From an uncultured Alphaproteobacteria bacterium (GTDB lineage: Bacteria > Pseudomonadota > Alphaproteobacteria > Rs-D84): a stretch of DNA of 64,000 nt. This document shows positions 1 to 64,000 of this stretch, piece after piece; positions within the stretch are counted from its first letter, which is position 1; each line of letters starts with the position of its first letter. The stretch covers positions 72,936 to 136,935 of the forward strand of contig CATOOF010000001.1 of the NCBI GenBank assembly GCA_951801825.1, written 5' to 3'. A model generated the notes under the pieces. That model was not told the origin of the DNA and did not search any database. It saw only the letters and a program-made list of their open reading frames with translations. The translations under genes and the position numbers were made by a program.

Positions 1-132
1 ATTTACAGATGCGGTTGCACGCGGCGCATTCATCTGGTGCGCGGTTGCGCGGCGCCCCTGCCCTGCGGGAGTCAGCGCCATGGCGGGTGTGGCCGCAATG
101 CACAATACAACAAAAGGTATGAATTTTTTCAT
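1..132 (-). CDS. Exported protein, N-terminal fragment (runs off window)
   Basis: Forty-four codons are open from an ATG at 132 to the window edge. The product begins with a typical Sec signal peptide: MKK, then a hydrophobic stretch FIPFVVLCIAATPAMA, with a likely cleavage after AMA. A purine-rich GGAAAGAG lies just upstream. An overlapping ATG at 135 is an alternative start. The remaining residues are rich in Ala, Arg and Gln and match nothing I recognise. The mature protein lies outside the window, so its function cannot be judged. Confidence 0.6.
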   Translation of the reverse strand, partial: MKKFIPFVVLCIAATPAMALTPAGQGRRATAHQMNAPRATASVN

Positions 133-193
133 CATTCTCTTTCCCTATTCATTATTACTGTATTATATCATAAAATTCCCTTTAAATAAAGCA

Positions 194-226
194 CAAATAA
201 AAAACGCGCTAAAATTCGCGCGTTTT
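194..226 (-). terminator. Intrinsic terminator downstream of plsY
   Basis: A 9-bp stem (201-209 with 218-226, AAAACGCGC / GCGCGTTTT) is followed on the minus strand by a T-rich run, directly after the plsY stop codon. Confidence 0.7.
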
Positions 227-231
227 CTTAC

Positions 232-819
232 TTATTTTTTCCACTTCCACTGAATTTTTGATTCCGTTCCGTGAATCAAGCGGCTTATATTTTCCCTGTG
301 GCGCCACATACACAGTAATCCAACCGCCAAAAACGCATATCCGACAACATTTGATATACAGAACCCCAAAACAGGCATAAAACAGAAAACAACCACCGCC
401 CCCAGTGATGAAAAACCGGACGACAATGCCACAATCAGCCACATAAGACCGCAAGTGATAAACGCAACCGGGCTAACAGCCAATACTACGCCAAACAGCG
501 ATGATATGCCCTTGCCCCCCTTGAAACGCAACCAAACAGGATAACAGTGTCCGACAACCGCGGCAAATCCGCACCATGCGCCCAAGCCTGCGCCCCCCAG
601 ATATGTACCCAAAAAGACCGCGGCAATCGCCTTTACCATATCCAATAGCCACGTTAGACCCGCCAGGCGTAATCCGCCAACCCTCATAACATTTGTGGCG
701 CCGATGTTTCCACTGCCAACCTTGCGCAAATCGCCCTTGCCCGCCAGGCGTGCCAGCAAAAGCCCCATTGGAATACTGCCCAACAGATAAGAACATATTA
801 AAGCAAATACATATACCAT
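232..819 (-). CDS. plsY: Glycerol-3-phosphate acyltransferase PlsY
   Basis: PlsY is an inner-membrane enzyme that transfers an acyl group from acyl-phosphate to glycerol-3-phosphate, the first step of phospholipid synthesis. The 195-residue length is usual for the family. The conserved motifs are visible: GSIPMG near residue 15, GSGNIGATNVMR near 36-47, GHCYPVWLRFKGGKG near 90-104, and the terminal HRENISRLIHGTE. About five hydrophobic segments separate them. The gene is monocistronic here, with its own terminator, and diverges from rpsT. Confidence 0.96.
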   Translation of the reverse strand: MVYVFALICSYLLGSIPMGLLLARLAGKGDLRKVGSGNIGATNVMRVGGLRLAGLTWLLDMVKAIAAVFLGTYLGGAGLGAWCGFAAVVGHCYPVWLRFKGGKGISSLFGVVLAVSPVAFITCGLMWLIVALSSGFSSLGAVVVFCFMPVLGFCISNVVGYAFLAVGLLCMWRHRENISRLIHGTESKIQWKWKK

Positions 820-892
820 TTTATTTTTCCTTGATTTTATGTTTGTTTTCTATAAAATAGCAAAAAACATGGCTAAATAAAAGGAAAATAAA

Positions 893-1153
893 GTGGCAAA
901 TCACAAGTCATCTGAAAAAAGAATTTTGGTAACGGCAAAAAAGAACGCCATTAATACTGCACGTCGCAGCGCGGTAAAAACCGCAACAAAGAAAGCTGTT
1001 GTTGCGATTGAATCTGGCGACAAGGCGGCGGCAACAACCGCGGCACGCGCAGCGGAAAGCAAAATCATGAAGGCAGCCGGCAAGGTTATGCCGAAAAAAC
1101 GTGCGGCCCGCAAAATTTCTCGCCTGACGAAGAAAGTTGCAAAAATGGCTTAA
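893..1153 (+). CDS. rpsT: 30S ribosomal protein S20
   Basis: S20 is a primary 16S rRNA-binding protein of the small subunit. The 86-residue product begins MANHKSSEKRI, is very rich in Lys, Arg and Ala, and ends with a basic helix, as expected. The start codon is GTG at 893, preceded by AAGGAAA at 881-887. No ATG lies nearby in frame. The gene stands alone and is closed by a strong terminator. Confidence 0.97.
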   Translation: MANHKSSEKRILVTAKKNAINTARRSAVKTATKKAVVAIESGDKAAATTAARAAESKIMKAAGKVMPKKRAARKISRLTKKVAKMA

Positions 1154-1177
1154 TGCATGTGCCGTGGCACAAAAATT

Positions 1178-1202
1178 AGCGCGCCCTTTAGCGCGCTTTT
1201 TT
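1178..1202 (+). terminator. Intrinsic terminator of rpsT
   Basis: A 7-bp stem AGCGCGC / GCGCGCT (1178-1184, 1191-1197) is followed by a T run. Confidence 0.85.
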
Positions 1203-1360
1203 GCGTATGGCATATCTGGCCGTACATCGGGATATTTTTTATTTGATGTGCCCGCCACTATTTTACCAAATCAACAATTTTGATACCACCCCCGTATATC
1301 CGGGACTGTTATAAATGTTCGAACAATACCGACATTAAATAAATATCATCCTTGGGTTAT

Positions 1361-1395
1361 AAAAAAGAGTCCGGGGTGTTCCCGGACTCTTTTTT
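1361..1395 (-). terminator. Terminator after the secretin gene (possibly bidirectional)
   Basis: AAGAGTCCGGG pairs with CCCGGACTCTT around a five-base loop. An A run precedes the stem and a T run follows it, so it can stop transcription from either side. It lies just beyond the secretin stop codon. Confidence 0.8.
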
Positions 1396-1415
1396 ATATA
1401 AACAATATCTACATT

Positions 1416-3044
1416 TTAATTCAGCGGTGCGCCCCAATGCTGTTGGATTGCACGTTCTGAATCCATCGGGCTTACCAATACCTGTGGCGTCAGTATTACA
1501 ACCAGTACATCACGCTGGCCCGATGTCTCGCGAGAGCCCGACAGCGCCATAAAGTCCGGGTCGCCCAATCCATATCTTGTGTCACTGCCCGTCTGCTTTT
1601 CAAATCCGGACACAACCAGCATCTGGCCCGATTCCATTATGATTTCCTGCATAAAGCTACGTTCTTCCACCTCCGGCAACTGTAATGTTACCTCTCCTAT
1701 GGTCTGGGTCGACATACGCAACAGCTCGCGTACAGAAATCTTGAACAACAGCAGTATCTTGCCATTTTCCAGCACATTCGGCAACAGCTGCATCGAAAAA
1801 CCGGTTTCCAAATCATCCTGATCAACGGTACTTGATTCAACAGTCGTAAAGTTACGCGATTCAAACCGTTTGATATATCCCGTTGTACGTGTATTTGTCA
1901 CAGGCGCCACACGGTTGTTACGCGTCGTAACACCAACATTGGTAACCAGCGACACCTTGCCCTGTTTTGCCAGCGCCTGAATCAGCGCATTACTGCCCGC
2001 AACGCTGGAAAGACTGCCGTCACGAATCTGGTCCGCGGTGTATGCACCGCCAACCTCTACGCCGTTTTCAAGATGCGTGGCACCGGTCAACGCAGACACC
2101 GCGTTTGACAATACGGCAATGTTCATAGAGCTGGCATCCTGGGTTGCCAGGTTGTTTTTCGGATTTGCAACTATATTCAGCCCGGACGTGGAATTAATAG
2201 CCGCCGCCAAATTCAAACCAAACGCCGAATCATTGGAAATAGATACCTGCAGCACCTTTACGTCTATGGTTACCAACTGGGACAGGCGCTTGTTCTGGCG
2301 TGCAATATATTCGCCGACACGTGCCTGTACGGACGGCGGGGCGGTTACAGTTATGGTTCCCAAACTGCGCGACACGGTAAAGTCTGCATTGTCCGCCTTG
2401 CCGATGATGGCGGCAATGGCCTGTTCCACCTCGTCCCACTCTTTTAATGTTGATTCCAGTGAAACCTGGTTTCCGTCGTCTGTCTGGACAGAGGACTGGT
2501 ACGACACATCCGTCCCCAGCGCATAAAGTGTGAAAGTTTTGGTTTCTGTTTCATAAAAGACGATGGCCTCTTTGTCATAATACCACAACAGGTCCAGATC
2601 CGTCGCAATCTGGCTAAGCAGGCCCGACAATTTCCCCGTATATGCGATGTTCATTGTCTTTTTAAGCTTTTCGCCATTTACCTGGCTGTCAATTTTTACC
2701 GGAATTCCCGTAATAGAATTGATGTCGTTCGCCACCACCTGCAGTGCGACCGGCTCGTTTAATAATATTGTAACACCGGTATCCGTTTCAAATTTACCCG
2801 GCAGATTGTTACGGTGTTCCAGCACGGTTGACTTGTTCCCCAGCCACACCCCCTCTGACATGGATACGGTATCACTGCTGGCAACCTTGGCGCGCGGCGT
2901 CTTGGACATTTCAAACGCATCGTATGCGTTGATAAAGTCCTGGTCGACCGCCGCAGACATCTTGGCCGACTGGCGCGTGGTACACCCGGCCGCCAGCGCA
3001 CAAATCACACTACCTGCAATAAAAACTTTTATCGGATTTCTCAT
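1416..3044 (-). CDS. PilN-type lipoprotein secretin
   Basis: This is an outer-membrane secretin of the PilN/type IVb pilus group, which forms a multimeric ring for export of pilins or DNA-transfer machinery. The N terminus carries a lipoprotein signal with lipobox LAAGC (Cys near residue 21). A periplasmic N0/STN-like region spans roughly 90-180. The C-terminal secretin domain (about 300-530) shows VSGFEKQTG and a terminal DVLVVILTPQVLVSP, typical of secretin ends. The TcpQ-like gene lies 29 bp upstream on the same strand, so the two are probably co-transcribed. No pilin, ATPase or inner-membrane component is in the window, so pilus versus secretion role is undecided. Confidence 0.85.
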   Translation of the reverse strand: MRNPIKVFIAGSVICALAAGCTTRQSAKMSAAVDQDFINAYDAFEMSKTPRAKVASSDTVSMSEGVWLGNKSTVLEHRNNLPGKFETDTGVTILLNEPVALQVVANDINSITGIPVKIDSQVNGEKLKKTMNIAYTGKLSGLLSQIATDLDLLWYYDKEAIVFYETETKTFTLYALGTDVSYQSSVQTDDGNQVSLESTLKEWDEVEQAIAAIIGKADNADFTVSRSLGTITVTAPPSVQARVGEYIARQNKRLSQLVTIDVKVLQVSISNDSAFGLNLAAAINSTSGLNIVANPKNNLATQDASSMNIAVLSNAVSALTGATHLENGVEVGGAYTADQIRDGSLSSVAGSNALIQALAKQGKVSLVTNVGVTTRNNRVAPVTNTRTTGYIKRFESRNFTTVESSTVDQDDLETGFSMQLLPNVLENGKILLLFKISVRELLRMSTQTIGEVTLQLPEVEERSFMQEIIMESGQMLVVSGFEKQTGSDTRYGLGDPDFMALSGSRETSGQRDVLVVILTPQVLVSPMDSERAIQQHWGAPLN

Positions 3045-3073
3045 CTGTTTCTCCTACGGCGTTACGGATGCAA

Positions 3074-4024
3074 CTATTCTTCGTTAGTCGAAATCACCAA
3101 AACGCGGTTCCCTTTATAAAACTTCGCATACGGCACCGGTGTCGCACGACCAAAATTACGCACCAATGCACTGGCCACGTCAACAAACCGTCCCTTGAAT
3201 ACGGCACTGGCCTCAATAGGATATTCACGCGGCGTCGTCCATACTAAATCCCAGCCTTCCTTATCACACCAAGACTGCAAAACCTCGCGCAGGGTTTGGC
3301 CATTCGCAACAACCCATGAACGCACCTGATCCTGTAATGTAACCGGCGCCTCTGCATCCGCGGACAGGTCAACCGCAATTTCACTATCCGACACCATGGC
3401 ATCATCCTTTCCCCCAACGCCGGCATCCGTATCGGTCGGAACAAAACCCATCTTGGCGGCATACGCGGTATATCCATCTGCATACCCGCCGCAATTTTTC
3501 CGACTACTGCGCGACACGGCCAGAACATTTCCGCCATCATCCTCTAACACTTCCCTATGTAACAGCGGCATTTCAGAACCATTGTTGCACTCGTCGTCAA
3601 AACCGACCGGAATCTGTGTGCCATGCAGCATGTTCGCCCCGCCGGACCATCCGCCGAAATCGCCGCGCGCGCCCATGTTGAAATTATTTTCAACAACCAA
3701 ATCCGCCCCTATCTTTGACACGATGCGAATATTGTCGCTCTGCTTATCCTTGGCGCACAGGCCCGATTCACATGCAACCTCGACATCTGCATCCGACCCG
3801 ACCAACGGCCATGCCGGCACAGATACCGGCGTCGGTGCGGGAACCTGCTGATAATATTCCTCAACCTGGGTTTCGGTTATATTCTCGTACTCGCCCCCGC
3901 GTTCCATGGTTTTATCTTCGGCGTAAAAAACCTCTGACGTGACAACCTGGGGCAAACCGTTTGCCGCGAAACAATAGCCGGCCGCCGTTGCAAACATGGC
4001 AAAAATCAAAACCTTGCGGAACAT
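3074..4024 (-). CDS. TcpQ/PilL-like periplasmic protein of a type IVb pilus or secretion system
   Basis: The protein has a signal peptide (MFRKVLIFAMFATAAGYCFA) and a long low-complexity middle. Its C-terminal domain of about 85 residues (230-316) matches the TcpQ family pattern: GQTLREVLQSWCDKEGWDL, then a TPREYPIEA strand, and an ending YKGNRVLVIS. TcpQ and PilL proteins help the secretin assemble in the outer membrane, which fits the immediately downstream secretin. The ATG is preceded by AGGAAA. The middle region is not recognisable. Assignment rests on the last 85 residues and the neighbour. Confidence 0.75.
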   Translation of the reverse strand: MFRKVLIFAMFATAAGYCFAANGLPQVVTSEVFYAEDKTMERGGEYENITETQVEEYYQQVPAPTPVSVPAWPLVGSDADVEVACESGLCAKDKQSDNIRIVSKIGADLVVENNFNMGARGDFGGWSGGANMLHGTQIPVGFDDECNNGSEMPLLHREVLEDDGGNVLAVSRSSRKNCGGYADGYTAYAAKMGFVPTDTDAGVGGKDDAMVSDSEIAVDLSADAEAPVTLQDQVRSWVVANGQTLREVLQSWCDKEGWDLVWTTPREYPIEASAVFKGRFVDVASALVRNFGRATPVPYAKFYKGNRVLVISTNEE

Positions 4025-4185
4025 GTTTATTTTCCTTTCCTGTAAATTACATATATTTTATGCTTATTATAACAACTTGACCGAATCTGTGCAAGACCTA
4101 AAAAGCCCGCAAAAGATAAAATCGCACGAATCGGCAAAAGATGCTATACTGCCCGCGATGGGATATATTTTAAGGAACCGAACAA

Positions 4186-4725
4186 ATGCACAATGAAATA
4201 ATCTTAATCGTAACAATCACAACATGCGCGGCCTCCGTCTGCGCCGCTGTTTTCTGCATACTGGCCGGCATGCGCCTGGGCGAAATAAAAAAGACCCTGA
4301 CGCATCAGTACAACGTAATTGTAAAGATGCAGTCGGTACTGAAAAACAAGTCCGCCACGAATGCGGTTGCCGAAAATGCGGAAATGATTTACCAGGACCT
4401 GCTACAAAACCTTATTCCGATAATGGCGGCAATTGACATAATGCCGCGCAACACGACCGAGCATCCCCTGTGGCGCGCATTGGGTGGCATAATGGATGAA
4501 TATGCAAAAAATCCGTTTGCCCTTGAAAAATTGCGCCGCTGTATAAAACTAGATAGCGAAATCGGACGCCATGTTGACAACTACATCCGCCGCGCGGACA
4601 ACTTTCTCCAGCATCTGTCTGCAACAGAACCCGACGGCATTCTGGCCGCAACATTTACAGACGGGCTGTTGGGTCAATCGCTAACATTCTTTACCCAGGC
4701 AAAACAGCTGGCGGTGCGGGAATAG
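4186..4725 (+). CDS. Membrane-anchored protein of unknown function upstream of sufB
   Basis: The 179-residue product has one hydrophobic segment near the N terminus (about residues 5-29), then a helical, probably coiled-coil region of mostly polar residues. I recognise no family. An AAGGAA ribosome site precedes the ATG, and a TATACT box at 4145-4150 could be its -10. The stop codon lies 7 bp before sufB, so the two are likely co-transcribed. A link to Fe-S assembly is suggested only by that position. Confidence 0.7.
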   Translation: MHNEIILIVTITTCAASVCAAVFCILAGMRLGEIKKTLTHQYNVIVKMQSVLKNKSATNAVAENAEMIYQDLLQNLIPIMAAIDIMPRNTTEHPLWRALGGIMDEYAKNPFALEKLRRCIKLDSEIGRHVDNYIRRADNFLQHLSATEPDGILAATFTDGLLGQSLTFFTQAKQLAVRE

Positions 4726-4732
4726 TCGAAAC

Positions 4733-6058
4733 ATGGCAAAATTAACCCCTGATGTTATTCGTGAAATATCCGCCGCCCGGGACGAGCCTTCCTGGTTGCT
4801 TTCATGGCGCCTGGATGCGTTTAACGCATGGCGGGCCATGAATGAACCGCACTGGGCCGATTTCGAATACGCCCCCATTGATTATGACGCACTGAATTAC
4901 TATAACAGCCCCAGCCCCATCGATAATTCAGACCTGGCGGAAACATACGAAAAAATGGGTCTGCCAGAATCAGAGCGCCGCGCCCTGATGGGGATGGCAA
5001 CCGACACTGTAATCGACAGCCGTTCCGTACATACGTCTTATACGGCGGAACTGGAAAAGCTGGGGATAATATTCCTGCCCATGTCTGAGGCAGTACGAGA
5101 ATATCCGGACCTGGTAAAAAAATATTTAGGCACGGTCGTACCCGCCGCGGATAATTTTTTTGCCGCGCTTAACGCCGCGGTATTTTCTGACGGAACGTTT
5201 GTATATATACCCAAAAACACGAAATGCCCGATTGACCTGGCCAGCTATTTTCGCATAGAAACCGCAAAAATCGGCCAGTTTGAGCGAACTCTTATCATTG
5301 CGGACACCGGTTCCGAGCTATCGTACATGGAGGGCTGTAGCGCCCCGCGACGCCCGGGCCACCAGTTGCACAGCGGCGTTGTGGAAATAGTTGCAATGCC
5401 CGGGGCATGCGTAAAATATGCAACCGTCCAGAACTGGTATGCGGGGGAATTCAAAGACGGCAAGAACAACGGCGGAATACTAAACTTCGTTACAAAGCGC
5501 GGACGTGCGGATGAAAACGCACAAATACTCTGGACCCAGGTGGAAATAGGCAGTGCGATAACCTGGAAATATCCATCAACCATTCTGGCGGGCCGCGGCG
5601 CACACAGTGATTTTTATTCGTTAAGCATCACACGCGGCGCACAAATGGCCGACACCGGAACAAAAATGATTCATATCGGCGACGAGACGGTCTCAAACAT
5701 AGTCTCTTATGGTGTCGCGCTGGATTCTTCACGCCAGACATTTCGTAGCATGGTGTCCTTTTCTGGCCGGGGCGGAAAAAACGCCTCTAAATGTGACACA
5801 CGCATAATAGGTCCCGACGCCGTGGCCGATACTCTGCCGACGATAATACACGCCAACCCCGACAATACGCAAAGCCACGAGGCGACAACCGGTGCAATTG
5901 ATGCGGACGCATTGCGTTATCTGGAAATGGGCGGTATAGAATCCGACACTGCGACAGCGCTTATCATAGGGGCAGCGGCCGCGCCAGTAATATCGCGTCT
6001 GCCGATGGAATTTTTGGTTGAATCAAAACAGCTGATACAAATGGCGCTGGGGCACTAG
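4733..6058 (+). CDS. sufB: Fe-S cluster assembly scaffold SufB
   Basis: SufB is the scaffold subunit of the SufBC(D) complex, on which nascent Fe-S clusters form. The 441-residue protein is somewhat shorter than the usual 470-495. The C-terminal core is clear: SKCDTRIIG with the conserved Cys at residue 354, HEATT with His382 and Glu383, and LPMEF near the end. Cys226 sits in a conserved-looking GACVKYATVQNW strand. The Cys and HE residues mark it as SufB rather than SufD. sufC follows, but no sufD is present here or with sufS-sufT-sufE near 27-29 kb. Confidence 0.93.
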   Translation: MAKLTPDVIREISAARDEPSWLLSWRLDAFNAWRAMNEPHWADFEYAPIDYDALNYYNSPSPIDNSDLAETYEKMGLPESERRALMGMATDTVIDSRSVHTSYTAELEKLGIIFLPMSEAVREYPDLVKKYLGTVVPAADNFFAALNAAVFSDGTFVYIPKNTKCPIDLASYFRIETAKIGQFERTLIIADTGSELSYMEGCSAPRRPGHQLHSGVVEIVAMPGACVKYATVQNWYAGEFKDGKNNGGILNFVTKRGRADENAQILWTQVEIGSAITWKYPSTILAGRGAHSDFYSLSITRGAQMADTGTKMIHIGDETVSNIVSYGVALDSSRQTFRSMVSFSGRGGKNASKCDTRIIGPDAVADTLPTIIHANPDNTQSHEATTGAIDADALRYLEMGGIESDTATALIIGAAAAPVISRLPMEFLVESKQLIQMALGH

Positions 6059-6101
6059 CCGTCACACCAACACAGCACCCCGACAACATGATTCCCCCCG
6101 A

Positions 6102-6129
6102 TTGCAACACAGTCAAATTATGATATAAT
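6102..6129 (+). promoter_or_regulatory. Promoter of sufC
   Basis: TTGCAA at 6102-6107, a 16-base spacer and a perfect TATAAT at 6124-6129 lie 25 bp before the sufC start. The same hexamers and spacing occur before tRNA-Lys. Confidence 0.75.
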
Positions 6130-6154
6130 CGACCATATATAACAGGATAAAAAT

Positions 6155-6832
6155 ATGTTGGAAATAAAAAATCTGTCCGTATCAATGGATGGAAAGCAAT
6201 TATTGTCAGATATAAGCTTTTGCGTCGCACCGGGTGCACGCCACCTGATATCCGGACGAAACGGTTCTGGTAAATCAACACTGGCCGGCGCAATTGCAGG
6301 CGACGACAGATACAAGATCGATTCGGGAAAAATCATATTCGACGGCGGCGACATAACAACCGAGAATGCAACCGCACGTGCACTGCGCGGCATATTCCTT
6401 GGGGCGCAAAACGTCCCGGAAATACCCGGTCTCACCTGGCTAAGCTTTTTAAAGCACAGCGCCGCCGCACACGCGCATTTTCAAACTGGGCGCGACCTGT
6501 CGATGGGCGAATTTTTATCTGCGCTGGAATCGGTGCGCACAAGACTGGACATTCCAAAAGAATGGCTTAATCGCAGTGTTAATGTCGGTTTCTCTGGCGG
6601 CGAACGCAAACGCATGATGCTGTTGCGCCTGCTTATGACGCGTCCGCGGTGCGCAATACTCGACGAACCCGATTCAGGCGCGGACGCCGCGACCCAGCAT
6701 CTTGTCGCCGACATAATGCATGAAATGAAAGAGACCACCTTTTTATTTATAAGCCACCAGAAAAATTTTACAGACCTGGTTCAACCCACGTCACAAACAG
6801 TTATCTGCAACGGAACGACACAGCAGAATTAA
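6155..6832 (+). CDS. sufC: Fe-S assembly ATPase SufC
   Basis: SufC is the cytoplasmic ABC-type ATPase of the SUF complex; ATP binding drives rearrangement of SufB or SufBD. All ABC motifs are present in 225 residues: Walker A GRNGSGKST (34-42), signature FSGGERKR (about 149), Walker B CAILDEPDSGAD, and the switch His in FISHQ. It is slightly shorter than typical SufC (about 250). The start follows AGGATAAAAAT. It has its own promoter, so it can be expressed independently of sufB. Confidence 0.94.
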   Translation: MLEIKNLSVSMDGKQLLSDISFCVAPGARHLISGRNGSGKSTLAGAIAGDDRYKIDSGKIIFDGGDITTENATARALRGIFLGAQNVPEIPGLTWLSFLKHSAAAHAHFQTGRDLSMGEFLSALESVRTRLDIPKEWLNRSVNVGFSGGERKRMMLLRLLMTRPRCAILDEPDSGADAATQHLVADIMHEMKETTFLFISHQKNFTDLVQPTSQTVICNGTTQQN

Positions 6833-6836
6833 TCCA

Positions 6837-6860
6837 GGGGCCGCGCGCCCCGTTTTCATT
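6837..6860 (+). terminator. Possible weak terminator after sufC
   Basis: GGGGC (6837-6841) pairs with GCCCC (6847-6851), followed by GTTTTCATTTT. The stem is short but GC-only. Confidence 0.5.
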
Positions 6861-6888
6861 TTGAAGCATGTCAAAGTTATGATAAAAT
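6861..6888 (+). promoter_or_regulatory. Promoter of the membrane protein gene at 6918
   Basis: TTGAAG at 6861-6866 and TAAAAT at 6883-6888 are separated by 16 bases, 30 bp before the chosen ATG. Confidence 0.5.
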
Positions 6889-6917
6889 ATATCCAATGCA
6901 AACAAAGGATTAAAAAA

Positions 6918-7826
6918 ATGGCAAACAAGAAAAGAAACAGGCTGGCGTCATGGATGATAACCCGCCCCGCCCTGTTCGCGGTAATATCATTTATAACCAT
7001 GACCGCGGCATCCGCGGTGGTCGGAATGTTGGGGTCGCAAACGGCCAGCATTCTGGGGGTGGGCCTGATTATAATCGCGTTCCTGGGGGCGGCCGCATGG
7101 CTGATACGGACATTGCCGCACGAAAATCTTGACCGGCGCAGTTTTGTGGCCATCAACAACGCCCAAACAGTTGTCACATCCATTTCGTTTATTGTATCAA
7201 CCCTGTTTATAATATCAAACGCGCGGGCAATTATGATCCATCTGCTGTACTTGGAATCACACTCCTCTGCAATGTTCCTGACGCTTATAATATCTTTGGC
7301 GCTGGGGTATCTTTACCTATGCGGAATATTCATTGGAAATCTGTATGCAAAATATCGCCGCGTTCGCGCAATGGGGGTATCAATGTGGAAAATACTGGCC
7401 ACTGCACCGTTCGGTTTTTCCATGCTGTGGATACCGGGCTATTTAATGAACGAGACGTCGGCAAAATCACCCGCCTTGGAAATGTCCCGGGGATGGTATT
7501 CACGGTTAACAGACCGGATAACGTCATCGCCCATGACTGCAACAATCGTTCTGGCGACGCTTATCATCATCTCGGGCTTTACATTCGGGTTTGCCGCAAT
7601 CTTGCTTACCTTTGGAATGGGGATAATTTTTGCGGCATGGTCCGCGATAACAGGTCCGGACACACTGCGTAAAAATATCGGGGGCACATACGCAACTGTC
7701 GCAATAATTTTAAATATCGTAATGTGGGTATCGGTCTTGACATATTCGGCACTGGCGCCGGGCAACCGACATGCGCCGGAAAATATCATACCAATCACTC
7801 AAACCCAACCCACAACCGCGGAATAA
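6918..7826 (+). CDS. Polytopic membrane protein, unknown
   Basis: About 302 residues with a basic N terminus (MANKKRNRLASW) and roughly seven hydrophobic segments spread over the whole length. No charged catalytic motif stands out and I recognise no family. The start at 6918 was chosen because AAAGGATT precedes it and a promoter lies just upstream; an in-frame TTG at 6861 would fall inside that promoter. The gene is followed by the AI-2E family transporter gene after 48 bp. The two genes end in almost the same 26-bp sequence. Confidence 0.7.
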   Translation: MANKKRNRLASWMITRPALFAVISFITMTAASAVVGMLGSQTASILGVGLIIIAFLGAAAWLIRTLPHENLDRRSFVAINNAQTVVTSISFIVSTLFIISNARAIMIHLLYLESHSSAMFLTLIISLALGYLYLCGIFIGNLYAKYRRVRAMGVSMWKILATAPFGFSMLWIPGYLMNETSAKSPALEMSRGWYSRLTDRITSSPMTATIVLATLIIISGFTFGFAAILLTFGMGIIFAAWSAITGPDTLRKNIGGTYATVAIILNIVMWVSVLTYSALAPGNRHAPENIIPITQTQPTTAE

Positions 7827-7846
7827 AAAACGCGCTATGTGCATGA
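7821..7846 (+). repeat. 26-bp repeat spanning a stop codon, copy 1
   Basis: The sequence begins GAATAAAAAACGCGCTAT and ends TGCATGA. It matches 8916-8941 at 25 of 26 positions. In both copies it starts just before the TAA of a membrane protein gene. Confidence 0.7.
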
Positions 7847-7874
7847 TTTACTGGGGTACAAGGAATTATACATT

Positions 7875-8921
7875 ATGTCAAACGGTCTTATTTTATTTGT
7901 CGGTGTAATATTTTTGCTATGGCTGGGGCGTACTATATTTATCCCGTTGCTGGTGGCAACTTTTCTGTGGTACCTGATAAATGCAATCAGCGCATACTAC
8001 CGCAAGGTGTTCCCGTTCAACAGGTCGCGCGACTCCAAATATCCAATTCCAGCGCGCGTGTTTGACTGGACATCAAACATTCTTGCCGCGGCAACAATTG
8101 GCGGTGCGATATACCTGTTTATAACACAAATCCGCCCCATGTCCGAAGAACTGATTGCAGGACTGCCGGCGATGCAGGCGCGCATTGTCACACTGGGCGA
8201 ATTCCTGTCCGCACGCCTGGGCTTCAAATTTGATGCATCCCTGATACCAAACGTCAGCAAGATAGCAACAAATGTCGGCATGTCCGCGGCATCAATTGCA
8301 ACATCAATCGGAATGATTGTCGTATACATGCTGTTCATGTTTGTAGAGCAAAGCACATTCAACCGCAAATTTGCATCAATGTTTCCAAACAAGCGCCAGT
8401 CAAAAAAAATGCGCTATATAATATCCAGCATCGATACCAACATGAAAAAATACCTGTTCGTAAAAACCTTTATATCTGCGGTTACGGGTATACTGTCTTA
8501 TATATGGCTACGATCGCTGGGACTGGAATTTGCCGGTGTATGGGCATTCATAGTATTTATAACCAGCTATATTCCAACAATCGGCGCAATTGTGGCATGC
8601 GGCCTGCCGATACTGTATTCGCTGATAAACGCCCCCACTCTGCAACAACCCATATTGGTCGCCACGGGACTTATTACGCTTCAGATTATTTTTGGAAACA
8701 TATTGGAACCAAAGCTGACAGGAAAGACATTAAACCTTTCAACACTGGCAATACTTATAAACCTGGTCTTCTGGGGAATGCTGTGGGGAATCGCGGGAAT
8801 GTTTTTCAGCGTACCACTGTTGGTGGCGACGTTCATAATTACCGCCCAGTTTGATTCCACGCGATGGATTGCGGTACTGCTGTCGGCAGATGGGAAAATA
8901 CCAGACAAACGCGAAGAATAA
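7875..8921 (+). CDS. AI-2E family transporter (YdiK/PerM type permease)
   Basis: The 348-residue protein has about eight membrane segments in the AI-2E/PerM arrangement: two N-terminal helices, a soluble loop (about 50-140), then a helical C-terminal block with NILEPKLTGKTLNLSTLAIL, the family's best conserved region. Members are proposed exporters or Na+/H+ antiporters; the substrate cannot be told. The start at 7875 follows AAGGAA at good spacing, which is better than an upstream in-frame ATG at 7839. It is probably co-transcribed with the membrane protein gene before it. Confidence 0.85.
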   Translation: MSNGLILFVGVIFLLWLGRTIFIPLLVATFLWYLINAISAYYRKVFPFNRSRDSKYPIPARVFDWTSNILAAATIGGAIYLFITQIRPMSEELIAGLPAMQARIVTLGEFLSARLGFKFDASLIPNVSKIATNVGMSAASIATSIGMIVVYMLFMFVEQSTFNRKFASMFPNKRQSKKMRYIISSIDTNMKKYLFVKTFISAVTGILSYIWLRSLGLEFAGVWAFIVFITSYIPTIGAIVACGLPILYSLINAPTLQQPILVATGLITLQIIFGNILEPKLTGKTLNLSTLAILINLVFWGMLWGIAGMFFSVPLLVATFIITAQFDSTRWIAVLLSADGKIPDKREE

Positions 8922-8941
8922 AAAACGCGCTATATGCATGA
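8916..8941 (+). repeat. 26-bp repeat spanning a stop codon, copy 2
   Basis: It differs from the copy at 7821-7846 only by A for G at 8933. It overlaps the end of the AI-2E transporter gene and the gap before the convergent ruvX. Confidence 0.7.
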
Positions 8942-8955
8942 AATCCGGGACTTTT

Positions 8956-9411
8956 TTAATCCCGAATTCTGTTTATCAGCGCAATCGCATTTTCTAAAAT
9001 CACGCGCGCGGCCTCTGAATCCAGGCATTGTTTTATGTCATGCACACGAACGCGCCCCATTGATTCCTGGGCCGCAAAACTTGTTAAATTCTCGTCTATA
9101 AAGCATATTGGAAAATCGACGTATGTGCACAGTTTCGTGGCATTGCGCATAATATCGTCCATAATTTCTGAAACGGTTCCGTCAGAATGGACCGGTCGTC
9201 CAATAACAATTCCGACCACGTTTTCGTCGCGCGCAATTTCCGCAACCCTGGCGGCCCATGAATCATCGCCACGCGGCGTTACAATCGCAGGCCGCGTAAA
9301 CACAAATTCGCGCGATGCATCGGATACCGCGACCCCCGTGCGGCGTGCACCCCAGTCAAGCCCGATTATGCGTCCTGTGCGTGGAAAAGCCTTGAAATCT
9401 GGCAGAATCAT
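8956..9411 (-). CDS. ruvX: Putative pre-16S rRNA nuclease / Holliday junction resolvase RuvX (YqgF)
   Basis: RuvX/YqgF is an RNase H-fold nuclease implicated in 16S rRNA 5'-end maturation. The 151-residue length is normal. Motifs: IIGLDWGARRTGVAVSD (catalytic Asp near residue 19), VVGIVIGRPVHSDGT, FIDENLTS (family DERLT, catalytic Glu) and DSEAARVIL (final Asp). The reading frame stays open far upstream, but the ATG at 9411 is right: AAAGGAT precedes it and the family fold starts there. gatC diverges 37 bp away. Confidence 0.9.
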   Translation of the reverse strand: MILPDFKAFPRTGRIIGLDWGARRTGVAVSDASREFVFTRPAIVTPRGDDSWAARVAEIARDENVVGIVIGRPVHSDGTVSEIMDDIMRNATKLCTYVDFPICFIDENLTSFAAQESMGRVRVHDIKQCLDSEAARVILENAIALINRIRD

Positions 9412-9448
9412 TATATAATCCTTTTGTAATTTTAATATAGGATGAAAC

Positions 9449-9742
9449 ATGGTGTTTAGCAAGCAGCAATTGCGCAAATTCGCAGACTTGATTCGAATTG
9501 AAATCCCGGATGAAAAGCTGGAAGAGATGAACATAGACTCGGTCGTTGAATGGCTGGATAAATTACAGAAAATTGACACCACCGGCGTTGCCCCGATGAT
9601 TTCCCCGGCAGAGCATGTGGCACCGCGCCGCGCCGACATGGTAACCGACGGCAACATCCGTGATGCGGTTCTGGCAAATGCCCCCGACAAGGCGGGCGTA
9701 TCTCGTGGATATTTCGCCGTGCCAAAGGTTATGGATGAATAA
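9449..9742 (+). CDS. gatC: Asp/Glu-tRNA amidotransferase subunit C
   Basis: GatC is the small stabilising subunit of GatCAB, which amidates misacylated Glu-tRNA(Gln) and Asp-tRNA(Asn). The 97-residue protein shows the family pattern: an N-terminal helical part with LADLIRIEIPDEKL-type sequence, the VAPMISP hinge (family VEPM) and the terminal GYFAVPKVMDE. AGGATGAAAC precedes the ATG. gatA follows after 48 bp. Confidence 0.94.
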   Translation: MVFSKQQLRKFADLIRIEIPDEKLEEMNIDSVVEWLDKLQKIDTTGVAPMISPAEHVAPRRADMVTDGNIRDAVLANAPDKAGVSRGYFAVPKVMDE

Positions 9743-9790
9743 TGCACTCCCACGGGACAAAAGCATCAACAGTAACAGAAATAATTTAAA

Positions 9791-11263
9791 GTGACCGATA
9801 TGATTGATTTGACGATTACCCAGGCATTGGAAAAATTAAAAAAGCGCGAAATAAGCGCAACCGAACTAACACGCGCCTATCTGGACCGTATTGAAAAGTT
9901 CGGCCAGGATTTAAACTGCTATATCACAGTTACACCAGAACGCGCAATGGCAGATGCGGCGGCGGCCGATGCACGCTATGCGGCGGGAAATGAACTGGCG
10001 CTGGACGGACTGCCGATTGGGATGAAGGATTTGTTCGCCACACGCGGCATACGCACGACGGCGGCATCGCGCATGCTGGAAAACTTTATTCCGGAATATG
10101 AATCAACCATTTCACAAAAATTTATAGACAGCGGCACCGTACTGCTGGGGAAAACAAACCTGGATGAATTTGCCATGGGCACGTTCAGCAAGACCAGTTA
10201 CTTCGGCGCACCCGTCAATCCATGGCAGATGGAAAAACGCTTGACGGCCGGCGGCTCGTCCGGGGGGGCGACATCGGCGGTTGCATCCGGACTGGCGATT
10301 GGGGGTACCGGAACCGACACGGGCGGCTCTATCCGGTTCCCGGCATCTATTACAGGCCTGGTCGGGATGAAGCCAACCTATGGCATATGCAGTCGATGGG
10401 GCTGCGTTGCATTCGCATCCAGTCTGGACACGCCGGGCCCTATTGCCCGCACAGTTGATGATGCGGCGGCAATGCTGGCCGTTATGGCGGGCCACGACCC
10501 ACGCGAATCAACCAGTGCCGCAGACAGTGACATCAACGTCGGTGCAACGGTACCAACGGTTGACTTAAAAACACTGCGCATAGGCATAATAAAGGAATTC
10601 GCCGACGTTGAAATCAGCGCCGACATGAAAAAAACATTCAACGCGCGCATTGCGGATTTGAAATCGGCGGGCGCTGAAATAGTAGAGGTATCGATACCAA
10701 ACATATTGGATGCACTGGCGGCATATTACATTATCGCCCCGGCAGAGGCATCTTCTAACCTGGCACGATATGACGGTATGAAATACGGTCTGCGCGTCGA
10801 TGGCACAGATTTAATAGACACATACAAAAAAACACGGGCCGCCGGATTTGGCGACGAGGTAAAACGCCGTATGATTATAGGCACGGCCGTACTTAGCAGT
10901 GAATCCTATGACGTTTACTTTATGCAGGCCGCACGTGTCCGCCGCATGATTGCAGACAGTTTTCGCGCGGCGTTTGAACAATGCGATTTAATCGTATGCC
11001 CATCCGCGGCCGGTACCGCGATGCCACTGGATTCGGATCTGTCGCCGCTGGAATATTATGCACTGGACCTGTTTACGGTTGCAATGAACCTGGCCGGGGT
11101 TCCGGCGTGCAGTGTTCCGGCCGGTCTGGCTGAAAACGGACTGCCGCTGGGTCTGCAGGTGGTGGGGCCGCGTTTTGCCGACATGCGCGTATTGGGCCTG
11201 GCCAAGCATATAGAAACCGCCGCCGCAATTGATAATCGTCCGACAAAAGTAATGGGGAAATAA
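9791..11263 (+). CDS. gatA: Asp/Glu-tRNA amidotransferase subunit A
   Basis: GatA is the amidase subunit that releases ammonia from glutamine for tRNA amidation. In 490 residues the amidase signature is complete: catalytic Lys in IGMKDLFAT (about 77), GGSSGGATSAVASG (about 155-168) and TDTGGSIRFPA containing the cis-Ser and nucleophile Ser. The start is the GTG at 9791 (MTDMIDLTI); an ATG at 9800 is in the same frame, and neither has a strong ribosome site. gatB follows, separated by tRNA-Phe on the other strand. Confidence 0.95.
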   Translation: MTDMIDLTITQALEKLKKREISATELTRAYLDRIEKFGQDLNCYITVTPERAMADAAAADARYAAGNELALDGLPIGMKDLFATRGIRTTAASRMLENFIPEYESTISQKFIDSGTVLLGKTNLDEFAMGTFSKTSYFGAPVNPWQMEKRLTAGGSSGGATSAVASGLAIGGTGTDTGGSIRFPASITGLVGMKPTYGICSRWGCVAFASSLDTPGPIARTVDDAAAMLAVMAGHDPRESTSAADSDINVGATVPTVDLKTLRIGIIKEFADVEISADMKKTFNARIADLKSAGAEIVEVSIPNILDALAAYYIIAPAEASSNLARYDGMKYGLRVDGTDLIDTYKKTRAAGFGDEVKRRMIIGTAVLSSESYDVYFMQAARVRRMIADSFRAAFEQCDLIVCPSAAGTAMPLDSDLSPLEYYALDLFTVAMNLAGVPACSVPAGLAENGLPLGLQVVGPRFADMRVLGLAKHIETAAAIDNRPTKVMGK

Positions 11264-11291
11264 AAAAAAATGGCAAACGCCATAAATTTTC

Positions 11292-11367
11292 TGGTGGCTA
11301 GGGACGGAATCGAACCGCCGACACAGGGATTTTCAGTCCCTTGCTCTACCAACTGAGCTACCTAGCC
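11292..11367 (-). tRNA. tRNA-Phe (GAA)
   Basis: A 76-base cloverleaf with encoded CCA: acceptor stem GGCTAGG / CCTAGCC, D-arm AGCTCAGTTGGTAGAGC, anticodon arm GGGA-CTGAAAA-TCCC (anticodon GAA), T-arm with GGTTCGATTCC, and A as discriminator base. It lies antisense between gatA and gatB. Confidence 0.97.
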
Positions 11368-11422
11368 AACTGCGAGACGCATAATAAGATACTAAAATAT
11401 AAAAAGCAAGGAAAAAGAAGAA

Positions 11423-12946
11423 ATGTTTACGATAAAGGGCAAAACTTGTGATTGGGAACTGGTTATCGGACTGGAAACACATATAGAGGTCCTGTCCAAT
11501 TCCAAACTGTTCAGTGGTGCATCCGCCGACTATAACCCGACCATTTCACCAAATACCCAGGTATCAATGGTTGACTGTGCAATGCCCGGTATGTTGCCCG
11601 TATTGAATGAATACTGTGTCGAACAGGCTATTAAAATGGGTTTGGGCTTGAATGCCGAAATATCACGCCACAGCACGTTTGCACGTAAACAATACTTCTA
11701 TCCCGACCTGCCCCAGGGTTACCAGATTTCACAGCCCGCGGACCAGCCGCCGGTTGTCGGACGCGGATGGGTTGAAATCATGGGCGACGACGGGACACCT
11801 AAAAAAATATTTATAGAACGCGCCCATCTGGAACAGGACGCGGGCAAGCTAAAACATGACGTGCACCCGACAAAATCATTCGCAGATTATAACCGTACGG
11901 GCGTGGCATTGCTGGAAATTGTAACATTTTTGGATGTAAAAAATCCGGAAAACAATTCTTATATATCATCCCCGGACGAGGCGGAAAGATATCTGCGTGA
12001 AATTCGTGAAATCGCACGCGCACTGGGCGTGTCAAAGGCGAACATGGAAGAAGGCTCTATGCGCGCCGACGTCAATGTATCTGTTCGCCCCGCAGGCAGC
12101 ACAGAATTCCGCACGCGTACGGAAACAAAAAACATGGTTTCCTTTAAATTTATCAAATCCGCCATCGAGTACGAGGCCCGCCGTCAGATAGAAATATACG
12201 AATCAGGTGGCGCTGTTTCCCAAGACACCATGCGCTATTCACAGGCAGACGGAACAACATCCGTAATGCGCAGCAAGGAAGACGCGCTGGATTATCGCTA
12301 TTTCCCGGATCCTGATTTACTGCCGCTGGAAATAGACGACGCAACGATAGAGCGCATACGGAATACCATGCCGGAACTGCCCGCGGCGACGCGTGCACGA
12401 TATACGGGCGAACTGGGGCTGGCGGAATATGATGCGGCACGCCTGACGGAAAACACGGATATATCAAAATGGTTTGACGCGGCGGTTGGCGATAAAAAAT
12501 CACGCGCAAAGCAAATCGCAAACTGGATGATTTCCGAACTGTTTGCACACCCGGAAAACTGGGATGAAAAAAACGCTGTGGATACAGCTGAGCCTGACGC
12601 ACCGCGGATTATCACACCGGAAAATTTAGCTGAATTGGTTGACATGATTTCTGATAAATCCATCAACGGAAAACAGGCAAAGGAAATCTTTATAAAAATG
12701 CTGGACGGCGAAACAGGCACGCCACGCGAAATCGCAAAACGTTTTGGCATGGAGCAAATCACCGACACCGGCGCAATCGAAAAAGCGGTCGATGATGTAA
12801 TCGCCGCGAACCCCGCCCAGGTTGAACAATACCGCGCGGGCAAAACGGGCCTGTTGGGATTTTTTGTGGGCGGCGTAATGAAGGCCACCGGTGGCAAGGC
12901 AAATCCGGCGGCTGTAAACGAGCTGCTGCGTAAAAAGCTAAGCTAA
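11423..12946 (+). CDS. gatB: Asp/Glu-tRNA amidotransferase subunit B
   Basis: GatB binds the misacylated tRNA and phosphorylates its carboxylate. The 507-residue protein has the cradle domain motifs VIGLETHIEVL (about 17), KLFSGA, the long FYPDLPQGYQISQ stretch and DYNRTGVALLEIV. The C-terminal YqeY-like helical domain (about 360-505) ends with GFFVGGVMKATGGKANPAAVNELL. gatC, gatA and gatB being close together fits the indirect pathway to Gln-tRNA and perhaps Asn-tRNA. Confidence 0.96.
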   Translation: MFTIKGKTCDWELVIGLETHIEVLSNSKLFSGASADYNPTISPNTQVSMVDCAMPGMLPVLNEYCVEQAIKMGLGLNAEISRHSTFARKQYFYPDLPQGYQISQPADQPPVVGRGWVEIMGDDGTPKKIFIERAHLEQDAGKLKHDVHPTKSFADYNRTGVALLEIVTFLDVKNPENNSYISSPDEAERYLREIREIARALGVSKANMEEGSMRADVNVSVRPAGSTEFRTRTETKNMVSFKFIKSAIEYEARRQIEIYESGGAVSQDTMRYSQADGTTSVMRSKEDALDYRYFPDPDLLPLEIDDATIERIRNTMPELPAATRARYTGELGLAEYDAARLTENTDISKWFDAAVGDKKSRAKQIANWMISELFAHPENWDEKNAVDTAEPDAPRIITPENLAELVDMISDKSINGKQAKEIFIKMLDGETGTPREIAKRFGMEQITDTGAIEKAVDDVIAANPAQVEQYRAGKTGLLGFFVGGVMKATGGKANPAAVNELLRKKLS

Positions 12947-12970
12947 CAGTTACAGAAAAAAGGAAAAGAA

Positions 12971-13150
12971 ATGAAAATCGTAACTATTATCGAAAACAAT
13001 CATATTACCGGTATTGTATATGGCGTAAAAGAAGTCCCTGATAATATTACTGTCTGCAACCGCAAAAATTTGATCCGCCAGTATCAAAAAGCTCAGACAA
13101 AAAAAGCCGCTATCTTACTCAAGCGCGCAGAACGCACAAAGAAAAAATAA
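12971..13150 (+). CDS. Small basic protein (59 aa), unknown, between gatB and miaB
   Basis: A clean 59-codon frame starts MKIVTIIENNHITGIVYG and ends with a very basic tail (AERTKKK). The ribosome site AAAAAAGGAAAAGAA is among the strongest in the window. It lies 24 bp after gatB and 15 bp before miaB, so it is probably part of that transcript. Its codon use differs from its neighbours, with many T-ending codons (ATT, GGT, TAT, GCT), as in highly expressed genes. Size and charge suggest an RNA-binding or ribosome-associated protein, but it does not match S21 or another small ribosomal protein I know. Confidence 0.75.
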   Translation: MKIVTIIENNHITGIVYGVKEVPDNITVCNRKNLIRQYQKAQTKKAAILLKRAERTKKK

Positions 13151-13165
13151 TACACACGGGCCCCA

Positions 13166-14464
13166 ATGAAAAAATTTTTTATCCAAACATTCGGCTGTCA
13201 GATGAACGTATACGACGGCCAGCGTATCGCGTCAATGTTAACCGGACGCGGCATGGCTCAAACACATGACATATCGGATGCTGACATAATTATTCTTAAC
13301 ACATGCGCGGTTCGCGCCAAGGCAACGGACAAGGTGTTTTCCGCCCTGGGGCGTATTCGCCGCGCCAAAAAGCCCGATGCCCTGTTTGGAATTGTTGGCT
13401 GCGTCGCGCGCGAGGCCGGCGCCAACGCCTTCAAACGCATACCAGAGCTAAACTTTGTACTGGGGCCGCAAAGCTATCACAAACTGGCCGACATATTGCA
13501 AGACCCGGATACAAAATTATTAAACATTGACCTGGGCGGCTTGGAAAAATTCGATGAAATGCCACAAATGAGCCAATCGCCAACCGTGGCCTATATCCCC
13601 ATCCAAGAGGGATGTAATCATTGCTGTACATACTGCATCGTTCCATACACACGCGGCCGCGAGATATCGCGTTCGTTTGAAGATGTCGTCCGCGACAGTC
13701 TGCATGCGGCGAACACCGGCGCCATAGAGATATGTTTTCTGGGGCAAAACGTTAACGGATACCGTTACACGGACCCATCCGGCAAAACATACCGCCTGTC
13801 GGATCTGATTCGCGCCATCGCGCCATTGCCGGAAATAAAACGCATCCGCTTTACATCCAGCTATCCAACAGAAATGACAGACGACCTGATAGATATGTTT
13901 AGAACAGAACCCAAACTGTTACCATTTCTGAACATGCCTATACAAAGCGGCAGCCCCGATGTATTGACAAGAATGAACAGGCCGTACGAATTGAATCTAT
14001 ATATAGATATAGTTGACAAATTACGCGTCGCCCGACCCGACATTCAGATATCCAGCGATTTTATCGTTGGCTTTCCCGGCGAAACGGATGGCGATTTTGA
14101 ACAAACGCTGAATATCGCACGCCAAATAAAATATATAAATTCATATTCATTTAAATATTCGCCCCGCCCTCACACGGCGGCCGCACTGATGCCAAACCAG
14201 ATTCCAGAAAACATAAAGGCCGCGCGATTGGCAGAGCTGGACGCGACCCTGAACGAAATTCAGCGCAACTTTAACGAAAGCTGTGTCGGACGTACGCTGG
14301 AATGCCTGTGCGAGGGCCCCGATAAAACAGGCCGCCACCTGGTATACCGCACGCCATATATGCAACAGTGCATAGTCGCGGCAAACAACGACGCCCCGTC
14401 GTTGGCCCGAATAAAAATTACCGCCGCCAACAAGGCGTCTCTGCGCGGGGAATTTTCGGATTAG
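13166..14464 (+). CDS. miaB: tRNA-2-methylthio-N6-dimethylallyladenosine synthase MiaB
   Basis: MiaB is a radical-SAM methylthiotransferase that modifies i6A37 in tRNAs reading U-starting codons. Domains in order: UPF0004 (1-115) with FGCQMNVYDG, NTCAVRAKA and GIVGCVA cysteines that hold one 4Fe-4S cluster; radical SAM with EGCNHCCTYC (CX3CX2C, near residue 150) and PYTRGREISR; and a C-terminal TRAM-like part (about 370-432). The 432-residue length is normal. The last four bases overlap the convergent autotransporter-like gene. Confidence 0.95.
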   Translation: MKKFFIQTFGCQMNVYDGQRIASMLTGRGMAQTHDISDADIIILNTCAVRAKATDKVFSALGRIRRAKKPDALFGIVGCVAREAGANAFKRIPELNFVLGPQSYHKLADILQDPDTKLLNIDLGGLEKFDEMPQMSQSPTVAYIPIQEGCNHCCTYCIVPYTRGREISRSFEDVVRDSLHAANTGAIEICFLGQNVNGYRYTDPSGKTYRLSDLIRAIAPLPEIKRIRFTSSYPTEMTDDLIDMFRTEPKLLPFLNMPIQSGSPDVLTRMNRPYELNLYIDIVDKLRVARPDIQISSDFIVGFPGETDGDFEQTLNIARQIKYINSYSFKYSPRPHTAAALMPNQIPENIKAARLAELDATLNEIQRNFNESCVGRTLECLCEGPDKTGRHLVYRTPYMQQCIVAANNDAPSLARIKITAANKASLRGEFSD

Positions 14465-16038
14465 AATCGAATCTTGGCGGACACAGAAAACATATAAGAC
14501 ATACCCGCGCTATCTTGGACGGAGTTTATAGATATGTCGCCACCCATCATGTCGTATGGCGACCAGATGCCCAGCCCTATTCCGGCATGCGTGTCGTTTG
14601 CGGAATTTATGCCGACATCGATTTTATATCTGTATTCCAAATCTATCCCGGCGGATACAAATTCCGCCTCGATTCCGGTGCGTGCATTAAAATCAGTATC
14701 CGCGTCAGAAAATATTCGCGCCCCATGATATTGCGCACCAACATATGGCCGAAAGCATCCGATTATCAGGCCAACATCCGCGAGACCATATATCGTCATC
14801 GCACGCGCGGCATCCTTTATGCGGTCATTGTCAAAAATATACGGAACGTTAAAATCCGCAAACGTCGCGCCTGCAACTGCACGGGCGCGAATAAAATCGC
14901 CTGAATAATTAATATTGAAATTACCGCCATACATCACGGCGTCAAAAACATTCAGGCCGTCATCAAAACGTCCCACCGCACCATATCCCGACAAACCGAT
15001 ATCCACATGCCCGCCTGGCGAGAATATGAATTCCGACGATACGCCGTATGCAGAAAAATTATCGGAATATATGTAAAACGGTCTGGCGCCCAATCCGACC
15101 ATTGCACAGTCTTTACAACGCGGTACGAAAACCGCATTTATCATAAATTTATCAAGAACGCGCATCGGCCGCGTTAAACGAATCGGGTTCAATGCCACGC
15201 TATGCGACATTATATGGCGCAGCTCTGCCATGTTGCTGGCAGCGTCCAAGCGCCGCAATAATTCATCACCCGGCATAATATCACGAATCTTGTTAAGCAT
15301 TATCCCGTCGTGTGTCCCAAGTATTTTATAGTAATCGGTTTCACGGACCAGATTAACATACAAATCACCGTTTCTAATGTCAGCCTTATACGCATACAGT
15401 GTCCCGGGCGACATACCGCTAATCACCACATTTGCATCGCCGGCCACATTGCGTATCACAGGCGAATCAAAACCGTCATATCCATCTGGCAGATTCAGCG
15501 TTATTACACCGCGCAATACCACACGCGACGGTCCGTCGCCCACAGATGCCAGACGCAGTCCCGGATTATCAAGCAAAATATCGCTGTCACGCAGAACCAA
15601 TGTTCCGGCATTTACCCCAAGCATGTACAAATCATTCCACGACACCGAATGTGCGCCATCGGCCAACACAACATACGGCGCATCCGCCCGCAGAAATGTT
15701 ACATCATCCGGCGTCTTGATAACTTGAACCATTTCGGCGCCACTGCCTAAATGAATCATCCCGGATACAGTACCGGAATTTTGAATATGAAAATCGCAAT
15801 TGTCACAAACAAATATGTCGCTTTGTATCTCGGCCGCATTTTTAACACGAACAGAATTTTCTATATTAACCGAATCGGCGCTCACGACAACACCGGCCGC
15901 CAAATAGGTATCGCGGTCTATATTCATAAACGGCCCATAAACATCTGACACAATATTGTGCATGCATAACGAAGTGCCCGGAAAAACTATTCCGCCAATC
16001 ATTACAACCAAAGCAGCAATCGCCCTTCTCATCTCCAT
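14461..16038 (-). CDS. Autotransporter-like outer-membrane protein
   Basis: The 525-residue protein starts with a signal-like hydrophobic stretch (RRAIAALVVMIGGIVF). Residues 30-230 are built of short beta-prone, Asn/Asp/Val-rich strands like a small autotransporter passenger, and the C-terminal half (about 300-525) looks like an alternating beta-barrel ending in Phe (SVSAKIRF), the usual outer-membrane assembly signal. It resembles an autotransporter with a short passenger domain. I cannot name its ligand or activity. Start at 16036-16038 is uncertain; an in-frame ATG six bases on is equally possible. Confidence 0.65.
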   Translation of the reverse strand: MEMRRAIAALVVMIGGIVFPGTSLCMHNIVSDVYGPFMNIDRDTYLAAGVVVSADSVNIENSVRVKNAAEIQSDIFVCDNCDFHIQNSGTVSGMIHLGSGAEMVQVIKTPDDVTFLRADAPYVVLADGAHSVSWNDLYMLGVNAGTLVLRDSDILLDNPGLRLASVGDGPSRVVLRGVITLNLPDGYDGFDSPVIRNVAGDANVVISGMSPGTLYAYKADIRNGDLYVNLVRETDYYKILGTHDGIMLNKIRDIMPGDELLRRLDAASNMAELRHIMSHSVALNPIRLTRPMRVLDKFMINAVFVPRCKDCAMVGLGARPFYIYSDNFSAYGVSSEFIFSPGGHVDIGLSGYGAVGRFDDGLNVFDAVMYGGNFNINYSGDFIRARAVAGATFADFNVPYIFDNDRIKDAARAMTIYGLADVGLIIGCFRPYVGAQYHGARIFSDADTDFNARTGIEAEFVSAGIDLEYRYKIDVGINSANDTHAGIGLGIWSPYDMMGGDISINSVQDSAGMSYMFSVSAKIRF

Positions 16039-16085
16039 CAGGCGATAAGGTTAGCATATAGGAAATTTTTCTTAAAGTAAAATTA

Positions 16086-16117
16086 TAAAAAACACGCCCC
16101 GGATTTATTCCGGGGCG
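16086..16117 (-). terminator. Terminator downstream of the SodC-like lipoprotein gene
   Basis: CGCCCCGGA (16095-16103) pairs with TCCGGGGCG (16109-16117); on the minus strand a six-base T run follows. Confidence 0.85.
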
Positions 16118-16152
16118 CAGACCCATGAACTTTGTTTATGGTACCGGACAGA

Positions 16153-16689
16153 TTACAGCATCATGCCGCGATCAAAAGTACCCCATGCAGCCTTGTACCC
16201 GCCATCACGTTCCAGATAAATCTTGGCGTTGTTCAGCTGGGCTGCCGTCAGACCGCGGATGATAAATGTTTCTTCCAGACGGCCGCTCTTTTCAATCTTC
16301 AACTTCGGCAGGCTGATAGGCATGCTGGATTTGTCACAGCACATGCTGTCGTTGTTACAGCTGCCGCACTGATAGATTTTAACAGTGTATGTTACGCCCG
16401 GGCGCAAATCTTTCAAATCAACATCCATTTTCAGGCCGCTGTCTGTTTCCATGAATTTGATATATCCCATTTTAGATTCGCCGCCATGGCTGCTGCGTGT
16501 GTACATTTTTGCAGATACGCGGTTGATGTCCGCCTGTTCATATGTCTGATAGAAAACAACGGTTTCCGTCGCAGCCGCCGGCTTTACGTGTTTCTTTTTC
16601 TGTCCGCACATTGTGCTGCATCCGCTAAGTATTGCGGCCGCACCCAGAACGGATGTGAACATTAACATTTTTTTGATAAGTTTTTGCAT
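16153..16689 (-). CDS. Lipoprotein with SodC-like fold but without metal-binding histidines
   Basis: Starting at the ATG at 16689 (AAAAGGAGACCAAT upstream), the product has a lipoprotein signal ending ILSGC. From about residue 75 it follows the Cu/Zn superoxide dismutase pattern: MGYIKFMETDSGLKMD, then DLKDLRPGVTYTVKIYQCGSC where true SodC has the copper-binding His-X-His, then SLPKLKIEKSGRLEE and a final region like the SodC lid. The His ligands are absent, so enzymatic dismutase activity is unlikely. The Cys cluster CGSCNNDSMCC is unusual. The fold assignment is by pattern only. Confidence 0.6.
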   Translation of the reverse strand: MQKLIKKMLMFTSVLGAAAILSGCSTMCGQKKKHVKPAAATETVVFYQTYEQADINRVSAKMYTRSSHGGESKMGYIKFMETDSGLKMDVDLKDLRPGVTYTVKIYQCGSCNNDSMCCDKSSMPISLPKLKIEKSGRLEETFIIRGLTAAQLNNAKIYLERDGGYKAAWGTFDRGMML

Positions 16690-16864
16690 ATTGGTCTCCT
16701 TTTTCCTTTTGGTTACGAAATACATTGTACAATATTTTTTTCATATTTTCGCCAGGTTTGAATTCCCAAAAAATACCGGATTTCATGCACATAGCGCCAG
16801 TTTATTGTCCTATAACTAAAACACGGCGATATTGATAAAATCATATCCACGGAGGAAATGAAAA

Positions 16865-17221
16865 ATGTATGAACTGATACAAAACTTGATAGCATTTAAA
16901 TATGCATGCAAAATGAATCACTGGTCCACGGACAACTATTCCCAGCACTTGCTGTTCGACCGCCTGACCGAAGATGTGGACACATGGGCGGACAGCGTCG
17001 CCGAGAGCTATTTTATGGCACGAGGCGAGAAAAAGGTGTTCAAACCCGACCTGTTGGCGCCAAAAATGATAAACCGCGATTTGGTAAAAATGTGCGAGCA
17101 AATAATATCCCGCACCGAAGAACTGTTAGAGGACGACGACCTGGACGAAGGCACGAAATCGCTGCTGGGCGACATAGAGGCGGCGTTCCTTGGCAAAATC
17201 GCATTGGCGCAACTGTCATAA
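16865..17221 (+). CDS. Small helical ferritin/Dps-like protein
   Basis: The 118-residue protein starts MYELIQNLIAFKYACKMNHWST. The KMNHWST...HLLFDRL pattern, with an acidic run (LTEDVDTWADSVAES) spaced one helix later, resembles the ferroxidase or sugar-contact helices of Dps-like proteins. It is shorter than Dps (about 150-170) and has not been matched to a named enzyme. ACGGAGGAAAT precedes the ATG. It is a single-gene unit with a strong terminator. Confidence 0.6.
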   Translation: MYELIQNLIAFKYACKMNHWSTDNYSQHLLFDRLTEDVDTWADSVAESYFMARGEKKVFKPDLLAPKMINRDLVKMCEQIISRTEELLEDDDLDEGTKSLLGDIEAAFLGKIALAQLS

Positions 17222-17227
17222 AAAACC

Positions 17228-17252
17228 AATCCCGCGATGCGGGATTTTTTTA
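17228..17252 (+). terminator. Terminator of the ferritin-like gene
   Basis: AATCCCGC (17228-17235) pairs with GCGGGATT (17239-17246) around a three-base loop, followed by a T run. Confidence 0.88.
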
Positions 17253-17284
17253 TAAAAACAAACCGCGGCCATCGCGCGGTTTGT
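17250..17284 (-). terminator. Terminator for the porin-like gene
   Basis: A 10-bp stem (17258-17267 with 17275-17284, ACAAACCGCG / CGCGGTTTGT) is followed on the minus strand by a T-rich run. Confidence 0.7.
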
Positions 17285-17304
17285 TTTCTGAAACAACTAT
17301 TATT

Positions 17305-17330
17305 CGCCGTCACAAAATTTTGTGACGGCG
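17305..17330. repeat. 26-bp perfect palindrome
   Basis: Thirteen bases starting CGCCGTCACAAAA are followed at once by their exact reverse complement. It lies 9 bp after the porin-like gene's stop codon and before that gene's terminator. It may be an mRNA 3'-end stabilising hairpin or a protein site. Confidence 0.8.
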
Positions 17331-17338
17331 ATTCGCTA

Positions 17339-17941
17339 TTAGAACATAAAGCGGATACCCAGGTCGCCCCCGATGTTATGCAGGCCGGACTGAATATCAA
17401 CATATGTATAGCGAGCGGCCAAATCAACCGCGATACGCTGCCAGTCGAACGTTACACCCAACGAACCCATCGCAGAGAAACGAGTTTTGTCGTCGCTCCA
17501 GGAACCGATACCGTCTATGCGCTTGTCCATTTTGGTAAACGCAACACCGGCACCAACGCCGACGAACGGACGAACAACTTCATATGCGCCGAATTCCATG
17601 TATGTATTCCACAGCAACGTCTGCATTTTTGTTTCGGTCTTCAGACGCTGATCGCCATAACGCTTGTTATCTTTGGCCTTGCTGAATATGGACCATTCGA
17701 TTTCGCTGCGTACTGTATCGCATACTTCCAAACCTAACGCTGCACGGCCCTGGTAAACCATATCATCCATGGATTTTTTGTGACCGTTGTGCTTTACGTT
17801 GACGTTGGTATAGCCCATGCCGCCGCGCAGACCGATATACGGATCCAGGCCAAACAGCTGCCAGCTGCTATTCTGATTTGCACCCGCAAATGCCGGGCAT
17901 GCAATCAGCACCGCCAATGTCGAGATAACTATTTTTTTCAT
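17339..17941 (-). CDS. Outer-membrane beta-barrel protein (porin/OmpA-barrel like)
   Basis: The 200-residue protein has a clear signal peptide (MKKIVISTLAVLIACPAFA) and an alternating hydrophobic/polar pattern with DPYIGLRGGMGYTNV, RPFVGVGAGVAFTKM and the terminal GGDLGIRFMF. It ends in Phe, as outer-membrane barrels do. Its size suggests eight strands, like OmpA-barrel or Opa-type proteins. AAAAAAGGAG precedes the ATG. It has its own promoter and a compound 3' hairpin region. Confidence 0.8.
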   Translation of the reverse strand: MKKIVISTLAVLIACPAFAGANQNSSWQLFGLDPYIGLRGGMGYTNVNVKHNGHKKSMDDMVYQGRAALGLEVCDTVRSEIEWSIFSKAKDNKRYGDQRLKTETKMQTLLWNTYMEFGAYEVVRPFVGVGAGVAFTKMDKRIDGIGSWSDDKTRFSAMGSLGVTFDWQRIAVDLAARYTYVDIQSGLHNIGGDLGIRFMF

Positions 17942-17992
17942 TTTTTCTCCTTTTTTAGTTGTGGTTGTGTTTTATTGTGTTTTCATGTCAAC

Positions 17993-18020
17993 AATATAAT
18001 TCTAGCAAAGCAATTCACAA
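17993..18020 (-). promoter_or_regulatory. Promoter of the porin-like gene
   Basis: On the minus strand TTGTGA (18015-18020) and TATATT (17993-17998) are separated by 16 bases. The predicted 5' leader is about 45 nt. Confidence 0.55.
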
Positions 18021-18128
18021 CTTTACATAGGTAAGGATTCCCCTATTCCACACTCATAAAATGGCTTTAATGCCTATGGCGGCGCGGACGGCTATACATA
18101 TAAAATATATATGCACCAGGAGGAATAC

Positions 18129-19022
18129 ATGAAAAAGAAAGACGCCAATATAAATCCACGAACAAAATACTATCATGAAAAATATCCGCGCCAGCGCCAG
18201 CCATACCCCGGTCTTGATGCAAAAATGCGGCCTGTTCCAGACTGTGGCGAAGAAAGTTATGTCGGCTCTAACAGACTGGCCGGGCGCCGGGCCCTGATAA
18301 CGGGCGGCGATTCGGGCATAGGCCGTGCGGCGGCAATTGCATACGCCCGCGAAGGTGCCGATGTTGCCATATCATATCTGCCATCCGAAGAGCGCGACGC
18401 ACGCGATACCGCGCGATACATAGAGCAAGCCGGCCGCCGCGCAGTACTAATCCCGGGTGACATCGGCGACGAAGATTTCTGCCAGCGTCTGGTCACACGC
18501 GCACACAAGGGCCTTGGCGGACTTGACATAATTGTAATGAATGCCGGCTATCAGCAATACAGCAAGGATATAACAAAACTTACCACGGACCAACTGGTGC
18601 GAACATTTGCAATAAATGTGTTTGCAATGTTTTGGATGGCGCGTGCGGCGGTACCATTGTTAAAGCCGGGCGCATCAATCATAACGACATCATCAATTCA
18701 GGCATACCAGCCCGGCAAGGATTTGGTTGACTATGCATCAACCAAGGCTGCAATCGTTGCCTTTACCCGTGCACTTGCCAAACAATTGGCACCGCGCGGC
18801 ATCAGGGTAAATTCGGTTGCACCCGGCCCGATATGGACCGCGCTCCAGGTCGCGGGCGGCCGTGCCACTGATTCAATACCGGAATTCGGCATGGACACGC
18901 CGCTGGGGCGTGCAGGCCAGCCGGTTGAACTTGCGGCGGTATATGTCTTGCTGGCATCTGATGCATCGTCATACACCACGGCCGAGGTATATGGTGTAAC
19001 AGGCGGCAATCACACGATGTAA
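18129..19022 (+). CDS. Short-chain dehydrogenase/reductase (YghA type)
   Basis: A 297-residue NAD(P)-dependent oxidoreductase. The Rossmann motif is [15 protein letters not shown] (about 50-64), the structural motif MNAGYQQYS, and the catalytic set Ser in TTSSIQAY, Tyr and Lys in YASTK. The N-terminal extension of about 45 residues ([21 protein letters not shown]) is typical of YghA and stress-protein-39-like enzymes. The start at 18129 follows AGGAGGAATAC; a frame-mate at 18111 would include the ribosome site. Substrate unknown. Confidence 0.88.
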
Positions 19023-19041
19023 GAAAGAAATAATAATTTCT

Positions 19042-19069
19042 TGCAAATGCTCTAAAAAGATATATAATC
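19042..19069 (+). promoter_or_regulatory. Promoter of tRNA-Lys
   Basis: TTGCAA (19042-19047), 16 bases, TATAAT (19064-19069); the mature tRNA starts 28 bp later. Confidence 0.8.
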
Positions 19070-19097
19070 TGCGGGTATTCGAAAGAATAGACCCATC

Positions 19098-19173
19098 GGG
19101 TGCGTAGCTCAGTTGGTAGAGCAACTGACTCTTAATCAGTGGGTCCAGGGTTCGAGTCCCTGCGCGCCCACCA
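19098..19173 (+). tRNA. tRNA-Lys (CTT)
   Basis: A 76-base cloverleaf with encoded CCA: acceptor GGGTGCG / CGCGCCC with one G-T pair, D-arm AGCTCAGTTGGTAGAGC, anticodon arm ACTGA-CTCTTAA-TCAGT (anticodon CTT, reads AAG), T-arm with GGTTCGAGTCC. Confidence 0.97.
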
Positions 19174-19184
19174 AAAATAAAAAT

Positions 19185-19206
19185 CGTCGCTTGTCGGCGG
19201 TTTTTT
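19185..19206 (+). terminator. Terminator of tRNA-Lys
   Basis: CGTCG (19185-19189) pairs with CGGCG (19195-19199, one G-T pair), followed by G and six T. Confidence 0.65.
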
Positions 19207-19229
19207 ATTTTTAACCCCAGATGCTTTTT

Positions 19230-20666
19230 TTATTTCTTTAAATACTGTGCTGGATTATACGCCTTGGTCCCTTTGCGGATTTCAAAGTGCAATTGCGGAC
19301 GGTCAACCTTGCCGCTGGCGCCGACGGTGCCTATTTTTTGCCCAACCGACACGCGCGCCCCGCGACGCAACGACATTGAATCCAAATGGGCATAAACCGT
19401 CATCCATCCGCCGGAATGTTGAATTATTATCAGATTCCCCATGCCCTTAACCTCGTTCCCGGCATATGCCACCACACCGTTTTCTGCCGCCTTGACCGTT
19501 GTCCCGCGCGATGCCGCAATATTAATACCATCATTTACCAATCCGTTTGGTTTTGTTCCAAACGCAGACAAAATTTTGCCGCGAACAGGCCACGAGAATT
19601 TTGACGAAGAACGCGCCGCAATCGCAGGCAGCTTCTTTTTCGGATCAGACGATATTTTTTGTGCCGGTGCTGGTGCTTTTTTGGGGGCCGCATCATTTTT
19701 TTGCGTTTTTTGGGGCGTCTGTTTTTTTACATTTGGCGATACCGTAGACGCGGGCGCCACAGACGTCACCGGCGCTTTGGATGGTGCGGTCTTGGCGGGC
19801 GACGACATTGCCACATTGGCGGCGGCCGCACGCAGATTAGGCACCTTTATCCGCTGTCCTACGGTCAGACGAAACGGCGCCGCCAAATCATTCATAACCG
19901 CCAAATCGTTTACCGGAACCGCATACTTACGCGAAATAGAATAAAGCGTGTCGCCCGCCCCCACCGTCACAGTCTGCAGTTCAACCCTGGCCGGTGTCGG
20001 GGCCATCGGTGCGGCCGCCGGCGCCTTTTTAACAGTCTGGGGCTGAACCGGAACCTTGTCGGCGGCAACAACGATATCACCATTGCCCGGCACACGCAGT
20101 TTTTGACCAACCCGCAACGCATACGGTGCGGACAAATTATTAAGTTTTGCAATATCCTGAACCGATGCACCGTATTTATGCGCAATTGAATACAGCGTAT
20201 CACCTTTTACCACTGTTACGGTACGCGCATCCGCCGGGCCACCGTACATCGGTATTACCAAATAATCATCCGCCCCCGCATCCGATTCGGATTGCGCGGG
20301 CGTCTGGTCCGGGGACTGGTACTGCGCCACAATGCGAACCGGGGCCTCTACCTCTGGGGTGGTAGCGGCATTTTCAGTTTGAACCGGCGCCTCTGTCGGC
20401 AGCATATAATCATTTATATCTGAATACAGGATATAGTCGTCGGTCTTGACCGAGCCGTATAATTCCGGCGACGCATAAACACCATAGTCGGTGGCCGCGG
20501 AATTATAAATCTCTGGCTGGGCAACGGGGTCGGCCAGCAATGCGGGATATCTATCGGAAATAAATTCACCCACGGAATCCGGCAGAGATACGATACGCGG
20601 CTGCAAATCACACCCCGCAACCAGCGCAGCAACAATAACCGGTAAAAATCCCCAGATTTTTTTCAC
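19230..20666 (-). CDS. nlpD: NlpD-like LysM/M23 lipoprotein, likely amidase activator
   Basis: The protein (478 residues) has a lipobox LVAGC, two LysM repeats for peptidoglycan binding (about 148-192 and 233-277, each with GDTLYSI...KY), a Pro/Ala/Lys linker, and a C-terminal M23/LytM domain (about 355-478). The metal-binding His residues are replaced (NDGINIA and QLHFEIR instead of H..D and HLHFE), as in NlpD and EnvC, which activate cell-separating amidases rather than cut peptidoglycan. I chose the GTG at 20666 because a -10 box ends six bases upstream; a TTG at 20672 is the alternative. It ends the tatB-tatC run. Confidence 0.85.
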   Translation of the reverse strand: MKKIWGFLPVIVAALVAGCDLQPRIVSLPDSVGEFISDRYPALLADPVAQPEIYNSAATDYGVYASPELYGSVKTDDYILYSDINDYMLPTEAPVQTENAATTPEVEAPVRIVAQYQSPDQTPAQSESDAGADDYLVIPMYGGPADARTVTVVKGDTLYSIAHKYGASVQDIAKLNNLSAPYALRVGQKLRVPGNGDIVVAADKVPVQPQTVKKAPAAAPMAPTPARVELQTVTVGAGDTLYSISRKYAVPVNDLAVMNDLAAPFRLTVGQRIKVPNLRAAAANVAMSSPAKTAPSKAPVTSVAPASTVSPNVKKQTPQKTQKNDAAPKKAPAPAQKISSDPKKKLPAIAARSSSKFSWPVRGKILSAFGTKPNGLVNDGINIAASRGTTVKAAENGVVAYAGNEVKGMGNLIIIQHSGGWMTVYAHLDSMSLRRGARVSVGQKIGTVGASGKVDRPQLHFEIRKGTKAYNPAQYLKK

Positions 20667-20672
20667 ACGCAA

Positions 20673-20700
20673 ATTATATCATAAAAAAGGCGGCAAACAA
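20673..20700 (-). promoter_or_regulatory. Internal promoter for nlpD (leaderless)
   Basis: TTGTTT (20695-20700) and TATAAT (20673-20678) on the minus strand, spacer 16. The predicted +1 coincides with the GTG start at 20666, so the message would have no leader. Confidence 0.65.
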
Positions 20701-20707
20701 AACCCTA

Positions 20708-21412
20708 TCAGTCGCGTCGCATGAACATAATGCTTATCTCGAACAATGCCCACATCGGCAGTGCCAGTATTACCTGTGATATAACATCTGGTGGCGTTAA
20801 TATCGCGGCGGCAACCACAATCAAAACAATTGCATATCTGCGCATACGAACCGCATAAGACCGTGGCAGCACACCGATACGGTTCATCAGCACCAGCACC
20901 AGCGGCAACTGAAACGCGATGCCGAACACTTTTAGCAAACCTATTGCAAACGCCAGATAATCACGCGCCGCCGGCATCAGCACACTGGGGACCGGCGCCG
21001 ACTGGTTTAAATCTACAAAAAATCTGAATGCGACGGGGAACAAAATATAAAACGCAAACGCGGCCCCGCCCAGAAACAATATCGGCGACAACACCAAAAT
21101 CGGCCATATAAAACGCTTTTCATTTTTCTTTAATCCCGGCGCGACAAAAGCCCAAATATGCCATAATGCGGCAGGCGCCGCGACCAGTAATGCAACACCC
21201 GTGGCCAGCGAAAATTGTATCATCAACCCGTCGGCCAACCCTGTATACAGCATTGTTCCACCAGGCCATACGGCCATCAACGGTTGTGTCAAAAAGGCCT
21301 GCAGCACCGGCGCCAGAAACCATCCGCCCGCAAATCCGCCTGCAAAAATCAGCGCCACCCACAAAATACGACGGCGCAGTTCTGCAAAATGCTGCATCAG
21401 CGTCATTTTCAT
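20708..21412 (-). CDS. tatC: Twin-arginine translocase subunit TatC
   Basis: TatC is the inner-membrane receptor for twin-arginine signal peptides. The 234-residue protein has six hydrophobic segments, the N-terminal HFAELRRRI motif (family H..ELR.R), GLKKNEKRF after the second helix and a FGIAFQLP-type motif (family F...FE.P). It overlaps tatB by four bases (ATGA). tatA is about 9.5 kb away, with the SPOR gene. Confidence 0.95.
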   Translation of the reverse strand: MKMTLMQHFAELRRRILWVALIFAGGFAGGWFLAPVLQAFLTQPLMAVWPGGTMLYTGLADGLMIQFSLATGVALLVAAPAALWHIWAFVAPGLKKNEKRFIWPILVLSPILFLGGAAFAFYILFPVAFRFFVDLNQSAPVPSVLMPAARDYLAFAIGLLKVFGIAFQLPLVLVLMNRIGVLPRSYAVRMRRYAIVLIVVAAAILTPPDVISQVILALPMWALFEISIMFMRRD

Positions 21413-21708
21413 TTTTTACCCGCCCCGCTTCTTTTTTTGCCTTTATTGGTCGTCTTTTTCTTCCTTACCACGGAAATCTGGTCCAGAACATCACGGGTTG
21501 TTGTGTCAATAATATCATTAATCGGACACTCCATATCCAATCGGTCTTTTATCTGTTCGGATGCATCGGTAATTTTCCAAACCAGTGCACGCACGGTTTT
21601 TACCGCCCGCGCCAAAAATCGCGCAACATCAGGCCAGCGCCGCGCCGGTATAACCAGCACCGCAACCAAGAAAATTACAGTAAACTCAGCCCAGCTGATT
21701 CCCAACAT
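21409..21708 (-). CDS. tatB: Sec-independent translocase subunit TatB
   Basis: The 99-residue product starts MLGISWAEFTVIFLVAVLVI, the TatB type of membrane helix (family G..E). A short hinge (PARRWPD) leads to an amphipathic helix (VARFLARAVKTVRALVWKI) and a Lys-rich tail. With TatC it forms the substrate-recognition complex. Its place directly before tatC supports TatB over TatA. Confidence 0.85.
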   Translation of the reverse strand: MLGISWAEFTVIFLVAVLVIPARRWPDVARFLARAVKTVRALVWKITDASEQIKDRLDMECPINDIIDTTTRDVLDQISVVRKKKTTNKGKKRSGAGKK

Positions 21709-21719
21709 TCCCAGTTATC

Positions 21720-22334
21720 CTATTCATAAAACGCGTCACCGCCGCCGGTTGCAACAGTCTTGTGGCGCTGAATCTGGAAATAATCTTTGGCGAAATTATT
21801 TTTGGGGCGCAAATTATCAAACACGACCTGTGTTTTGGCCCCCGTCGCATCCACGACCGTCCACGAATTTAATGCCACCGGATTGTTATCAAACACAACT
21901 GTCATGTTGCCCAACCCTTCTTGGCCGCGCAGATTCATCTTTAATGAAAAAGTATCCTTGTCCTGGGTTGTGTCCGTAACGACGATGTCGGCGTTTTGCA
22001 AATCTATCTTTTTACGCACCAAAATTCCGGCCGGCGTACTGGTAAGAGGCACGGTCGTAATCTGGTCCAATGACTTGTCAAAAAAGTACAAATCTTTGCC
22101 ATCAGAAATCATCTGAACCGGCATGTCATTATAATCAAGCCGCACTTTACCGGGCCGCAACATTGAAAATGTCCCGCGCGCACGCGCACCGGTTGAATTC
22201 TGAACAAATCCACCGGCCAGACCAGTAACCGAATTCAAATATTTTTCCGCACGCCCGACCAGCGCCGAATCCACCCCGGCATATGCGGCCGTGGAAACCA
22301 TGGCCAACACAAAAACAAACATTTTTTTCAACAT
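21720..22334 (-). CDS. lolA: Outer-membrane lipoprotein carrier LolA
   Basis: LolA carries lipoproteins through the periplasm to the outer membrane. The 204-residue protein has a signal peptide (MLKKMFVFVLAMVSTAAYA), then the LolA pattern: YLNSVTGLAGGFVQ, GTFSMLRPGKVRLDY, MISDGKDLYFFD and the later LNSWTVVDATG. Length is as usual. It sits between nrnA-like (2 bp) and tatB (11 bp). The lipoproteins in this window, such as the secretin and NlpD, are plausible cargo. Confidence 0.9.
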   Translation of the reverse strand: MLKKMFVFVLAMVSTAAYAGVDSALVGRAEKYLNSVTGLAGGFVQNSTGARARGTFSMLRPGKVRLDYNDMPVQMISDGKDLYFFDKSLDQITTVPLTSTPAGILVRKKIDLQNADIVVTDTTQDKDTFSLKMNLRGQEGLGNMTVVFDNNPVALNSWTVVDATGAKTQVVFDNLRPKNNFAKDYFQIQRHKTVATGGGDAFYE

Positions 22335-22336
22335 TT

Positions 22337-23287
22337 TTATTCCCCCCTGAACAGTTCTATTACCCTGTCGTGAACATTTTCCAGCGAATCGCGCAAAACC
22401 GCACCCGCCGCAAATATATGCCCCCCGCCCCCCAGCGCCTCTGCAATATGATTGACCGGCCGACCGCGCCCCCGCAACGACACGCCTATCTGATTATCCT
22501 TTTGTTGCTTTAACAGCGCGATATACTCCACACCCTTTATACGTGCCAGAATATCCAAAACATTTTCCCCGCGACCGTCCATATTGCGATAGTCGCGGTT
22601 TAGTATCGTGGCGACCGCCAAACGGTCGCGATAATAAAACTCTGCCGATGCCGCCGCACGCGATTCGGCCAATATTGTTTTCTTTGGCTGATTATTAAGC
22701 ATGTCGTAAACACTGCGGATGCGAACACCTTCGTCTATCATGTCGGCCATTATCCGCATTGCGCGCCCCGTGCGTGCAAACTTGAAATATCCGGTATCGG
22801 TAACAATCCCCAGTGCCAGCAAACTCAACACATCCAAATCCCAGCGCCAATTCTGCGCACGCATAATCTCGTAAACAATAACCGCCGTGGCGTCTGCCAT
22901 CTCGTCATTAATGCACAGTGCCCCCAGCGGAGCTTCGTTTTTATGATGATCAATTTCAATAATATATCCCGCATTTTGGATAATAGACGATGCAAATTCC
23001 ACATGCCGCGCGGTTCCGTAATCCACCAGAATCACGACATCAAACGGCTTTGAAATATTAAGATGCCCAAAATAGCGCATATGCGAGCGCAGCGGCACAT
23101 CCCCCAGTGTTTCTGGTATATTACCATCATATGTGCATACGGGCGATATACCGAAATTCAGTTCAATCAGCCGCCCCAGCGCCAGTGCACTGCCCAGCGC
23201 ATCGCCATCTGGATTTTTATGTCCAATAATTGCAACGGACTTTGCGGCCCTAATTTTTTCTACAAAAACCTGTAACTTTTCATTCAT
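22337..23287 (-). CDS. DHH/DHHA1 phosphoesterase, NrnA-like
   Basis: A 316-residue member of the NrnA (nanoRNase/pAp phosphatase) family, which degrades short RNA oligomers or pAp. Motifs: IIGHKNPDGDALGSALAL (residues 20-37), VILVDYG, the DHH motif in IEIDHHKNE (about 136), VTDTGYFKF, and the DHHA1 glycine motif ALGGGGHIFAAGA near the end. It is followed by lolA after 2 bp. Oligoribonuclease (orn) is not in the window, so it may be the main nanoRNase. Confidence 0.88.
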   Translation of the reverse strand: MNEKLQVFVEKIRAAKSVAIIGHKNPDGDALGSALALGRLIELNFGISPVCTYDGNIPETLGDVPLRSHMRYFGHLNISKPFDVVILVDYGTARHVEFASSIIQNAGYIIEIDHHKNEAPLGALCINDEMADATAVIVYEIMRAQNWRWDLDVLSLLALGIVTDTGYFKFARTGRAMRIMADMIDEGVRIRSVYDMLNNQPKKTILAESRAAASAEFYYRDRLAVATILNRDYRNMDGRGENVLDILARIKGVEYIALLKQQKDNQIGVSLRGRGRPVNHIAEALGGGGHIFAAGAVLRDSLENVHDRVIELFRGE

Positions 23288-23290
23288 GAC

Positions 23291-25045
23291 TTACACCGCA
23301 ATATCTTCTAGGAAAAACTGTGCACTGACACGGCCGTTATATTCGTTTTCTTTCAGCCGCCCCAACAATGTTATTGTAGTGTTTGCATTTGCATCGTCCA
23401 GCAAAAAATCACCCACAGGCGTACCAACCAGATTAAATCCCACAAACGCCAGTGTCGTTCCGGCACTGGTGGCGATAGTGCCGCGCAAATGCGCCCCGCC
23501 CCCCATGACCACGGCGCTCTTAAATCGCCCGCCACGCAGAACCAGCGTTGGTTCCGGATTTCCCTGGCCGAACGGTTCCAACGCCCCCATCATATTGACA
23601 AGCCGCATGTTCGCACCGCCCGCATCCAGTTCTGCATCCACCATAACCTCACGCGCGGGCGGCTGGCCGTTCAGCTGGGCGCGTGCACCGCGCTCTAAAA
23701 ATTCGCGAAACGAGTCCTCCTTGTCCGCATCCAGCGTAAATCCCGCCGCCGCCGCATGACCACCGCCCTCTTTTACAATTCCGGCGGCCAGTGCCTCGTG
23801 TATGATACGCCCCAGATCCACGCCCGCAACACTGCGCCCGGAACCGTTTATAACACCGTCTGCCTTGGTGGCCACACACGCCGGCAAATTATATTTGTCT
23901 TTTAAGCGCCCGGCAATTATTCCCATTACCCCACCGTGCCAGTTTTCCCCGCAAACAAACAGGCTGCATCTATCGGACGGCGCGGCCGCGGCCATCTCGT
24001 TGGCGCGCATCATTATCGCATTTTGAATGTCAATTCTGTCCTGGTTCATACGATGCAACTTGCCCGCCAAATCGTATGCAATCAGCGTATTATCCGTCAG
24101 TAATAATTCCAGCGCAGGCGCCGCGGAATCCAAACGCCCCGCCGCATTCAGACGCGGCCCCAATGCAAAACCGGCCGCATAAACCGACGGCTTTTTAATC
24201 CCGGCCACATCCATCAGCACGCACAGGCCCATATTTTGACGCAGACCCAAAACCTTTAGCCCGGTTGCAACAAACGCACGATTCAACCCCACCAGCGGCA
24301 TCGTGTCGCATATAGTGCCTAAGGCTACAAAATCCAGATAATTAAGCAGATTTATTTCGGATATTTTATCGCACAGTTGCGGCAAATTCCGATTTTTTAA
24401 TTCCCTATTTACCGCAACCAGGGTCAAAAACGCAACCCCGACACCCGCCAGATAACACATATCGGACGTATCATCTGTGCGCTTTGGGTTTACCACCGCG
24501 TCTGCGGCGGGCAGCTCGCTATCAGGCGAATGATGGTCCGTCACAACGACACTCATCCCCAGACTTTTTGCACGCGCAACCTCTGCAATGCCGCTGATTC
24601 CGCAATCCACAGTAATTAACAGTTTTGCACCGCGACCGGCAATATCTTCGACCGCGGCAATGTTCAGGCCGTATCCTTCGCCCTCCCGCGTGGGCAAATG
24701 CCACATTACATCACCGCCCAGGGCGCGCAGATACTTTACAAACACGGCCGTCGACGTTACGCCGTCGACATCATAATCGCCGTATATTGCGATTTTGTCA
24801 CCGGCCGCAATATGATCTGCAATTATCCGCGCGGCCACATCCATATCACGCATAACACTGGGGTCCGGCATATATTCCTTGATAGAAGGATTTAAAAATT
24901 TTTCCCGTGCCGCATCGCCATCTATGCCGCGACAGTGCAATATTTTGCCAATCAAATCCTCGGGGCGATTAAAAACTTCATCCTGCTCTGCGTATGCCGA
25001 CACCCATGCCCGCCCCAGCATGGATTTTTCCACTATCTTTCTCAA
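23291..25045 (-). CDS. recJ: Single-stranded-DNA-specific exonuclease RecJ
   Basis: RecJ is a 5'-3' ssDNA exonuclease in recombination and mismatch repair. The 584 residues contain IYGDYDVDGVTST (about 85-97), LLITVDCGI, VVTDHHSPDSELP (the DHH motif), the RLNAAGR motif, the DHHA1 KEGGGHAAAAG motif and a C-terminal OB-fold region. The start used is TTG at 25045 with an AAGAG ribosome site; an ATG at 25021 with GGAAAAATCC is a real alternative. It begins 41 bp after ftsI and ends 3 bp before nrnA-like. Confidence 0.94.
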   Translation of the reverse strand: MRKIVEKSMLGRAWVSAYAEQDEVFNRPEDLIGKILHCRGIDGDAAREKFLNPSIKEYMPDPSVMRDMDVAARIIADHIAAGDKIAIYGDYDVDGVTSTAVFVKYLRALGGDVMWHLPTREGEGYGLNIAAVEDIAGRGAKLLITVDCGISGIAEVARAKSLGMSVVVTDHHSPDSELPAADAVVNPKRTDDTSDMCYLAGVGVAFLTLVAVNRELKNRNLPQLCDKISEINLLNYLDFVALGTICDTMPLVGLNRAFVATGLKVLGLRQNMGLCVLMDVAGIKKPSVYAAGFALGPRLNAAGRLDSAAPALELLLTDNTLIAYDLAGKLHRMNQDRIDIQNAIMMRANEMAAAAPSDRCSLFVCGENWHGGVMGIIAGRLKDKYNLPACVATKADGVINGSGRSVAGVDLGRIIHEALAAGIVKEGGGHAAAAGFTLDADKEDSFREFLERGARAQLNGQPPAREVMVDAELDAGGANMRLVNMMGALEPFGQGNPEPTLVLRGGRFKSAVVMGGGAHLRGTIATSAGTTLAFVGFNLVGTPVGDFLLDDANANTTITLLGRLKENEYNGRVSAQFFLEDIAV

Positions 25046-25086
25046 CGTATACTCTTTTTTATTATCAGGACTATTATAATCAAAAA

Positions 25087-26712
25087 TTATTCAAATAGCA
25101 ACGGCAGTATGCTGTCAAGAATCTTTCCCGTTGTAGGCACCGCATTCCACGCCGCCGTACGCAGACCGAACGTTTCGGCCGTTCCTTTTGGTTCGTCCAA
25201 AATTACCAATATGGTATATTGCGGCGCGGCCGCCGGAAATATTCCTGCAAACGCGGTCAAATTCTTTTTGTGGTCTATTTTACCGTTAACCCACTTTTCT
25301 GCGGTTGCTGTTTTTCCGCCTATCTCTATCCCCGCCACGCGCGCCTTGCGGCCACTGGTTTCTTCGGCGACGCGAACCATCACCGCACGCAGTCGTGCCG
25401 ATATCTCGGGCGCCAAAACACGGATTCCCGACACTGCGCCGACACTGCGCTTATGCAGGGTTGGATATATGTATATCCCGCCGTTTGTCATGGAGTTTAC
25501 CGCCAACAACAAATGCATCGGCGTTACGGAAATACCATGCCCGAATGACATTGTCGCCCTTTCGACCGGCCCCCACTTTGCGGGCATCAGCGTACGCTCT
25601 GTCCGGCCAAATTCAAGTTCCAAACGCTCGTCCATATGCAGGCGGTGGAAAAACTCTTTTTGTGCACCGTCGGGCAAATCAAGTGCAATCTGGGCACTGC
25701 CCGCGTTACATGAATGCAGCATTATTTCCTCAACCGACAGATGCGGCCGTGGCGGTTTGAAACTGCGCACATCGCTGATGCGGGCGGCGGTACGGCCAAA
25801 CTTGTCCAATATCTTGTAGGGTTCTGCAACGTAATATTCCTTTGTGATGCCATTTTCCATTGCCATCGCAGTATTAAATATTTTAAATATCGACCCCATT
25901 TCAAAAACGCCGCGCATTGGTGCAAACGTACGATTTCCAACCGGATCGGCATTACGGTTTTCAGGATCAAAATCAGGCAACGACACCATCGCAACCATTT
26001 CACCCGTACGCGAATTCATCAACAGGCCCATTGCCCCCTTGGCCTGGTATTTGCCCATCGCGGCCGACAGTTGTTCATAAAAAACGCTTTGCACACGCGA
26101 ATCCAGCGACAATCGCAGCGGATCTGAATTTTCACGCAGATAATCGTCAAATATTCTTTCCGCGCCATCCATTCCGCGACCTTCGACATTAACATATCCA
26201 ACAATATGCGAAAACAGCCGCCGCTTTGGATAGCGCCGCGTCTGAATATCCTCTATTTCCAGCCCGGCCAGCTTTGCCTTTTTTACCGCGTCCCGCGCCG
26301 CATCGGATGCATACTTTTTTACATAAATAAAACGCCGCGACGAATTTACCAAACGCAACGCATCCGCCAGCGGATACTCATACGGCAACAGCGAATGTAT
26401 CAGCGCGGCAACCGCATCGCGATCGCGCACATGCCCGGGCCGCAGGGTTATATGACCCGACATAATATTCTTGGCCAGTATGTCGCCATTGCGGTCGACG
26501 ATGTCGGCGCGGCTAACCGTCCAGGCACCCGCCGCCCCGGCATGACGCGAACGGTCTGTTCCCTGGATGCCCAGCTGCAGCGTGCGCGCAATAAACAATC
26601 CAAACGCGATTATGAACAAATAATGAATAAAGCGCAAACGACCGCGGCCGGCAACGCCGCCACTGCCGCCACGAAAACCGTTTTTAAAGATGTCGCGCCC
26701 AACCTCAAACAT
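25087..26712 (-). CDS. ftsI: Peptidoglycan transpeptidase FtsI (PBP3 type)
   Basis: FtsI cross-links septal peptidoglycan. The 541-residue protein has one N-terminal membrane anchor (about 29-48), a pedestal domain and a transpeptidase domain. Active-site motifs: EMGSIFK (Ser274, Lys277) and HSCNAG (SxN, 334-336). The third motif, normally KTG, reads KTA (467-469, in GGKTATAEKW). The first eight bases overlap the upstream ftsL-like gene. murE does not follow; recJ does, so the usual division cluster order is broken. Confidence 0.93.
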   Translation of the reverse strand: MFEVGRDIFKNGFRGGSGGVAGRGRLRFIHYLFIIAFGLFIARTLQLGIQGTDRSRHAGAAGAWTVSRADIVDRNGDILAKNIMSGHITLRPGHVRDRDAVAALIHSLLPYEYPLADALRLVNSSRRFIYVKKYASDAARDAVKKAKLAGLEIEDIQTRRYPKRRLFSHIVGYVNVEGRGMDGAERIFDDYLRENSDPLRLSLDSRVQSVFYEQLSAAMGKYQAKGAMGLLMNSRTGEMVAMVSLPDFDPENRNADPVGNRTFAPMRGVFEMGSIFKIFNTAMAMENGITKEYYVAEPYKILDKFGRTAARISDVRSFKPPRPHLSVEEIMLHSCNAGSAQIALDLPDGAQKEFFHRLHMDERLELEFGRTERTLMPAKWGPVERATMSFGHGISVTPMHLLLAVNSMTNGGIYIYPTLHKRSVGAVSGIRVLAPEISARLRAVMVRVAEETSGRKARVAGIEIGGKTATAEKWVNGKIDHKKNLTAFAGIFPAAAPQYTILVILDEPKGTAETFGLRTAAWNAVPTTGKILDSILPLLFE

Positions 26713-27001
26713 CCGCGTCCTTTTGCGGCAATTCTTCTATGCCGATGGATTTATGAAAACTGACCACTTCTGATTTTGGATAAAGACTTATCACCACATT
26801 TCGTAAAATTTCAGGCCGCACATACGATGCAAAATTTGCCGCCATTTCCGCCGTACGCTGTTGGGTCGCGACAATATCGCGGCGAACCCTGTCGCGTGCC
26901 TTGTTCTGGGTGCGATAACATACCTGCAACACAATCGTCAGCGCCAAAACCGCCCCGAATGCCCACATTCCTATATGAAACATCTTTTCGTCTTCTGTCA
27001 T
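26705..27001 (-). CDS. FtsL-like bitopic cell-division protein
   Basis: A 98-residue protein with a short cytoplasmic tail, one membrane helix (about 11-28) and a helical, Arg/Gln-rich periplasmic part ending in YVRPEILRNVVISLYP and IEELP. Size, topology, the PE motif and the overlap with ftsI match FtsL, which recruits FtsI through FtsBLQ. Sequence similarity in this family is always low, so position is the main argument. Confidence 0.6.
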   Translation of the reverse strand: MTEDEKMFHIGMWAFGAVLALTIVLQVCYRTQNKARDRVRRDIVATQQRTAEMAANFASYVRPEILRNVVISLYPKSEVVSFHKSIGIEELPQKDADV

Positions 27002-27050
27002 ATGCGAATCACGCCCCTTGAATTATCGGTGTATATTCCCATATATTTTA

Positions 27051-27422
27051 TCATAAATTCTGTAAAAAACTAATCATAGAATTCACACCGCCCAGTCGTC
27101 CCGTCCCCAGCCCCAGATTCAACGCTGAAAATTCGGCCCTCAAATCCATTTGCTTAATTTCATCCGGGGTTTTGCCGTCAACCATGGCAGTAATTATTGC
27201 AACAATTCCGCGCACCAGCGCCGAATCGGCCGCACCGTAAAAACGATTCCCATCGCGGCAAATCTGGACCCATGACGCACACCCCGCGATTTCATTGCAT
27301 ACCGCACCCGACGGGGGCACGGGCATATGCGCACCAAAATCCATAACCATTTCCAAACGCATCGCCGCATCATCAGCCAGGCTAAGCGCATCACGCATTT
27401 CATTGTATGTCACAGCTACCAC
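27051..27422 (-). CDS. sufE: Cysteine desulfuration protein SufE
   Basis: SufE takes persulfide sulfur from SufS and passes it to SufB. The 123-residue protein fits the family: an N-terminal helical stretch, then VCNEIAGCASWVQI, where Cys (about residue 48) is the sulfur acceptor (family V.GC.S.VW), and a C-terminal GLGTGRLGGVNSM (family L...R..G). It overlaps sufT by 7 bp, forming sufS-sufT-sufE. Confidence 0.88.
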   Translation of the reverse strand: MVAVTYNEMRDALSLADDAAMRLEMVMDFGAHMPVPPSGAVCNEIAGCASWVQICRDGNRFYGAADSALVRGIVAIITAMVDGKTPDEIKQMDLRAEFSALNLGLGTGRLGGVNSMISFLQNL

Positions 27423-27727
27423 CCCTGCTCTGTCAAATCCAGTTCAAGACGTGCGGCCTCTGACATTCTGGCCAGATTCCATGGCGGATCCCACACCAGT
27501 TCAACACGCACCGGAACATTCCCGGCCACATCTTGCGCCGCGGCGCGTACGCTTTCCAGCAGTTCTTCCATCATCGGGCATGTCGGACTGGTAAACGTCA
27601 TTGTTATCACAACCGAATCAGTGTTTATCGCAATATCATAAACCAGCCCCAAATCCCAGATATTTACCGAAATTTCTGGGTCGTATACTGTCTTTAGTGC
27701 ACCGATAATATCTTCTTTTTCAATCAT
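27416..27727 (-). CDS. sufT: Fe-S maturation protein SufT (DUF59/MIP18)
   Basis: A 103-residue MIP18-family protein that aids Fe-S protein maturation. It shows ALKTVYDPEISVNIWDLGLVYDI near the start, MTFTSPTCPMM with the conserved Cys (residue 50) and VELVWDPPWNLARMSE. The frame extends far upstream over sufS, but the ATG at 27727 overlaps the sufS stop codon (ATGA style) and starts the conserved domain. Confidence 0.92.
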   Translation of the reverse strand: MIEKEDIIGALKTVYDPEISVNIWDLGLVYDIAINTDSVVITMTFTSPTCPMMEELLESVRAAAQDVAGNVPVRVELVWDPPWNLARMSEAARLELDLTEQGW

Positions 27728-28875
27728 TTTATTACTTCGCCTATTATTTCCAACGCCCTGTCTGCATCCTCTATCGTATTCCATGGGCCGGCCGACAATC
27801 GCGCCACGCCACCCGTGGGCGCATCTATCATCCGCATCGCCCACGACGCGCACATATTCCCAACACGCATGCACAACCCCCGCGCGCCGCACATTGCCCC
27901 GAAATCCAGCGGATGGATTCCATCCACTGAAAAAGTCAAGATGGCCGCATCCGGCGCCGTATATATTTTTACCCGCGGCATGGAATCCAGCCCCTGGCGA
28001 ATACGACGCATTACATCCGCGCCGCAACGCGGCGTCCATTCTTTTATCGCCGCCCCCAGCCCCGCAATCTGGGTCAGCGGCAACGTCCCCGCCTCAAACC
28101 TGGCGGGTGCCGGCTCCCATTGTATCCGGCATTGATTATCTGGCGCGGCGCCGGTTATCCTGACAACCATGCCGCCGCCAAACTTGTCCGGCGACATCCA
28201 GTAATCCGGATTTTTCACATACATTACCCCCAGCCCCGTATCGCCGCCAATTTTATGCGCGGAAAAACACATAAAGTCACAGTCCCATTTTTCCACATCT
28301 ATATTTTCATGTACAACATACTGGGCCGCGTCCACCACCGTTATAACATCCGGATTTTTTTCGCGCGCCGCCGCAACCAAACGCGCCACATCCTGCCGCC
28401 CCCCAAAAACATTGGACATGGCGGTTATTACAAATACATCAGCACGCGCAACATTTGAATAATCTAAATTATTTTCCGCATTAACCGGACACAAAACAAT
28501 CTTGCAGCCGCGGCGGCCCACTATGCACTCAAACGGCAGACGCGCCGAATGATGGTCCAAATCAGATACCATTATTGTCTTGTTTTTTATGGAATCGCCA
28601 TCCACAGAAAATGCGTCATCGATTAACCGTGCGATTCTGTTCATTGCATCGGTTGTACCACCCGTAAATACAATATTTTCATCACATTTGGCATTTATAA
28701 ATTTCGCAACATCCGCGCGTGTTCGCGCCACCATATCGTCGACCGCACTAACGCGCGCGCAGACACCACGGCCTGCATTGGCGTATTTATACTGCAAAAA
28801 ATCAACCTCTGCCGCGATTACAGCATCGGTTTTCAATGCACTTGCCGCAGCGTCTAAGTATATGATTTTATTCAT
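27724..28875 (-). CDS. sufS: Cysteine desulfurase SufS
   Basis: SufS is a PLP enzyme that removes sulfur from cysteine for Fe-S clusters. The 383-residue protein starts MNKIIYLDAAASALKT. It has DLDHHSARLPF, VVDAAQYV, the PLP-binding Lys208 in SAHKIGGDTGLG, the substrate site ARFEAGT, and the catalytic Cys342 in RVGNMCASW, where the family usually has RxGHHCA. The ATG at 28875 begins the family's first motif; a much longer open frame upstream is antisense to trxA. Confidence 0.92.
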   Translation of the reverse strand: MNKIIYLDAAASALKTDAVIAAEVDFLQYKYANAGRGVCARVSAVDDMVARTRADVAKFINAKCDENIVFTGGTTDAMNRIARLIDDAFSVDGDSIKNKTIMVSDLDHHSARLPFECIVGRRGCKIVLCPVNAENNLDYSNVARADVFVITAMSNVFGGRQDVARLVAAAREKNPDVITVVDAAQYVVHENIDVEKWDCDFMCFSAHKIGGDTGLGVMYVKNPDYWMSPDKFGGGMVVRITGAAPDNQCRIQWEPAPARFEAGTLPLTQIAGLGAAIKEWTPRCGADVMRRIRQGLDSMPRVKIYTAPDAAILTFSVDGIHPLDFGAMCGARGLCMRVGNMCASWAMRMIDAPTGGVARLSAGPWNTIEDADRALEIIGEVIK

Positions 28876-28948
28876 TTTATGATTTCTCTTGCTTTTTATA
28901 TCGATTATAATACACTCTGCACAAATATCAACAAGGAAGGAGAAAAAG

Positions 28949-29269
28949 ATGGCTTTGAAACACGCAAACGATGCAAATTTTAACGAATTGGTATCTGGTA
29001 ACATTACCCTGGTTGATTTCTGGGCGTCTTGGTGCGGTCCATGCCGTATGTTCGGCCCTATTTTTGAACAGGTATCGCAACAGATTCCAGACGTTAATTT
29101 CGTAAAATTTGAGATAGATGAATCAAACCGCCGCACGCCGGCAAAATACGGAATTCGCAGCATTCCGTCAATCATGGCATTCAAGAACGGCGAACTGGTT
29201 GAGGCGCGCACCGGCGTTATGGATCCGGAAACGCTGACAGACTGGATTATGGAACTTAAAGGAGCCTAA
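28949..29269 (+). CDS. trxA: Thioredoxin
   Basis: A 106-residue thioredoxin with the redox site WASWCGPCRMF (residues 25-35) and the cis-Pro in GIRSIPSIMAF (about 69-79). It lacks a signal peptide, so it acts in the cytoplasm. The ATG at 28949 follows AAGGAAGGAG; the open frame starts earlier but without a ribosome site. A TATAAT at 28906-28911 is its probable -10. dksA-like follows after two bases. Sharing a promoter region with divergent sufS fits redox regulation, as inference only. Confidence 0.95.
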   Translation: MALKHANDANFNELVSGNITLVDFWASWCGPCRMFGPIFEQVSQQIPDVNFVKFEIDESNRRTPAKYGIRSIPSIMAFKNGELVEARTGVMDPETLTDWIMELKGA

Positions 29270-29271
29270 CA

Positions 29272-29703
29272 GTGTCCGCACAGGATTACAAGACAATAGA
29301 ACTGCCGGCAAAATACACGCCGAAAAAGTCGGAACCGTACATGTGTCCGAATCATTTGGCATATTTTTATCATATGCTGATGGCACAAAAGGAAGAACTG
29401 GTTAATGACAGCGATTCCGTACTAAGTGCGGTACGCATGGCTGAAAAGGCGGAATCGGCCGGCGTCGGCGACCCGTCGGACAATGCGTCGTTCGAACAGG
29501 AAATAACAATGAACCTGCGCATGGCGGGGCGTGATAATAATCTGTTGCGGAAAATAAACGCCGCATTAGAGCGCTTGGAAAATGGCACATTCGGATACAG
29601 CGTTGTATCTGGCGAAGAAATTGGCCTGTCCCGAATGATGGCACGCCCGCTGGCCACAATGACGATTGAAGAACAAGAAGAATATGAAAGCCGCAAGAGC
29701 TAA
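29272..29703 (+). CDS. DksA/TraR family regulator without zinc cysteines
   Basis: A 143-residue DksA-type protein, which binds the RNA polymerase secondary channel and works with ppGpp. It has the long coiled-coil region (about 30-105), the tip-like DPSDNASFEQE, the GTFGYSVVSGEEIGLSRMMARPLAT element that normally carries cysteines, and TMTIEEQEEYE. All four zinc-finger cysteines are missing; many alphaproteobacterial DksA proteins keep only one. The start is GTG at 29272 behind AAAGGAGCC. Confidence 0.88.
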   Translation: MSAQDYKTIELPAKYTPKKSEPYMCPNHLAYFYHMLMAQKEELVNDSDSVLSAVRMAEKAESAGVGDPSDNASFEQEITMNLRMAGRDNNLLRKINAALERLENGTFGYSVVSGEEIGLSRMMARPLATMTIEEQEEYESRKS

Positions 29704-29718
29704 ATATTGCTACAAACA

Positions 29719-29748
29719 AAATATCCGCCAATCGGCGGATATTTTTTT
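29719..29748 (+). terminator. Terminator of trxA-dksA
   Basis: ATATCCGCC (29721-29729) pairs with GGCGGATAT (29734-29742) around AATC, followed by a T run. The upstream A's could let it serve the convergent gene too. Confidence 0.88.
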
Positions 29749-29763
29749 AGCCCCGTATGATTT

Positions 29764-30540
29764 TTATTGCATATAAAAACAGTCAGACGTAAACAGATAG
29801 CTTCCCGTTGAATCTTTTATGCCATACCCGGTCGGGAAATAACAATCGGTTATTAAAGATTTGCCTTTTTCTTTTGTCAGTCCATACATTCCCCCAGATG
29901 CAGGACAGCGCGCGCATCCGGACGTGGTTGTTCCGTAATACCCTATATCACAAACACATGACAGTTTATTATCAGCCGCAACCATTCCTGACTTACATGC
30001 ATTTACATAACATCCCGTCATATATCCAACCGCTTTGCCGTCCGTATTACAGCAAGGCGACATAGCGTATGCATTAACCGTCCCCGGCGCAGAAGTACAA
30101 GATTTCGTTCCATTTGTATCCGCCCACATTCCGCAATACAGCTGGCCGTTAATAGTGACCGACGGCCCCTTGCACATTGTACACAAGCTGCCGGTGGAAC
30201 ATGTTTTCGGACGCGATGTACTGCTGTCCCCACTGCCAGAGCCACCTGGTGCGCTGTCGGCAACACACGTATTCGTACGCAACATATAATATCCGTTTGC
30301 ATTTTTATATTCGGTTGTGGAACTTAAATGATAGCCGTCACTGCATATCTCGCATGTGCAAAGATATAGCGTACTGCTATCAGATGCATTTGCCGTATCG
30401 ATAGAATATTTAGTACACTGACTGGGGCTTTCAAACACTGTCTTACAAGTTGCGACGGTCGGTGCGGCAAATGCATTAATACACAGGAAACCCGCCCCCC
30501 ACATCATCAGCCCGATACACAAAATATGATTTCTTTTCAT
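29764..30540 (-). CDS. Secreted cysteine-rich protein, unknown
   Basis: The 258-residue protein has a signal peptide (NHILCIGLMMWGAGFLCINAFA) and more than 20 Cys in the mature part, many in CxxC and CC pairs, such as YLCTCEICSDGY, SLCTMC and SCVCDIGYYG. Its last 50 residues, GCARCPASGGMYG ... TDCYFPTGY ... DSTGSY ... CFYMQ, resemble the end of the frameshifted gene at 34144-34745. The pattern suggests a disulfide-rich surface or periplasmic protein. Function unknown. The structured RNA at 30561-30789 lies immediately upstream on the same strand and ends in a terminator 20 bp before this start codon. Confidence 0.75.
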   Translation of the reverse strand: MKRNHILCIGLMMWGAGFLCINAFAAPTVATCKTVFESPSQCTKYSIDTANASDSSTLYLCTCEICSDGYHLSSTTEYKNANGYYMLRTNTCVADSAPGGSGSGDSSTSRPKTCSTGSLCTMCKGPSVTINGQLYCGMWADTNGTKSCTSAPGTVNAYAMSPCCNTDGKAVGYMTGCYVNACKSGMVAADNKLSCVCDIGYYGTTTSGCARCPASGGMYGLTKEKGKSLITDCYFPTGYGIKDSTGSYLFTSDCFYMQ

Positions 30541-30560
30541 TATCCCGCTCCTTTTTGGTT

Positions 30561-30789
30561 AAAAAGAAATACCGCCAAAGAAATGGCGGCCGGGGATTTG
30601 AAAAATCATAAGCAAAAATGACCCTGTGACCTTCGGGCGCATACGCGCCCTTATAATCACAGATCCCCAGCCGTGGGCCGGGAAAAACATGCAACGCAAA
30701 ATACGTCACATTTTTTGTCGGATTACGACGCATTGCGCCGTTTGCTTATGGGATTTTCAAGTCCCAGAACCAACATCCCTGTTGAATTC
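30561..30789 (-). ncRNA. Structured RNA A (paralogue of the RNA at 47743-47970)
   Basis: A predicted 229-nt transcript with its own promoter and terminator (CCGCCA / TGGCGG and a T-rich tail). The 3' core (30592-30668) has an outer helix GGGGAT / ATCCCC enclosing a hairpin CTGTGA / TCACAG; inside that are TTATAAGG (30649-30656), a GGGCGC / GCGCCC stem and GAAGG (30630-30634), then GGTCA and a TTGCTTATGATTT tail. Upstream lie a TGGG...CCCA hairpin and CGGCGCAA pairing with TTGCGTTG (30740-30733, 30699-30692). It may be an independent small RNA, or a leader whose terminator controls the cysteine-rich gene. I do not recognise the family. Confidence 0.65.
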
Positions 30790-30795
30790 GTAACA

Positions 30796-30824
30796 AGTAT
30801 AATTTAAGCGAACACAAAAAACAA
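30796..30824 (-). promoter_or_regulatory. Promoter of structured RNA A
   Basis: Minus-strand TTGTTT (30819-30824), 17-base spacer, TATACT (30796-30801). The -35 box overlaps the T tract of the tatA terminator. Confidence 0.6.
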
Positions 30825-30852
30825 GTGCGACCAATATTGGTCGCACTTTTTA
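30823..30852 (-). terminator. Terminator of the SPOR-tatA unit
   Basis: AAGTGCGACC (30823-30832) pairs perfectly with GGTCGCACTT (30839-30848) around AATATT; a T-rich run follows on each strand. Confidence 0.85.
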
Positions 30853-30868
30853 ATAAAAACGGTATTAA

Positions 30869-31123
30869 TTATTTCTTTGCCGTCTTTTTCACCGCCACTT
30901 TTTTCACAGTCCCCTTCTTTTCTGCGACTTTTTTAACAGCGGGCTTTTTAGCAACTGCTTTCTTTTTCGGCGTTGCCTCTTGCTTTTTATCGTCTTTAAG
31001 CTCTTTTTTAAAAACATTTATTCCACCGGCCAGATTCTTCATCATGTCGGGAATCTTGCTGCTGCCGAACAAAATAAATATCAAAACGATAACTAATACA
31101 ATCTGCCAGATACCGGGTCTCAT
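30869..31123 (-). CDS. tatA: Twin-arginine translocase subunit TatA
   Basis: TatA oligomers form the twin-arginine export pore. The 84-residue protein starts MRPGIWQIVLVIVLIFILFGSSKIPDM: a short membrane helix, the FGSSKIP hinge (family FG..KLP), an amphipathic helix (MMKNLAGGINVFKKEL) and a Lys/Ala/Val repeat tail. It follows the SPOR gene by 12 bp, an association common in alphaproteobacteria, whereas tatB-tatC are elsewhere in the window. Confidence 0.93.
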   Translation of the reverse strand: MRPGIWQIVLVIVLIFILFGSSKIPDMMKNLAGGINVFKKELKDDKKQEATPKKKAVAKKPAVKKVAEKKGTVKKVAVKKTAKK

Positions 31124-31135
31124 ATCTTAATCTCC

Positions 31136-31912
31136 TTACTTTGCCACATAGCAGTCCAGGCCGTCTGATTTTGCATTGCGACAAAAACTGTTCGCATCGG
31201 CCGATGTTGCAAACGGAACGCGTAAACGGTACAGCGTACTGCCATCCTTCATTACCGCGGCCAGAACGACAAACTGGCGACCGCTAAACAGGTTTCCATG
31301 CGACGCACGCATTTTTTTACCGGCACTTTCAGCCAATGCCCGGGTACTGTACGAACCGAACTGTACATACCAGGAACCGTTTGCCGCGGCCACCTGCTTT
31401 TTCGGGGCCGGTTTTGGCGCCGGCTTTTTTGCCACAGGTTTCTTTTGCACAGGCTTTGCCGCGGGTTTTGCCGCCGGGGCCGGTTTATCAGGGTTAAATG
31501 TTACAGGCTTTCTATCCTCTATCACGCGAACAGGGGCGCTTACATTCTCTTGCACGGGTGCCGGTGCAGGCATCGGGGCCGGCGCCGGGCTGGGCTGAAC
31601 CTGAACCGGGGTCGGTGCGGGGTTGGCCGGCTGGGCATCCGGGGTCGGCATCGGCGGAACAGTTATCGTGTCACCGGGCGTATCAACAACGACGGCGGGC
31701 GCATCCAGGTCAACCTCTATCGAAGAGGATGAATCAGAACCAATTGTGCGCACAATTATATATGTAGCCAGAATGATAACAACCACGCCAATCCCCAGCA
31801 ACAGCCAAGGCTTTTTGGGGCGCGGATTGACAAACGGCGCCGCATCCGGCAACGTATCGTTCACGGTCGTATCATCCAAATCCAATAAATCCAAGTTATC
31901 GTCGTTATTCAT
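31136..31912 (-). CDS. SPOR-domain inner-membrane protein
   Basis: A 258-residue bitopic protein: acidic cytoplasmic head (about 1-32), one membrane helix (about 37-57), a long Pro/Ala/Lys periplasmic linker, and a C-terminal SPOR domain (about 180-258; WYVQFGSYSTRALAES ... LYRLRVPF). SPOR domains bind glycan strands stripped of side peptides at division sites. The ATG at 31912 has GGGGGA four bases upstream, better than a frame-mate at 31924. It is co-transcribed with tatA. Confidence 0.85.
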   Translation of the reverse strand: MNNDDNLDLLDLDDTTVNDTLPDAAPFVNPRPKKPWLLLGIGVVVIILATYIIVRTIGSDSSSSIEVDLDAPAVVVDTPGDTITVPPMPTPDAQPANPAPTPVQVQPSPAPAPMPAPAPVQENVSAPVRVIEDRKPVTFNPDKPAPAAKPAAKPVQKKPVAKKPAPKPAPKKQVAAANGSWYVQFGSYSTRALAESAGKKMRASHGNLFSGRQFVVLAAVMKDGSTLYRLRVPFATSADANSFCRNAKSDGLDCYVAK

Positions 31913-32013
31913 GAAATCCCCCATACAGTTGCATATATTATATCATAAAAATATTCCCATAACAAAGAATATCTAGATATAAACACGCTTTTTCAGACCA
32001 GAATCTTTTCCGA

Positions 32014-32151
32014 TTATTTCGGCATCTGACCAAAATTGGGCGGTACAATCAATTTATGATTTTCTGTAACAATTGGTTCCGTCTCGCACTTGTTTGCGCA
32101 CGCCGCCAACACGGGAATCAAAACCAGCATCAGTAATACAGCTTTTTTCAT
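32014..32151 (-). CDS. Small lipoprotein (45 aa)
   Basis: Starting at ATG 32151 (AAGGAGAAAG upstream), the protein is MKKAVLLMLVLIPVLAAC followed by about 27 residues ending IVPPNFGQMPK. The lipobox LAAC is clear. The ending resembles the 'hhhPPxxxxRP' tail seen in some alphaproteobacterial assembly lipoproteins, but the protein is too short to assign. It follows thrS after a large hairpin, so it could come from the thrS message. Confidence 0.65.
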   Translation of the reverse strand: MKKAVLLMLVLIPVLAACANKCETEPIVTENHKLIVPPNFGQMPK

Positions 32152-32178
32152 TTTCTTTCTCCTTGTCTTTCTTTTCAA

Positions 32179-32205
32179 TACCGGGCGGCGTTTGGCCGCC
32201 CGGTA
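32179..32205 (-). repeat. GC-rich hairpin between thrS and the small lipoprotein gene
   Basis: TACCGGGCGGC / GCCGCCCGGTA with a five-base loop. No T run follows on either strand, so it is more likely an intercistronic processing or stability element than a terminator. Confidence 0.6.
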
Positions 32206-32211
32206 CAAATC

Positions 32212-33945
32212 CTATTCTGGCATTTTGACCGCGGCGCGCATATCCGCAACAAAATCGTCCAGCCCAACAGTTTCCTGCTTTTCCACGCCCAAACGACGCA
32301 GTGTCACGGTCTTGTCCGCCGCCTCTTTCTCACCCACTACCGCAATAATCGGCGTTTTTGCCAATGAAAGCTCGCGGATTTTATAGTTAACTTTTTCATC
32401 ACGCAAATCTGTACGTGCATATACGCCCGCCGCACGCAACGCATCCGCCACGGCGATTGCATAATCTTTATACTTTTCAGAAATCGGCGTTATTACCACT
32501 GGTTCCGGCGACAGCCACAGTGGCAGATTCCCCCCGGTCGATTCCAGTAATATTCCCATAAAGCGCTCAATCGACCCCAGCAACGCACGATGCAACATAA
32601 TAGGCCGATGCTTTTCGCCGTCTTCGCCAATATAGGACAAATCGAATCGTTCCGGCAGATTCATATCCAGCTGAACTGTACCGCACTGCCAGGTACGACC
32701 GATGGAATCCTTTAAGTAAATATCAATTTTCGGCCCATAAAATGCGGCGTCACCCTCTGCGATTTCGTATTCTATGTTATTTGCATCCAGCGCATGCCGC
32801 AGACCGTTTTCTGCAGCATCCCATACCTGGTCGGAACCGATACGAAACTCTGATTCCTTGCGCGTGGCCAGTTTCATCCATACGCGCTGGAAACCAAACT
32901 TGCTGTAAATATCTTTTACAAACCGCAGAATTTTGACAATTTCCTGCTCAAACTGCTGCTCTGTACAGAATATATGCGCATCATCCTGGGTAAATTCCCG
33001 CACACGCATAATACCAGACAGACCGCCGGCCGCCTCATAGCGGTTAACCTTTCCGAACTCGGCCAGATACAGGGGCAAATCCTTATAAGACTTTATACCC
33101 TGCCCGAACACCAGCATTCCACCCGGACACGACATCGGCTTTACACAGAATGTTTTTCCATCCTGGGTCTTGCCGGAATAGTTATGTTCGCCATATTTGG
33201 CCCAGTGGCCACTGCGCTCCCACAGACTGCGGTCCATAACCGATGGTGTTGATATTTCCAGATATCCGGATTTTTCCTGACGCTGGCGAATATATTCAAT
33301 CAGCCGACGATAAATCTTGTACCCCTTGTCATGCCAGAACACAGCGCCCGGTGCATAATCAGGCTCAAAATGGAACAAATCCATATCGCGCCCCAGTTTA
33401 CGGTTATCGCGGGCGGCGGCCTCTTCCATCATCTTCAGATGCGCATCCAAATCTTCTTTTGTTGCAAACGCATCAACATATATGCGCTGGAGCATTTTGT
33501 TTTTTGCATCACCCTTCCAGTATGCGCCGGCAACACTGCGAATTTTAAATGCGTCACGCGGCAGGTCTTTAGAACTCTCCACATGCGGTCCGCGACACAA
33601 ATCGGTAAACTCGCGGAATGTGTAAATAGACAGCGCCTCGCCCCCCGCATCATATTCATTAAGCCATTCCATCTTGTAGGGCTGGCTGGCAAAAATATCC
33701 TTGGCCTCTGCGGCGGATACGTCGCGCTGTTCAAACCGTCCGTTTGATTTGATAAGCGCACGCATTTCATGCTCTATTTTCTCAAAATCTTCCTCTGAAA
33801 ATCTATAGTCTGTATCAAAATCATAATAAAAGCCATTTTCAATGGCCGGTCCGCCGGCAAATTTAACATCCCCGTACAGCTTTTTTACAGCCGCCGCCAT
33901 AACATGCGCCAATGAATGCCGAATTGTTTCAATAGGATAAGACAT
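32212..33945 (-). CDS. thrS: Threonyl-tRNA synthetase, lacking the TGS domain
   Basis: ThrRS charges tRNA(Thr) and edits Ser-tRNA(Thr). The 577-residue protein begins directly in the editing domain (RHSLAHVMAAAV, residues 9-20; FTDLCRGPHV) and lacks the roughly 60-residue N-terminal TGS domain of standard 640-residue bacterial ThrRS. The catalytic domain has its zinc ligands in KPMSCPGGM, TQDDAHIF and MLHRALLGS, and the C-terminal anticodon-binding domain (about 470-577) is intact. A leader with consecutive Thr codons lies upstream. Confidence 0.95.
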   Translation of the reverse strand: MSYPIETIRHSLAHVMAAAVKKLYGDVKFAGGPAIENGFYYDFDTDYRFSEEDFEKIEHEMRALIKSNGRFEQRDVSAAEAKDIFASQPYKMEWLNEYDAGGEALSIYTFREFTDLCRGPHVESSKDLPRDAFKIRSVAGAYWKGDAKNKMLQRIYVDAFATKEDLDAHLKMMEEAAARDNRKLGRDMDLFHFEPDYAPGAVFWHDKGYKIYRRLIEYIRQRQEKSGYLEISTPSVMDRSLWERSGHWAKYGEHNYSGKTQDGKTFCVKPMSCPGGMLVFGQGIKSYKDLPLYLAEFGKVNRYEAAGGLSGIMRVREFTQDDAHIFCTEQQFEQEIVKILRFVKDIYSKFGFQRVWMKLATRKESEFRIGSDQVWDAAENGLRHALDANNIEYEIAEGDAAFYGPKIDIYLKDSIGRTWQCGTVQLDMNLPERFDLSYIGEDGEKHRPIMLHRALLGSIERFMGILLESTGGNLPLWLSPEPVVITPISEKYKDYAIAVADALRAAGVYARTDLRDEKVNYKIRELSLAKTPIIAVVGEKEAADKTVTLRRLGVEKQETVGLDDFVADMRAAVKMPE

Positions 33946-33989
33946 AATATATAACCCCTGGTAATAATGTTTTATTTTAAATTGTTTTG

Positions 33990-34017
33990 ATTATATCGCG
34001 CGCGGCAAAATCCGCAA
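33990..34017 (-). promoter_or_regulatory. Proximal promoter of thrS
   Basis: Minus-strand TTGCGG (34012-34017), 16 bases, TATAAT (33990-33995). It lies between the Thr leader and thrS, so thrS can also be read without the leader. Confidence 0.6.
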
Positions 34018-34024
34018 ATAGAAA

Positions 34025-34078
34025 TTACACCCCCAAAGGGGTCGTCGTTGTTGTAAAAGTAATCAAAATTTTTTTCAT
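34025..34078 (-). CDS. Threonine-rich leader peptide before thrS
   Basis: An 17-residue frame reads MKKILITFTTTTTPLGV and stop, with six Thr in all (codons ACT, then ACA ACA ACG ACG ACC in a row). It ends 79 bp before thrS. Runs of the cognate amino acid's codons ahead of a synthetase or biosynthetic gene are the mark of leader-peptide attenuation. A CCCC-TTT-GGGG hairpin overlaps its end. I see no clear terminator before thrS and no strong ribosome site, so the mechanism is uncertain. Confidence 0.55.
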   Translation of the reverse strand: MKKILITFTTTTTPLGV

Positions 34079-34088
34079 AACGAAACAT

Positions 34089-34117
34089 AGTTTATATCTT
34101 TATCAGGTCCAAATCAA
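34089..34117 (-). promoter_or_regulatory. Distal promoter reading the Thr leader
   Basis: Minus-strand TTGATT (34112-34117) with TAAACT (34089-34094) at 17 bases, or TATAAA (34091-34096) at 15. The leader ATG would lie about five bases from +1. Confidence 0.4.
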
Positions 34118-34118
34118 T

Positions 34119-34145
34119 AAAAAATCCGGCAACGCCGGATTTTTT
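34119..34145 (-). terminator. Terminator of the cysteine-rich gene at 34144
   Basis: AAAAAATCCGGC (34119-34130) pairs with GCCGGATTTTTT (34134-34145) around AAC; it works in both directions and overlaps the stop codon. Confidence 0.85.
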
Positions 34146-34745
34146 AATAACAGCATTGTGCCCCCGAAAGAATATCAAACGTTCCGGTTGTATCCGATGC
34201 ACCTTTTGTACCGGCCGGTATACAGCAAGACGATATTCCGCTTTTTCCGTCACTTTGACCGCCACTGGGGCAGCGCCGGCACCCTTTTACGGTTACACCC
34301 GGCGCCGGGGTAAAAGAATCGATATAGTTATTATAGTCACAATATTCACATGTTGTTTTTACATGATATTTCTCGCCGGCGGGCGCGCCGCGCATCTGTG
34401 TCTCCATGGTTTTAGGACAGTCACTGCATGTAGTCCCAGACAAATACTGTACCGCACTGCACGCACAGCTGCTAAACGCGCACCCACTTAAAATATGAGG
34501 ATCGACGCTGGTGCCACTACGCCTTGTAATAGAGGTATAGGTCAGCATTATCGCACTGGTTGAACAAGAATAGGAGTTAAAACTGTTACTGCACTTAAAA
34601 TAGGAGCCGGGAACATCTGCCTGCGTACAGACACGCGATGAATTACATCCGTTATCAGCAAAAATATTTGCCGCATTCCCCCCATGCATGGCCAACACCA
34701 AAAATGTCGAACACAAACCGACGTTTTAATTAGGCGCAATTTCAT
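34144..34745 (-). pseudogene. Frameshifted secreted cysteine-rich protein gene
   Basis: From 34716 down, an open frame encodes about 190 residues with more than 20 Cys. Its end (GCRRCPSGGQSDG ... CCIPAGT ... DTTGTF ... QCCY) resembles the end of the protein at 29764-30540. That frame has no ATG start and no signal peptide start. Six codons of a good start (MKLRLI, ATG at 34743-34745) lie in another frame; one extra A in the A4 run at 34724-34727 would join them as MKLRLIKNVGLCSTFLVLAM, a complete signal peptide. This is a mutation, a sequencing error, or a slippage switch. Confidence 0.65.
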
Positions 34746-34861
34746 AAAACAAAAGGTGCAGAGAATGAATCTTTTACAGAAGATAAAAAACGTTATGAAA
34801 AACGTCCCATTTTATTAGGCATAGCTTTATTGTACGCAACGCCTTGAATTATAAGGCGCCG

Positions 34862-34890
34862 GGGTGTTTTTAGCAAGCATAAAAACACCC
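34862..34890 (-). terminator. Possible terminator hairpin after the hemolysin III family gene
   Basis: GGGTGTTTTT pairs with AAAAACACCC around nine bases. It lacks a T run downstream of the stem on either strand, so the call is weak. Confidence 0.35.
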
Positions 34891-34906
34891 ACCCCGCCGC
34901 CGGGCC

Positions 34907-35653
34907 CTATAAATCAATAATACATCCGAACAGTACGGCAAAAAAGAAGCACACCGTCCCGCCTATTACGAACAGATGCCATATGGCGTGTGAATATTTC
35001 ATTTTCCGCCACAGATAAAATATTACCCCCAGACTGTACGACAGCCCCCCCGCCAAAATAAACCACATTCCGCGCGCCGAAATATGACGCAACATTGCCG
35101 GCAGGATAAAAATCAAGGTCCATCCCATAACCAGGTACAATACAACCATCCATTTCGGTTGCTGCTTTGGCCGGGCGATTTTCATCACCGCGCCGAATAT
35201 TGTTATCGCCCACAGTATGCCGAACACCGTCCACCCCAGGCCGCCGCGCAAATTTACCAGACAAAACGGCGTGTATGTGCCGGCAATCAGGGCATAAATT
35301 GCAACACTGTCCCACACCTCGAAAAAGCATTCGGATTTTTGACCTATCATTGCATGACACATTGTCGAGCCGAAATACAGCGTAAACATCGTCAGGCCGA
35401 ATATGGCACACGAAACAATCGCCCACGTATTTTGCGCCAGCACCGCAAACACCACCAACAGTGTCAGCCCCGCAATAGCCAAACCGATACCAATACCGTG
35501 GGTTAATATATTCAAAACCTCTTCTGACTTTGTACTGGGGCGTTCCCACCGGAACAGTCCCGTGGCCCGCAGAACCTTTAACAGACGATTCGCATGCGAA
35601 TCGCGTTTGACCGCCTTTAACTTTGTCTTTACCTGTTTTTTTGATTTTGTCAT
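34907..35653 (-). CDS. Hemolysin III family (YqfA/PAQR) membrane protein
   Basis: A 248-residue protein with a basic cytoplasmic N terminus (about 1-45) and seven hydrophobic segments. Family motifs: EEVLNILTHGIGIGLA (about 44-59), LYFGSTMCHA (family S..YH), DSVAIYALIAGTYTPFCL and the final HAIWHLFVIGG. The His and Asp residues form the predicted metal site of this hydrolase-like superfamily. Despite the name, most members are not toxins. It overlaps gltX by four bases. Confidence 0.88.
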   Translation of the reverse strand: MTKSKKQVKTKLKAVKRDSHANRLLKVLRATGLFRWERPSTKSEEVLNILTHGIGIGLAIAGLTLLVVFAVLAQNTWAIVSCAIFGLTMFTLYFGSTMCHAMIGQKSECFFEVWDSVAIYALIAGTYTPFCLVNLRGGLGWTVFGILWAITIFGAVMKIARPKQQPKWMVVLYLVMGWTLIFILPAMLRHISARGMWFILAGGLSYSLGVIFYLWRKMKYSHAIWHLFVIGGTVCFFFAVLFGCIIDL

Positions 35654-37227
35654 TTTAAAATCCCCCCTATTCTGGCACGAACCCTATCCGCCCCAATTAC
35701 TGATATTATTGAATACAGGTCTGGGGTAAACGAGCGCCCAGACAGCGCCACGCGCAAATTCATTGCCACATCGCCATTTTTAATCCCCAGCTTTTCGGCA
35801 ATTGCAACCATTTTCGCCCACCATGCATCCTTGTCGTCGGCGGGGCTATATACATTTAAAAACTCGCGCAGGACGTCTTTGTTATATTCAAATTCACTGT
35901 TTTGCACATACAGCGCATCCCAGAAAAACGCAACCGTTTCCAAGGTCTGGCGCCATGTGACGAAGTCTTTGCGGATACGTTTTGGATTGTCGCGCTCAAT
36001 CGCCAGAACAGAACGCAGATAATCCGTGTCGGCCACCTGCATCTTTTCGGCATCGCCGCCAAATTCTTTGGCCCAGTCAACAATATACGAAACCAGGTCA
36101 TCCACCGCCAGCGTCGCAATAAACTCTTTTGACCACCATTCCAGCTTTTTCATGTCAAACAAGGCGCCCGACATAGGAATCTTTTTGGGGCGCATCTCAT
36201 AATCCCAGATAGTTTTGACCTGGCCCTTCGCCTTGGCCTCTTCGTATCCCGACGCGGCAATATTCCCCAGATATTCCAGCACTGCCTGAACCGGCCATCC
36301 GTCACGCAGAAAATATTCAACATTTGCCTCTGGATCCTTGCGCTTTGACAGTTTTCTCTGTTTTCCTGATTCATCGTCTATTTTATCAATCGTGGATGTA
36401 TGGATATACATCGGGGCCGTCCAGTCCATCATTCTAAACAGCGCCGCATGCAACGGAAACGACGGCAACCATTCCTCGCCGCGCACAACATGCGTGGTGC
36501 GCATAAAGTGGTCATCGCACAAATGCGCAAAATGATATGTCGGCAGGCCATCATTTGACTTTACAAGAACAATATCCTCATTATTTTCGGGAAACCCGAT
36601 AGAGCCGCGAACCGCATCCTTACAAAAAATACGACGCTCTGGGTTGCCTTCTGAATACAGGCGCACCGACGGCTTTTCGCCGGCATCCAAACGTGCAACA
36701 ATCTCATCGACGGTCAAATCACGGTCACGTGCAAATTCGCCATAAATACCGGTTGGGAAACCCGCCGCCTTTTGTTTTTCACGAATCTTTTCCATATCGC
36801 CCGCCGTCAGAAAACAAGGATATGCACGCCCTGTCGCCATCAAATGCGCGGCAACACTGTGATAAATATCGCGCCGGGCCGACTGGTAATAAGGGCCGTA
36901 CGTTTCGTCGTTATTGTATTCCAGGCCGAATCGGCGCATAGAAGATACGATAACGTCAACCGCGCTTTCAACCTCACGCTTTGTATCGGTGTCCTCTATG
37001 CGCAACATGAAAACACCGCCCGACTGCCGGGCCAGCTTGCAGTCAATAAGCGCACCATACAATCCGCCCAAATGCATAAAACCTGTCGGACTGGGGGCAA
37101 ACCGCGTTACAAACGCACCCTCTTTTAAATCCCGCGGCGGAAATTTATTTTCCAATTCACCCAGTGTGTATTTCGGTGCCGTGCCCAATATTCTTTCAAT
37201 CAGGTCGGCCGGTAATCCTTGTCTCAT
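35650..37227 (-). CDS. gltX: Glutamyl-tRNA synthetase (divergent class I)
   Basis: GluRS charges tRNA(Glu) and, with GatCAB and no GlnRS, often tRNA(Gln) as well. In 525 residues: HIGH-type motif in FAPSPTGFMHLGG (about 43-55), LRIEDTDTKREV, GEEWLPS-type substrate region and KMSKS-type RKLSKRKDPEANV (about 285). The N-terminal extension and the KRKDPEA motif resemble a divergent GluRS group seen in clostridia and spirochaetes more than standard alphaproteobacterial GltX, which suggests transfer (inference). It is followed by the overlapping hemolysin III family gene. Confidence 0.9.
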   Translation of the reverse strand: MRQGLPADLIERILGTAPKYTLGELENKFPPRDLKEGAFVTRFAPSPTGFMHLGGLYGALIDCKLARQSGGVFMLRIEDTDTKREVESAVDVIVSSMRRFGLEYNNDETYGPYYQSARRDIYHSVAAHLMATGRAYPCFLTAGDMEKIREKQKAAGFPTGIYGEFARDRDLTVDEIVARLDAGEKPSVRLYSEGNPERRIFCKDAVRGSIGFPENNEDIVLVKSNDGLPTYHFAHLCDDHFMRTTHVVRGEEWLPSFPLHAALFRMMDWTAPMYIHTSTIDKIDDESGKQRKLSKRKDPEANVEYFLRDGWPVQAVLEYLGNIAASGYEEAKAKGQVKTIWDYEMRPKKIPMSGALFDMKKLEWWSKEFIATLAVDDLVSYIVDWAKEFGGDAEKMQVADTDYLRSVLAIERDNPKRIRKDFVTWRQTLETVAFFWDALYVQNSEFEYNKDVLREFLNVYSPADDKDAWWAKMVAIAEKLGIKNGDVAMNLRVALSGRSFTPDLYSIISVIGADRVRARIGGILK

Positions 37228-37275
37228 GTTTAAATAACCTTGTTTTATTGATTTTGGAATTTTATACTAGCTTAC

Positions 37276-37908
37276 ATGGAAAAACAAGAAATAAGAACTT
37301 TTGGACGCCGCCACGGCAAAAAACTATCCGCACGCAAACAATGGCTGATGGATAACATGTTGGGGCGGCTGGCGCCGACCGCGGAATGTAAAACAAACGC
37401 AATACTGGAAATTGGATTTGGCGCGGGCGAACACCTGCGGGCGCTGGCGCTGGCCAATCCGGATGCGGTTGTAATCGGCGCGGAACCATTTGCAAACGGC
37501 GTTGCGGCATTGTTGGGCGCGATTACAGACGGCCAAAATAACCTGATGCCGGAATATAAAAACATTCGCATCTGGCCGGACGATGTACGCGATTTTTTGC
37601 GCACAACCGATTCGAAATTCTCTCAGATATGGATTTTGCACCCAGACCCCTGGCCCAAGGCACGCCATGAAAAACGGCGACTATTACAGGCAGAGTTCCT
37701 GCAGATGCTGGCACGGCGACTGGCGCCAGACGGGGAAATTATAATCGGTACTGATCATTGGGGATATTTTGAGTGGATAAAAGAACGCGCCACCCAGGCC
37801 GGTCTGTTTTTTGAAACACCCGATTTGGAAATCATAAACACGCGCTACCAGGCAAAAAATATGGCACAAACCGAAATGCCCAAATATATAATAATACGTA
37901 ACAAGTAA
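37276..37908 (+). CDS. trmB: tRNA (guanine-N7)-methyltransferase TrmB
   Basis: TrmB makes m7G46 in the tRNA variable loop using SAM. The 210-residue protein has the SAM site ILEIGFGAGEH (about 43-53), IGAEPF, the signature HPDPWPKARHEKRRL (about 122-136) and GTDHWGYFEWI near the end. Length is typical. The gene starts 48 bp from divergent gltX and abuts the convergent gene at 37909. Confidence 0.95.
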   Translation: MEKQEIRTFGRRHGKKLSARKQWLMDNMLGRLAPTAECKTNAILEIGFGAGEHLRALALANPDAVVIGAEPFANGVAALLGAITDGQNNLMPEYKNIRIWPDDVRDFLRTTDSKFSQIWILHPDPWPKARHEKRRLLQAEFLQMLARRLAPDGEIIIGTDHWGYFEWIKERATQAGLFFETPDLEIINTRYQAKNMAQTEMPKYIIIRNK

Positions 37909-38472
37909 TTACTTATCACTGCAGCTCATTAAATCCGGGCGTCCCGGCATCAGCACAAACCCATCTGGAATCCGCCCGGTCGAACGCTTTCCCCGCTGTG
38001 TACAATAAGAATTTTCATCACGCACCGCACGTGCGGATGCCGCAATCGCCAACGCATCTTTTGATGGCGCCGCCGGGACAGGAACACTGGGCGCCTTGTC
38101 CGGCACGGCCGGCGCGACAACATCCGTTTTCGGCGCAGATTGGGCACCGTCACGCGGCGGCACAACAATAACGTCCGGCGTGGCGGCGCGCGGCGCCTCT
38201 GCCTTTGGTTTTTCTTTCACAGATGTTTTTTTCGGCGCTTTTTTCTTTTTAACACTTTTCTTTGGTATCGCCGTCTTTGTCTTTACAGGCATTTTTACCC
38301 CGGAATTTCTGGGTGTTGCCCCGTACAGCTTTGCCGCGACGCGCGCATCGGCCGCACTAATCTCGTATTCGCCGTAAAGCGTCGGGCGCCCGTATACCGG
38401 GGCTGTGCGATCCGCCATGGCGAACCCGGCAATTGGCACAATACAACAAAATATACAAACTATTTTTTTCAT
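37909..38472 (-). CDS. Exported Lys/Pro/Ala-rich protein, unknown
   Basis: The 187-residue product has a signal peptide (MKKIVCIFCCIVPIAGFAMA) and a low-complexity middle of Lys, Pro and Ala (about 55-145), probably unstructured. The C-terminal 40 residues contain two Cys and a less repetitive SYCTQRGKRSTGRIPDGFV. It may bind peptidoglycan or DNA by charge, but there is no motif to support that. Its ATG overlaps the stop codon of the gene at 38469. Confidence 0.65.
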   Translation of the reverse strand: MKKIVCIFCCIVPIAGFAMADRTAPVYGRPTLYGEYEISAADARVAAKLYGATPRNSGVKMPVKTKTAIPKKSVKKKKAPKKTSVKEKPKAEAPRAATPDVIVVPPRDGAQSAPKTDVVAPAVPDKAPSVPVPAAPSKDALAIAASARAVRDENSYCTQRGKRSTGRIPDGFVLMPGRPDLMSCSDK

Positions 38473-39155
38473 CCGTCTTCCCCACCGCGAAAAAAGACCC
38501 GCACACCACCAGCCAGCGCCGGCCGCATCCCACGAACCAGGCGCACCGCCTGCTCTATCCGGGCCGGACTATTTCCCAGAACAAAATGCAAATCGCACTT
38601 TATTTCATCCGCCGCACGCAACGCGGCGTAAACCCGTCCGACAAAATCGGATTTATCGCCCGCATCCCGGGCCAGCACCAACACCAGCGCACGCGCACGC
38701 AGTCTTGCCACCGCATTAAACACCGCCCCCCAGTCAAACGGACCAACCTCTGAAATATCCAGCCCGATTGCCAAATCGCGGTTAAAGAACAAATCATCGC
38801 GAACAACACCTATTTCAGATGCAAAATCCGCCAAATCTGCCGCCCTCATAAAAATTTGCGCACCATGCGCCCCCTGCTTGAACGCGGCGTTTATACGCCC
38901 GGTCAGTTCGGATATTACATTCATGTCACGCGCCCCGCGTGCCGGCAGATAAAAACGCGCATATATCCGTGCAGATGTTTTTTCCAGCCACGTCCACAGC
39001 ATTGACACATCATCAGGCACCGCCGATATTACAGGCATTTCACGCCCCATTACGACCGCCGCCGCACGCGCCAATTCGCCTGCATCACGCCCACCGTCGC
39101 ACCACAGCGCCATATTTGCCGAAAATTCATCAAAAAAGGAATCTCTGTCCATCAT
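38469..39155 (-). CDS. Hypothetical cytoplasmic protein
   Basis: A 228-residue protein with no signal peptide or membrane helix. It is mainly helical with Ala, Arg and Asp in balance, and has a repeated hydrophobic-strand pattern late (ARALVLVLARDAGDK, KCDLHFVLGNSPARIEQ) suggestive of an alpha/beta fold. I recognise no family. Its last four bases overlap the exported protein gene, so both are one unit. Confidence 0.6.
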   Translation of the reverse strand: MMDRDSFFDEFSANMALWCDGGRDAGELARAAAVVMGREMPVISAVPDDVSMLWTWLEKTSARIYARFYLPARGARDMNVISELTGRINAAFKQGAHGAQIFMRAADLADFASEIGVVRDDLFFNRDLAIGLDISEVGPFDWGAVFNAVARLRARALVLVLARDAGDKSDFVGRVYAALRAADEIKCDLHFVLGNSPARIEQAVRLVRGMRPALAGGVRVFFRGGEDG

Positions 39156-39199
39156 TATACTTTTTACTTTAACATTAAATATGATACAATTAAAGACAA

Positions 39200-40108
39200 A
39201 TGAACAAACAATTGGATCGTATTTTAATTTGCCTGTTGTGGTTGCTGGCGGCGACCCTGGGAACCAGTTTCTGGCTTACCACAATGTTTGGCTTTAACAT
39301 CTTTTCGTCCCAACACTGGCAGTATCTGGCATACATGCAGGCCGCACAAAGCCCGATACGTCCCGCATTTTATATATCGCTGACGGTGTGGATAATAATA
39401 ACACTGGCGGTGTTATATCTGCTTATCCGCCCCAATGGTGCATTGCGCCGCCGTATAAGAATTGGCCGCGCCCGTCGTGCGGCCGTGACCACGACATTGG
39501 AAACAACAACGCAATCGGCAACCGATGCCCCCGCGGCCACTCGCCCGGAACAGGCCGCACCCGCCATGCCACCGCGCCCCGCCGCCCCCCAGATACAGCG
39601 CCCCGCCGCCGTTTCGCCAATAACGCGTTCGGCCGCCCCGGCCGCGCCCACCACAACGCCTGCGACGCACGCGCCACAACCCCAGGCGACATCCAACACC
39701 ACCTTTGATGAACTGCCCGGCATTTTTTCATCAGCCGGCTATCTGGTTAAGCGCAACCCGCAAATCGGCAACTTTAAACCCGCCCTTTTTGCCATCGGCG
39801 ATAACGAGCAGTTATGGATTGGCGGCATCGGAATTATGCAGGCACCGATGGATAATATCATGACCAGATTGGATTCCGTATTTACCGACACACTCGATGA
39901 CATAACAATAAACATACACGGATTTATAATCGCGCCCACAGAACCGGTAACCAACCCCGACATCATGGCGTTTCCCAATATCGAGGCCCTGCGCGAATAT
40001 ATTTCAAACCATCCGAACCATCCGGCAGAAACCGGCGAGGCAAAAGAAAACTTTGATGCCTATTCTAAATATATCGACACCGTCATAAACTATATGGACA
40101 AAACATAA
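39200..40108 (+). CDS. Membrane protein with Pro/Ala linker and soluble domain, unknown
   Basis: The 302-residue protein has two membrane helices (about 9-27 and 57-79), a basic patch (RRRIRIGRARRAAV), an Ala/Pro/Thr-rich linker (about 95-170) and a C-terminal soluble domain (about 172-302; FDELPGIFSSAGYLVKR, LFAIGDNEQLWIGG). The domain has the alternating strands of an alpha/beta fold, without a motif I can name. AAAGACAA precedes the ATG. The next gene starts on its stop codon (TAATG). Confidence 0.65.
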   Translation: MNKQLDRILICLLWLLAATLGTSFWLTTMFGFNIFSSQHWQYLAYMQAAQSPIRPAFYISLTVWIIITLAVLYLLIRPNGALRRRIRIGRARRAAVTTTLETTTQSATDAPAATRPEQAAPAMPPRPAAPQIQRPAAVSPITRSAAPAAPTTTPATHAPQPQATSNTTFDELPGIFSSAGYLVKRNPQIGNFKPALFAIGDNEQLWIGGIGIMQAPMDNIMTRLDSVFTDTLDDITINIHGFIIAPTEPVTNPDIMAFPNIEALREYISNHPNHPAETGEAKENFDAYSKYIDTVINYMDKT

Positions 40109-40614
40109 TGCAGCTAAGCCAGACATCGGCCGAAAAAATAATGAAAGATATGAGCATGGACGACATGCCGCTGGTGGCGTTCCAGCCACAGCGCACGCAG
40201 ATATCGGCCGACTGGTTTGCGCGCTATAAGGCGGCCCGCCACAGCTTTATGCAAAGCCTGGTCGATTCGGTTAACGAACTGGCGTTTATGAACCTTTCCC
40301 AGGAAGAATTTATAAACCTGGTAATGGGGCGTGAAATACCACGCAACATGTCTATACGCATGCGCATACCATTGTTCTGGGGCGGCCAGATATCACCGGA
40401 CAATATGTTCATGTGCGCAACATTTCCTCATTCTCAAAACATTGACAGATTTATAATCGGCCAGGCGGGATACGACACTGTATGGTTGCCGGCGCCCAGC
40501 AAAAAGATATACATCCCGGCACACACCACAGGCGGCGGTGACGGCGGCAACGCAACCGAGGACCGTCTGGCCCAAATGGCGGCACAAATCGTATCCGCCC
40601 ACGGCATGGAATAG
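40108..40614 (+). CDS. Hypothetical protein
   Basis: A 168-residue cytoplasmic protein with a helical N-terminal half and a Pro/aromatic-rich C-terminal part (RIPLFWGGQISPDN, YDTVWLPAPSKKIY). It ends with a Gly-rich stretch and a helix. No family is recognised. It is translationally coupled to the gene before it and lies 13 bp before the SMI1/KNR4-like gene. Confidence 0.6.
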   Translation: MQLSQTSAEKIMKDMSMDDMPLVAFQPQRTQISADWFARYKAARHSFMQSLVDSVNELAFMNLSQEEFINLVMGREIPRNMSIRMRIPLFWGGQISPDNMFMCATFPHSQNIDRFIIGQAGYDTVWLPAPSKKIYIPAHTTGGGDGGNATEDRLAQMAAQIVSAHGME

Positions 40615-40627
40615 CAAAGGTAAAAAA

Positions 40628-41062
40628 ATGACACGCGAAGAGTTTTTATCAGCAATGCGCGCCCGCGGCGCTGAAATCGCGCCGGCCGCACCGCGTCAAA
40701 ATATCGCGACAACCAATGCCCTGCTCCAGGGGATGCGTGCGGCGATGATGCCGATAACTATGACAGAGTTTTATGCAGTGGTCGGCGGAATAACAAACGG
40801 TTCAGGCTATATTTTTGGCCCCGAAGAAGTTCAGCGTAACAATATCTATCCCGTCCCCAGTATAATATCCATAAACCGCGACATGTCGCATATTCCGGCC
40901 ATGCATGGAAAAACCATATTCGGACGCAACGACCTGTTCTTTTTTGCCTTTGACGCATTCGGCACGGCATACATGCTGGATAATTTAACGCTGCGGCCGT
41001 TGCGCAAATATGACGATATATTCCGTGCAATGACTGACTGCCTGGCGGCGGGAAAACTATAA
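40628..41062 (+). CDS. SMI1/KNR4-like (SUKH fold) protein
   Basis: From the ATG at 40628 (AAAGG upstream; the longer frame lacks a ribosome site) the product has 144 residues. Its second half fits the SUKH/SMI1 pattern: TEFYAVVGGITNGSGYIFGPEEV, then GKTIFGRNDLFFFAFDAFGTAYMLD, then a helix (YDDIFRAMTDCLAAG). SUKH proteins often act as immunity proteins against nuclease toxins, but many are housekeeping adaptors. No toxin gene is evident beside it. Confidence 0.55.
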   Translation: MTREEFLSAMRARGAEIAPAAPRQNIATTNALLQGMRAAMMPITMTEFYAVVGGITNGSGYIFGPEEVQRNNIYPVPSIISINRDMSHIPAMHGKTIFGRNDLFFFAFDAFGTAYMLDNLTLRPLRKYDDIFRAMTDCLAAGKL

Positions 41063-41069
41063 TAACCAG

Positions 41070-41267
41070 ATGAAAAAAATATCCGTATCTTTATCAGGAC
41101 ACCAGACCAGCATTTCGCTAGAGGCGGAATTTATAGACACTCTGCGCGAAATCGCCGCACGGCGCGGACGTTCCGTCGCGTCTATAATATCAGAAATAGA
41201 CAACCAGCGCGGCGCACGAAACCTGTCGTCGGCAATACGGGTATGGGTTTTACAAAACAAAAACTAA
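41070..41267 (+). CDS. Ribbon-helix-helix domain protein
   Basis: A 65-residue protein of the alphaproteobacterial RHH family: SVSLSGHQTSISLEAEF (strand), LREIAARRGRSVASIISEID (helix) and LSSAIRVWVL (helix). Such proteins usually bind DNA as dimers, often to control small operons. It starts 7 bp after the SMI1-like gene and overlaps the convergent ybeY-lnt fusion by four bases. Confidence 0.85.
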   Translation: MKKISVSLSGHQTSISLEAEFIDTLREIAARRGRSVASIISEIDNQRGARNLSSAIRVWVLQNKN

Positions 41268-43192
41268 TCTCTGCGTCGCGCGACAGCCGCACCCAATGCC
41301 GCAATTGCCAATATAATCAGTATCCACACGTCACGTCCCAACGCGCGATACGCCGTCATATGCGCCCCCGACACACGACCATCCAGCACACCAACAACGC
41401 CGACGGGAATACGGGACTGTATTTCCCCCGCGGCCGATACAAACGCGCTGACCCCCGAATAATTTGCACGCACAACGGGCACGCCCGATTCTATTGCATA
41501 ACGGCGAACCATATCCAGATGCTGATACGTTCCCGGCGTTTTCCCAAACCAGGTGTCGTTTGTTATGTTTATTATTGCACTGGGGGTAACGCCACGCGGA
41601 ATCAGCGCATCCGAAAAAATAATTTCATAGCAAACCGCCGGCGCAAACGAGAAATCGTCCACCGCCGGACTTGAAATAACCTCTGCCCCGCGACCCTGCG
41701 CCAGTTCCGCCGGCGACGGCATAATCCCCAGCGGTCCATATTCGCCAAACGGCACCAGATGGGCCTTGTCGTAAACATGCCGCACAATTCCATCTGCATC
41801 GGCGACCACCATGGAGTTATATAGGCGCCCGTCGCGATATGTCGTTGCGCCTAAAATTACATCCGTGCCCAAAATTTTTGAAAACGGCATATCATCATCT
41901 GTTATAACAAACGGATACGTCGTTTCCGGATAAACTATCAAATCCGGCCGCGCCCCGCCGCGCCCCAACTCCAGCAGATTACGCAGATTATTTTCCGCAC
42001 GCGCAACCGCGTCTTCGCGCGAATAAGACATCTTTTGATTTTGCGATGTTGCAGGCTGAACCACGCGAATCACGGGCCCCTGATTTTCTGCTTTTGCATC
42101 CGACACAGAAATATTATATCGCCCGTAAATGACCCCGGCACACAACATCAATACAAACGTCACCCAGGAAATCCAGCACATAGCGCGTTTTTTACCCCGC
42201 ACAATCTCAACCGTTGCAGCCACAATTCCCATCGTCACAAACGTCAGTCCCATCGCCCCGAACAGCGACATGGAATTTGCCATTACGGGTATATTGGAAA
42301 ATACATTTGCCACCGGATTCCACGGAAACCCCGTCAGCATCCATTCCCGCGCCCACAAAACCGCGGCACCGGCGCCCGCAAACACAAACGGCCGTGCGCA
42401 CCGGCGCGAATACATCGCGGCGACAAACGGAATAGAAAAGACTATTGCCCCGCCGATTCCGATACCCGCCAGTCCCGGCACGGTCCATACAGCGAACTGA
42501 CGCGCCAGTTCTGGGACGACGTATATTGAATGCAACGCCCACCAAAACATGGCAACACCATACGCCGCGCCAAACGGCGCCGCCCGGCGCCACATGCGCC
42601 ACCACCGCGTCGGTGCGTTTTGCGTTAAAATCCAGTACGCCGCGCCAAACGCCAACAGCGTGACCGGCCAAACGTGAAACGGCGCAAACCCCAGTGCGGC
42701 CGCCGCCCCCAACACCGCCAGCACGGCCGCGCGAATAATCCCCCACCCGCGGCGCGACCGGGATTCGTCGTCGGCGTATGGATTTTTTATCCCCAGTTGT
42801 TTCAGAATATCCACCTCACGCGATTCCATTACGGCGGCCTGGTCGTCTTGTATGTGGTCATACCCCTGCAGGTGCAGCATCCCGTGAACAACCATATGTG
42901 CGGTGTGTTCCGCAATACTGATTCCGGCGGCGGCGGCCTCACGCGCGACAGTATCGAGCGATATATAAATATCCCCCAACAGCACATCGTCGCCCAGTTC
43001 AAACGACAGCACATTTGTTGGCCGGTCAATTCCGCGGTACTGTTTATTCAGCACATGAATCGCCGCATCATCAACCAGTGTTATCGAAACCTCTGCCCTG
43101 CGGCGGCGCGGCCCTGCGGCGTTGGCAATACGCTGAAAATCGACATCATATTTTTCCCAGCGTGAATCATCATAGTTAACAAAAACCTTCAT
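41264..43192 (-). CDS. ybeY-lnt: YbeY-Lnt fusion: rRNA maturation endonuclease plus apolipoprotein N-acyltransferase
   Basis: One 642-residue frame joins two normally separate enzymes. Residues 1 to about 148 are YbeY, with zinc motif HGMLHLQGYDH (103-113). Residues about 155-640 are Lnt: some seven membrane helices, then the nitrilase domain with catalytic Glu423 (YPETTYPF), Lys476 (DKAHLVPFGEY) and Cys521 (AVCYEIIF), and a last helix. Lnt adds the third acyl chain to lipoproteins on the periplasmic side, while YbeY works on 16S rRNA in the cytoplasm. In alphaproteobacteria ybeY and lnt are often near neighbours, so loss of an intergenic stop is plausible. Confidence 0.92.
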   Translation of the reverse strand: MKVFVNYDDSRWEKYDVDFQRIANAAGPRRRRAEVSITLVDDAAIHVLNKQYRGIDRPTNVLSFELGDDVLLGDIYISLDTVAREAAAAGISIAEHTAHMVVHGMLHLQGYDHIQDDQAAVMESREVDILKQLGIKNPYADDESRSRRGWGIIRAAVLAVLGAAAALGFAPFHVWPVTLLAFGAAYWILTQNAPTRWWRMWRRAAPFGAAYGVAMFWWALHSIYVVPELARQFAVWTVPGLAGIGIGGAIVFSIPFVAAMYSRRCARPFVFAGAGAAVLWAREWMLTGFPWNPVANVFSNIPVMANSMSLFGAMGLTFVTMGIVAATVEIVRGKKRAMCWISWVTFVLMLCAGVIYGRYNISVSDAKAENQGPVIRVVQPATSQNQKMSYSREDAVARAENNLRNLLELGRGGARPDLIVYPETTYPFVITDDDMPFSKILGTDVILGATTYRDGRLYNSMVVADADGIVRHVYDKAHLVPFGEYGPLGIMPSPAELAQGRGAEVISSPAVDDFSFAPAVCYEIIFSDALIPRGVTPSAIINITNDTWFGKTPGTYQHLDMVRRYAIESGVPVVRANYSGVSAFVSAAGEIQSRIPVGVVGVLDGRVSGAHMTAYRALGRDVWILIILAIAALGAAVARRRD

Positions 43193-43213
43193 CTTTTCTG
43201 CCCCGCCATTTAT

Positions 43214-44956
43214 TTAAGCATCACGTCCCATCCGCGCCAAAACACTCAGGTCAAAATCGACGCTATGTGCATGATTTCCAAGCTTTTTTGATGCATCCAA
43301 AAATGAAGTCTTTTTGTTGCCGACCTTCTTTTTCATATTTTTTACCGCCTGATCATATGTATCCATGCGTTTTTTTCCTGCGCCGCCCCTGGCACAGTTT
43401 TGCTTTGCGGCCTCATATGCCTGCAACGCCTGAGCATAATTCTGCTGGGCCCGCAGATTGTCACCGCGTGCCTGGTAAATTTCTGCAATGGCCTCATACG
43501 CGCGTCCGGCGTTGTAATAGGATGCGGCCTTTACATCATAGTCCAGCAACAGTGACTTGTTCTGGTCCATTCTGGCGTTGCATTCCCGCACAACATCACA
43601 GCATTTTTCATAATATTGTATGGATTTATTTTTGTCCCCCATCCTTTTGTACGCCAGCGCCAGACTGCTGTATGCCTCCATATTATCGGGGTCGATTTTG
43701 ATTGCCTGTGCAAACAGGTCGGCGGCATTTTTATATTTTTTGTTTTTAAAGTCTGCCTCGCCCTTGTTCAACAGTCTCATAGAATTTTCAATTGCGGCGT
43801 TTTCAGAATTATCCTCAAATCCCACCATGGTATGTACATGCACGACGGCCTTTTCGCCGGCCAGTATTTTTCTGCCCGTATCAAAACCGGCCAGGAATTC
43901 CCGCACAGTGTTATTGCTGTTTTTGCGCCCCAGCACAAATTTGACAGTCTGTCCGCCCAGCAAAAAATGCTTTTTTCGCATAATATTATTAATCTCAACC
44001 TTTGAAAAGGCGTCACGATCCATATTCAGCAAATCATCCAATGTAACAACGCCTGCGGCATATGCCCCGCAAATCCAGCGTCTTTTTAGCGTCCCCTTGC
44101 CCCATGGGCCATCCGGGCTCAAACCTCCCATATCCTGAAACGCATCGGCTATTTGCTGTGGTGTCTGGGCGGTATGGAGACGCGACGAAATTCGCATGAT
44201 GTCGGCCGGCCGTTGAAATCCGGCCCAAACCAGTGCGACCACCTGTTGATCTGTCAGGTTGGGATATTTTTTCTTTGCGTTTACCAGCGACCTCAGCGTT
44301 TCATATTCCAGATGCATTCTGACCTGTTCATAATTTTTATCATATGACATTGCCGGCGTTTTCAGTGTTGCATTTTTTCTGGATATTTTGCCGTTTGCGT
44401 CACGCGTATAGTAATACGTAACCCCCAGGCCGTTTGTCGCACGCACTTCGCCCCTATGAATCTTTGGGCTGGGGCGATATGTTTCCAGTTCCGTCAGCCC
44501 GATTGCAATCGCATTCCAATACAGGTCCAACACCTCTTGTTTTGTTGAAAACGCCGTTACCGTCGGCTGAACAATTTCTTGGCGGGTGCTGTCGGGCTGT
44601 TCGTTGGAGTGAAATTCTGCCTCGCTAAATGCCTCGTATGCCTTTGGCCCGGCGATTACGCTGGCGGCCAGCATCATGTAATACATCATATGCGACGACA
44701 GGTTTGGATATTTCTTTGCAAAAGAATCCTTGCTTTTCTTGGCAAATCGCTTTTCCATGGCACGCGTCACATGATTGTCCAGCACCGCATATTTTCCGGC
44801 CCACAATAAAAACTCTATCATTCCGGCCACCCCGGCCCCGGTGTACTTTGCCGCGGCCCCCTTTTTGGTTTGGGTATGTATCCGTGCAATATTTTTCCGT
44901 GCATTTCCAAACGCACGATGCGGTCCATTTACAATCTTTTCAAACTTCTTAGACAT
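43214..44956 (-). CDS. Lysozyme-like/TPR protein with membrane anchor, unknown role
   Basis: The 580-residue protein has a basic N terminus, a weak hydrophobic segment (about 90-105), a region like a phage-type lysozyme (about 165-340; EVRATNGLGVTYYYTRD, QQVVALVWAGFQRP, GLSPDGPWGKGTLKRR) and then TPR repeats (about 385-455 and 470-520). The resemblance to GH24 includes the central GLG.TYY and the GL...RR features, but catalytic residues are not all clear. A peptidoglycan-modifying or scaffolding role at a secretion apparatus is possible. Confidence 0.55.
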   Translation of the reverse strand: MSKKFEKIVNGPHRAFGNARKNIARIHTQTKKGAAAKYTGAGVAGMIEFLLWAGKYAVLDNHVTRAMEKRFAKKSKDSFAKKYPNLSSHMMYYMMLAASVIAGPKAYEAFSEAEFHSNEQPDSTRQEIVQPTVTAFSTKQEVLDLYWNAIAIGLTELETYRPSPKIHRGEVRATNGLGVTYYYTRDANGKISRKNATLKTPAMSYDKNYEQVRMHLEYETLRSLVNAKKKYPNLTDQQVVALVWAGFQRPADIMRISSRLHTAQTPQQIADAFQDMGGLSPDGPWGKGTLKRRWICGAYAAGVVTLDDLLNMDRDAFSKVEINNIMRKKHFLLGGQTVKFVLGRKNSNNTVREFLAGFDTGRKILAGEKAVVHVHTMVGFEDNSENAAIENSMRLLNKGEADFKNKKYKNAADLFAQAIKIDPDNMEAYSSLALAYKRMGDKNKSIQYYEKCCDVVRECNARMDQNKSLLLDYDVKAASYYNAGRAYEAIAEIYQARGDNLRAQQNYAQALQAYEAAKQNCARGGAGKKRMDTYDQAVKNMKKKVGNKKTSFLDASKKLGNHAHSVDFDLSVLARMGRDA

Positions 44957-44968
44957 GGCAAATTCCTT

Positions 44969-45328
44969 TTATTTCCGCCCCAGGCCCGTACTTTTTGCAA
45001 TTGCCGCGCGTCGCCGTGCATAATCCGGTGCCACAAACGGATAATCATCCGGCAGTCCCCACTTTGCCCGATACTGCTCTGGTGTCATTTTATATTTTCG
45101 TGCGATATACCGGCGCAGCATAGTATGCCATGTACCGTCCTCCAGGCATTGAATCTTGTCCCCGCGGACGGATGCCGCGATTTTATCAGGTGTGATATTT
45201 GTGGCCCCCGCCCCCAGGGCTGTGCGCGCCATCCGCACCGCGGCGGCGGCATCGACATCCGGGCGTGCACCAATTATGGCCGCGGCCAAAATAGCCGTCG
45301 CAACATCACCGCTGTTTGATTCATGCAT
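44969..45328 (-). CDS. MucR/Ros-like regulator with degenerate zinc finger
   Basis: A 119-residue protein starting at ATG 45328 (AAGGGA upstream). The C-terminal half matches MucR: MTPEQYRAKWGLPDDYPFVAPDYARRRAAIAKSTGLGRK. In MucR the preceding stretch is a CxxC...H...H zinc finger; here it reads CLEDGTWHTMLRRYIARKY, with only the first Cys and no HH pair. MucR proteins silence AT-rich and horizontally acquired genes. It diverges from rarA. Confidence 0.85.
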   Translation of the reverse strand: MHESNSGDVATAILAAAIIGARPDVDAAAAVRMARTALGAGATNITPDKIAASVRGDKIQCLEDGTWHTMLRRYIARKYKMTPEQYRAKWGLPDDYPFVAPDYARRRAAIAKSTGLGRK

Positions 45329-45395
45329 AATATATATCCCTTGTTTATTTAATAAATTCATTATACCATAAAAACACAAGTAAAGTTTAAATAAA

Positions 45396-46664
45396 ATGCC
45401 AACAGTTTCACGCCCTCTTGCCGATATAATGCGCCCGCGCACCATTGACGATGTGCTGGGCCAGCGTGCGCTGCTGGGGGAAACAGGCCTGGTCCGGCGC
45501 ATGGTTGATGCGGGCAAGCTGTCCAATCTAATACTATGGGGGCCGCCCGGCTGTGGCAAGACGACGATTGCGCGCGCCCTGGCCGCGTCTGTTGATATGG
45601 ATTTTGTGCCGATGTCCGCGGTATTTTCCGGCACAGCCGACATAAAAAAAGCGATGGAGGCCGCGCGCATGACACGCGACATTGGCCGCGGCACATTGCT
45701 GTTTATTGACGAAATACATCGCTTTAACAAGACCCAACAGGACACATTGCTACCCTATCTGGAGGATGGCACGGTCGTCTTTATCGGCGCCACAACCGAA
45801 AACCCCAGCTTTAATCTTAACAACGCGTTATTGTCACGGTGCCATGTTGGCGTGTTAACCGCCCTGGGGACCGAGGATTTGTTATCCCTGATATCACGTG
45901 CCGAAGACTTTTTGGGCAAAAAACTGCCACTGGACGATGCGGCGCGTACGCACCTGGCGGGGATGGCGGACGGCGATGCGCGATTCTTGTTAAACACGAT
46001 TGAATACCTGTCAAACGCGGGCTTTAAGGGGGAAATGTCCCCGACAGAGCTGGACAACGCGGTGCAAAAACGTGCACCGATGTCGGATAAGACCGGGGAC
46101 GAGCATTATAATCTTATATCGGCGGTCCACAAATCCCTGCGGGCATCGGACACGGATGCGGCACTGTACTGGACGGCGCGCATGATGACATCGGGCCAGG
46201 ACCCAATGTACCTGTTCCGGCGCCTGGCCCGCTTTGCCATGGAAGACATTGGCCTGGCCGACCCGAATGCGATGCAGGTTGCCCTGGCCGCGTGGCAGTT
46301 ATACGAACGCATGGGCAGCCCAGAGGGGGACCTGGCCCTGACGGAGTTGATAATATATCTGGGCACGGCGCCGAAAAGCGTTGGCAACTACAAGGCGCAA
46401 AAGGCGGCATACGCCGCGGCCCGCGAATGGGGCAGCCTGCCGCCACCTAAAACAATACTAAACGCGCCGACAAAAATGATGAAGAACCTAGGCTACGGTG
46501 CGGGATATGTATACGACCCCGACACGGCGTCAGGATGCAGCGGTCAAAACTGTTTCCCCGAATCCATGCCGCGGCAAAAATTTTATAAACCGATAGAACG
46601 CGGATTCGAGCGCGAGATAAAAAAGCGTGTCGAATACTGGGACGGTTTTCGCAAAAAAGATTAG
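45396..46664 (+). CDS. rarA: Replication-associated recombination AAA ATPase RarA (MgsA)
   Basis: RarA acts at stalled replication forks. The 422-residue protein has Walker A GPPGCGKTT (about 49-57), Walker B LLFIDEIHRF, sensor GATTENPSF and the C-terminal tetramerisation domain with FAMEDIGLADPNA and GYGAGYVYDPD. It diverges from the mucR-like gene. The ribosome site is weak (AAGTAAAG). Confidence 0.95.
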   Translation: MPTVSRPLADIMRPRTIDDVLGQRALLGETGLVRRMVDAGKLSNLILWGPPGCGKTTIARALAASVDMDFVPMSAVFSGTADIKKAMEAARMTRDIGRGTLLFIDEIHRFNKTQQDTLLPYLEDGTVVFIGATTENPSFNLNNALLSRCHVGVLTALGTEDLLSLISRAEDFLGKKLPLDDAARTHLAGMADGDARFLLNTIEYLSNAGFKGEMSPTELDNAVQKRAPMSDKTGDEHYNLISAVHKSLRASDTDAALYWTARMMTSGQDPMYLFRRLARFAMEDIGLADPNAMQVALAAWQLYERMGSPEGDLALTELIIYLGTAPKSVGNYKAQKAAYAAAREWGSLPPPKTILNAPTKMMKNLGYGAGYVYDPDTASGCSGQNCFPESMPRQKFYKPIERGFEREIKKRVEYWDGFRKKD

Positions 46665-46673
46665 CCATTATAA

Positions 46674-47654
46674 TCAGCGTGTTTTAGCGCCGGCCATATC
46701 TTTTTCAATCGCATCGATTACGGCGCGAACATTGGCAACCGAATCGGTATGCATGGTGCGAATACCGGAATGCGTACGCGCAATCAATCGTGTCAGCGTT
46801 GCCCCCGGCCCGATTTCATAGGCACGTGTTATATGCATTGCAGGGAACTTGTCCATAATCTCGGCCCAGCGTACGCCACATGTCATCTGCTCTACCAGGG
46901 AATGTCTGATATCATACGGCGCCCACATCAGCGATGCCGTCTGATTCGAGAACCAGTTTGTTTTCGGCTGACGAATTTCGACCCGCTCTAAATGATGGCG
47001 CATTTTTATTGCGGCGGGCGCCATCAATGCACAGTGTGCCGGCACAGCAATATTTAACCGGCGTGCGATACGCGCGCCCTGGGCGCGGGCCGCCCCCAGA
47101 ATTGCATCCAATGCGGCGTTTTCACCGCTTAAAATAAACTGGTCGTGTGCATTGTGATTAGAAATTGCGGCAAATCCGCGTCCCACCGCCAGGAACAGCA
47201 GATTTTCGACCTGCTCCTTGCTAAGCCCGACAATCGCCGCCATACCACAATCGCCCCGCCCCATAGACATATAAAGCGAGCGCAACGACACCAACCGGGC
47301 CGCATCATATAGGTCAATGCTGTCCACCGCGTGCAGCGCGCTATACTGCCCCAGGGAATGGCCGACCATTACATAGGCAATATCAAACAACGGACAGCCA
47401 AAGTGCGCCTCTATCACGCGAACGATTGCGACCGAATGTGCAAACGTCCCCAGCGATGTAATCGCCGGCGTGTTCAGATGCGCGGCGGGGCCGGAAAAAC
47501 AAATCTTTGCCATATCACGATGTGTGGCGTCACTGACCGCCTCAAACGCATAGCGCGCGGCGGGATATTCTTTATATAAACCCGCGCCCATGCCCACATA
47601 CTGTGCGCCCTGGCCCGGAAAAACAAATACACTACGTTCTTTCATAATGGGCAT
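46674..47654 (-). CDS. fabD: Malonyl-CoA:ACP transacylase FabD
   Basis: FabD loads malonyl groups onto ACP for fatty acid synthesis. Motifs in 326 residues: VFVFPGQGAQYVGMG (residues 8-22), GHSLGQYSAL (nucleophile Ser, about 98-107) and VPAHCALM with the catalytic His (about 206). It is isolated from other fab genes here. The start at 47654 has a weak GGGTAAA; an ATG at 47645 is the alternative. Confidence 0.94.
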   Translation of the reverse strand: MPIMKERSVFVFPGQGAQYVGMGAGLYKEYPAARYAFEAVSDATHRDMAKICFSGPAAHLNTPAITSLGTFAHSVAIVRVIEAHFGCPLFDIAYVMVGHSLGQYSALHAVDSIDLYDAARLVSLRSLYMSMGRGDCGMAAIVGLSKEQVENLLFLAVGRGFAAISNHNAHDQFILSGENAALDAILGAARAQGARIARRLNIAVPAHCALMAPAAIKMRHHLERVEIRQPKTNWFSNQTASLMWAPYDIRHSLVEQMTCGVRWAEIMDKFPAMHITRAYEIGPGATLTRLIARTHSGIRTMHTDSVANVRAVIDAIEKDMAGAKTR

Positions 47655-47707
47655 CAGTTTACCCTAATCGTCATATTTGTCAACAAATATCCATCACGAA
47701 TATATTC

Positions 47708-47736
47708 TTGTATTTCGGCGCCGGGTGATGTATAAT
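47708..47736 (+). promoter_or_regulatory. Promoter of structured RNA B
   Basis: TTGTAT (47708-47713), 17 bases, TATAAT (47731-47736). No gene follows for more than 1 kb on this strand. Confidence 0.7.
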
Positions 47737-47742
47737 AATAAA

Positions 47743-47970
47743 CGAATCCGGATGGGAATTTGGGTTCGGGGCCGTTACAAGCCCAGCTGACACGGTGCGA
47801 ATTGCATCGATAACAATATATTAGTGCGGCGCATATTTGCACCGTTAACCCTTGACATCATGGTCGGGGTGCTGTTGGTTATAAGGTTCGCCGAAGGCCA
47901 ACAGGGTCACTTGTTAGCTGATTTGTAAACACCCCGACCACTTATATTCTTAAGTGGTCTTTTCCTTTTT
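47743..47970 (+). ncRNA. Structured RNA B (paralogue of the RNA at 30561-30789)
   Basis: A predicted 228-nt transcript in a 467-bp gap without genes. The 3' core (47862-47939) is an outer 10-bp helix GGTCGGGGTG / CACCCCGACC that encloses hairpin CTGTTGG / CCAACAG with TTATAAGG (47879-47886) and GAAGG (47893-47897) inside, then GGTCA and TTGTTAGCTGATTTG. The 5' part has TGGG...CCCA and CGGTGC...AA pairing with TTGCACCG (47837-47844). A strong terminator (GACCACTTA / TAAGTGGTC, then T-rich) follows directly; four of its bases also belong to the outer helix, so the two exclude each other. Confidence 0.7.
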
Positions 47971-47973
47971 ATA

Positions 47974-48031
47974 GTGGGCGGCCGTAACATATGATATTAT
48001 GTGCGCCTTCTCATCAATGAACGCCGCCCAC
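47974..48031 (+). other. Long-range inverted repeat next to RNA B
   Basis: GTGGGCGGC (47974-47982) pairs with GCCGCCCAC (48023-48031) around 40 bases that include a small ACATA / TATGT hairpin. It starts just after RNA B's terminator. It could be a second small RNA or a remnant; I see no promoter for it. Confidence 0.4.
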
Positions 48032-48072
48032 CAGGCCTTCTAACAATCACGAATATAAATTGCGTGAAAAAA

Positions 48073-48095
48073 ATCCCCCGCGAAACGCGGGGGTT
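48073..48095 (-). terminator. Terminator of the IMPase-like/rpmE side (bidirectional)
   Basis: AATCCCCCGCG pairs with CGCGGGGGTT around AAA (10-bp core). A7 precedes it and a T-rich run follows it. Confidence 0.88.
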
Positions 48096-48121
48096 TTATT
48101 TTTTATATCACCGTCGGCGCG

Positions 48122-48829
48122 TTACAGCGCAACCTTTCCGTTTGTTGCGATTAAATCGGCGCCCATTTCGATATGACCCGCGGCCTCGCGTACAATCAGG
48201 TCGCCCGCCGCAATTTCGGCCCAATCCAGCGCATCGGACACAAACGCATCAAACTTGCCCGCGGCAACCCACGCCAAATCCATTGCCGGACAACCCGTCC
48301 GCCGGGGATTAGCGCAGCGCGGCGCACGAATATCAGACGTATTATATGCGATTGTCAAATCCGCCGGGTCGGCCAGATTAGATACCTTTATTCTGGCGGA
48401 ATGGAATGCGGAAAACATATATGCGCCACTGCCCGCCTCCGCATAATACAGCCTTTCGTCAATCGGGGAATAAATCAGTGCAATCTTCGTTTCGTCATTA
48501 GAGCGCAACGCCAACGAAATCGCAAAACGCGGATTGGCACGCACAAAGTTTGCCGCACCGGATATAGCCAAAACAAATTCATCGCGACCATCGCCATCAC
48601 GGCTGACATTTGGTGTCAACAACCCCGCCGCCGGACGAACCAGCAACAAATCGCGCAGAATGCTCTCTTCTATGCGGGCGGACGCCTTGGCCACAAAATC
48701 ACGCGCCCCACGCAGTGACTGCTGCAGATTTTCCACCTCACCGAAATCACGGCGCAAACCGTCCGCCGTACGTTGCAGCGCGGCAAACATCTTATTTAAC
48801 TCAGTGGAACCTTTTAACAGCAAATCCAT
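48122..48829 (-). CDS. Inositol monophosphatase (SuhB) family protein with altered active site
   Basis: About 235 residues in the fold of inositol monophosphatases: an N-terminal helical region, FVRANPRFAISLAL (family NF..G.P.FavSial) and the C-terminal DALDWAEIAAGDLIVREAAGH. The catalytic DPxDGTxNF motif is replaced by LAISGAANF, so two metal-binding Asp are lost, and the first Glu pair is not evident. It may be a regulator, as SuhB is in transcription antitermination, rather than a phosphatase. The ATG at 48829 replaces a weaker TTG at 48853. Confidence 0.72.
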   Translation of the reverse strand: MDLLLKGSTELNKMFAALQRTADGLRRDFGEVENLQQSLRGARDFVAKASARIEESILRDLLLVRPAAGLLTPNVSRDGDGRDEFVLAISGAANFVRANPRFAISLALRSNDETKIALIYSPIDERLYYAEAGSGAYMFSAFHSARIKVSNLADPADLTIAYNTSDIRAPRCANPRRTGCPAMDLAWVAAGKFDAFVSDALDWAEIAAGDLIVREAAGHIEMGADLIATNGKVAL

Positions 48830-48859
48830 AGTATATGCGCCCCCGCCCCGCAATAATTA

Positions 48860-49072
48860 TTAAAACTTAAAGCCTGCGAACTTGCTCTTGAACTGGCTGG
48901 CACGCTGCCCCTTGTCGCCGGCGTTGCTGCGCTGGCCGGTCCAGGCGGAATGGTTCAAATTATCGGTCGACAGAATCAAATCTTTCTTAACCGAAGAATA
49001 CATTTTTACAGTCTTCCCGTCCGTCATTGTGACGTTGATTTCATGATACGCGGGATGAATACCTTTTTTCAT
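48860..49072 (-). CDS. rpmE: 50S ribosomal protein L31
   Basis: A 70-residue L31: MKKGIHPAYHEINVTMTDG at the start, then the central WTG and the basic C-terminal part (SQFKSKFAGFKF). It has no CxxC zinc motif, so it is the zinc-independent type. It lies 30 bp before the IMPase-like gene on the same strand. Confidence 0.93.
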   Translation of the reverse strand: MKKGIHPAYHEINVTMTDGKTVKMYSSVKKDLILSTDNLNHSAWTGQRSNAGDKGQRASQFKSKFAGFKF

Positions 49073-49227
49073 AGCAATACCCTTTTATATTTTTTAGCGT
49101 GCAGATTATACAAGGATTTTTACAGAAATCAAGCGATATTCTGTCCGGCGCCGCCGCATGCAATTATCATTTGACCTGGCATATGCCAATGATATAATTC
49201 ATATTATAATAACTAAAAGCTGATAAA

Positions 49228-49638
49228 ATGAACAAAAACATTAAAAAAGCAACAATTATCGCCGCCGCCACACTGTCAATGTCAGCCCAGGCCCCGGCCG
49301 CCGATATCACAGAATCTGATACAAAAACGGAAAAAACATCCGACATGGCGGCACGCCGCACCGTCGGCAGTGTTTTAAAGTATGAAATCGAAAAAGGCCC
49401 CGATGCGGGCACCCGCTTTCTGGTCTATCATATCGACCAGGACGGCGACGGCAAATCAGACGTGGTGCGCCGCCGCATCGTACCCGACAGCACCGCTTTT
49501 CCCGCGATGCAGTCGCCTTTTGCCGTAATAGAACTGGTCGAGTTTTATGATAAAAAGTACGGAATGTGGAACGTAACACATGAAAAGATTGTGAACACGC
49601 GCAAATTAAAACAGGCGCCGATATACAAAGAACGCTAA
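49228..49638 (+). CDS. Exported protein with a calcium-loop-like motif, unknown
   Basis: The 136-residue protein has a signal peptide (MNKNIKKATIIAAATLSMSAQAPAA) and a mature part with YHIDQDGDGKSDVVRRR, which looks like an EF-hand-type or thrombospondin-type Asp loop (DxDxDG). The rest is not recognisable. It has an AT-rich promoter region (TATTATAAT near 49203-49211) and a hairpin terminator. Confidence 0.6.
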   Translation: MNKNIKKATIIAAATLSMSAQAPAADITESDTKTEKTSDMAARRTVGSVLKYEIEKGPDAGTRFLVYHIDQDGDGKSDVVRRRIVPDSTAFPAMQSPFAVIELVEFYDKKYGMWNVTHEKIVNTRKLKQAPIYKER

Positions 49639-49644
49639 AAATTC

Positions 49645-49670
49645 AAACGCCCCATGATTACGGGGCGTTT
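49645..49670. terminator. Shared hairpin between convergent genes
   Basis: AAACGCCCC (49645-49653) pairs with GGGGCGTTT (49662-49670). The T/A flanks are modest. Confidence 0.55.
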
Positions 49671-49696
49671 ATAAATGCCAATAAAATCGGGCGCCG

Positions 49697-50206
49697 TCAA
49701 TACCGCCCAATGCACCCCAGATATGAATTCCCCGTCGATTCCAATACATTTATAAACGACGCGGAACTTTTCCCAGAAAACAGTGCCAGTATCGTTCCCG
49801 TATCCGTCGCCAGCATGTCCGCCACCGTGGCGATGCCGCTGTTCATCTTCTTGAAAAATCCGCTGGCCGGATATATCTCTGCCGCCAGCAACTGCGTCCC
49901 GCCGCGACTGCGTGCATGATGCGCGGCCTCTATCACCATTAACTGACATTCCGGGGAAATAATAACCTTGTCCGTGACAACCGCGTCACCCCCCAGCAGC
50001 TCGCCCCACCAGCCCGTGCTTTCACAAAATACGGGATAATAAACCGCCGCATCCGGGTTCTGGGCAAAAATACCCGCCAAATCCAAATCATCCGCCCATA
50101 ACTGCGGCATAACGCCGGTGGCGCCACTGATAACCCGACGCGCCAGGCGGTATTCTTCATCCCCCTTTGTATTGCGCGGCCAGTAAAGAATCGGAAACTT
50201 TTTCAT
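49697..50206 (-). CDS. Hypothetical protein beside the type IV secretion genes
   Basis: A 169-residue protein without signal peptide or clear membrane helix. It is rich in Trp/Gly/Ala in the first half (YYPVFCESTGWWGELLGG) and contains a likely alpha/beta core (AAEIYPASGFFKKM). No family recognised. It lies 68 bp after the VirB6-like gene on the same strand and may be co-transcribed. Confidence 0.55.
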   Translation of the reverse strand: MKKFPILYWPRNTKGDEEYRLARRVISGATGVMPQLWADDLDLAGIFAQNPDAAVYYPVFCESTGWWGELLGGDAVVTDKVIISPECQLMVIEAAHHARSRGGTQLLAAEIYPASGFFKKMNSGIATVADMLATDTGTILALFSGKSSASFINVLESTGNSYLGCIGRY

Positions 50207-50274
50207 CGGTAAGAATTATATCAGATTCGGACTGCACAAAAAAGGGGCCGGCGTTAAATAAAGCACTTGATTTT

Positions 50275-51570
50275 TTATTTTTTTAACACGGCGTACCATT
50301 TTTTCAGATTTCCCCACATTGTATTTAAATTCTTTTTCGTCGATTCGTAATATTTATCCGATATCTGGATGCTGAACAGCGTCTTGACCAGCGCAGGTAT
50401 CATCGTCATAAACATTGCTATAAAAATCCCCATAAGGATTATTGTAACAATACTGTCGTTGCGCATCAGCAGGCCGTCCATCAACAGCGTCGAATCGTTT
50501 TCCTGCAGCGCCGCCGCCAATCGCGTCGCCCCGCCCCATTGGCCAAACACCGCATTTAAAAACATTATCGCAAATGTTAAAAACACGCCCGTCATGGCAA
50601 TACCAACCGTGGCCTGGACCACATCGTCTATCATGTTTTTTATGGTGCGCCCACCCTGGGGGAATATCGGCCAGCCCTTAAACAGCCACCCCAGCAGCAT
50701 CAGCGGCAGCATGATTAAATCCATCGACAGCTTTATAAACATCTCCAGAAAATAAATCGGTATCGGCAACAGCGCCATAAAGAACAACACCAAAATCATC
50801 AGCCCGCAGAAAAATATGGGAACATTTGGAAATATCGGCACATCCCACATTATTTTATGCATGTACTTTGAATTAAACGCCATGTTCAGCATTGTCCACC
50901 CAACAGTCATCCCCAGACCCGTCATCTGGTGGACATTTCCAACCTCGCACGCCAGGTTGTGACGCAGATACGGGGAAAACGCACCCGCGGCGGCCGCCTG
51001 CGAATCGACAACCGCCGCATCGGCCAGCGCCGTCGAAACCACGCATTCGTCAAACTTGTTTTCGCCGGCCATATCCGCCGCAATATGGTTTACCGACAGG
51101 CCGACCGTAAATATCGGCTCTATCGCGATTTGCGAAACCAGCCGCGGCAACGGCAACACCAAAACCGCACATGCAAAACACAACTTTATCAAATGCGTTC
51201 CGAACAGGCCCGTAATCGACCACGGGTCATCAATCTTGGCATTTAAAAATCCTGAAAAAATTTTCCACGCAAACCATACGGCCGTCAAAATCGCCGCAAA
51301 CGGTATGACCACGCCCGCGATGCCATGAAACGCCTTTGGCAATAATACGGACATCGTCGACATAACACCGCCAAACATGTCGCATGACCAGCAACTGCTG
51401 AAAAATGTAAGCGCATCCGACATATTTACCGGCGCCGCCGTGCGAAATATGGAAAACCCGACTATCCCCACCGCACCCGCAATGCCACCAACAACAAGCG
51501 GCGCCACCGCACCCGCCGACAACGGCAGGAAAGACAAAAATACAATCCAAAATTTTTTTAGGCGACCCAT
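50275..51570 (-). CDS. VirB6/TrbL-like type IV secretion membrane protein 1
   Basis: A 431-residue protein with a signal-like N terminus and about eight membrane helices, with a periplasmic loop containing several Cys (FFSSCWSCDMFGG; NKFDECVVSTALA). The central block (IFFCGLMILVLFFMALLPIP, MLPLMLLGWLFKGWP) has the long hydrophobic stretches of VirB6/TrbL proteins, which line the inner-membrane part of type IV secretion channels. It is divergent from the four related genes at 51628-56865, with a symmetrical element between them. Confidence 0.75.
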   Translation of the reverse strand: MGRLKKFWIVFLSFLPLSAGAVAPLVVGGIAGAVGIVGFSIFRTAAPVNMSDALTFFSSCWSCDMFGGVMSTMSVLLPKAFHGIAGVVIPFAAILTAVWFAWKIFSGFLNAKIDDPWSITGLFGTHLIKLCFACAVLVLPLPRLVSQIAIEPIFTVGLSVNHIAADMAGENKFDECVVSTALADAAVVDSQAAAAGAFSPYLRHNLACEVGNVHQMTGLGMTVGWTMLNMAFNSKYMHKIMWDVPIFPNVPIFFCGLMILVLFFMALLPIPIYFLEMFIKLSMDLIMLPLMLLGWLFKGWPIFPQGGRTIKNMIDDVVQATVGIAMTGVFLTFAIMFLNAVFGQWGGATRLAAALQENDSTLLMDGLLMRNDSIVTIILMGIFIAMFMTMIPALVKTLFSIQISDKYYESTKKNLNTMWGNLKKWYAVLKK

Positions 51571-51579
51571 TGCTTTAAC

Positions 51580-51609
51580 TATATCACATTTTCCCCTAAA
51601 TGTGATATA
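51580..51609. promoter_or_regulatory. Symmetrical operator/promoter between divergent VirB6-like genes
   Basis: TATATCACA (51580-51588) and its exact complement TGTGATATA (51601-51609) are separated by 12 bases. The right arm contains the plus-strand -10 TATAAT (51606-51611); the left arm overlaps a minus-strand TATAGT. It probably controls both directions. Confidence 0.6.
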
Positions 51610-51627
51610 ATTGAAAACAATAAATAT

Positions 51628-52920
51628 ATGTCTATGCGTGTGATTAAAAAATTTTTACCCGCCCTGGCCGCCTTATGCGTCTTGTTTGCGCCCATGTCAG
51701 CAAATGCCGCGTGGGGTATCGTCGACAGCTTTAACCTGGCGCCGTTCGTGCCGTTGGTGCTCGATGCATTTATGATGGTTGCAACCGGCGGATATGAATT
51801 TTTCGTGGGCAATGGCGACGGCATCATTTACATACTGATATGGGGATTTTTGGGAATTTCACTGGCACTGTATCTGGTGAAACTATATTTTCCCGCAAAA
51901 TGGGTGTCGTTTTTCGGATTTTCCGGCGGGGGCGAAATGGCCGACGGAAAGGCCGATGGAATGACAATCGCCCAAAACATGCTAAAACCGGGCCTGCGTG
52001 CAATTATCGCCGCGGTGGTACTGCTACAGATAAAACCGGTCTATGTGACACAGTGGCTGGTCAATCCCTTTCTGGAATTCGGCGCGATTTACACCCATGC
52101 AATAACAGAAGGTATAAATACGGGCGGCACCATCGCCGCCAGCGCACCCCAGGTTCCATGCCCGCCAGATATACTTGAACACGAATGGATATCAGAGCGC
52201 AGCTGTGAATTCCTGACCCAGCCCGTCGCCGACATCAGCCATGTCAACAACCAGATGATAAAGCGCGGGTTCGAGTTCCTGCACCGCGGGCTGAGCGGGC
52301 TGATAACACTGATACCCCACGGCGGCGAAGATTTTATGAACGTGGTGTCCGGCATACTGCTGATAACAACGTTCGTGGGATGCAACCTGTTTATGGCGCT
52401 GTTGATTATTCAGGCAATTTTTGAATTCGGAATGGCACTGATACTCTATCCGTTCCAGGTTCTGACATGGGTTGCAAAACCTAAAAATCCGGACAAATGG
52501 TTTGATATATGGCCACCCTTTTCCGGAATTACCAAGGCACTGCAGTCACTGGTAATAACAATGATTGCATGCACGTTTATATTGATGATAAATGTGGCAA
52601 TTGTTCGTGCACTGTTTGACTGGAACAACTCTGTTTTCGTGGTCGCCGCCGGTGGCAGTGCCGCCTCTAACGTACCAACGGTGGCAAATACCGGGATGGG
52701 ATTTGGCGCACATTCTCTGATGTGGATGTCGGCCATACTAACATTTTATCTGATGTTGCGCATATTCAATCTGACGCGTGAACGCCTGAAGATGTACGCA
52801 CCGGCATCAGACGCGCTGTATACCAAGGTAACCGGCGATGCGACAAAATTATGGTCAGACGCCCAAAACTGGGGCAAATCAATCGGCAAAGCCGCGGGCT
52901 GGATAAAGAAAAAGAAATGA
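51628..52920 (+). CDS. VirB6/TrbL-like type IV secretion membrane protein 2
   Basis: 430 residues: a signal peptide (about 1-28), then about six membrane helices with a soluble periplasmic segment (about 160-240) holding PCPPDILEHEW and SCEFLTQPVAD. The helical block GILLITTFVGCNLFMALLIIQAIFEFG followed by VLTWVAKPKNPDKWFDIWPPF matches the pattern of VirB6-like channels. The C terminus is Lys-rich. It is the first gene of a four-gene run with ATGA overlaps. Confidence 0.75.
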   Translation: MSMRVIKKFLPALAALCVLFAPMSANAAWGIVDSFNLAPFVPLVLDAFMMVATGGYEFFVGNGDGIIYILIWGFLGISLALYLVKLYFPAKWVSFFGFSGGGEMADGKADGMTIAQNMLKPGLRAIIAAVVLLQIKPVYVTQWLVNPFLEFGAIYTHAITEGINTGGTIAASAPQVPCPPDILEHEWISERSCEFLTQPVADISHVNNQMIKRGFEFLHRGLSGLITLIPHGGEDFMNVVSGILLITTFVGCNLFMALLIIQAIFEFGMALILYPFQVLTWVAKPKNPDKWFDIWPPFSGITKALQSLVITMIACTFILMINVAIVRALFDWNNSVFVVAAGGSAASNVPTVANTGMGFGAHSLMWMSAILTFYLMLRIFNLTRERLKMYAPASDALYTKVTGDATKLWSDAQNWGKSIGKAAGWIKKKK

Positions 52921-54116
52921 ACGATTGGATTAACCCTATTGTCGACAGTACTGTGCAGTGTTGGGGCTGCCCCGTGTTCGACCGCCTGTTTCAGGTGATA
53001 TCCATTGCCGCCGCCGCCGTATATGACAAGTTTGTGTTTTTCTGTGCGGTTCTGTTTTGCATACTCTTTGCGTTTTTTGCCATAAGCGCCGTATGGAAAA
53101 ATATCCGCGGCGGTGCCAGTGATCCGTTCTATACAAAATCAATCCAGCCCGTGATTATAAATTCACTGGTGGCGTTCGCGTTTTTATCACTGGGCGTGAT
53201 GCTGCCGCGGATGGTAACAACAATAACATTTGAGCCCGTCGCTCAAATAACCGCAATATATACCCAGCAAATGCTGCAGCTTGACGAAACCCAGGTTAAT
53301 GAACGCGTAACCTACCAGCCTGCCCCAATGCCGGATGATGGATTCTATCGCCCGCAGTTGCGCGACACCATAATCCTTATCATGAAAACAACAATTACCC
53401 AGTTCCAGGCATACATGAAACTGGGCATCGCTGTAATGGATTCCGCGTTTTCATGGTCCGCCCTTTTTGGCATCGGCGCATTGATAAAACATATCTTGAT
53501 GTTCTGTGTGGGGCTGTATTTGTTTTACGGATTTTTCAAACTGTTTCTCCGGTTTTGTTTTTATTTTGCGGACGTAATAATAGCAATGACGTTTTTTGCA
53601 TTTTTCTTTCCGCTGTCGTTGACACTGGTCGCATTCAAGGGCGCAGACGCCCCAAAATGGATGTCATCACTGGGAAAAAATGTCGGCACGGACCAATTTA
53701 AAAAAGTTATAAGCGCCATAATCGGCCTGGCGGCGGCGGTGCTGACATATACTGTTATAATGGTTATTATTGCAAAATTCTTTTCGGCCCCCGGCGCGTC
53801 TGCGGCCGATTTGATGACACTGATTACGTCGGGCGACGTATTCGCGGCCGATCTGAACCAGGACAACCTGGCCCAGATAACACTCTCGAGTGCCATCGTG
53901 TTGGTTTATGTGCTCAACTATATCTATTCGCAAATCCCCCAGGTTACAAAAATGGTACTGGGTGCGTTTGATGTCAGTGCCGACACCCAGCTTAGCGAGC
54001 AACTGGCGGATGACGCAATGAAACTGACAACCGCGATTGCGGGAACTGCAAAAAAAATTGGCAACATAATAATCAGCGGCGGCGAAACAAAAGAAGATAA
54101 AGCAGACAAAAAATGA
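52917..54116 (+). CDS. VirB6/TrbL-like type IV secretion membrane protein 3
   Basis: 399 residues from the ATG at 52917, which overlaps the previous stop codon; an upstream in-frame start would be inside that gene. About seven membrane helices, no signal peptide; the N terminus has a CWGCPVFDRLFQ motif. The C-terminal part is acidic/Lys-rich (GETKEDKADKK). Topology and context, rather than sequence, put it in the VirB6-like group. Confidence 0.72.
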   Translation: MNDWINPIVDSTVQCWGCPVFDRLFQVISIAAAAVYDKFVFFCAVLFCILFAFFAISAVWKNIRGGASDPFYTKSIQPVIINSLVAFAFLSLGVMLPRMVTTITFEPVAQITAIYTQQMLQLDETQVNERVTYQPAPMPDDGFYRPQLRDTIILIMKTTITQFQAYMKLGIAVMDSAFSWSALFGIGALIKHILMFCVGLYLFYGFFKLFLRFCFYFADVIIAMTFFAFFFPLSLTLVAFKGADAPKWMSSLGKNVGTDQFKKVISAIIGLAAAVLTYTVIMVIIAKFFSAPGASAADLMTLITSGDVFAADLNQDNLAQITLSSAIVLVYVLNYIYSQIPQVTKMVLGAFDVSADTQLSEQLADDAMKLTTAIAGTAKKIGNIIISGGETKEDKADKK

Positions 54117-55549
54117 AAGCACAACTGATAATCATTGCCATTCGCTTTATAATGGGTGCAATTGCGCTGGGGATTGGCATTTGGTATCTGTCGTCTTCAA
54201 TCGGGGGCGCCGCGCTGACATATACCAGCATGGATGGATTTATGTCTGCAATCGGTGCATCCGACGGTATTGCCGACACCAGCGGATGCTTTATGTGCGG
54301 ATATATATCTGAACTGTTTGCGGTCATCGGCCGTGCGACCGAAATGTTCTGGAACGCGATTCTGGAATGGCTGTGGATACTTATGGCCGTGGGTTTTGGC
54401 GTATTTTTGTTAATAGAGGCGATAAGGCATATTTATAGCGCCGCGCAAAAAACAACGACACTGGACGCATCTGAAAAAAAACTGGAATTTGCATCCTGGT
54501 TTGACAAGATATGGCGCCAAGGCGCACGGATTATGATTGTGGGCGCACTGATTGGCGCACTGGGGATGGGCGGTACAGCGGCGTTAAAAACTGTTGCATC
54601 GATTACAATAACACCGGTAATGTTCGCCGGGGCCGAACTGGCCATGGCCGCCACCGGCACGGTAGAGGCGTCGCAATGCCGCGCACTAGAGGCGGCGGCC
54701 GAAAACTCTGACGACATATTAAACCCGGTAATGGGCCCGTTTATGTGCGTGATGGGAAATTTAAACAGCGTGATGCTGGCGGGGGCCGCGGGCGGATTTG
54801 CGCTGATGAATTATGCATGGCTGGGACTAGGCGGCGGTTTGTTTACATGGCTGGCGGGAATGGGACTTGTCGTACTGTTTCTGATAATCGGATTTAACCT
54901 GTTCTTTAAGGTTTTATCGGTGGTATTCAAACTGGCGTTCCTGATAATATTCTTGCCATTTTTACTGGCGGCGGCGGCATTTGAAAAAACATGGAAACTG
55001 GCGGGCGGAATTACGAACAACGCAATAAACATGCTGGTCAAGTCCGCAATTCAAATCGTGGCCGTCACACTAAAGATACTTATACTCTATGCCACGATAT
55101 CATACGCGGCGGATGAATTTTTCCCAGGACCCGTCGACGGATACAGCGCAATACTGCCCCCGATGATGGGCGTGGCGCCCGAAAATCCCGATGCACAGAC
55201 ACTATCGGTCATGCGCGTATTTTCAGATTGCGAACGCGTCGCGATTACCGACGGCGAAATGGATGCTGAAAAATTCAAAACATGCTTTACCGCACGCCGT
55301 GCCGAGGTAGAACGCCACTATCCCGGGGCATTTGACTTTATGTCCGACGGCTGGGGTTTCCTGATGTTGATGATAGGCCTGTTCCTGCTATACTATTATG
55401 TTGTAGAGCCGCGTGTCGACAAGATACTGGCCGCGCCCGGCAAAGAAGAATTCGATTTTGGCGCATGGACCAAGGATTTGGGCAAAAAGATATGGTCGGC
55501 CCCGACCCAGATATTCGGCGCCGTATCCAAGGCTTTCGGCAAAAAATAA
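54113..55549 (+). CDS. VirB6/TrbL-like type IV secretion membrane protein 4
   Basis: 478 residues, about seven membrane helices, and a periplasmic loop with several Cys (SGCFMCGYI; EASQCRALEAA; FMCVMGNL). The block VVLFLIIGFNLFFKVLSVVFKLAFLIIFLPFLLAAAAFEKTW is the best VirB6-like feature. The C-terminal tail is cytoplasmic and basic. It begins in the stop codon of gene 3. Confidence 0.74.
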   Translation: MKAQLIIIAIRFIMGAIALGIGIWYLSSSIGGAALTYTSMDGFMSAIGASDGIADTSGCFMCGYISELFAVIGRATEMFWNAILEWLWILMAVGFGVFLLIEAIRHIYSAAQKTTTLDASEKKLEFASWFDKIWRQGARIMIVGALIGALGMGGTAALKTVASITITPVMFAGAELAMAATGTVEASQCRALEAAAENSDDILNPVMGPFMCVMGNLNSVMLAGAAGGFALMNYAWLGLGGGLFTWLAGMGLVVLFLIIGFNLFFKVLSVVFKLAFLIIFLPFLLAAAAFEKTWKLAGGITNNAINMLVKSAIQIVAVTLKILILYATISYAADEFFPGPVDGYSAILPPMMGVAPENPDAQTLSVMRVFSDCERVAITDGEMDAEKFKTCFTARRAEVERHYPGAFDFMSDGWGFLMLMIGLFLLYYYVVEPRVDKILAAPGKEEFDFGAWTKDLGKKIWSAPTQIFGAVSKAFGKK

Positions 55550-55560
55550 CAAGAGACCGG

Positions 55561-56865
55561 ATGATTATAAAAAAAATATTTTCAAAAATAATGGTCTGCG
55601 TTTTGGGCGCACTGCTGATTATGCCGACAGCCGGCGCGGCAACCAATATACCCGGCGCGGCCGGCGACATCGGCAACCACGGGATGTGGGCCACAGAACA
55701 CAACCTGGCCGAATTTACCACCAGCCTGTCGAATGATGTTGAATCGTTTCAGTCTGATTTTCAAAATCAGCTTGTTTCTGACTATGTCCCGGTTGAGGCT
55801 AAAATAGGCCTGGCATTTATAAATGCAATGACGCATATCGGCCGCATACTGGATAATTCGCTGGTGCGATTTGTAACAATTTTTATCGCGATTGCATTCA
55901 TGTTTTGGATGGCATTTGAAGCATATCAGATGATAATTGGCGCGGCCGAGGTCCAAAAGACAACCAAGGAAATTTTAAAAAAGGGATTCACCATTGCCAT
56001 ATGGGTATTTATAATTCATCACGGTCCCGCCCAGACATTTATGATAATTGCAGGCCCAATTATCACCGTCGGAACATACATGTCCGATTTGATTTTAAAT
56101 TCAATTACGCAAACCGCCGGGGCGTCCCTGCCCGACACATGCGCGGCGATTCGCGCATATGCCGCCACCCACATATCGCCGGAGGCAATTATAGACGCAA
56201 ACGCGGCATCAGACCTGATGTGCGTGCCCACGCGCCTGTCCGGATTTTTCTATACGGCCGTGGCGGCGGGCTGGAAATGGATGCTGGCCGGAATCGGACA
56301 CAGCATGTTTACATTCATAATAGGCGCGGCGTTTATTGTAATATTCCTGATAAACATATGGAAATTTGCACTGATTGCGTTGGGCGTAATTGCAGACCTG
56401 TTCCTGGCGATATTCATGTTACCGTTTACAGCGATTGCAGAAACCGTCGGAAAAACGTCATACAAAGGAATCGCCGGCACAATATTCAACGGTTTTTTGG
56501 GCCTGTTTAAAACAGAAAGTCTGTCCACCCAGATATCACGCTTTATAAACGCGGCGGTTTATTTCGTATCATTGTCTATTGTTATTGCACTGTGTGCGGC
56601 GATAGTATCTGGCGTTGTTGATGCCGACCTGGCGTCCCAGGTTCCCTCTATTACAAACGATGGATTTTTTATCACCCTGCTGGTTGGATGCCTGGTCTGG
56701 TACCTGGCGGACAAGGCGGCAAAAATTGCAAAAGACCTGGGCGGTAGCGTGGAAGACGGCATAGGCCAACAGTTTGGAAAAGATATAGCAAAACTGGCAA
56801 AAAACATTCGAGAAAAGTCAAAGAAATACTGGAAACTGTACCAGGACAGTCAAAAGTCCAAATAA
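55561..56865 (+). CDS. VirB6/TrbL-like type IV secretion membrane protein 5
   Basis: 434 residues from the ATG at 55561 (GACCGG upstream, 11 bp after gene 4; the longer frame overlaps gene 4). It has a signal peptide (about 1-26), an N-terminal periplasmic part (about 27-100) and about six membrane helices, with FMLPFTAIAETVGKTSYKG as a VirB6-like core. The C terminus is strongly basic. pcrA converges 2 bp away. Confidence 0.75.
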   Translation: MIIKKIFSKIMVCVLGALLIMPTAGAATNIPGAAGDIGNHGMWATEHNLAEFTTSLSNDVESFQSDFQNQLVSDYVPVEAKIGLAFINAMTHIGRILDNSLVRFVTIFIAIAFMFWMAFEAYQMIIGAAEVQKTTKEILKKGFTIAIWVFIIHHGPAQTFMIIAGPIITVGTYMSDLILNSITQTAGASLPDTCAAIRAYAATHISPEAIIDANAASDLMCVPTRLSGFFYTAVAAGWKWMLAGIGHSMFTFIIGAAFIVIFLINIWKFALIALGVIADLFLAIFMLPFTAIAETVGKTSYKGIAGTIFNGFLGLFKTESLSTQISRFINAAVYFVSLSIVIALCAAIVSGVVDADLASQVPSITNDGFFITLLVGCLVWYLADKAAKIAKDLGGSVEDGIGQQFGKDIAKLAKNIREKSKKYWKLYQDSQKSK

Positions 56866-56867
56866 AA

Positions 56868-58949
56868 CTATGACTCGAACGTCAGATATCCGCGCGCCAC
56901 TTTTTTAATTCCGCGCTCCTTAAAGGCAACGGTTAAAATATCGCCGCCATCTTCTATGACAACGCCGCGCCCCATTTCCGCATGCGATACCAGACGCCCC
57001 ACCGAACTAGCCGACGGGGCCGCACGCCGCGGCGCACGCGCGCCGTATGATGTTGGAATCGACCGGACGGCACAGTAAGACGGACGCGGCGCCCCGCCCT
57101 GGAAATCCAGAAAGCGGCCGTCCATTTCCGCAATAAAACGACTGGGCGAATTATATTTTTGTTCGCCAAACAATCGGCGCGACATGGCGTTGATAATAAT
57201 CGCACGACGACGCGCACGCGTTATTGCAACATATGCCAATCTGCGCTCTTCCTCCAGCGCGCCCTCCTCAACTGTTTTTTCATTTGGGAAAACGCCCTCT
57301 TCCCATGCGGGTAAAAACACCGTATCAAACTCTAACCCTTTGGCGGCATGAATTGTCATAACGCATACGGCACCGCCTGACAATGCCGCAGCATCCGCAT
57401 CGTCATCCGTCATCATCAGTGCCGCCTGTTCCAGAAATTCTGCAATTGTATCATATTTTGAGATAACATTTGTTATCAGTTCACGCAGGTTATCAAGCCG
57501 GTCTGATGCATCAGGCTCTTTGGACTCGCGCCACATTTTTAAATACCCGGCGCGTTCCAGCAATGTCTGGGCCGCATCCGCGGGCGGCATAGCCGCCCAG
57601 TCAAAATCAAACGCCGCAAAAAATTCATCCGCCGCCGCACGCTGCTTTGCCGACAGTTTTGCATTCAGCAAACCAGACATCAAGTCCGGCCCCGCCGCAC
57701 GCAGCTTTTCAATCGCCGCCGCCCCGAACCCGCGACGCGGGCGCCCTATTATGCGCAGGAACGAAACATCATCAAATCGGTACGCCATCAGCCTGATATA
57801 CGCAATGGCGTCACGAATTTCCGCGCGGTCATAAAACTTGGTCGCACCAATAAGGCGATATGGAATTCCGCGACGTGAAAATTCTTCCTCAAACAAGCGC
57901 GACAATGAACCCGCACGAATCAAAACCGCAAACTTTCCGAAATCGGCCGCATCACGCAATATCGCATCTGCGACCACGCGGGCCTCGTCCCAGTCACTGG
58001 GGACGGTCAATACATAGACCGGTTCGCCGGCATTATCTGCGCCACGGTCGCCCGACGCACGCAGATCTTTTCCCAGGCGCCCGCGATTGTGCTTTATCAG
58101 CGAATTTGCCGCCCCCAGGATGTTTGCCGTACTGCGGTAGTTTATCTCTAGACGTATTATTCGCGACGACGGAAATGTCTTATCAAAATTCAAGATATGT
58201 TTTATCTCGGCCCCGCGCCAGGAATAAATAGACTGGTCGTCATCACCGACACAGCAAATATTTGGCATATCTTGGCCGCGCGTCAGCATCTCCAGAAATT
58301 CCATCTGGGCGTGGTTTGTATCCTGAAACTCGTCAACCAGTATATATTTGAACTGGTTCTGATAACGCGACAAAATATCAGGATTGGTATCAAACAGCTG
58401 TAAAACTTTTAATATTATATCCCCAAAATCAACGGCGTTCAATCGCGCCAATTCATCATTATACGCCTGAAAAATCTTGTCCTTGCACTCCAGCGCACGC
58501 AATCCACGATCTTTTACAGATGAAAACTGTTCCACATAATCGGCGGGCGTTTTTGTAGACACCCCCATCACATTCAGCACGTTTTTTATAACGGCCTTTT
58601 GGTCGTCATCGCCAAAAACGATAAAGTCACGACGCAGTCCGGCGGCATCGGCATTTGCACGCAAAATGCGCAACGCCACAGAATGAAACGTTCCGCACCA
58701 CAGGTCGCGCGCATTAAACGCCCCATCGTCACCGAATGCGGCGATGCGTGATTTCATTTCGTTCGCGGCCTTGTTTGTAAAGGTCAGTGCCAGCACCTGC
58801 CAAGGCATTGCCAGGTTTTGCTGTAAAATATATGCAATCCGCGTGGTTAAAACCCGGGTTTTCCCGGTTCCGGCCCCGGACAGCACCAGTAGCGGCCCCT
58901 GGGTTGTGGTAACGGCAGCTCGCTGGTCTTCGTTAAGATTTTCTAGCAT
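56868..58949 (-). CDS. pcrA: DNA helicase II, UvrD/PcrA type
   Basis: A 3'-5' SF1A helicase for repair and replication. From the ATG at 58949 the product has 693 residues with LNEDQRAA (Q motif), GAGTGKT (Walker A), VDEFQDTNHAQ (Walker B), GDDDQSIYSWRGA, INYRST, MTIHAAKGLEFDTVFLP and YVAITRAR. The C terminus has the typical Tudor-like end. A much longer open frame extends upstream, but the domain begins at MLENLNEDQ. The promoter is so close that the leader is about ten bases and has no ribosome site. Confidence 0.95.
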   Translation of the reverse strand: MLENLNEDQRAAVTTTQGPLLVLSGAGTGKTRVLTTRIAYILQQNLAMPWQVLALTFTNKAANEMKSRIAAFGDDGAFNARDLWCGTFHSVALRILRANADAAGLRRDFIVFGDDDQKAVIKNVLNVMGVSTKTPADYVEQFSSVKDRGLRALECKDKIFQAYNDELARLNAVDFGDIILKVLQLFDTNPDILSRYQNQFKYILVDEFQDTNHAQMEFLEMLTRGQDMPNICCVGDDDQSIYSWRGAEIKHILNFDKTFPSSRIIRLEINYRSTANILGAANSLIKHNRGRLGKDLRASGDRGADNAGEPVYVLTVPSDWDEARVVADAILRDAADFGKFAVLIRAGSLSRLFEEEFSRRGIPYRLIGATKFYDRAEIRDAIAYIRLMAYRFDDVSFLRIIGRPRRGFGAAAIEKLRAAGPDLMSGLLNAKLSAKQRAAADEFFAAFDFDWAAMPPADAAQTLLERAGYLKMWRESKEPDASDRLDNLRELITNVISKYDTIAEFLEQAALMMTDDDADAAALSGGAVCVMTIHAAKGLEFDTVFLPAWEEGVFPNEKTVEEGALEEERRLAYVAITRARRRAIIINAMSRRLFGEQKYNSPSRFIAEMDGRFLDFQGGAPRPSYCAVRSIPTSYGARAPRRAAPSASSVGRLVSHAEMGRGVVIEDGGDILTVAFKERGIKKVARGYLTFES

Positions 58950-58964
58950 TAAATTCACGCGTTC

Positions 58965-58993
58965 ATTATAATACACCCAAGATTGTATATCAA
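58965..58993 (-). promoter_or_regulatory. Promoter of pcrA
   Basis: Minus-strand TTGATA (58988-58993), 17 bases, TATAAT (58965-58970). Predicted +1 lies about ten bases before the ATG. Confidence 0.7.
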
Positions 58994-59006
58994 AGGGAAA
59001 TGGAAA

Positions 59007-59684
59007 ATGAAACGCGTTATTTGTTTTGACATTGAAACAACTGGATTTGAATACATGCGCGGCGATCGCTGTATTGAAATCGGTGCGGTTGAAATAATTG
59101 ACGGCCAGATTACCGACAACAGTTTTCACGAATATATTAATCCAGAGGGCAAAATAATTCCGCCAGAAACATACATGGTTCACAAGATTTCCAATGCATT
59201 TCTGGAAGACAAGCCAAAAATGAATGTTATCGCGCCTCGTTTTCTTGAATTTGTCAAAGATTCGCCAATCGTTGCACATAACGGCCTGGATTTCGACTTT
59301 CCGTTTGTAAATCATGAATTGTCAAAACTGGGCCTGCCCCAGATACCGCGCAGTCAACAGATTGATTCACTGGTACTGGCGCGAAACCGCCTTTTTGGCC
59401 CAAAACTTTTTACATTGGATGCATTGGCAAAATGGTATGGGATATCACTGACGGCGCGTGCGGATGCACACGGGGCGTTAATCGACTCTGAAATTTTGGC
59501 AAAGGTTTATCTGGAACTTGAAAACACCGCACCGGCCCCCGATATATCGGAAATAATCGCACAACAGCACGATGCATTGTTAAAGCATCCCAAAATCGGC
59601 GCCGATTTTCCGCATCGAACTTTTCCCGCCCACGATGACGAGCGCGCGGCCCATGATGCATTTATGGCAAAAATCACTGCATAA
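59007..59684 (+). CDS. dnaQ: DNA polymerase III epsilon subunit-type 3'-5' exonuclease (DnaQ)
   Basis: 225 residues of DEDDh exonuclease: FDIETTGFEYMRGDRCIEIGAV (Exo I), HNGLDFDFPFVNHEL (Exo II) and ADAHGALIDSEILAKVY (Exo III, His and Asp). The C-terminal part (about 175-225) is short, as in many alphaproteobacterial epsilon proteins that bind the polymerase by a clamp motif. Start ATG 59007 follows GGGAAATGGAAA. Proofreading of replicative synthesis is the likely role; a DinG-type or general exonuclease paralogue is possible. Confidence 0.9.
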   Translation: MKRVICFDIETTGFEYMRGDRCIEIGAVEIIDGQITDNSFHEYINPEGKIIPPETYMVHKISNAFLEDKPKMNVIAPRFLEFVKDSPIVAHNGLDFDFPFVNHELSKLGLPQIPRSQQIDSLVLARNRLFGPKLFTLDALAKWYGISLTARADAHGALIDSEILAKVYLELENTAPAPDISEIIAQQHDALLKHPKIGADFPHRTFPAHDDERAAHDAFMAKITA

Positions 59685-59688
59685 AAAA

Positions 59689-59711
59689 ATCGGGATTTTC
59701 CCGATTTTTTT
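59689..59711 (+). terminator. Terminator of dnaQ
   Basis: ATCGGGA (59689-59695) pairs with TCCCGAT (59699-59705) around TTT, followed by a T run. Confidence 0.88.
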
Positions 59712-59731
59712 ATTCCGTCACATAACGTGTG

Positions 59732-62047
59732 TTATTTTGTCCCGGTGCTGTTTGCCTCACAGGCGCCGTTTTTAAACGTAAACCCGGCCACACATACACA
59801 GGTTCCATATGTATTTCGTCCTGCGCCGTTATTTTCCGCGGTTGGACACTTTGTCTGGCATGTGCCACCCCACGGCTCGTAATCTTCGCGACACTTGCAC
59901 AAGTCATTGACATATTTCTTTTTTTCAGACTCTGCGGCATTGGTCTTGGTTACACCCGCATATTCAGAATTATCCGGACACAGCATGCTGTTATAGAACA
60001 TCTCGGAAATACTGTCTATGATGTCGCCCTCTTTTCCAACGGTTTCCACATCCGGACAGTTCTTTTCGCATTCATTCTTTTTATCTTCATCATTAAGATA
60101 CGAGCACCCCTGTTTACAGTCATAGAACACCGCATATCCGCACGTCAGCGCCACATTCCGGCATGCACCGCGCATAACATTTCGTATACTGCTGACACTG
60201 GCGGATGTTGTCCATGCGTTTACCTGCGTTACCTGCTGGTTATAGCATGCGGCGACGTCAACCATACAGTTTGATGCATAATCGGATATTACTTTTTCCT
60301 GGCCTGATTTTATATTTACCATTGCACGCTGAATATAATTTAAAACAATGTCATTGTCCCAAATATATTTGTTACTGTTAGAATCATACGTATAACGCTG
60401 GCACTTGTCCAAGACAGTGCGGCACAGACCGGTTGATGTGCCCCGTACGCCGGTTCCTATTTTTTGCAACAGATAATTTACAGCGCACCATCCGTCGCCC
60501 CCCTCGTTACCATCCACGGATGTTCCACATGCGGCGTCGCTTACTGCGGTGGTGCTGGCCTTGTTTAAAAAATCTTTTCCTATGATGGAATTGTCATACG
60601 CCACCATGAATTTGCGAATTTTGCTGATATTCTGGCCCAATACGACCTTTCCGTTTTCGTCTATATATTTCTTGGTCGGATCCAGACACTTTAAATAATC
60701 TTCGCCGCAAACCATTTCATCGGTCATACAAGAATCCAGTGCCGCGATACATCCCTTGGCGTCATATTCATTCTTGTTTTGCAACACGGCCAATCGCGCT
60801 TTTTGCAGCATCAGATTGGCACTGCGCACATTGGATACCAGCGTTTCGTTCATCTTGGTCAGCCCCTGTTCATACGCGATACAGTCCTTGTCTATCGCCA
60901 GGTCATAGTTCGCGGTAATCTGTGCGCTGGTTGCACCGGCATCCTTGCACTGGCTAAGAACAGTGTTACAGCGCTTTTTTGCCGCATTATACAAATCAGT
61001 TCCGCGCAAATTGGACAAACTGCCGCTGTTGTTATTCAGAAAATCCAAATTAAACAAATCAGATGTGTCGGAAAAATCCAGATTAATATCCAACGTTGAA
61101 TAAGTATCACTGCCACTGGCAGAGGTTGAACTTGACGGATTTTTAATAAGTTCCTCTATATCTTCGAGCATACTGCGGGTTTCGGTCGTGTCACGCGCGC
61201 CCGACAGAGCCTCTTCGGCCTCTGTCGCGGACATAATCGCGCGTATTTCATCCGCCGACAGCCCTACATAGCGTATGCGCTGTGCAACATCGTTCAATTG
61301 GGCATTGGCATCCTTTACCGCGGTTTCCACCTTGGTATAGCGCGACAGGTTCCCACTGCAACTGCAACGTTTTTGATTCGCATCTATTACCGCACAGAAC
61401 TGATCCATACAGTCATTGTATTGTTCTTGGCACGATTTATTTAATTCTGCCGTCTGCTCCAGTCTTTCTTTCGCCTCTGCGATTGTTTCGCGCTGGGTCG
61501 TGGTTGATGCCGCACGCGACTGCAGTGCGCGAACAGATTCACCAATATTTGACCCCGTTTGAGTATTTGTTCCGGCAATCTTGGCGCGACCGCCCACCTC
61601 TGCGGTGGATGGACGCAGGCTTATCCCCGCACGGCGAACCGCCGGATCACTATTAACAGATGCCGCCGTCACACGCGCATTGCGCCCAACAGTATGAACA
61701 GCCGTGTCCAAATTGTCGCGCGCCGATGTCTCTGACCCCGCGGCCGTGCGTGCCGCCGCCGTCCGCGATGCAACAACACCACGTGCGCCCGTTGACGTTT
61801 CCGTGCCCTGCGCGGCGGTACGCGCGGCGGAATTATTCATAACATCACGACGAACCGCCGTGCGCGCGGGGGCGGATTGGGCCGCGCCCGCATCTGGCGC
61901 GACAGACGATGTCCGCCCAGAAACAGCCGACGCGTTTTCTGCATTTGTTGCCGCCGCAGGCAATGCCCGCGATATTGCCGCGGCATCAGACACACGCAAT
62001 GGCGATATGACAAGACCGGCAAAAATCCACGCAACAACTCTTTTCAT
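59732..62047 (-). CDS. Large exported cysteine-rich protein, unknown
   Basis: The 771-residue protein has a signal peptide (MKRVVAWIFAGLVISPLRVSDA), an Ala/Arg/Thr/Ser-rich low-complexity region (about 22-185), and a long helical region with about 40 Cys, many spaced CxxxC (ELNKSCQEQYNDCMDQFC; CIAALDSCMTDEMVCGEDYLKC; CKQGCSYLNDEDKKNECEKNC). It ends with an EGF-like or growth-factor-like repeat (CKCREDYEPWGGTCQTKC; TCVCVAGFTFKNGACE). It recalls the secreted Cys-rich proteins near 30 and 34 kb, but is far larger. No enzyme domain is visible. Confidence 0.72.
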   Translation of the reverse strand: MKRVVAWIFAGLVISPLRVSDAAAISRALPAAATNAENASAVSGRTSSVAPDAGAAQSAPARTAVRRDVMNNSAARTAAQGTETSTGARGVVASRTAAARTAAGSETSARDNLDTAVHTVGRNARVTAASVNSDPAVRRAGISLRPSTAEVGGRAKIAGTNTQTGSNIGESVRALQSRAASTTTQRETIAEAKERLEQTAELNKSCQEQYNDCMDQFCAVIDANQKRCSCSGNLSRYTKVETAVKDANAQLNDVAQRIRYVGLSADEIRAIMSATEAEEALSGARDTTETRSMLEDIEELIKNPSSSTSASGSDTYSTLDINLDFSDTSDLFNLDFLNNNSGSLSNLRGTDLYNAAKKRCNTVLSQCKDAGATSAQITANYDLAIDKDCIAYEQGLTKMNETLVSNVRSANLMLQKARLAVLQNKNEYDAKGCIAALDSCMTDEMVCGEDYLKCLDPTKKYIDENGKVVLGQNISKIRKFMVAYDNSIIGKDFLNKASTTAVSDAACGTSVDGNEGGDGWCAVNYLLQKIGTGVRGTSTGLCRTVLDKCQRYTYDSNSNKYIWDNDIVLNYIQRAMVNIKSGQEKVISDYASNCMVDVAACYNQQVTQVNAWTTSASVSSIRNVMRGACRNVALTCGYAVFYDCKQGCSYLNDEDKKNECEKNCPDVETVGKEGDIIDSISEMFYNSMLCPDNSEYAGVTKTNAAESEKKKYVNDLCKCREDYEPWGGTCQTKCPTAENNGAGRNTYGTCVCVAGFTFKNGACEANSTGTK

Positions 62048-62055
62048 TATTATAT

Positions 62056-62083
62056 ATTATATCACAAATCGGGCATCACCCAA
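62056..62083 (-). promoter_or_regulatory. Promoter of the 771-aa exported protein (leaderless)
   Basis: Minus-strand TTGGGT (62078-62083), 16 bases, TATAAT (62056-62061). The ATG at 62047 is eight bases after the -10, about where transcription would start. Confidence 0.65.
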
Positions 62084-62111
62084 AAGGCGAAAATGAAATC
62101 ACGGCAAAATA

Positions 62112-62837
62112 TTAAAACAATATGTTTAATTTTGCCCCGACTTGAAACTCTTCACCTTCAAATTCGTAATCTATATGTCCAATATACTGGGTGCGGCCAT
62201 ATTGGCGAACCAGTTTTGCGTTTATCCACTCTTGGTCATAATCCGGGTTTGTCGCCTTTCGAAAATCGGCGCCAATCCCCGCACGCCACGCCCCGCGCAG
62301 TCTAAAGTACGCCTCTGGTATAAAATCGATATACGACATTCCGCGCTGGTCATCAAAAATCCAGCTGGATTTTACAGTCCCCGCCAGCGTCATTCCCGCC
62401 CATTGACGTCCGAAACGCAAACCCGCGTAATACGTAGAATCTGCGAACCACGGCGTACGCACATGTGACGAGCCGCCAAATTTAAATCCGAACAAAACGT
62501 CCGATATAATATTATGGTTATTTTCAGTCGGCGTCATCAGACGATACACACCGCCCAGGTCAAAACTGGAAAATCCATCCTCGTCGCCGTCGAAATCGTT
62601 TTGATAATGCAAATTAACACCGGCAATGAAACGCTCGCTAAAACCGTATGAAAAATCTTGGCCTATGCGCAGCACACTGTCGTAATACGTTATATTAGAT
62701 TTTGATAAAATTTCCCCGATTCCCTGCATATACAGCGGATCCGACGTATCAAATTCAAGTGTGTTTGCATGCGCCGGAACAGCACCCATTCCACATGCAA
62801 TGCACACCGCCGCGATAACAATTTTTTTACAAAACAT
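62112..62837 (-). CDS. Outer-membrane beta-barrel protein
   Basis: 241 residues: signal peptide (KKIVIAAVCIACGMGAVPAHA), then alternating beta strands with girdles of Tyr/Phe/Trp (FIAGVNLHYQNDF, YYAGLRFGRQWAGMTLAG) and the terminal VGAKLNILF. Probably a 10-12-stranded barrel with acidic loops (DGDEDGF). AGGGGGGAT precedes the ATG. It follows the larger related barrel gene after a GC-rich hairpin. Confidence 0.78.
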   Translation of the reverse strand: MFCKKIVIAAVCIACGMGAVPAHANTLEFDTSDPLYMQGIGEILSKSNITYYDSVLRIGQDFSYGFSERFIAGVNLHYQNDFDGDEDGFSSFDLGGVYRLMTPTENNHNIISDVLFGFKFGGSSHVRTPWFADSTYYAGLRFGRQWAGMTLAGTVKSSWIFDDQRGMSYIDFIPEAYFRLRGAWRAGIGADFRKATNPDYDQEWINAKLVRQYGRTQYIGHIDYEFEGEEFQVGAKLNILF

Positions 62838-62877
62838 ATTATCCCCCCTACTTTTGCGTTGTTACATCTGCGCAAAG

Positions 62878-62902
62878 CCCCCCGGAAAAAAATTCCGGGG
62901 GG
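62878..62902 (-). terminator. Hairpin between the two outer-membrane barrel genes
   Basis: CCCCCCGGAA pairs with TTCCGGGGGG around AAAAA. The run after the stem on the minus strand (CTTTG) is weak, so it may attenuate rather than stop. Confidence 0.6.
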
Positions 62903-62917
62903 ACCGCACAAGTTTGA

Positions 62918-64000
62918 TTAAAACTGGAATATAGCCTGCAGGCCAACCGACATTTCCTTATAGTCGGACAATTTTGCCTCGCCATGTTTTATCCAGCCCA
63001 GCTGATTGCCATCGGCACCAACCGCACCATATGACCAATATCCCAACTTTTTGTCATCGGCACTGTCATAGAACGCGGTCTTGGCATACAGGTTCAGCGC
63101 AACCCAGTCATTAGGCTGCCAGCCAATGGCGCCTTTTATGGATGCCTGGTTATGCCAGTCATAGTTACCGAATATCGCCTCCAGATTCAGGGTCCAGTCT
63201 TCGTCCAGTACACTGAACACACCCAGTCCGCCCTCTATATAAAATGTATTATCAACATCGGTGTCGTATGCGATAAAGATTGCGGCCTTCTGACCTTCGG
63301 CGGTTGTGCCCTCTATTCCATTTCCATAAGAGTTGCCCTCAAAATCAACATACCATCCGCGGGCCAATCCATAGATTGTGGAACGTGCAACTTTATATCC
63401 GCCCTTCAGGTCTAAGATATAGCTGTTGGCAATATCTTTCTGATGCTGAAAATATCCCGACAGTGTTCCAATCCATTTCTCGTTATCGACAAAACGCCAC
63501 TGGCCCCCCAGACCGAACAGATTGAAACCATCGTCATCCATTTTGTCATCAGGCGCACTAGACCAGTCAAACTTATATTTGGTGGAATCGTATTTCGCCA
63601 TCGCCAGCACGGCCAACTTATCTGTAATACCATAACTAAAGTCTTCTTTTACAGAGAAAGACTTCATATCCCATTTGGCGCGCGTATCAGAAATTGTCAT
63701 TCCCTCGGACGGCGTCAGCGTCATGTCATAAGAGTTGGTGGAATACGCAACATCGGTTATTGATCCAAACTTGCCCTTTAACGGCTGAAAGAACGGATGC
63801 GCCAGATAATATTTGCGTTTCAGCTCTCTGCGAACTGTTTCGGCACGCGTTGTGCGAACATTGCGTGTCGCGGCATTGGCCGACGTACCCATAACACGAT
63901 TTGAATTGTCATACTGTTTGTACAGTGCGCTACGACTGGCGGGCTGGGTGTAATATAAATCCCCCGCGTCACGCGACTTGTATGTTGTTGTGGTGCTGCG
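62918..64000 (-). CDS. Outer-membrane beta-barrel protein, C-terminal fragment (runs off window)
   Basis: The frame is open from its stop at 62918 to the window edge, 360 codons, so the start is outside. The apparent ATG at 63892 is internal: 36 more codons continue upstream (ending ...YKQYDNSNRV). The visible part has a Thr/Arg/Ser-rich region, then a barrel with ITDKLAVLAMAKYD, FNLFGLGGQWRFV and the terminal VGLQAIFQF. Its layout, with a 'SYGITDKL' strand paralleled by 'SYGFSERF' in the next gene, shows that the two barrels are related. They may be surface porins or receptors. Confidence 0.75.
   Translation of the reverse strand, partial: RSTTTTYKSRDAGDLYYTQPASRSALYKQYDNSNRVMGTSANAATRNVRTTRAETVRRELKRKYYLAHPFFQPLKGKFGSITDVAYSTNSYDMTLTPSEGMTISDTRAKWDMKSFSVKEDFSYGITDKLAVLAMAKYDSTKYKFDWSSAPDDKMDDDGFNLFGLGGQWRFVDNEKWIGTLSGYFQHQKDIANSYILDLKGGYKVARSTIYGLARGWYVDFEGNSYGNGIEGTTAEGQKAAIFIAYDTDVDNTFYIEGGLGVFSVLDEDWTLNLEAIFGNYDWHNQASIKGAIGWQPNDWVALNLYAKTAFYDSADDKKLGYWSYGAVGADGNQLGWIKHGEAKLSDYKEMSVGLQAIFQF

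Follow-up and report, generated by a model that had tools for sequence, protein, structure and literature searches.

A chromosomal, amplified family of leader RNAs in gut Alphaproteobacteria with the layout of the phage C4 antisense system

The window, a stretch of 64,000 nt from the genome of an uncultured alphaproteobacterium, carries two non-coding regions on opposite strands, each consisting of a promoter, about 228 nt, and a terminator (Table 1), and both lie where a first-pass annotation of this DNA had placed them. Copy 1 sits between an acyltransferase gene and an inositol monophosphatase gene and has no gene of its own, which is likewise true of its ortholog in the related genome G049. 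The neighboring acyltransferase gave no match when used as a protein query against viral contigs. Directly after copy 1 there is a GC-rich inverted repeat (GGGCGGCCG...CGCCGCCC, 47974-48033), and an analogous repeat is found at the G049 ortholog (L481, about 616-662). The protein encoded behind copy 2 has no Pfam match. BLAST does not link the two copies (copy 1 recovers only itself from its own genome), so the original pairing of these regions by eye was a good catch. They had been read as stand-alone 228-nt RNAs, which does not hold for copy 2 or for nearly all of the other copies, as these are leaders positioned before a gene.

Table 1. Parts of the two copies found in the window
Feature	Position	Strand	Remark
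Copy 1, -10 box TATAAT	47731..47736	+	Spacing conserved in almost every genus copy
Copy 1, complete C4-type RNA element	47743..47970	+	Orphan (no gene follows); RNA start ~47743
Copy 1, 5' hairpin Pa	47744..47767	+	Loop GGGA
Copy 1, hairpin with target word a1	47768..47784	+	a1 at 47774-47780
Copy 1, target word b1	47785..47792	+	AGCTGACA
Copy 1, Y-shaped antisense domain (P1, P2, P3)	47862..47939	+	Homologous to sRNA-Xcc1
Copy 1, antisense loop word b'	47912..47919	+	TGTTAGCT
Copy 1, antisense joiner word a'	47923..47930	+	TTGTAAAC
Copy 1, intrinsic terminator T2	47936..47963	+	4-nt overlap with P1 3' strand; end near 47963-47970
Copy 2, complete C4-type leader of gene 29764-30540	30561..30789	-	RNA start ~30789; terminator reaches 30561
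Copy 2, 5' hairpin Pa	30767..30789	-	
Copy 2, hairpin with target word a1	30750..30765	-	a1 at 30754-30760, TTGAAAA
Copy 2, target word b1	30741..30749	-	ATAAGCAAA
Copy 2, internal terminator-like hairpin T1	30683..30711	-	Followed by GTTTTT
Copy 2, Y-shaped antisense domain (P1, P2, P3)	30588..30672	-	
Copy 2, antisense loop word b'	30608..30616	-	TTTGCTTAT
Copy 2, antisense joiner word a'	30598..30605	-	TTTTTCAA
Copy 2, intrinsic terminator T2	30561..30591	-	
Gene led by copy 2	29764..30540	-	258-aa cysteine-rich protein, N-terminal signal-like stretch

The first-pass annotation proposed one paralog and advised a search for homologs in related genomes. The paralog does exist, but it is one of many, as this genome carries at least 11 copies. 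With copy 2 as a BLAST query, matches were obtained in 48 of 147 related genomes, often several in each. The 3' domain was also modeled by covariance from about fifty collected copies (R1), with a broader model built from 106 (R2). In the covariance search, the 3' domain of copy 1 scored 46.9 bits (E 5.5e-8) and that of copy 2 scored 75.9 bits (E 4.8e-15), each copy being part of the training set, and the G049 ortholog of copy 1 scored 56.3 bits. The family is carried by 76 of the 87 genomes of the genus (58 of the 63 good ones), with copy numbers ranging from 1 to at least 37 in G073 and at least 49 in G014. It is also present in another family of the order, and matches were found in 40 of 385 genomes sampled evenly across the class and in 17 of 398 sampled across the phylum, four of which lie outside the class. 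Matching named records are mostly metagenome-assembled genomes (MAGs) of gut or rumen Alphaproteobacteria. Two MAGs labeled as Rickettsiales (L078, Gx481_bin12; L079, Roe453_bin100) hold copies at 71-73 bits. Divergent pairs of copies ~1 kb apart recur in related genomes (G049:C2:161718-162803, G039:C4:79642-80728, and G051:C42:3226-4313). A DNA pattern scan of genome and viral contigs proved too loose and was discarded, with real copies in about ten of the genome records tested.

The 3' domain folds as a Y composed of an outer stem (P1), hairpin P2, hairpin P3, and then a U-rich joiner, and P2 contains a conserved internal loop (UAUANAACA / NAAAG). The view that this is a functional structured RNA family is strongly supported by covariation. 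Among the 106 aligned copies, 22 of the 24 modeled pairs vary on both sides, with 444 double-change cells versus 107 ± 13 in shuffled alignments and a covariation score of 0.511 versus 0.205 ± 0.007, while 93.5% of cells are paired versus 76.7 ± 0.5%, a percentage that leans towards the structure because the alignment was fitted to it. Sliding the pairing partner by a single column abolishes the covariation signal, and the fold z-scores of the two window copies are -4.1 and -6.6. The compensatory stems recognized at the outset are correctly paired, but their roles differ from those listed: GGTCGGGG/CCCCGACC forms the outer stem P1, CTGTTGG/CCAACAG forms P2, and GGTCA...TGATTT, taken for a motif and a tail, forms P3. 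The TGGG...CCCA hairpin is present and holds the target word a1, and the CGGYGC...AA stem is present too, but inside the variable terminator region. Measured from P1 to P1, the core spans 78 nt in copy 1 and 85 nt in copy 2, rather than the 77 and 78 nt given originally.

The 5' domain comprises hairpin Pa with its GGGA loop, a second hairpin, and then a word of 8-10 nt complementary to the loop of P3. In order, the complete element comprises a promoter, an upstream hairpin region that contributes the a1 and b1 words, in many copies a terminator, the Y-shaped RNA, a terminator or a stretch that masks the ribosome-binding site (RBS), and the gene. An intrinsic terminator directly follows P1 in 97% of the genus copies versus 11% of shuffled sequences, and a second one (T1) lies between the 5' and 3' domains in 60% versus 12%. 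Outside the genus, T1 was detected in 15-21% of copies, a low figure that is partly accounted for by the short stretch searched. In a few other copies the terminator is absent, and the sequence after P1 can, as read by eye, mask the Shine-Dalgarno (SD) sequence. Almost all copies are leaders, the led gene starting a median of 48 nt past P1. In the genus, 58 of 75 led genes encode a signal-like stretch versus 20 of 52 window genes under the same crude rule, and cysteine content is 5.2% versus 1.6% for the window genes. The few Pfam names among led genes are outer-membrane barrels, a YadA anchor, glycosyltransferases, LicD, an HTH regulator, and an N6 methylase.

The most telling feature, and one absent from the first-pass annotation, is the word complementary to the P3 loop, which is 8-9 nt long in the window copies (AGCTGACA/TGTTAGCT in copy 1, with one G-U pair, and ATAAGCAAA/TTTGCTTAT in copy 2). 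When 195 upstream nt were searched freely, almost all copies had their best complement to the P3 loop immediately behind the a1 hairpin. Similarly, the second hairpin has a loop that complements the joiner of the same copy (UUGAAAA/UUUUCAA, UUAGAAAA/UUUUCUAA, UCAGAAA/UUUCUGA, and UUCGAAAA/UUUUCGAA). Own a1-a' pairs scored 15.96 versus 12.52 ± 0.28 for permuted pairs, with a maximum of 14.0 in 20,000 permutations, and the antisense domain against the upstream element gave -37.5 versus -26.5 ± 0.4 kcal/mol; because orthologs and paralogs are both among the copies, these permutations do not count independent events. The G049 ortholog is 87% identical to copy 1, yet a1, b1, b', and a' have all changed (b1 is AGCTGACA in copy 1 and GACAAGTA in G049; b' is TGTTAGCT and TACTTGTC, respectively), and self-complementarity is kept in each. 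Specificity was rewritten on both sides of a retained scaffold, as expected of an antisense-target pair, although an intramolecular pseudoknot would show the same. A comparison of paralogs for avoidance of cross-talk gave no clear effect beyond general diversity, as strong cross-matches amounted to 0.8% within genomes and 1.7% between genomes.

A further complementarity connects the RNA to the RBS of the led gene. Within the genus, pairing of each RNA with its own RBS averaged -11.19 kcal/mol versus -9.92 ± 0.24 kcal/mol for swapped partners, with 0 of 20,000 permutations being as good, and own RBS pairing was also stronger than pairing with six coding windows. An all-clade version of this permutation is confounded by GC content, which varies from clade to clade, and the one within the genus replaced it. 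In a mixed set, the excess over dinucleotide-shuffled RBS windows was modest (p = 0.02). The genus match falls mostly on the joiner and the 3' strand of P1, as with ATGATTTTCTGAAATCCC against AGGGATTTGAAATCATG at locus L347 (G049:C1:13960). This effect is an average: copy 2 lies outside the 40 best-ranked of 64 and its own match is weak, and copy 1 lacks both a gene and a downstream RBS target. Complementarity to the RBS is accordingly a statistical property of the collected sequences taken across copies.

The family had been called unrecognised, and a comparison with Rfam was advised. In the window, no Rfam model reached its threshold, and permissive E-values gave chance-like matches except for a weak one to sRNA-Xcc1 (RF02221, threshold 53 bits), at 28.8 bits for copy 2 and with no match reported for copy 1. 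The original description holds to this extent, but the 3' half of the element joins RF02221 through intermediates, and the whole has the layout of the C4 antisense RNA system of phage P1. Several distant family matches are themselves RF02221 members above threshold (59-70 bits), and annotated relatives from plasmids and from the phages Rac-SA53, Aaphi23, and Acinetobacter 4316 score 67-86 bits to RF02221. Hits of the alphaproteobacterial R2 model coincide in position with these RF02221 members, at E-values of 2e-8 to 5e-3 in 42 kb. Judged by sequence, the 3' domain shares common descent with sRNA-Xcc1. In 6 of 6 annotated phage and plasmid relatives, the next gene is an antirepressor or belongs to that group (ant, KilA-N, BRO, Rha), and in 6 of 6 a single word of 6-7 nt that complements the RNA is present in two places, once upstream and once overlapping or adjoining the antirepressor SD: TACAAG(AGG), CAAACAG(GAG), ACGAAG(GAG), TGTCAGG(AGG), CTAGAAG(GA), and TTCTGAG(GA).

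A Rac-like copy is present in 160 of 5,426 complete E. coli genomes. A single E. coli genome, NZ_CM183920, has 13 places that resemble the Rac-SA53 leader. Two distant loci of the family lead SymE-type genes, and sRNA-Xcc1 sits in integron cassettes, in Xanthomonas upstream of symE (PMC12444791). For sRNA-Xcc1 itself, RACE-mapped ends give a length of 88 nt (PMC2996969), and its EHEC homolog is abundant (40,293 reads) and scarcely covered by ribosomes (PMC5331693). Xylella fastidiosa Temecula1 carries five tandem sRNA-Xcc1 copies at 1,313,466-1,315,082 with a period of ~380 bases, and their published account predicts mRNA and host targets, a self-target reading not being raised in the passages considered (PMC12189769). 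At locus L468, a c4-2-like match at 2883-2951 on the minus strand, with 34.8 bits against a threshold of 41, is located 1.3 kb upstream of an sRNA-Xcc1-type RNA and its P22_AR_N-type antirepressor gene.

The GenBank record of phage P1 gives the order a1, b1, the 77-nt C4 RNA, and then a2 and b2 at the icd RBS, where a1 is TTGACAG, b1 is GTTAGTGC, the second-hairpin loop of C4 is CACTAAC, and the joiner is CTGTCAA. C4 and the elements described here fold alike into a Y whose second hairpin presents b' in its loop, while a' lies in the joiner that leads back to the outer stem. The elements described here also carry, farther upstream on the transcript that contains the Y, words a1 and b1 that are complementary to a' and b'. 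The Rfam model c4-a1b1 (RF03163) also spans a hairpin and then a hairpin with a1 in its loop, as in these elements, and an IsrK-like match is found in the P1 leader. The C4 models RF01695 and RF03163 gave no match in the window at the curated threshold (cmscan), and the family model and the C4 models gave no match in either direction.

Taken together, we consider this family to be a chromosomal, amplified branch of C4-type self-antisense leaders that silence mostly secreted, cysteine-rich proteins, a reading to which we give a probability of about 0.78. Its structure, coevolving complementarity, terminators, leader position, sRNA-Xcc1 homology, and identity of layout with P1 C4 can all be read from the DNA, while small-RNA release, action in trans, and the sign of control are drawn by analogy from C4 and P4 CI. 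The promoter would drive a leader containing a decoy or target (a1, b1), the Y with b' in the P3 loop and a' in the joiner between P3 and P1, a terminator, and the RBS of the gene. As for C4 and P4 CI, the Y would be set free as a small RNA by termination and probably by processing at the base of P1. It could then pair with a1 and b1 of new transcripts, which would favor early termination, and with the RBS, which would block translation, such that each gene may be held off by its own leader. We favor negative autoregulation because C4 is described as trans-acting (PMC8546580) and because P4 CI brings about termination by pairing with seqA on its upstream side and seqC on its downstream side (PMC4825925). 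The sign is nevertheless uncertain, as IsrK shows that such RNAs can also activate.

Within the same transcript, these parts could instead be taken up by identical pairing or by a helix between the P1 5' strand and an upstream CCCGAC strand. The chief alternative is an attenuator acting purely in cis, in which a1/b1 and a'/b' form an intramolecular pseudoknot and competition between P1 and the CCCGAC strand switches the terminator. This would explain the complementarity of the words equally well, and it fits both the near-universal genus terminator after P1 and the RBS-masking sequence that replaces it in some copies. We nonetheless regard it as improbable, since a pure pseudoknot has no need of RBS complementarity, the RNA that accumulates from relatives is 88 nt long and lacks the 5' part (PMC2996969), and antisense action is reported for C4 and CI, which share the layout (PMC8546580, PMC4825925). 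A metabolite-binding riboswitch class governing a regulon of secreted proteins would account for the leader position, the terminator or RBS platform, the many copies per genome, and the conserved internal loop, but it is very unlikely given that the led genes share no metabolic theme and range too widely (surface proteins, glycosyltransferases, antirepressors, SymE toxin, HTH regulators, and DNA methylases). Moreover, the best-conserved relations are copy-specific complementary words, which point to antisense specificity rather than a ligand pocket, and the a1b1-C4-a2b2 layout in the P1 annotation displaced this reading. Least credible of all is a mobile cassette or recombination site that folds by chance and spreads with accessory genes, as the integron location of sRNA-Xcc1 (PMC12444791), the accessory nature of the led genes, and the scattered copies might suggest, because promoter, terminator, and RNA pairing are all conserved, orthologous copies keep their chromosomal place in related species, and relatives are transcribed (PMC2996969, PMC5331693).

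The self-antisense reading would also supply a likely function for sRNA-Xcc1, an Rfam family of E. coli prophages, Xanthomonas, Xylella, and plasmids with a previously unknown target, which is probably its own leader together with the RBS of the adjacent gene. It would further mean that a control device of phage lysogeny is used far beyond phages, reaching at least 49 copies with coevolving specificity words in one small genome, and gut bacteria appear to have copied a phage-style switch dozens of times before secreted-protein genes. More speculatively, a phage immunity RNA may have been domesticated by gut Alphaproteobacteria with 1-Mb genomes and multiplied into tens of self-antisense switches that do not cross-react with one another. 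Each would serve a single surface or secreted protein, and dozens of independent RNA circuits, quick to change their specificity, would then govern how the surface repertoire is expressed. The copy-specific words also constitute a natural set of candidate orthogonal RNA repressors.

Among known systems, P4 CI (seqA-CI-seqC) and Gifsy-1 IsrK (RF01394) similarly embed in a leader an RNA that pairs upstream and downstream of itself, with an early terminator behind the upstream element (PMC4825925). Their sequences and hosts are different, however, P4 immunity is described at the level of transcription termination, and the short RNA of IsrK is reported to activate rather than repress. sRNA-Xcc1, described as an integron-encoded trans-acting sRNA of Xanthomonas, has a homologous 3' domain (P1, P2 with an AUACAA/GAA-type internal loop, and P3), and its relatives precede symE or antirepressor genes. 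In contrast, the window copies fall below its threshold, and Rfam models the 3' domain only, leaving the upstream a1b1 element and the RBS target outside that model. The closest counterpart in layout is C4 of phages P1 and P7 (RF01695), which has the same hairpin, a1 hairpin, b1, and Y with b' and then a'; its RBS target words have a counterpart here as an average across the genus and in the six phage and plasmid relatives, with a weak match at copy 2. The gut lineage departs from C4 in having a terminator behind the Y, mostly a-type RBS targets, secreted proteins instead of icd-ant as the products controlled, and up to at least 49 copies per genome as compared with one per phage. The family is thus not an unknown kind of RNA; what is new is a chromosomal, amplified variant of C4-type self-antisense leaders.
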